Part shown: one piece after another, positions 1-17,210 of the stretch
How the letters are laid out: every line of letters begins with the position of its first letter
How positions within the stretch are numbered: the stretch's first letter is position 1
NCBI GenBank assembly: GCA_017629455.1
Contig: JAGBXE010000130.1
Location: 1 to 17,210, forward strand
Source: Kiritimatiellia bacterium
GTDB lineage: Bacteria > Verrucomicrobiota > Kiritimatiellia > RFP12 > UBA1067
Direction of reading: 5' to 3'
Length of the DNA: 17,210 nt
Notes under the pieces: model-generated
What the model was told of the DNA's origin: nothing
The model's database searches: none
Seen by the model: the letters and a program-made list of their open reading frames with translations, nothing else
Translations under genes and position numbers: made by a program

Positions 1-252
1 CCTGCACAGCGACGGCGGGAAAAACGGCAAAGACCCGATTTTGACGCGCCGGTTTTTCGCCTAAGCGCGCTTGCGCGCGTGATTCGTACCCAAGCGGCGA
101 AAAAGAAAGGCCGCAAAATCGATGTCGACCCGGCTTTTCCGCCGGAAATCTGCGGCGTACCCGACGCGGATTTAGCGAGCACCAGCGCCGAATCGTCCCC
201 GGCTCGAAAGCCTTGCGTGCATCAATTCAAAAATGGGATAAGGGTGGCATGA
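1..252 (+). CDS. Weak partial reading frame at left edge, unknown product
   Basis: Frame 1 is open from the window edge to a TGA at 250-252, giving 83 residues. The product is basic and rich in Arg, Ala and Pro, and I recognise no family or motif in it. Support is weak. The stretch looks more GC-rich than the rest of the window, so open frames are expected by chance on both strands. It also uses CGG and CGA arginine codons, which look uncommon in the neighbouring genes. Frame 2 offers a competing short tail ending in TAA at 62-64. It could be the end of an upstream gene whose body lies outside the window, or it could be non-coding. Confidence 0.25.
   Translation, partial: PAQRRREKRQRPDFDAPVFRLSALARVIRTQAAKKKGRKIDVDPAFPPEICGVPDADLASTSAESSPARKPCVHQFKNGIRVA
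53..104. repeat. Inverted repeat with 9-bp arms and an inner GC palindrome
   Basis: TTTTTCGCC at 53-61 is perfectly complementary to GGCGAAAAA at 96-104. Between the arms, GCGCGC at 65-70 is followed by TT and GCGCGC at 73-78, a second inverted repeat. Neither strand has a U-run directly after a stem, so it does not look like a standard intrinsic terminator. It may be a chance structure in GC-rich DNA, a cruciform, or part of a small RNA. Confidence 0.4.
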
Positions 253-301
253 GGGCGGAAGTCGACTAGAAAAACGTACTGCGGAAGCTGGGCGGTATAA
301 A

Positions 302-310
302 TGCTATAAT
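302..310 (+). promoter_or_regulatory. Extended -10 promoter of argJ
   Basis: TGCTATAAT is a perfect extended -10 element (TGnTATAAT). No TTGACA-like -35 box sits 16-18 bases upstream, as is common for extended -10 promoters. The box ends 10 bases before the argJ ATG, so transcription should start around 315-317. That leaves a leader of only a few bases with no room for a ribosome binding site. A weaker TATAAA lies at 296-301. Confidence 0.7.
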
Positions 311-320
311 ACTCATACTT

Positions 321-1541
321 ATGGTGTTGATAAAACGTATAAAGGGCGGCGTATGTTCCGCTAAGGGTTTTCGTGCTGCAGGCGTTGCTGCCGGCATCAA
401 GTACAAAGATCGTGCCGACGTGGCGCTCTTGGTAGCCGATGCGCCATGCGCAGCTGCAGCAGTATTTACGACGAACAAGGTGGCAGCTGCGCCTGTAATG
501 TATGATCGCAAAGTCGTCAAGGCTGGGCGCATCCAGGCGATTGTCGCCAACTCCGGTTGTGCCAACGCCTGCACCGGCGAGCGCGGAATGCTTGACGCAG
601 AGCGCACTGCCGAGGCCGTAGCCGAAACTCTCGGAATCGATCCTAAGCTAGTTCTCGTAGCATCAACAGGCGTAATAGGCCATCCGTTACCGATGGACCG
701 GCTTATTTCAGGCATAGGCGCAGCGAATAAAGCCCTCGGCAAAAGTTCCGAGCATGGCCTTGCCGCGGCCAAAGCGATCATGACTACCGACACGAAGCCG
801 AAACAAGCGGCAGTCACGACAACGATTGACGGGAAAAAAGTTACAGTCGCTGGCATGTGTAAAGGCTCGGGCATGATTGAGCCGAACCTCGCCACTATGC
901 TTGGCTTTATCACGACTGACGCGGCAGTTTCACCGGCAATGCTTCGCCGCGCTCTTGCTCTCGCCGTAGCTAAAAGCTTCAATCGCCTCGTAGTAGACGG
1001 CGATGAATCAACGAACGACTCCGTATTCCTTCTGGCGAGCGGCGAAGCGAAGAACGCCCCCATCACACACGGCGGGGCAAGTTTCGAAGCCCTGCGTGCA
1101 GCGCTCGAAGACGTATGCATCTCGCTTACACGCCAAATGGCTGCCGATGGCGAAGGCGCCACAAAATTTGTGACCGTTACCGTCAAGGGTGCAAAAAGCG
1201 AAAAAGATGCAGCACGAGCCGCGCGAGCCATTGCTAAAAGCCCCCTTGCCAAAACAAGCTGGTTTGGGCGCGACCCAAACTGGGGGCGCGTACTTGCTGC
1301 TGTTGGGTACTCTGGTTCGGAGGTGTCCGACTCATTGGCCGAAGTCTTCTACGACCGCGTTTGGGCTTACAAAAAAGGCAAGGTAGCCGATGCTAAGCAA
1401 CTCGCCAAACTTGCAAAAGTCTTAGAAAAGCCCTCCTTTGAAGTCATTGTAGACTTACACCTTGGAAGCGGAGAAAGTTCCATCTACACTTGTGACTTCT
1501 CACTAGATTACGTCCACATCAACGCTGACTACACGACCTGA
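321..1541 (+). CDS. argJ: Glutamate N-acetyltransferase / amino-acid acetyltransferase ArgJ
   Basis: ArgJ moves the acetyl group from N-acetylornithine to glutamate, closing the cyclic arginine pathway; some members also make acetylglutamate from acetyl-CoA. The 406-residue product is full length. It has the family N-terminus, the oxyanion-hole motif STGVIG near residues 115-120, and the autocleavage site KGSGMIEPNLATML at 181-194. Thr192 would become the N-terminal nucleophile of the beta chain after cleavage between Ala191 and Thr192. The end, CDFSLDYVHINADYTT, is the usual ArgJ C-terminus. The ATG at 321 lies 10 bases after a TATAAT box and has no Shine-Dalgarno sequence. No other arg gene is in the window. 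Whether it is mono- or bifunctional cannot be read from the sequence. Confidence 0.97.
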   Translation: MVLIKRIKGGVCSAKGFRAAGVAAGIKYKDRADVALLVADAPCAAAAVFTTNKVAAAPVMYDRKVVKAGRIQAIVANSGCANACTGERGMLDAERTAEAVAETLGIDPKLVLVASTGVIGHPLPMDRLISGIGAANKALGKSSEHGLAAAKAIMTTDTKPKQAAVTTTIDGKKVTVAGMCKGSGMIEPNLATMLGFITTDAAVSPAMLRRALALAVAKSFNRLVVDGDESTNDSVFLLASGEAKNAPITHGGASFEALRAALEDVCISLTRQMAADGEGATKFVTVTVKGAKSEKDAARAARAIAKSPLAKTSWFGRDPNWGRVLAAVGYSGSEVSDSLAEVFYDRVWAYKKGKVADAKQLAKLAKVLEKPSFEVIVDLHLGSGESSIYTCDFSLDYVHINADYTT

Positions 1542-1561
1542 CGGCTTATCGCCGACCACTC

Positions 1562-3373
1562 ATGAATATCAGCCATATAAGAAACTTCTGCATTATCGCA
1601 CACGTCGACCACGGAAAGACTACCCTTTCCGACAGAATCCTTGAGCTCACACACGCAATATCGCAACGTGAGCTTAAAGAGCAAACGCTCGACGCAATGG
1701 ATCTCGAACGCGAGCGCGGCATCACAATTAAGTCGCACCCCGTCACGATGCAGTACGAGGCCAAAGACGGCAACACATACCTTTTCAACCTTCTCGACAC
1801 TCCTGGCCACGTTGACTTCGCCTACGAAGTTTCCCGCTCAATGGGTGCCTGCGAAGGGGCGCTTCTCGTAGTTGACGCTGCGCAAGGTGTAGAGGCCCAA
1901 ACAGTTGCAAACACTTATTTTGCGCAGGACGCAAATCTTGAAATTGTTCCTGTCTTAAATAAGGTTGATCTGCCCGGCGCCGATGTCAAAGAAGTTTCGC
2001 GCGAAATCGAAGATATTCTCGCAATCCCAATGGACGAGCCGCTTTTTGTCTCGGCAAAAACTGGCATGGGTTGCGCTGACGTGCTGGAAGCAATTGTAAA
2101 ACGCATCCCTCCGCCGCAAACGCTCGGCACTGACGCTCCCCTTAGGGCGCTCGTTTTCGATTCTGTTTTCGATGAATTTAGAGGCGTTATCACTTACGTC
2201 CGAGTCGTAGATGGAAGCATTAGCGCAGGGCAGAACGTGAGCTTCATGGGTTCTGGCGTATCTACTACTGTACACGAAGTAGGTATTTTCTCGCCTGGGA
2301 AAAAGCCTGTAGCTAAACTCTCGGCCGGCGAAGTTGGGTACATAGTCGGCACAGTCAAAGACCCTGCAGAAATCAAAATCGGCGATACAGTAACGACGAC
2401 CAAGCTTGGCGCGAGCGAGCCGCTTGCTGGCTTTCAAGATATTCGCCCCACCGTTTTCTGCGGCATATACCCCATGTCTACCGATGAATTTCAAAAGGTA
2501 GAAGCTGGGCTAGAAAAACTGCACCTCAACGATAGCGCATTTACATTCCATCACGAAAGTTCAGTAGCACTAGGCTTCGGCTTCCGTTGCGGCTTCCTCG
2601 GGCTTTTGCACATGGAAATTGTACAAGAGCGTTTGCGCCGCGAATTTGGGCTCGACATCATATCAACTTCGCCGGGCGTCATATACAAGCTAAAATTCAA
2701 AAACGGCGAAGAAAAAGATCTCGACAACCCCTTGCAAATGCCCGACCCATCGGCGCTTGAATCAATATTCGAGCCGATGCTCAAGGCGAGAATCATCACT
2801 CCGTCCGAATCGATAGGCGATGTAATGCGTATCGTTATGGATAGACGCGGGCAGGTGGAAGAGACGGAAACGATCGACGCAAAGCGCGTCATGCTCCACT
2901 GCAGATTGCCCCTTAATGAAATTCTTATCGACTTCCACGATACGCTAAAGTCCGTTTCCCACGGCTATGCCTCGATGGATTACGAACCCGACGGTTACCA
3001 AACATCCGACATTGTGCGTATGGATATACTGCTCAATGGCGAAACTGTCGATGCGTTTGCCACGATGGTCCACCGCGCAAAGGCTCGCACGCGCGGGCTT
3101 CAAATGTGCAAGGCGCTCTCCGAATCGATTCCTCCGCACCAGTTCAAAATCCCGGTTCAAGCGGCCATCGGTAAGGAAATCATCGCCCGCGAAGATATTA
3201 GGCCATACCGCAAAGACGTTCTCGCCAAACTCTATGGCGGCGACGTGACGCGCAAGATGAAGGTTCTCGAAAAACAGAAGAGAGGCAAAGCTCGCATGAA
3301 GGAGTTTGGCCACGTCAACGTGCCGCAATCTGCGTTTATTGCCGTTCTTAAAGGCACCGTCAAAGATCATTAA
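1562..3373 (+). CDS. lepA: Elongation factor 4 (LepA), ribosomal back-translocase GTPase
   Basis: LepA is a translational GTPase that binds the ribosome and acts on stalled or mispositioned elongation complexes. At 603 residues it has the usual length. The GTP-binding motifs are clear: P-loop AHVDHGKT at 13-20, RERGITI switch region at 50-56, DTPG at 79-82, NKVD at 133-136 and SAK at 164-166. The C-terminal LepA-specific domain is present, with YGGDVTRKMKVLEKQKRGK near the end, close to the family signature YGGDISRKxKLLEKQKxGK. The switch region carries IKSHPV where many LepAs have IKAQ, a minor variation. It starts 20 bases after argJ without a recognisable Shine-Dalgarno sequence and is probably cotranscribed with it. 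Confidence 0.98.
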   Translation: MNISHIRNFCIIAHVDHGKTTLSDRILELTHAISQRELKEQTLDAMDLERERGITIKSHPVTMQYEAKDGNTYLFNLLDTPGHVDFAYEVSRSMGACEGALLVVDAAQGVEAQTVANTYFAQDANLEIVPVLNKVDLPGADVKEVSREIEDILAIPMDEPLFVSAKTGMGCADVLEAIVKRIPPPQTLGTDAPLRALVFDSVFDEFRGVITYVRVVDGSISAGQNVSFMGSGVSTTVHEVGIFSPGKKPVAKLSAGEVGYIVGTVKDPAEIKIGDTVTTTKLGASEPLAGFQDIRPTVFCGIYPMSTDEFQKVEAGLEKLHLNDSAFTFHHESSVALGFGFRCGFLGLLHMEIVQERLRREFGLDIISTSPGVIYKLKFKNGEEKDLDNPLQMPDPSALESIFEPMLKARIITPSESIGDVMRIVMDRRGQVEETETIDAKRVMLHCRLPLNEILIDFHDTLKSVSHGYASMDYEPDGYQTSDIVRMDILLNGETVDAFATMVHRAKARTRGLQMCKALSESIPPHQFKIPVQAAIGKEIIAREDIRPYRKDVLAKLYGGDVTRKMKVLEKQKRGKARMKEFGHVNVPQSAFIAVLKGTVKDH

Positions 3374-3398
3374 GCTTTAATACCAAGAAAGGCTGAAT

Positions 3399-5294
3399 AT
3401 GAAAATGCGTATCGCCGCTACTCTTGCTTGCTGCATCGCCTTTGCTTGTGGCGTAGAGGCAACAGGGAAAACTCTTGTCGAAACGTCACAGGCGCTCTCC
3501 TGGAATCACTTCGGCCGCATACTCCCCTACAGGCTTCGCCTCCCTGCGCAAATGAAAAGCGGAATAAAATATCCTCTCGTCGTGCACCTCCACGGCGCAG
3601 GATCGCGCGGCACAAATAACGTTGCGCAACTTAAAGTAGGGCCTAAGCAAGTTGATGACTGGGCGCGCAGAAACGGCGTAGAATATATCCTTATTGCCCC
3701 CCAATGTCCCGCAGGGCAAAAATGGGTCGATACGCCTTGGGGCGACACTTCACACAGAATGGCCAAGCACCCCAACCAGAATCTCTCCGCAGCGCTTGCG
3801 ATAATTGAAGATACCATTTGGCGCTATCCAGTCGATCCTGCTAGAGTCTACATTATCGGCATCTCTATGGGCGGATATGCAACGTGGGAAGTTCTTCAGC
3901 GCAGAAGCGAATGGTTTGCAGCTGCCATCCCCATGTGCGGCGGCGGCGATGACACACTTGTCGACAGAATGAAAGACGTTTCGATATGGGCGTTCCATGG
4001 ATCTGCCGACACGGTAGTTCCAGTGTGTAGATCACGCCAAATGGTCACAGCCCTGTGGAACATCTCTGGGCGCATACGCTATCGTGAATACCCTGGCGTT
4101 GAACACAATTGCTGGACTCCTACGCTTTCAGACGACACTGTCCTTAAGTGGCTTTTCGATCAGCGCAAGAATATGCCTCCCACCCCGAAGAACGTTCCCG
4201 AGCTGATGAAGACGTTCGACGGGCGCAAGGTCGCTACTAAGGCCGATTGGGAAAACATTCGCAGAGGCGAACTTTTAGAATGTTTTAAGAAAAACGTTTT
4301 CGGCCGCAGGCCACAAGCTGCCGCAAAACCTGAGGACATCAAATTCGTCTGCTTTGAAGAATCTCCCGCAATGGATGGCAAAGCAACGCTCAAGCGTATC
4401 CGCGCAGAGTTTTCTGGGCCTTGCGGCAAAGGATCATTCCCCTTTGTGGTGTTTATCCCTAAATCATCTAAGCCGGTAGGAACGTTTGTGTTAATTTGTA
4501 ACAGATCTGCTGGAAACATCGACGCTACTAGAAAAGAGAAAAAAGGCTTTTGGCCGGCTGAAGAAATTATTGCTCGCGGTTACGCAACAATTGCCTTCCT
4601 CACGACAGATTTGGCGGCCGACAAAGCAGCAGGCTTTTCACAAGGTATCTTTCCTGTGTTCCAGAAAGAATCTGAACGCGACGGCGAATCGTGGGCGACG
4701 ATCTCGGCTTGGGCGTGGGGCGCAAGCAGGATTATGGACTGGATTGAAACGGAAAAAGCCCTTGATCCAACCCGCGTAGCTGTAGTAGGCCACAGCCGCG
4801 GCGGAAAAACAGCCCTTTGGACTGGAGCTACCGACAAACGCTTTGCTCTTGCCTGCTCAAACGATTCGGGCTGCTCTGGCGCAAAACTCAACCATATCGA
4901 TCTTCCTGCGTCAGAACACATTGCGCAGATTACAAAGCACTTCCACTACTGGTTCTGCACGAACTATCTCTCCTGCGTAGGGCGCGATGATAAGCTCGAC
5001 TTTGACCAGCATGAACTCGTTGCGCTAATGGCTCCGCGCCTTGTGGCGATTGCATCAGCAACTGAAGATGCATGGGCCGGGCCCTGCGGAGAATGGTGGA
5101 GCGCGCGCCTCGCTTCGCCTGCATGGGAAGTTTATGGACTTCGCGGGCTTGTTGGCGACACTTGGCCAAAAGCAGAATGCCCTCAACAGGGCGGATCAAT
5201 TTCCTATCATATGAGGACTGGTCCTCACGCGCTTACTCCATACGACTGGAAGTGCTACATGGATTTCGCAGACCTCAACGGTTGGAGACGCTAG
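3399..5294 (+). CDS. Secreted two-domain carbohydrate esterase: CE1-like esterase plus CE15 glucuronoyl esterase
   Basis: The 631-residue protein begins with a likely Sec signal peptide (basic MKMR, hydrophobic core about 5-18, possible cleavage after VEA at 19-21). Domain 1 (about 30-258) resembles the CE1/PHB-depolymerase esterases: GISMG with Ser156, GSAD with Asp204 and His236 form a plausible triad. Domain 2 (about 275-631) resembles bacterial CE15: GHSRGGK with Ser466, SNDSGCSGA at 487-495, FHYWFCTNY, ATEDAW at 554-559 and catalytic His610 in TGPHALTPYDW. CE15 enzymes cut esters between lignin and glucuronic acid on xylan; CE1-type enzymes often remove feruloyl or acetyl groups. The catalytic acid in CE15 is uncertain (Asp489 or the Glu556/Asp557 loop). 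AAGAAAGG at 3385-3392 supports the start. Substrates are inferred from family only. Confidence 0.9.
   Translation: MKMRIAATLACCIAFACGVEATGKTLVETSQALSWNHFGRILPYRLRLPAQMKSGIKYPLVVHLHGAGSRGTNNVAQLKVGPKQVDDWARRNGVEYILIAPQCPAGQKWVDTPWGDTSHRMAKHPNQNLSAALAIIEDTIWRYPVDPARVYIIGISMGGYATWEVLQRRSEWFAAAIPMCGGGDDTLVDRMKDVSIWAFHGSADTVVPVCRSRQMVTALWNISGRIRYREYPGVEHNCWTPTLSDDTVLKWLFDQRKNMPPTPKNVPELMKTFDGRKVATKADWENIRRGELLECFKKNVFGRRPQAAAKPEDIKFVCFEESPAMDGKATLKRIRAEFSGPCGKGSFPFVVFIPKSSKPVGTFVLICNRSAGNIDATRKEKKGFWPAEEIIARGYATIAFLTTDLAADKAAGFSQGIFPVFQKESERDGESWATISAWAWGASRIMDWIETEKALDPTRVAVVGHSRGGKTALWTGATDKRFALACSNDSGCSGAKLNHIDLPASEHIAQITKHFHYWFCTNYLSCVGRDDKLDFDQHELVALMAPRLVAIASATEDAWAGPCGEWWSARLASPAWEVYGLRGLVGDTWPKAECPQQGGSISYHMRTGPHALTPYDWKCYMDFADLNGWRR
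5284..5287 (+). promoter_or_regulatory. Shine-Dalgarno site for the TTG start of nadD
   Basis: GGAG within the last codons of the esterase gene lies 8 bases before TTG at 5296. Because TTG is a rare start and the previous stop codon ends only one base earlier, this site is the main support for initiation here. Confidence 0.6.
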
Positions 5295-5295
5295 T

Positions 5296-5934
5296 TTGAG
5301 AATCGGCATATTCGGGGGGTCATTCGATCCCGTCCATTTAGGGCACATCGGCATAGCCCGCGCGGCAATTGCCGATTTGGCTCTTGATAAGCTCATCATC
5401 GTTCCAGCATCTGTTTCGCCTTTCAAGACCAACGCTGCACCTAAAGAAGGTTTGTGGCAACGGCTAGAACTTGTAAAGGCAGCTTTTGCGCCAGTCGAGC
5501 GAACTGTAGTAGACTTGCGCGAGATAGAGCGTGGCGGCGTTTCGTATGCGATTGATACTGTAAGCGAAATAGTTTCCGAAGGCGGCAGAGAAGATGAATA
5601 CTTCTTTATCGTAGGCGAAGATGCGGCCGTTGGCCTTGCGAAATGGAAAGACATCGACAAGCTAAAGAAACTTTGCACTTTCAAGGTATACCCACGCACG
5701 AAAGAATCGTCGTCAAGGATACGCGAATTATTTAAGCAAAGTAAATCTACGCTCAACCCAGATGAGAAAATAGTTTCCGCCGTGCGCGCGGGCCTCGTTA
5801 AACGCAACGGTTACTGCCCCTGCAGGCTTGCAAAATTGCCCGAGTTTTTCTGTCCTTGCGAAGAATTTATGGCGCAAATGGCCGACCCTTCATTTAGCGG
5901 AATGTGCCACTGCCGCCTCTACCTCAAACCTTAA
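5296..5934 (+). CDS. nadD: Nicotinate-nucleotide adenylyltransferase fused to a ferredoxin-thioredoxin-reductase-like iron-sulfur domain
   Basis: NadD joins NaMN and ATP to give deamido-NAD, the penultimate step of NAD synthesis. The nucleotidyltransferase part has the N-terminal GIFGGSFDPVHLGH motif (residues 4-17), FIVGEDA at 104-110, KWKDIDKL, and SSSRIRE at 138-144 in place of the usual ISSTxIR. The segment before that motif is much shorter than in typical NadD. The frame then continues into a module beginning near NPDEKIV (154-160) with CPC at 174-176, CPC at 186-188 and CHC at 204-206. These six cysteines match the set that holds the 4Fe-4S cluster and the redox disulfide in the ferredoxin-thioredoxin reductase catalytic subunit. 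The total span of 33 residues matches the plant/cyanobacterial motif as I recall it, with the middle CPC shifted. Start is TTG, one base after the esterase stop. The fusion is seen directly; a redox role is inferred. Confidence 0.93.
   Translation: MRIGIFGGSFDPVHLGHIGIARAAIADLALDKLIIVPASVSPFKTNAAPKEGLWQRLELVKAAFAPVERTVVDLREIERGGVSYAIDTVSEIVSEGGREDEYFFIVGEDAAVGLAKWKDIDKLKKLCTFKVYPRTKESSSRIRELFKQSKSTLNPDEKIVSAVRAGLVKRNGYCPCRLAKLPEFFCPCEEFMAQMADPSFSGMCHCRLYLKP
5755..5934 (+). other. FTR-catalytic-like six-cysteine domain within nadD
   Basis: This segment encodes residues 154-212. Its pattern is CPC-x9-CPC-x15-CHC, preceded by a predicted helix (EKIVSAVRAGLVKRNGY) and followed by RLYLKP. In ferredoxin-thioredoxin reductase, four cysteines bind a 4Fe-4S cluster and the second and last form the active-site disulfide, which here would be Cys176 and Cys206. 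Small stand-alone FTR-like proteins of anaerobes, as I recall them, share the NPDE...GYCPC...CHCGLY layout. No in-frame ATG lies before the CPC motif, so separate translation of this part is unlikely. Confidence 0.85.
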
Positions 5935-7554
5935 GTGAAACACAACAAAGAGACGAGAAGTGGTGCAAAGGCTCTCATAGAGGCGCTGGAAAAAGCCGGC
6001 GTCGATACAGTCTTTGGTTACCCTGGCGGAAATGTAATCGATATTTTCGATTGCGCGATCGACGCTAAATTCCGCTTTATTCTCGGCAGGCACGAACAAG
6101 GCTGTGTCCATATGGCCGATGGCTACGCACGCGCTTCTGGGCGCACAGGCGTAATTCTAGTTACAAGCGGGCCAGGGCTTACAAATGCCATATCTGGGCT
6201 CGGCGCGGCGAACATGGACGGCATACCTCTTGTTCTTATTTGCGGTCAGGTTCCCCTTTCCGACATTGGCACAGACGCATTCCAAGAGGCCGACACTACA
6301 GGGTTAACGCGTGCCGTTTCCAAACATAATTTCCTCGTAAAAAGCGCCGACGAAATACCAGAAACTATTGCTCAAGCTTTCCATATTGCAAAGCGCGGCA
6401 AACCTGGCGTTGTAGTTATCGACGTACCTCGTGACTGCCAACGCGCGCTCACGGCATCGCGGCATCCATTGAAGGTAAGCCTCCGCGCATATCTTCCAGA
6501 GCGCCCCATTCGCCCTTCTGATACTGCTCGCCTAGCAAGCCTTCTCAACTCTGCGAAAAGGCCTTTGATTTATGCCGGCGGCGGCGTCATAGCTGCTGAA
6601 GCTTCGGCCGATGTCGCGGCACTTTCAAAGAAAGCTTCGATACCAGTCATCACTACGATGACAGGTATCGGTTCTATTGATTCGTCAAACCCCTTGGCTC
6701 TGGGCATGGCTGGCGTGCATGGTTCAACGCAAGCGAAAAAAGCTCTCGCCCATGCTGATGTGGTGCTTGCCTTGGGAGTAAGGTTTAACGATAGAATTTC
6801 CTCGCCGCTTCTCGGCAAAACGCCAAAGATTATCCATGTCGATTGCGACGCAAGCGTCATCGGGCGAAACGTTCCTGCAACGCTTGGGATAGTTGCCGAC
6901 GTAAAAGATCTGTTAACTTCTGTTTCTTCGCGCATTCGCCCAGCTTCACATGATGAGTGGCTGAAGCTATGCCACTCGTTTAAACCTAAGAATGGTAGAA
7001 AAAGACGCGGCAAAGCAATACAACCTGAAAGCGTCATTGAGCTTATCAATCGCCTAGCGAGCGATGGCTTTATTGCCGTTACTGACGTAGGGCAGCATCA
7101 AATATGGGCTGCACGCGATCTTAAAAGGATACGCCCCAGGCATTTTATTTCCTCTGGCGGTATGGGTGCAATGGGGTTTGGGCTTCCTGCTGCAATAGGC
7201 GCTGCCATTGCCCGTAGCGACAGGAAGGTTATTGCATTTCTTGGAGATGGCGGCGCACAGATGACTGCCGAAGAACTTGCCGTAGCTTCCGAGCTAAACC
7301 TTCAAGTAACCTTTATCGTATTTTCCAACAACTCTCTCGGCCTGGTAAGGCAGATGCAGAAAACGGAATGCTCCGGCAGATTCTTTGCAACAAAAATTTC
7401 GTCACCCGATTTCGTAAAACTTGCTTCGGCATACGGAATCAAAGCTGGGCGCGTAAGCGAGCCGTCAAAACTCGAAACGGCAATCGCGCGGGCACTCAAT
7501 TCAAAGGGGCCGTATCTTCTTGAAGTAAAAATTTCTGAGGAGGCGGAGATATGA
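5935..7554 (+). CDS. ilvB: Acetolactate synthase large (catalytic) subunit
   Basis: This ThDP-dependent enzyme condenses two pyruvates to acetolactate, or pyruvate and 2-ketobutyrate to acetohydroxybutyrate, the first common step of valine, leucine and isoleucine synthesis. The 539 residues show the three expected domains. The N-terminal PYR domain carries the cofactor-activating Glu54 in GRHEQG, the central domain carries GVRFNDR at 281-287, and the C-terminal domain has the ThDP/Mg motif from GDG at 437-439 to NN at 465-466. SGGMGAMGFGLPAAIG at 407-422 is also typical. The start is GTG, placed immediately after the nadD TAA with no intervening base and in the same frame. No Shine-Dalgarno sequence is visible and no later ATG fits. 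The product overlaps ilvN by four bases, as expected for a coupled holoenzyme pair. Confidence 0.97.
   Translation: MKHNKETRSGAKALIEALEKAGVDTVFGYPGGNVIDIFDCAIDAKFRFILGRHEQGCVHMADGYARASGRTGVILVTSGPGLTNAISGLGAANMDGIPLVLICGQVPLSDIGTDAFQEADTTGLTRAVSKHNFLVKSADEIPETIAQAFHIAKRGKPGVVVIDVPRDCQRALTASRHPLKVSLRAYLPERPIRPSDTARLASLLNSAKRPLIYAGGGVIAAEASADVAALSKKASIPVITTMTGIGSIDSSNPLALGMAGVHGSTQAKKALAHADVVLALGVRFNDRISSPLLGKTPKIIHVDCDASVIGRNVPATLGIVADVKDLLTSVSSRIRPASHDEWLKLCHSFKPKNGRKRRGKAIQPESVIELINRLASDGFIAVTDVGQHQIWAARDLKRIRPRHFISSGGMGAMGFGLPAAIGAAIARSDRKVIAFLGDGGAQMTAEELAVASELNLQVTFIVFSNNSLGLVRQMQKTECSGRFFATKISSPDFVKLASAYGIKAGRVSEPSKLETAIARALNSKGPYLLEVKISEEAEI
7537..7543 (+). promoter_or_regulatory. Strong Shine-Dalgarno site for ilvN
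   Basis: GAGGAGG at 7537-7543 lies 7 bases before the ilvN ATG, inside the last codons of ilvB. It fixes the start and shows that classical SD initiation operates in this organism even though several neighbouring genes lack it. Confidence 0.8.
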
Positions 7555-7814
7555 ATAAGAAAGCCTCCGAAACTGAAGGCATCCACAGGCTTAACTGCTT
7601 CGTTGAAAACCGACCTGGCGTACTAGCTAGAATTGTCGGGCTTATATCCGGGCGCGGCTACAATATTCAACGCCTTAATGTAGGACCAACAGAAGATGGA
7701 ACAGTCTCGAAAATGCGAATCGACGTTCTCGGCAGTAAGCGCGTTGTTGACCAGATAATCCTTCAGCTGCGCAACTGCGTAAACGTCATAGAAGTAACGT
7801 GCAGAAAGCGCTGA
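7551..7814 (+). CDS. ilvN: Acetolactate synthase small (regulatory) subunit, short ACT-only form
   Basis: The regulatory subunit activates the large subunit and usually confers valine feedback inhibition. The 87-residue protein contains one ACT domain: a first strand IHRLNCFVEN at 11-20, then RPGVLARIVGLISGRGYNI at 21-39, and a second half ending in VNVIEVTCRKR. It is close in length to the short E. coli IlvN/IlvM type and lacks the roughly 80-residue C-terminal domain of the longer IlvH/IlvN proteins. Its ATG overlaps the ilvB stop as ATGA, with a strong SD sequence upstream, so translation is probably coupled and stoichiometric. Whether valine actually inhibits this form is not evident from the sequence. 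Confidence 0.95.
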   Translation: MNKKASETEGIHRLNCFVENRPGVLARIVGLISGRGYNIQRLNVGPTEDGTVSKMRIDVLGSKRVVDQIILQLRNCVNVIEVTCRKR

Positions 7815-7826
7815 AACCTCGCTTTT
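7804..7826 (+). terminator. Weak hairpin with short T-run after ilvN
   Basis: AAAGCG at 7805-7810 pairs with CGCTTT at 7820-7825, with a 9-base loop and a possible G-U pair outside. TTTT ends at 7826. The stem is short and only half GC, so termination would be partial at best. Its place between ilvN and the next promoter is what makes it a candidate. Confidence 0.3.
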
Positions 7827-7861
7827 ATACAAACTTGACCATGCCGACCTTTAGGCGTTTG

Positions 7862-7870
7862 TGTTATAAT
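7862..7870 (+). promoter_or_regulatory. Extended -10 promoter of the 645-residue protein gene
   Basis: TGTTATAAT is a perfect extended -10 element, followed by AC exactly as in the argJ promoter. It ends 7 bases before the ATG at 7878, so the predicted RNA start (about 7876-7878) falls at the start codon, giving a leaderless or nearly leaderless mRNA. TTGACC at 7835-7840 is 24 bases upstream, too far for a normal -35 box. Confidence 0.72.
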
Positions 7871-7877
7871 ACATAGT

Positions 7878-9815
7878 ATGAAAATTATTGGAGAAAAGCT
7901 CTTCGCGCGCGATGCGCAAGGGCGGCTTGTAAGCCGCATCGGAACGATGTTTTTCCGCACGCCGGGTCTCGTTACGCGGCAAGGTGCGCACGTGATGCAA
8001 CGTCTTCTTTGGCTAGAGACGCTCTCAAAAGAACGCAAGCTAACGCCTGCCGAAAGTGATGCCGAGTTGGCAGAGTCGGTCGATTTAGTTTTCACCGACG
8101 ACCATATTCTCATCCGCCCAAATCCCGACAGAATGGATTTGGCATTTAAGGCAGATGAAGAGCTGCAGAAGATGGTGTCCAAACGAGTAATCAGGTTCTT
8201 AAACACTGATTCCGCAAAAGTCCGCCGCGCATTGCGCGAACGCGGCGAAAATTGGCGCATGGCAAGGCATCCCATATCGCAAGAAGATATGGCAATGCTC
8301 ATTACCTCATCGCGTACCGCCATTGAGAATCGGCCAATTTATTACTACAACCATGCAACTGGAACGCGCTTTATAACGCCTGGCTCTTACGCTGAAATCG
8401 AGAGTTTGCCAGCCGATGAGTTCCGCCGCCATATCCTTGAAATCACTAAAGGCATGAACGCGCGCAACAGGCTTGGACGGCCTGAAATCGATATTTTCCC
8501 GACGACAACTCCGATAGATGTGCGCCGCGCCTTTAGAGAGCTTGCCGTCAACAATCTTGATGACGCAGCACTCAAAACGGCATGCTCTTCGATTGCGCGC
8601 GCTTGGAGGATGTCGATACCTGCGGAGCTTCGCGAAGAAGCTAATACGAACTTCGATTGGCGCAACGAAATGTGCCACACTCTCACACGCGGTCCTAACG
8701 ACACCGCCGCCGAAGAACAAGAATTAGTAGCCGGCATCGCCCCCGAATTTTATAGGCAGATTGAATGGCTGCCCGGTGCGCGCATCGATCGCGGCGAAGT
8801 TATTTTTGACACTCTTTACGAAGAAGCGGCAAGAACTTCCGATCCCGAGCTTACCGCCATTTGCGACACGCGGGTAAAAAGCTTCCTCTTCAACACAACG
8901 CGCCTTTTTGGCTCGCTCGACTACATCAATATCGGGCGCATAGCCAAATCGCTTGCGCGCCACCCTGTCGAAGGAAATAGGCGCGGTTATGTGTACATTC
9001 TTCAATACCGCGAAACAGGTAAAAGCGAAGTTCAAGTTTGCATGATCCGCCTGCAGAAGTGGGGCATTGCCGAACGCCTCGATGAAGGTAAGGATTTGCT
9101 GACGGCAATAATCGAAACTGACGAGTATTCCGACTACATTCTTGATAGGCGTCTTATGTGTAAGCAATTGGGCATGAATCTTCCGCAGAAGATTGGTCAT
9201 GGCCACTTCACAGAGCGCTATCAGGGTGAGAACAAGTATAAAGGGTTTGCTATACGCACTGCGTATTTCGTGCGCTCTTATATCCACGGTATCGCTTCCG
9301 ACAAAGTGCCGCCAGTGAAATTCCACAATCCTGCTTTTGCCGCTAAGTTCGCTGAACTTATGGGCGAAGCGGCCGCCCTCGATATGATCGTGGGGCGCCG
9401 TAGCACGATAACTAACAGCCCCCTTTTCGACCAAAACTACGAAGTCGTACGCATCGGCGAAGATGGCTTGCCAGCAGAGATCATGTTAACCGACCACGCT
9501 GGCAGCTTTACCGACTACGAGCGTCCATACGAAGAATACGTTGACATCTACGCATCAGCCGTCTTAAGGCGCCTTTCATTCGTCAACGACAAGTCAACCT
9601 TTGTATCTTCCTATGTTGAAGGCTTCAAGCGCAAGCTGGAAGACACGCAAAACGCCTACCGCGCAAGGCGCAAGGCGTTCGACAACCTTTTCATTGATAG
9701 GCCTTACGATACAAACGGGTCTGGTGCTTACCGCTGGGCTTGCGCACTCCGCCGCCTCGACGACTGCAACCCTGCCAACGTAGCACAGGAATTGAAAAAG
9801 GCGATAGGATGCTAA
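7878..9815 (+). CDS. Unrecognised 645-residue protein
   Basis: I do not recognise this protein. The codon pattern and length leave little doubt it is real. It has no signal peptide and no clear membrane segment, so it is probably cytoplasmic. It is rich in charged residues, with many Arg-Arg pairs. The C-terminal half contains motif-like stretches: QVCMIRLQKWGIAERLD about 386-402, YILDRRL 420-426, GHGHFTERYQG 440-450, LDMIVGRRSTITN 501-513 and EIMLTDHAGSF 534-544. The last two faintly recall the catalytic-loop Asn and metal-binding Asp of HipA/PI3-kinase-like folds. However, the usual catalytic Asp five residues before that Asn is Arg508, so I do not assign kinase activity. The ATG sits 7 bases after a TATAAT box with no SD sequence. 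The next gene overlaps its end by 7 bases, tying it to a permease. Confidence 0.85.
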   Translation: MKIIGEKLFARDAQGRLVSRIGTMFFRTPGLVTRQGAHVMQRLLWLETLSKERKLTPAESDAELAESVDLVFTDDHILIRPNPDRMDLAFKADEELQKMVSKRVIRFLNTDSAKVRRALRERGENWRMARHPISQEDMAMLITSSRTAIENRPIYYYNHATGTRFITPGSYAEIESLPADEFRRHILEITKGMNARNRLGRPEIDIFPTTTPIDVRRAFRELAVNNLDDAALKTACSSIARAWRMSIPAELREEANTNFDWRNEMCHTLTRGPNDTAAEEQELVAGIAPEFYRQIEWLPGARIDRGEVIFDTLYEEAARTSDPELTAICDTRVKSFLFNTTRLFGSLDYINIGRIAKSLARHPVEGNRRGYVYILQYRETGKSEVQVCMIRLQKWGIAERLDEGKDLLTAIIETDEYSDYILDRRLMCKQLGMNLPQKIGHGHFTERYQGENKYKGFAIRTAYFVRSYIHGIASDKVPPVKFHNPAFAAKFAELMGEAAALDMIVGRRSTITNSPLFDQNYEVVRIGEDGLPAEIMLTDHAGSFTDYERPYEEYVDIYASAVLRRLSFVNDKSTFVSSYVEGFKRKLEDTQNAYRARRKAFDNLFIDRPYDTNGSGAYRWACALRRLDDCNPANVAQELKKAIGC

Positions 9816-10759
9816 GATACGCCGCGAAGCGGTTGTGGCAGGCAGTACCTACCACTCTCGGCGTCCTCTTGCTGACGTTTGCGCTTTTCAATGTCGTTGG
9901 AGGCTCGCCTGCTGAAACGATACTCGGTAAAAACGCAACCGCAGAATCTATTGCTGCATTCAACCACAAATGGGGTTACGATAAGCCGCTGTTTATCGGC
10001 AATCAAGGTAGCCGCCTCGACTCGCAATTCGTAAATTTCGTTTGCGATCTTTGCAAAGGCGATTTCGGCTATTCTGTCGAATATCAAGAACCTGTAATAG
10101 ACGTTCTTATGCGCGGAGTGGGGCCGTCTCTTTCGCTTACGGTGCCAATCCTTTTTGGTGGCGTCATAATAGGGCTTATGCTCGCGTGCCTCGCTTCTGC
10201 CATGCGCGGAAAATTTGCCGACCGCGCAATACTCGTAGCCTCAACTGTCCTAATGAGCGTCAATTACGTTATCTGGGTCCTGGCAGGTCAATTTTTCCTT
10301 TCGTACAAGGCTGGTCTTTTCCCTGTATGGGGCTACGAAAACATCTTTTACTTGGCGCTCCCCGTTATGATCGGCATATTCTCTTCGCTTGGTACTGATG
10401 TAAGATTCTTCCGTACTGCGATTCTCGACGAAATCTATAAGCCATACGTACTTACTGCCCGCGCCAAGGGCCTATCGCGCAGTTCAATCATGTTCCGCCA
10501 CGTATTAAGAAACGCGCTCATTCCAATAGTAACATACGTTTCGCTCTCAATACCCTACCTATTTACAGGGTCGTTGTTGCTAGAAAGTTTCTTTGGCATT
10601 CCTGGGCTTGGCTCAGTATCGATTAATGCTATACACTCTTCTGATATGGCTGTCGTACGCACGGTTGTAGCATTGGGCGCTATCCTGTACCAATTCGTAA
10701 ACCTAGCTACTGACATTCTTTCTGCCATGCTCGACCCAAGAGTAAGGCTCTCCAACTGA
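9809..10759 (+). CDS. ABC transporter permease, DppB/OppB family, orphan
   Basis: This inner-membrane permease of 316 residues belongs to the dipeptide/oligopeptide/nickel importer family. It starts with the typical MLRYAAKRLWQAVPTTLGV helix, and about six hydrophobic segments follow (roughly 12-30, 108-130, 140-165, 178-195, 235-255 and 283-303). The EAA loop that docks on the ATPase is visible as DEIYKPYVLTARAKGLS at 207-223. The family end ESFFGIPGLG...DPRVR is present. The second permease, ATPases and binding protein that normally accompany it are absent: upstream is the unknown 645-residue gene and downstream is hrpB. I chose ATG 9809 because it gives the standard N-terminus; an earlier in-frame ATG at 9740 would add 23 polar residues. 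Substrate unknown. Confidence 0.93.
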   Translation: MLRYAAKRLWQAVPTTLGVLLLTFALFNVVGGSPAETILGKNATAESIAAFNHKWGYDKPLFIGNQGSRLDSQFVNFVCDLCKGDFGYSVEYQEPVIDVLMRGVGPSLSLTVPILFGGVIIGLMLACLASAMRGKFADRAILVASTVLMSVNYVIWVLAGQFFLSYKAGLFPVWGYENIFYLALPVMIGIFSSLGTDVRFFRTAILDEIYKPYVLTARAKGLSRSSIMFRHVLRNALIPIVTYVSLSIPYLFTGSLLLESFFGIPGLGSVSINAIHSSDMAVVRTVVALGAILYQFVNLATDILSAMLDPRVRLSN

Positions 10760-10767
10760 TAAATAAA

Positions 10768-12336
10768 ATGGCGGGCGCAAGAGACTTTCCTGTCGAGGAG
10801 AAAATCCCCGAAATTAAAAACGCTCTTGCGGCAAATCGATCAGTAGTTCTTACAGCACCGCCTGGAAGCGGCAAAACAACGTGTGTTCCAGCCGCGCTTC
10901 TTAACGAGCCTTGGTTAAATGGTAAACGCATTATCATGCTTGAACCGCGCAGGCTTGCGGCTAGAGCTTGTGCATCATGGATCGCCGCTAAGCTTGGCGA
11001 AGAAGTTGGTGGCACTATCGGCTGCCACGTGCGTCTTGAACGCCGCGCATCTTCACGCACACGCCTTGAGATCGTTACAGAGGGAATTCTTTCACAACGC
11101 CTCTTATCAGACCCTGAGCTTAATGATGTAGGCTTAATTATTTTCGATGAATTTCATGAGCGCTCGCTACAGTGCGATCTTTCCTTTGCACTCGCACTTG
11201 AGGTACGAAAGGCGTTGCGCGATGATATGCGCATTATGGTTATGTCGGCTACGCTTGAAGCTGCAAGCGTAGCCGACCATCGAGGTGATGCGCAATCAAT
11301 TCACGCCCAAGGGCGTATGTATCCTGTTGAGACTAAATATCTTGGAAACGTAAGCATCCCTGCGGCAGTTTCTGTTGCTCTTGAAGAAACTGACGGCGAT
11401 ATACTTTGTTTCTTACCAGGTGAACGAGAAATTCGCCGCGCCCTTGAATCTCTCGAAGGCAAAGGCGATTATGAGGTCCTACCACTTTACGGCTCACTTC
11501 CCAAATCTGAACAAGATAGAATCTTTAAAAGAAGTTCTCGCAGGCGCATTGTTCTAGCAACATCGATAGCCGAAACATCTCTTACCGTCGGCGGCATAAC
11601 GGCAGTAATTGATAGCGGCCTTATGCGAGTGCCGCGCTTCTCGCCGTCAACCGGCATGACTGGGCTTGTCACGCTGCCGCTTTCCTCCGACCGCGCCGAA
11701 CAACGCCGCGGACGAGCTGGGCGCGTAGGCCCAGGCGTATGCTACCGCCTGTGGACGCAAGCCGACGAAGCTTCACGCCCTGCGCATTCCGAGCCTGAAA
11801 TCCTTTCAGCCGACATTACCTCTCTCGTTCTTGCTAGCGCAGCATGGGGCGCTGCACGCCGCACAGATTTACCTTGGATGACAGAACCTCCATCATCTCA
11901 ATGGGAGAGTGCTTCATCACTTTTGCGCCTTATGGGCGCTCTTGACGAACGCGGCCTTACGACTGAAAAAGGTGCCCTTATGGCACGCCTTCCAATGCAT
12001 CCACGGCTAGCGAATATGCTTCTTGCCGCGTCGACTTCTATGTGCGGTCTTTCACGCAGCCCTAGAGAAACAGCGGCAATACTTGCAGCAATTATAGAAG
12101 AAGATTCTGCGCGGAGAGAAAGCGACATTCGTCTAGCTTTAGATGAAATCATTCAAACCCCTCAGCGGCCTCAATCAAAGCGGATATTGCTTCTTGCAAA
12201 TCGCTTTGTATCCTCTTGCCGTACTCAGAATTACGAAAACAATTCTTCTTCTGCTTCTCTTACTGAAGGCGCCCTTCTTGCTTACGCATACCCCGATAGA
12301 ATAGCGAAAAGCGCAGCGAAGGTTCCTTTAGAATGA
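10768..12336 (+). CDS. hrpB: ATP-dependent RNA helicase HrpB, N-terminal (helicase) part
   Basis: HrpB is a DExH-box helicase of the DEAH/RHA group whose cellular role is poorly defined. This 522-residue frame carries the whole motor: Walker A PPGSGKTT at 31-38, DEFH at 127-130, SAT at 160-162, an ATSIAETSLTV segment at 264-274 and motif VI QRRGRAGR at 312-319. The ratchet-like region reaches AYAYPDRIAKS at 505-515. It then ends at TGA, where HrpB proteins normally continue for about 300 more residues; that remainder is the next frame, overlapping by ATGA. N-terminal and C-terminal frames sum to 825 residues, close to the roughly 810 of E. coli HrpB, so nothing is missing. The start ATG lies 8 bases after the permease stop and has no SD sequence. 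Confidence 0.94.
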   Translation: MAGARDFPVEEKIPEIKNALAANRSVVLTAPPGSGKTTCVPAALLNEPWLNGKRIIMLEPRRLAARACASWIAAKLGEEVGGTIGCHVRLERRASSRTRLEIVTEGILSQRLLSDPELNDVGLIIFDEFHERSLQCDLSFALALEVRKALRDDMRIMVMSATLEAASVADHRGDAQSIHAQGRMYPVETKYLGNVSIPAAVSVALEETDGDILCFLPGEREIRRALESLEGKGDYEVLPLYGSLPKSEQDRIFKRSSRRRIVLATSIAETSLTVGGITAVIDSGLMRVPRFSPSTGMTGLVTLPLSSDRAEQRRGRAGRVGPGVCYRLWTQADEASRPAHSEPEILSADITSLVLASAAWGAARRTDLPWMTEPPSSQWESASSLLRLMGALDERGLTTEKGALMARLPMHPRLANMLLAASTSMCGLSRSPRETAAILAAIIEEDSARRESDIRLALDEIIQTPQRPQSKRILLLANRFVSSCRTQNYENNSSSASLTEGALLAYAYPDRIAKSAAKVPLE

Positions 12337-13244
12337 CATCAGGAAAAGGAGCTTTCGTAGATCAATTTGATCCTCTTGCCAAATGCGAATATATTGTTTG
12401 TTGCAAACTTGACGATCGAATTGGCGATGCCCGCGTATTTCTCGGTTGCCCCATTTCTCCGCACGAAGTTGAAGATATTTTCTCCTCTAGTATTAGCGAA
12501 GAAAAAATTTGCCAATGGGATAAAATTAATGAACGCGTCAAATGTGTTACTGCTCGGCGCTTAGGGCAATTGACGATTTCAGAGAAACCTTATAGCGGCA
12601 TTGATGATGACGCCAATATATCCCAAAAAATAGCCGAAGCGATGGTCGAGGGCGTAAAACAAAAAGGCGTTGCGAACATGCCCTGTTGGACTAAACACGC
12701 ACTTGAATTACGCGCGCGAGTTAACTTTATTTCGCGTGTAACTATCGCTACAGCGAATCCCTGGCCAGAAGCATCCGATGAAGCAATTCTTGAAGTGTTG
12801 CCGTCGTTTATCATCGCAATGACGAAATGGAAAGACTTTGAGCGCCTAGATATGTGCAATCTTATAGGGGCTATTATTGCCGCCTCTGGCCACAGCATGC
12901 ACGAGCTCGACATTCTTGCACCAGGGCGCTTGGAAATGCCGTCAGGTTCAAAGATCACTGTAAATTACGATGGCTCAGAGCCGACTGTTGAAGTTCGCCT
13001 TCAAGAATGTTTTGGGCTAATGGCATCTCCGAAAATCGCAGGCGGCGAAGTTCCTGTCGTTATGACGCTTCTCTCACCTGCTTTTAGGCCTATTCAAATT
13101 ACAAAAGACCTTTCTGGTTTTTGGAGCGGAGCATATCAACTTGTGCGCAAGGATATGCGAGGAAGATACCCTAAACACTACTGGCCTGAAGACCCATTTA
13201 CGGCAGTAGCTACACGCCGTACGCACGGCATCGCCAACAAATAG
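12333..13244 (+). CDS. hrpB: HrpB C-terminal part, separate frame
   Basis: This 303-residue frame is the C-terminal portion of HrpB. It opens with MTSGKGAFV, matching the usual SGRGA segment that follows PDRIA in intact HrpB. It also contains LAPGRLEMPSGSKI, VRLQECFGLMASP, and the signature end RGRYPKHYWPEDPFTAVATRRT. A single -1 step near 12330 would join it to the helicase frame as ...VPL-RMTSGKGAFV without loss of residues. Three readings are possible: a true gene split into two translationally coupled proteins (the ATGA overlap is typical), a frameshift mutation, or a sequencing or assembly error. The intact reading of both parts argues against old decay. The gene ends two bases from the stop codon of the converging atpI. 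Confidence 0.92.
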   Translation: MTSGKGAFVDQFDPLAKCEYIVCCKLDDRIGDARVFLGCPISPHEVEDIFSSSISEEKICQWDKINERVKCVTARRLGQLTISEKPYSGIDDDANISQKIAEAMVEGVKQKGVANMPCWTKHALELRARVNFISRVTIATANPWPEASDEAILEVLPSFIIAMTKWKDFERLDMCNLIGAIIAASGHSMHELDILAPGRLEMPSGSKITVNYDGSEPTVEVRLQECFGLMASPKIAGGEVPVVMTLLSPAFRPIQITKDLSGFWSGAYQLVRKDMRGRYPKHYWPEDPFTAVATRRTHGIANK

Positions 13245-13246
13245 AA

Positions 13247-14923
13247 TTATCGACGGCGGGATGCGCCAAATGCGCGAAACGCATAGCCCGCCCAAGAAAC
13301 ACCCTTGTGGTTTGAAAACTCAAGAGTATTAAGGCGCACGGCATGCACTAGAACCGATAGTCCTGCCATCGCCAAGTTAAGCGCATGGCCGATTATCAAT
13401 ATCGCAATAGCCGCTACCGACACAAGGGCATTTACCCAAATAGAGTTATCATCGGAGAAAAGACCAACGGCCATTGAATTGAAATTCTCGGCGACTTTAA
13501 CAGACGCTAGCCCCACAGCAAAAAGGCGCACATACGAAATGATATCGCCAAGAGCACTCATTATATTAAGCGGCAACATCCCAAGCTCCGCCCCGCGCGT
13601 GCGCAATTCGGAAGGCTTGACAGTGAAAAGAAAGACGAACGCCAACGAAAGCCCGAATATCCAGAACATAAATGTTGGAACGCCTGAAAAAACACCTACG
13701 ATTGAATTGGTGACAAAGTACATGAAAAGCAACACACCCGCCCAACCAAATTCTGCAAGGCTCGTTGAATCTGGGAAACGGCATACGCCATTCCATATGC
13801 GCGCAAGCATAAGGTGAGAAACGCCAATCGTAAAACACAGGAGCATCATATTGCGATAGCTGGGATCCGCAAGCCAGCTAACTGTCGGCCATGAAGAACA
13901 CCATGGAATACCTGCGCCAAACCACGTATTAGAAAGAAACCCCCAAAAAACTGTCGCTACTGAAAACACACTCAACATCATAAACCACGCACGCGGCAAA
14001 CGCTTACGCATGAAAACGGTGGCCGCAAGCATAATAGCTCCATATGCGCCGTCGCCTACAAGCATCGCAAAGAATATCGAAAAATAACAGAGGAACGGAA
14101 CTGATACATCACCCTCTGTATAAGCTGGAGCAATACCAAGGCCTTCAAAAAGAGTTCTGGCGGCACGGAAAAAACGCGGCGGCTCAATAAGCGTAGGCGG
14201 CGATTCACCAGGCTCTGGATCACGCAGCAAAACGCCCCAGCCAATTGCATGAACTCTTTCAAAGAGGTCGGAACGCGCGCTCGTTACGATATCCATAAGC
14301 TCTTTTACGCGCGTAACCGGTATCCAGCCGGAAATAACAGAAACCGCCCCATGATCGGCGAGAAGCTCCCTGGCCTGTTCAAACTCAACGCGATCTTTAA
14401 GGGCTGGATGCTCTGATAATATTACATTCTCATCCGAGCAAGCTATCTTCTCAGTATCAATACGTATGCGATTAGCAACGCGCGAAGCTTTCTCCACGAG
14501 CCGCGACAAACGCATTTCAGGAAGCGGATCGGGAAGCTCAACAAAATCAGAGAGGTTTGGAATTTCTTCCTTTAGTTTTTCCGCCAGTGAAACATCAAAA
14601 TCGCCATAAGGCTCTAGTGCGCGAATTTCTCTACCAAGACGCTCTTGTTCGGCTATAAGAGTTTGCCTATCTTCATCAAAACCAAGAACCTCTTTGACGC
14701 TTCTTGCGCGAATAGGTAAGTTATCACGTTTGCCGCGCGCTTTTAAAATCATGCGCACTGCCTTCTCTGCATCTGCAAGCGCACCTTGCGCTTCGCAAAC
14801 CGATGGCGCATTTGCGGATGCGAGATTAAGATGCACTGCACCGAACGAACGCAAACGCTCAAGCGTTTCCTCGCGAGCTGACGCTGCGCAGACGAGATCC
14901 AAATGCTTCATCTGTACAATCAT
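13247..14923 (-). CDS. atpI: V-type ATP synthase/ATPase subunit I (subunit a, membrane stator)
   Basis: Subunit I forms the half-channels that carry H+ or Na+ to the rotor ring of V/A-type ATPases and anchors the peripheral stalk. The 558-residue protein has a soluble, partly coiled N-terminal half (about 1-270) and a membrane half with about seven to eight hydrophobic segments. Family signatures are FFAMLVGDGAYG at 284-295, DIISYVRLFAVGLASVKVAE at 460-479 with the likely essential Arg466, and GHALNLAMAGLSVLVHAVRLNTLEFSNHKG at 512-541. It is somewhat shorter than many family members (about 600-660). The ATG overlaps the atpD stop as ATGA and has a strong SD sequence; a later ATG (14911) is less well placed. 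No proteolipid subunit K gene follows it. Confidence 0.95.
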   Translation of the reverse strand: MIVQMKHLDLVCAASAREETLERLRSFGAVHLNLASANAPSVCEAQGALADAEKAVRMILKARGKRDNLPIRARSVKEVLGFDEDRQTLIAEQERLGREIRALEPYGDFDVSLAEKLKEEIPNLSDFVELPDPLPEMRLSRLVEKASRVANRIRIDTEKIACSDENVILSEHPALKDRVEFEQARELLADHGAVSVISGWIPVTRVKELMDIVTSARSDLFERVHAIGWGVLLRDPEPGESPPTLIEPPRFFRAARTLFEGLGIAPAYTEGDVSVPFLCYFSIFFAMLVGDGAYGAIMLAATVFMRKRLPRAWFMMLSVFSVATVFWGFLSNTWFGAGIPWCSSWPTVSWLADPSYRNMMLLCFTIGVSHLMLARIWNGVCRFPDSTSLAEFGWAGVLLFMYFVTNSIVGVFSGVPTFMFWIFGLSLAFVFLFTVKPSELRTRGAELGMLPLNIMSALGDIISYVRLFAVGLASVKVAENFNSMAVGLFSDDNSIWVNALVSVAAIAILIIGHALNLAMAGLSVLVHAVRLNTLEFSNHKGVSWAGYAFRAFGASRRR

Positions 14924-15528
14924 GCAGCCTCCTCAGGATTAGGAACGCGAGACTTGGCTATCTTTCCGCGCGTTACTGATGCAGTTTGCTCGTCGCCAAG
15001 GGCAATGCGTATTACACGTATCGCTTCTTTGCATTCCGGAATCTTTACCTTTTCGAAAAGATTCACGCGTTGAGAAGTTAAGCGCAACTCCTCAGAGATA
15101 AGGCGCAACTGCTCATCGTATACAGAGCGCTCGCATTTTATCTCAAGAGATTTAACCGCAGCATCGGCCGCCGAATCGAGCCACGCAGGCGTCGCCCAAG
15201 CGTCTAACTGACGAATTTCGACGTCGATGCCAGCGAATGTCGGTATCGTAACGCCGGCAATATTAGCCGTATTAGTTTTAACCGACTTTACCTTGACGAG
15301 ATTGTCAAGGAGAGAAACGTCTGTGGCAAGCAAGCCCACCCAACCTTCAATACCCTTTCGGAGCGCGCTCTCACGCGCGGCCGCCGCCTCGGCTTTGGCC
15401 GCTATTCCCGCGATTTCTGCCTGAAGCTGCTGCTTTTTAAGCTGCAGCATCGGCAGAAACCTTTGGAAACGCTTAAGCGCGTCCGTTTGGGCTTTAAGCT
15501 CGGTTTTTGTGAGCTTTATTTTTGCCAT
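14920..15528 (-). CDS. atpD: V-type ATP synthase/ATPase subunit D (central stalk)
   Basis: Subunit D is the coiled-coil shaft of the V/A-type ATPase rotor that couples the catalytic head to the membrane ring. The 202-residue protein starts with a Lys-rich helix (MAKIKLTKTELKAQ...LPMLQLKKQQLQAEIAGI), has a variable middle, and returns to a second long helix with the family signature TSQRVNLFEKVKIPECKEAIRVIRIALGDEQ at about 150-180. The length fits bacterial forms. It begins six bases after the pckG stop with no clear SD sequence and overlaps atpI by ATGA. In most bacterial V-ATPase clusters the gene ahead of D is the B subunit; here it is pckG. The assignment rests mainly on the C-terminal signature and the neighbour atpI. 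Confidence 0.9.
   Translation of the reverse strand: MAKIKLTKTELKAQTDALKRFQRFLPMLQLKKQQLQAEIAGIAAKAEAAAARESALRKGIEGWVGLLATDVSLLDNLVKVKSVKTNTANIAGVTIPTFAGIDVEIRQLDAWATPAWLDSAADAAVKSLEIKCERSVYDEQLRLISEELRLTSQRVNLFEKVKIPECKEAIRVIRIALGDEQTASVTRGKIAKSRVPNPEEAA
14928..14934 (-). promoter_or_regulatory. Strong Shine-Dalgarno site for atpI
   Basis: On the minus strand this reads GAGGAGG, four bases before the atpI ATG at 14923 and within the last codons of atpD. It decides between the first ATG and a second in-frame ATG ending at 14911. Confidence 0.75.
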
Positions 15529-15534
15529 TAAACG

Positions 15535-17210
15535 TTACTTAGCAAGCTCGGCAGTGACTGCCGCGAGAACGTCGCGAAGAGCCTTCGGGACGCGCTTGGC
15601 CGTCTTGGAGACGACCTTCGAATCCTTCGAAGCCTTTGCATCGTACTCGTCGTAGCTCTTGCCGATAGTCTCGATTTCCTTGATCCAACCAGCCTTGTCG
15701 ACCTTGAGAATTTCCTTGAGGTCGGCAGGAACGACTTTGAACTTACCCTCGTTGTTGGAAAGATCGATATCTTTCTCAAGCGGGAGATTACCGATAGCTG
15801 TCTTGGTAGCCTTGACCTTGCCATCGATACGATCGCAGATCCACTTAAGAACGCGGCTATTGTCGCCAAAGCCGGGCCACATAAAGCGACCATCGTCACC
15901 CTTGCGGAACCAGTTGACGAAGTAGATCTTAGGAAGCTTCGTAGCGTCGGCGCTCGTGCGCTCCATTTCCAACCAGTGCTGGAAGTAGTCGGCAACGTTG
16001 TAACCGAAGAACGGAAGCATCGCCATAGGATCGCGGCGGACCTGACCGATCTGATCGGAAATGACAGCGGCCGTAACTTCGGAGCCAGCGGCAGAACCCA
16101 TGAACACGCCATGTGCCCAGCTCTTAGCTTCGTTGACGAGAGGAATCGTGGAAGGACGACGGCCGCCGAAGAGAATTGCATCAATCGGAACGCCCGTGGG
16201 CTTCTTGTTGTAAAGGCCGTTGAAACCAGCCTTGTCAAGAACGGGGCAGTTCTCTGCAGGAGCCGTGAAGCGCGAGTTCTTGTGAGCTGCAACGTAACCG
16301 GATTCCTTGATTTCCTTCTTCGTCATGCCAGGCTTCGGGCCCATGCGGTAAGGATCGTCCTTGCAGATGTAGCAAGGATTGCCCTGCCAGTCGATACCTT
16401 CCTTGGGAGCCTTAACGCCCATATCTTCCCACCAGATGTCGCCATCGGGAGTGAGAACAACGTTCGTGAAGATCGTGCCCTTCTTGCAGCTCTTAAGCGC
16501 GTTGGGGTTCGAGTCCATCGAAGTGCCCGGCGCAACGCCGAAGAAGCCGTTCTCAGGGTTAATAGCATAGAGACGACCATCGTCGCCAGGCTTAATCCAA
16601 GCAATATCATCGCCGATTGTCTGAAGCTTCCAGCCCTTGAGCTTGGGCTCCATCATCGCGAGGTTCGTCTTGCCGCATGCAGACGGGAACGCGGCTGTGA
16701 CGTGGTACTGCTTCTTCTCGGGAGAAGTGAGCGTGAGGATGAGCATGTGCTCAGCCATCCAACCCTGATCCTTCGCCATCTTCGAAGCGATACGAAGAGC
16801 AAAGCACTTCTTGCCGAGGAGAGCGTTGCCGCCGTAACCAGAACCGACCGACCAAATTTCGCGCTCTTCAGGGAACTGGGTGATGAACTTGTCATCAATG
16901 TTCTTAGCGCAAGGCCATGCCGTATCCTTCTGACCCTTCTTAAGAGGCGCACCGACGGAATGAATGCAAGGAATAAATTCGCCATCCTTGCCGAGCTGCT
17001 TAATAACCTGATCGCCAGTGCGCGTCATGATGTTCATATTGACAACGACGTAAGGCGAGTCGGTAAGCTCGATACCGTACTGAGTGATCGGGTTGCCGAT
17101 CGGGCCCATTGCAAAAGGAATGACGTACATCGTACGGCCCTTCATACAGCCCTTGTAGCTCTTTTCCATCAAAGGCTTCATGACATCGGGGTCAACCCAA
17201 TGGTTGGTAG
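15535..17210 (-). CDS. pckG: Phosphoenolpyruvate carboxykinase (GTP), 5' end outside the window
   Basis: PckG interconverts oxaloacetate plus GTP with PEP, CO2 and GDP. In fermenting anaerobes it can run towards oxaloacetate on the way to succinate. About 558 residues of roughly 600 are present. The frame continues upstream of the first ATG (17181) as TNHWVDPDV, matching the family's TNHW motif, so the real start lies beyond position 17210. Motifs seen are [14 protein letters not shown], the P-loop [10 protein letters not shown] with its GTP-type Cys, DDIAW, WEDMG and FGGRRP. These identify the GTP class, not the ATP class (PckA). Lysine is nearly always AAG, unlike the mixed AAA/AAG of the neighbours, which fits high expression. 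It ends six bases before atpD, suggesting a shared transcript. Confidence 0.98.

Follow-up and report, generated by a model that had tools for sequence, protein, structure and literature searches.

A NadD enzyme fused to a probable ferredoxin-dependent thioredoxin reductase in Kiritimatiellia genomes that have mostly lost TrxB

We describe a gene in which nicotinate-nucleotide adenylyltransferase (NadD) continues in one open frame into an FTR/FDR-type catalytic module, located at positions 5296..5934 on the + strand of the window, i.e. the complete stretch of 17,210 nucleotides analysed here. We consider it probable, at roughly 0.7, that the product is a bifunctional protein combining the cell's sole NadD with a ferredoxin-dependent thioredoxin reductase that replaces TrxB. 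The loss of TrxB in genomes with the fusion, the exchange of ftr and trxB in the slot preceding trxA in relatives and the retention of thioredoxin lead us to infer that the tail is a thioredoxin reductase; judged from gene content and sequence, it is most likely the cell's own ferredoxin-dependent thioredoxin reductase, moved onto NadD.

Results

Domain composition of the fusion protein

The gene, supported by the open frame, by Pfam and by full-length database matches, has a TTG start at 5296 and a stop codon at 5932-5934 and encodes 212 amino acids. The stop of an esterase-like gene lies one base upstream and an acetolactate-synthase-like gene pair follows directly downstream. The N-terminal NadD domain comprises residues 1-144 (5296..5727, +) and is recognised by PF01467 (CTP_transf_like; residues 5-144, E 8.3e-17, 62.1 bits against a cut-off of 21) and, inside residues 1-150, by NCBIfam NadD models. 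TIGR00482 reaches 112.1 bits against its equivalog cut-off of 112.45 over profile positions 1-134 of 194, the C-terminal part of this profile having no counterpart in the short form of the fusion. The domain contains a GGSFDPVHLGH motif (residues 7-17; 5314..5346, +), presumably the nucleotide-binding motif of NadD, and an SSSRIR motif (residues 138-143; 5707..5724, +), which we take to play the role of the ISSTxIR-type motif in NadD. Alignment of 64 sequences including canonical NadDs shows G7, G8, F10, P12, H14, H17 and R143 to be invariant and S138 and S139 to be conserved in at least 90%, and structure comparison shows that the fold, like the catalytic motifs, matches NadD. No cysteine of the NadD half is conserved, with C127 present in 15 of 25 aligned sequences, which rules out that the tail serves as reductant of a conserved NadD disulfide.

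The FTR/FDR-type catalytic module comprises residues 150-212 (5743..5931, +), its left edge being set by aligning stand-alone FTRs of 65 amino acids. PF02943 (FeThRed_B) matches residues 144-211 (E 2.2e-5, 24.9 bits against a cut-off of 22), this profile being weak for the present FTR branch and missing 7 of the 29 fused genomes described below at E<=0.01. The module alone has a confident predicted fold, and Foldseek matches it to two structures only, both ferredoxin:disulfide reductases (FDRs): 4tpu, which ranks first, and 7pwe. Its cysteines are arranged as C174-P-C176 (5815..5823, +), aligned with the CPC of the plant-type FTR 2pvd, and as C186-P-C188 (5851..5859, +) and C204-H205-C206 (5905..5913, +), both aligned with relatives and 2pvd. 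By analogy with FTR, we take C174, C186, C188 and C204 to be the putative cluster ligands and C176 and C206 to be the putative redox-disulfide pair. The six cysteines and H205 are invariant in 18/18 aligned relatives and likewise in 25/25 sequences of a second set, and CPC-CPC-CHC is present across the 29 fused loci. In the predicted model of the entire fusion, helices span residues 139-149 and 157-169, and the six best NadD structures align over 153-163 residues, extending beyond residue 170 of the model, consistent with an FTR helix taking the place of NadD's last helix.

The fusion recurs in related genomes

Database searches return 1666 proteins matching the window protein, the 120 matches listed all aligning over 100% of the query. 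Using residues 148-212 as query among proteins of fusion size yields 434 protein clusters of about 117-371 amino acids, and PF01467 is also found in all but one of the 120 clusters listed, the exception being the 118-residue P0124. Scanning genome contigs, we recovered 49 loci: the fusion is present in 29 (L001-L029), and the other 20 encode NadD without the tail. By the names in the sequence records, from which we inferred class and phylum labels, the 29 fused loci belong to Kiritimatiellae, Kiritimatiellia, Verrucomicrobia, Lentisphaerae or plain uncultured-bacterium MAGs, many of them from ruminant or horse gut. The full-length fusion is present in 23 of 288 genomes of the same class, and with up to ten candidates scored per genome it is the sole NadD match in these 23, with an additional fragment in G021. 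In a sample of 387 genomes from the phylum, no fusion was found outside the class, the five matches being class members already in the set.

None of the 29 fused loci has a stop codon between the NadD and FTR halves. Neither PF02943 nor a branch-specific FTR profile detects an FTR in the ten nearest unfused genomes, save for a 26-residue profile match in G036 (G036:C262:28894-28971, E 4.8e-4) within a frame of 93 amino acids, which is probably a chance match. We therefore reject a broken pair of neighbouring genes as the origin of the arrangement. The same searches found no separate FTR in the 29 fused genomes with one exception in G021, where the 3' part of the fusion is present a second time (L072; G021:C5:12058-12261). 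This partial copy comprises the NadD C-terminus and the FTR, is separated from the intact gene by about 9 kb and appears to be a duplicated fragment. That an assembly or frame error joined two genes has a negligible probability: we found no evidence in its favour, and it is refuted by the recurrence of the fusion, which appears in separate records at 29 loci and, among database proteins, on many contigs. The preliminary description of this DNA had read the gene as NadD running into an FTR-like module with CPC at 174-176 and 186-188, CHC at 204-206 and the complete FTR catalytic Cys/His set; the single frame with both Pfam domains over cut-off, the position and invariance of the motifs, the fold shared with 4tpu and 7pwe, the recurrence in relatives and the uninterrupted frames, with no separate FTR gene in the nearest unfused genomes, all bear out this reading.

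The gene neighbours of the fusion vary. By our naming from reading, proC before nadD is common to some fused and unfused loci, suggesting an orthologous site and having no bearing on function.

Short and long forms of the fusion

Reading of the sequences distinguishes two forms. In the short form, comprising 22 of the 29 loci and the window, the FTR sequence follows almost immediately after the SSxxIR helix, and the window's NadD half lacks both the stretch preceding the SSxxIR motif and NadD's last helix. In the long form (7/29 loci: L018, L021, L022, L025-L028; 226-233 amino acids), the C-terminal NadD sequence ...LVPxAVALFIKHGV... is complete and is then followed by the FTR. Loss of the stretch before SSxxIR, which canonical NadDs possess, probably predates the fusion, as judged from the alignment, because the NadDs of the unfused relatives L030-L039 (167-183 amino acids) lack it as well.

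In a NadD tree of 31 fused and 20 unfused rows, a supported clade of 24 rows unites the short forms (100/93) and a second unites six long forms (96/96), with L026 grouping with unfused rows (84/91). Fused NadDs are thus found in three places among unfused ones, a single fused clade not being rejected (AU p 0.314). In the FTR tree, which is built on few columns, 30 of 33 rows labelled stand-alone form one branch (98/97) separate from the fused modules; the rows on the fused side are the outgroup P0219, P0206 on a long branch and P0136, whose sequence marks it as a piece of a fusion, and monophyly of the fused modules is again not rejected (AU p 0.324). Stand-alone FTRs from the database share 40-61% identity with the window's FTR module. 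The 65-residue stand-alone branch P0137-P0202 derives, by source names, from Clostridia, Oscillospiraceae, Acutalibacteraceae, Anaerovibrio and Lentisphaeria MAGs, and among the rows listed its second motif is mostly CMC or CIC, not CPC.

Genomes with the FTR module mostly lack TrxB and retain thioredoxin

TrxB (TIGR01292) is a flavoprotein unrelated to FTR that uses NADPH. Scoring every candidate, we find it over the cut-off in 2/29 fused genomes (G006 and G026, in which the fusion occurs together with a full TrxB) versus 5/10 unfused relatives, and at E<=1e-30 in 2/29 versus 8/10 (Fisher p 2.9e-5, for genomes that are related and not phylogenetically independent). In G031 and G038, which are among these eight, the matches are half-length, spanning positions 2-168 of a 300-position profile within frames of some 290 amino acids, and possibly represent divergent thioredoxin reductases. 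With the FTR module as query, 33 of the 288 class genomes have an FTR, 23 as a fusion and 10 not in a fusion, the stand-alone match in G254 being weak (E 3.3e-10). In this survey, which scored up to seven TrxB candidates per genome, TrxB was not found at E<=1e-30 in 22/23 fused genomes, 7/10 stand-alone-FTR genomes and 31/255 genomes without FTR, so that it is missing in 29/33 FTR-bearing versus 31/255 FTR-less genomes (p 5e-19, again for related genomes); the three stand-alone-FTR genomes G252, G254 and G283 carry an FTR together with a TrxB-like match. Mapped onto the NadD tree, the association amounts to between one (supported branches) and three (all branches) independent pairs and is not significant.

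Thioredoxin is detected at E<=1e-8 in 31/31 fused, 10/10 stand-alone-FTR and 9/10 unfused genomes, and over the family cut-off in 26 of 51 genomes, 13 of them fused, showing that the missing TrxB is not just missing sequence. The window's own genome presumably resembles its relatives in TrxB and thioredoxin content. In 5 of the 10 stand-alone-FTR genomes (G229, G246, G286, G290, G292), the FTR of 65 amino acids immediately precedes trxA in the same orientation, both genes being confirmed by Pfam at two of these loci, while the other five do not adjoin trxA. In four of the eight unfused genomes with a TrxB match (G030, G032, G033, G035), trxB lies directly before trxA, one of these being confirmed as TrxB. 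The surroundings of trxA were read in 16 of the 31 fused genomes (including L094), and in all 16 no trxB was found beside it, considering ORFs of at least 90 amino acids and with some contigs ending nearby. The trxB and ftr genes occupy one slot before trxA in different relatives, and in the fused clade this slot is empty and the FTR resides on NadD. As the trxA-adjacent ftr genes fall into the separate branch, their function is carried over to the fused modules by homology.

Pyruvate:ferredoxin oxidoreductase is matched in 27/31 fused genomes, 13 times over the cut-off and in many others as contig-end pieces, suggesting that these genomes likely encode a source of reduced ferredoxin. The FTR variable chain (PF02941) was found in 0/41 genomes at E<=0.01, a control search detecting it in Synechococcus elongatus, and we therefore reject a canonical heterodimeric FTR of the plant/cyanobacterial type. 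On the side of NAD synthesis, NadA is present in 29/31 and NadE in 28/31 fused genomes; a NadD is needed for the usual route via NaMN and NaAD, and none other than the fusion was seen. As the sole NadD, with NadA and NadE usually present, the fusion probably has NaMN adenylyltransferase activity.

Discussion

These data support a model according to which the N-terminal domain, as the cell's only NadD, would convert NaMN and ATP to NaAD, and the C-terminal domain would act as a single-chain disulfide reductase of the FTR/FDR type. A [4Fe-4S] cluster held by C174, C186, C188 and C204 would receive electrons from ferredoxin and use them to open the C176-C206 disulfide, and the reduced pair would in turn reduce the cell's WCGPC thioredoxin, the FTR module thereby standing in for the NADPH-dependent TrxB mostly lost in this lineage.

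FTR and FDR domains, their fusions with redoxins and the occurrence of NadD in longer proteins are already known, whereas the NadD-FTR pairing, which has an unusual biological setting, did not turn up among the titles and abstract openings listed by searches of the open-licence literature. Methanosarcina acetivorans FDR (4tpu), the best PDB sequence match to the module (E 1.1e-6), likewise is a single-chain FTR-type domain with the same fold but has CYC as its last motif instead of CHC; its molecule is named rubredoxin in the PDB, from which its partner appears to be an electron carrier, whereas the partner in the fusion is a biosynthetic enzyme. In the Desulfotalea psychrophila glutaredoxin/FDR fusion (7pwe) the partner is a thiol redoxin and thereby a plausible substrate, in contrast to an adenylyltransferase. 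Plant and cyanobacterial FTRs (1dj7, 2pu9, 7bzk) share CPC-CPC-CHC and the fold with the module but are heterodimers with a variable chain and match its sequence weakly (E 0.06-0.08). According to PMC9025218, these enzymes pass ferredoxin electrons to thioredoxin, and absence of the variable chain is to be expected outside oxygenic phototrophs. The fusion tail would do the job of TrxB, whose gene sits in the slot ahead of trxA that ftr fills in other relatives. The NadD half shares its catalytic motifs and fold with bacterial NadD (PF01467, TIGR00482), which is known within other longer proteins, e.g. NF005519, a model of 361 positions whose second domain is presumably HD.

The preliminary description had proposed that NAD production could be switched by the redox state. 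On this view, the tail would sense the ferredoxin/thiol state with its cluster or its disulfide and would raise or lower NadD activity via the SSxxIR helix leading into the FTR helix. The arrangement in the 22 of 29 fused loci without NadD's last helix, where the FTR helix comes close behind the SSxxIR helix, is compatible with such coupling, as are the two helices of the model and the NadD structure alignments continuing past residue 170. Against this, the NadD half lacks a conserved cysteine, 7/29 fusions keep NadD's own last helix and nothing in the genomes or sequences points to NadD control, so that we regard a redox switch as unlikely. The conserved fusion, its complete cysteine set and its fold thus stand from the preliminary description, while switching of NAD production does not, the genomes pointing to thioredoxin reduction in place of TrxB. 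That the FTR module merely stabilises a shortened NadD as a structural relic without redox turnover fits its position behind the site of the lost C-terminal helix in the short forms; we consider this very improbable, as C176 and C206, non-ligands by analogy, are invariant in both alignment sets and the long forms carry the module without needing it.

Within the same chemistry, the tail might be an FDR for a disulfide other than that of general thioredoxin, such as an NrdH-like redoxin, ribonucleotide reductase or NadA. According to PMC6262447, the thioredoxin reduced by the characterised archaeal FDR is atypical and not of the canonical kind, and a title cited there has FDR feeding class III ribonucleotide reductase; 7pwe in addition combines FDR with glutaredoxin. 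The stand-alone kin of the module adjoin canonical trxA, however, and TrxB is lost, making a different substrate as doubtful as the redox switch. Reduction of general thioredoxin by the fused module remains the reading we prefer. As candidate reasons for an FTR on NadD we see redox gating, a role for NadD in shielding the cluster as a substitute for the variable chain, or mere co-expression, none of which we favour. A more far-reaching version, in which the sole, ferredoxin-fed thioredoxin reductase is built into the NAD-supply enzyme and the state of its cluster or disulfide gates NadD via the SSxxIR and FTR helices, so that NAD synthesis would track the ferredoxin/thiol state, seems to us rather unlikely, if marginally less so than the switch as such.

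If the proposed role holds true, a bacterial lineage now runs its central thiol-reducing enzyme on ferredoxin instead of NADPH and has physically tied it to NAD synthesis, bringing together two systems that are usually studied separately. Annotation would then be corrected for genomes most of which otherwise appear to have thioredoxin without a reductase. A natural comparison is offered by relatives that carry trxB-trxA, ftr-trxA, or nadD-ftr with trxA at a separate site.

Some further observations concern other genes. The distant FTR-like gene of 72 amino acids in G254 (L092) has neighbours resembling, on visual inspection, a serine recombinase, a dUTPase and parts of an anaerobic ribonucleotide reductase, perhaps representing a mobile element using FTR for a class III reductase. 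In the window, positions 3399-5294, just before the fusion gene, encode one protein with two alpha/beta-hydrolase-like halves, the second matching the fungal glucuronyl esterase family PF22244, and positions 7878-9815 hold an ORF of 645 amino acids without a Pfam match at 1e-5. An HrpB helicase is encoded by two overlapping genes at 10768-12336 and 12333-13244, the first corresponding to positions 1-521 and the second to positions 529-821 of TIGR01970, reflecting either a real split or a frame error.
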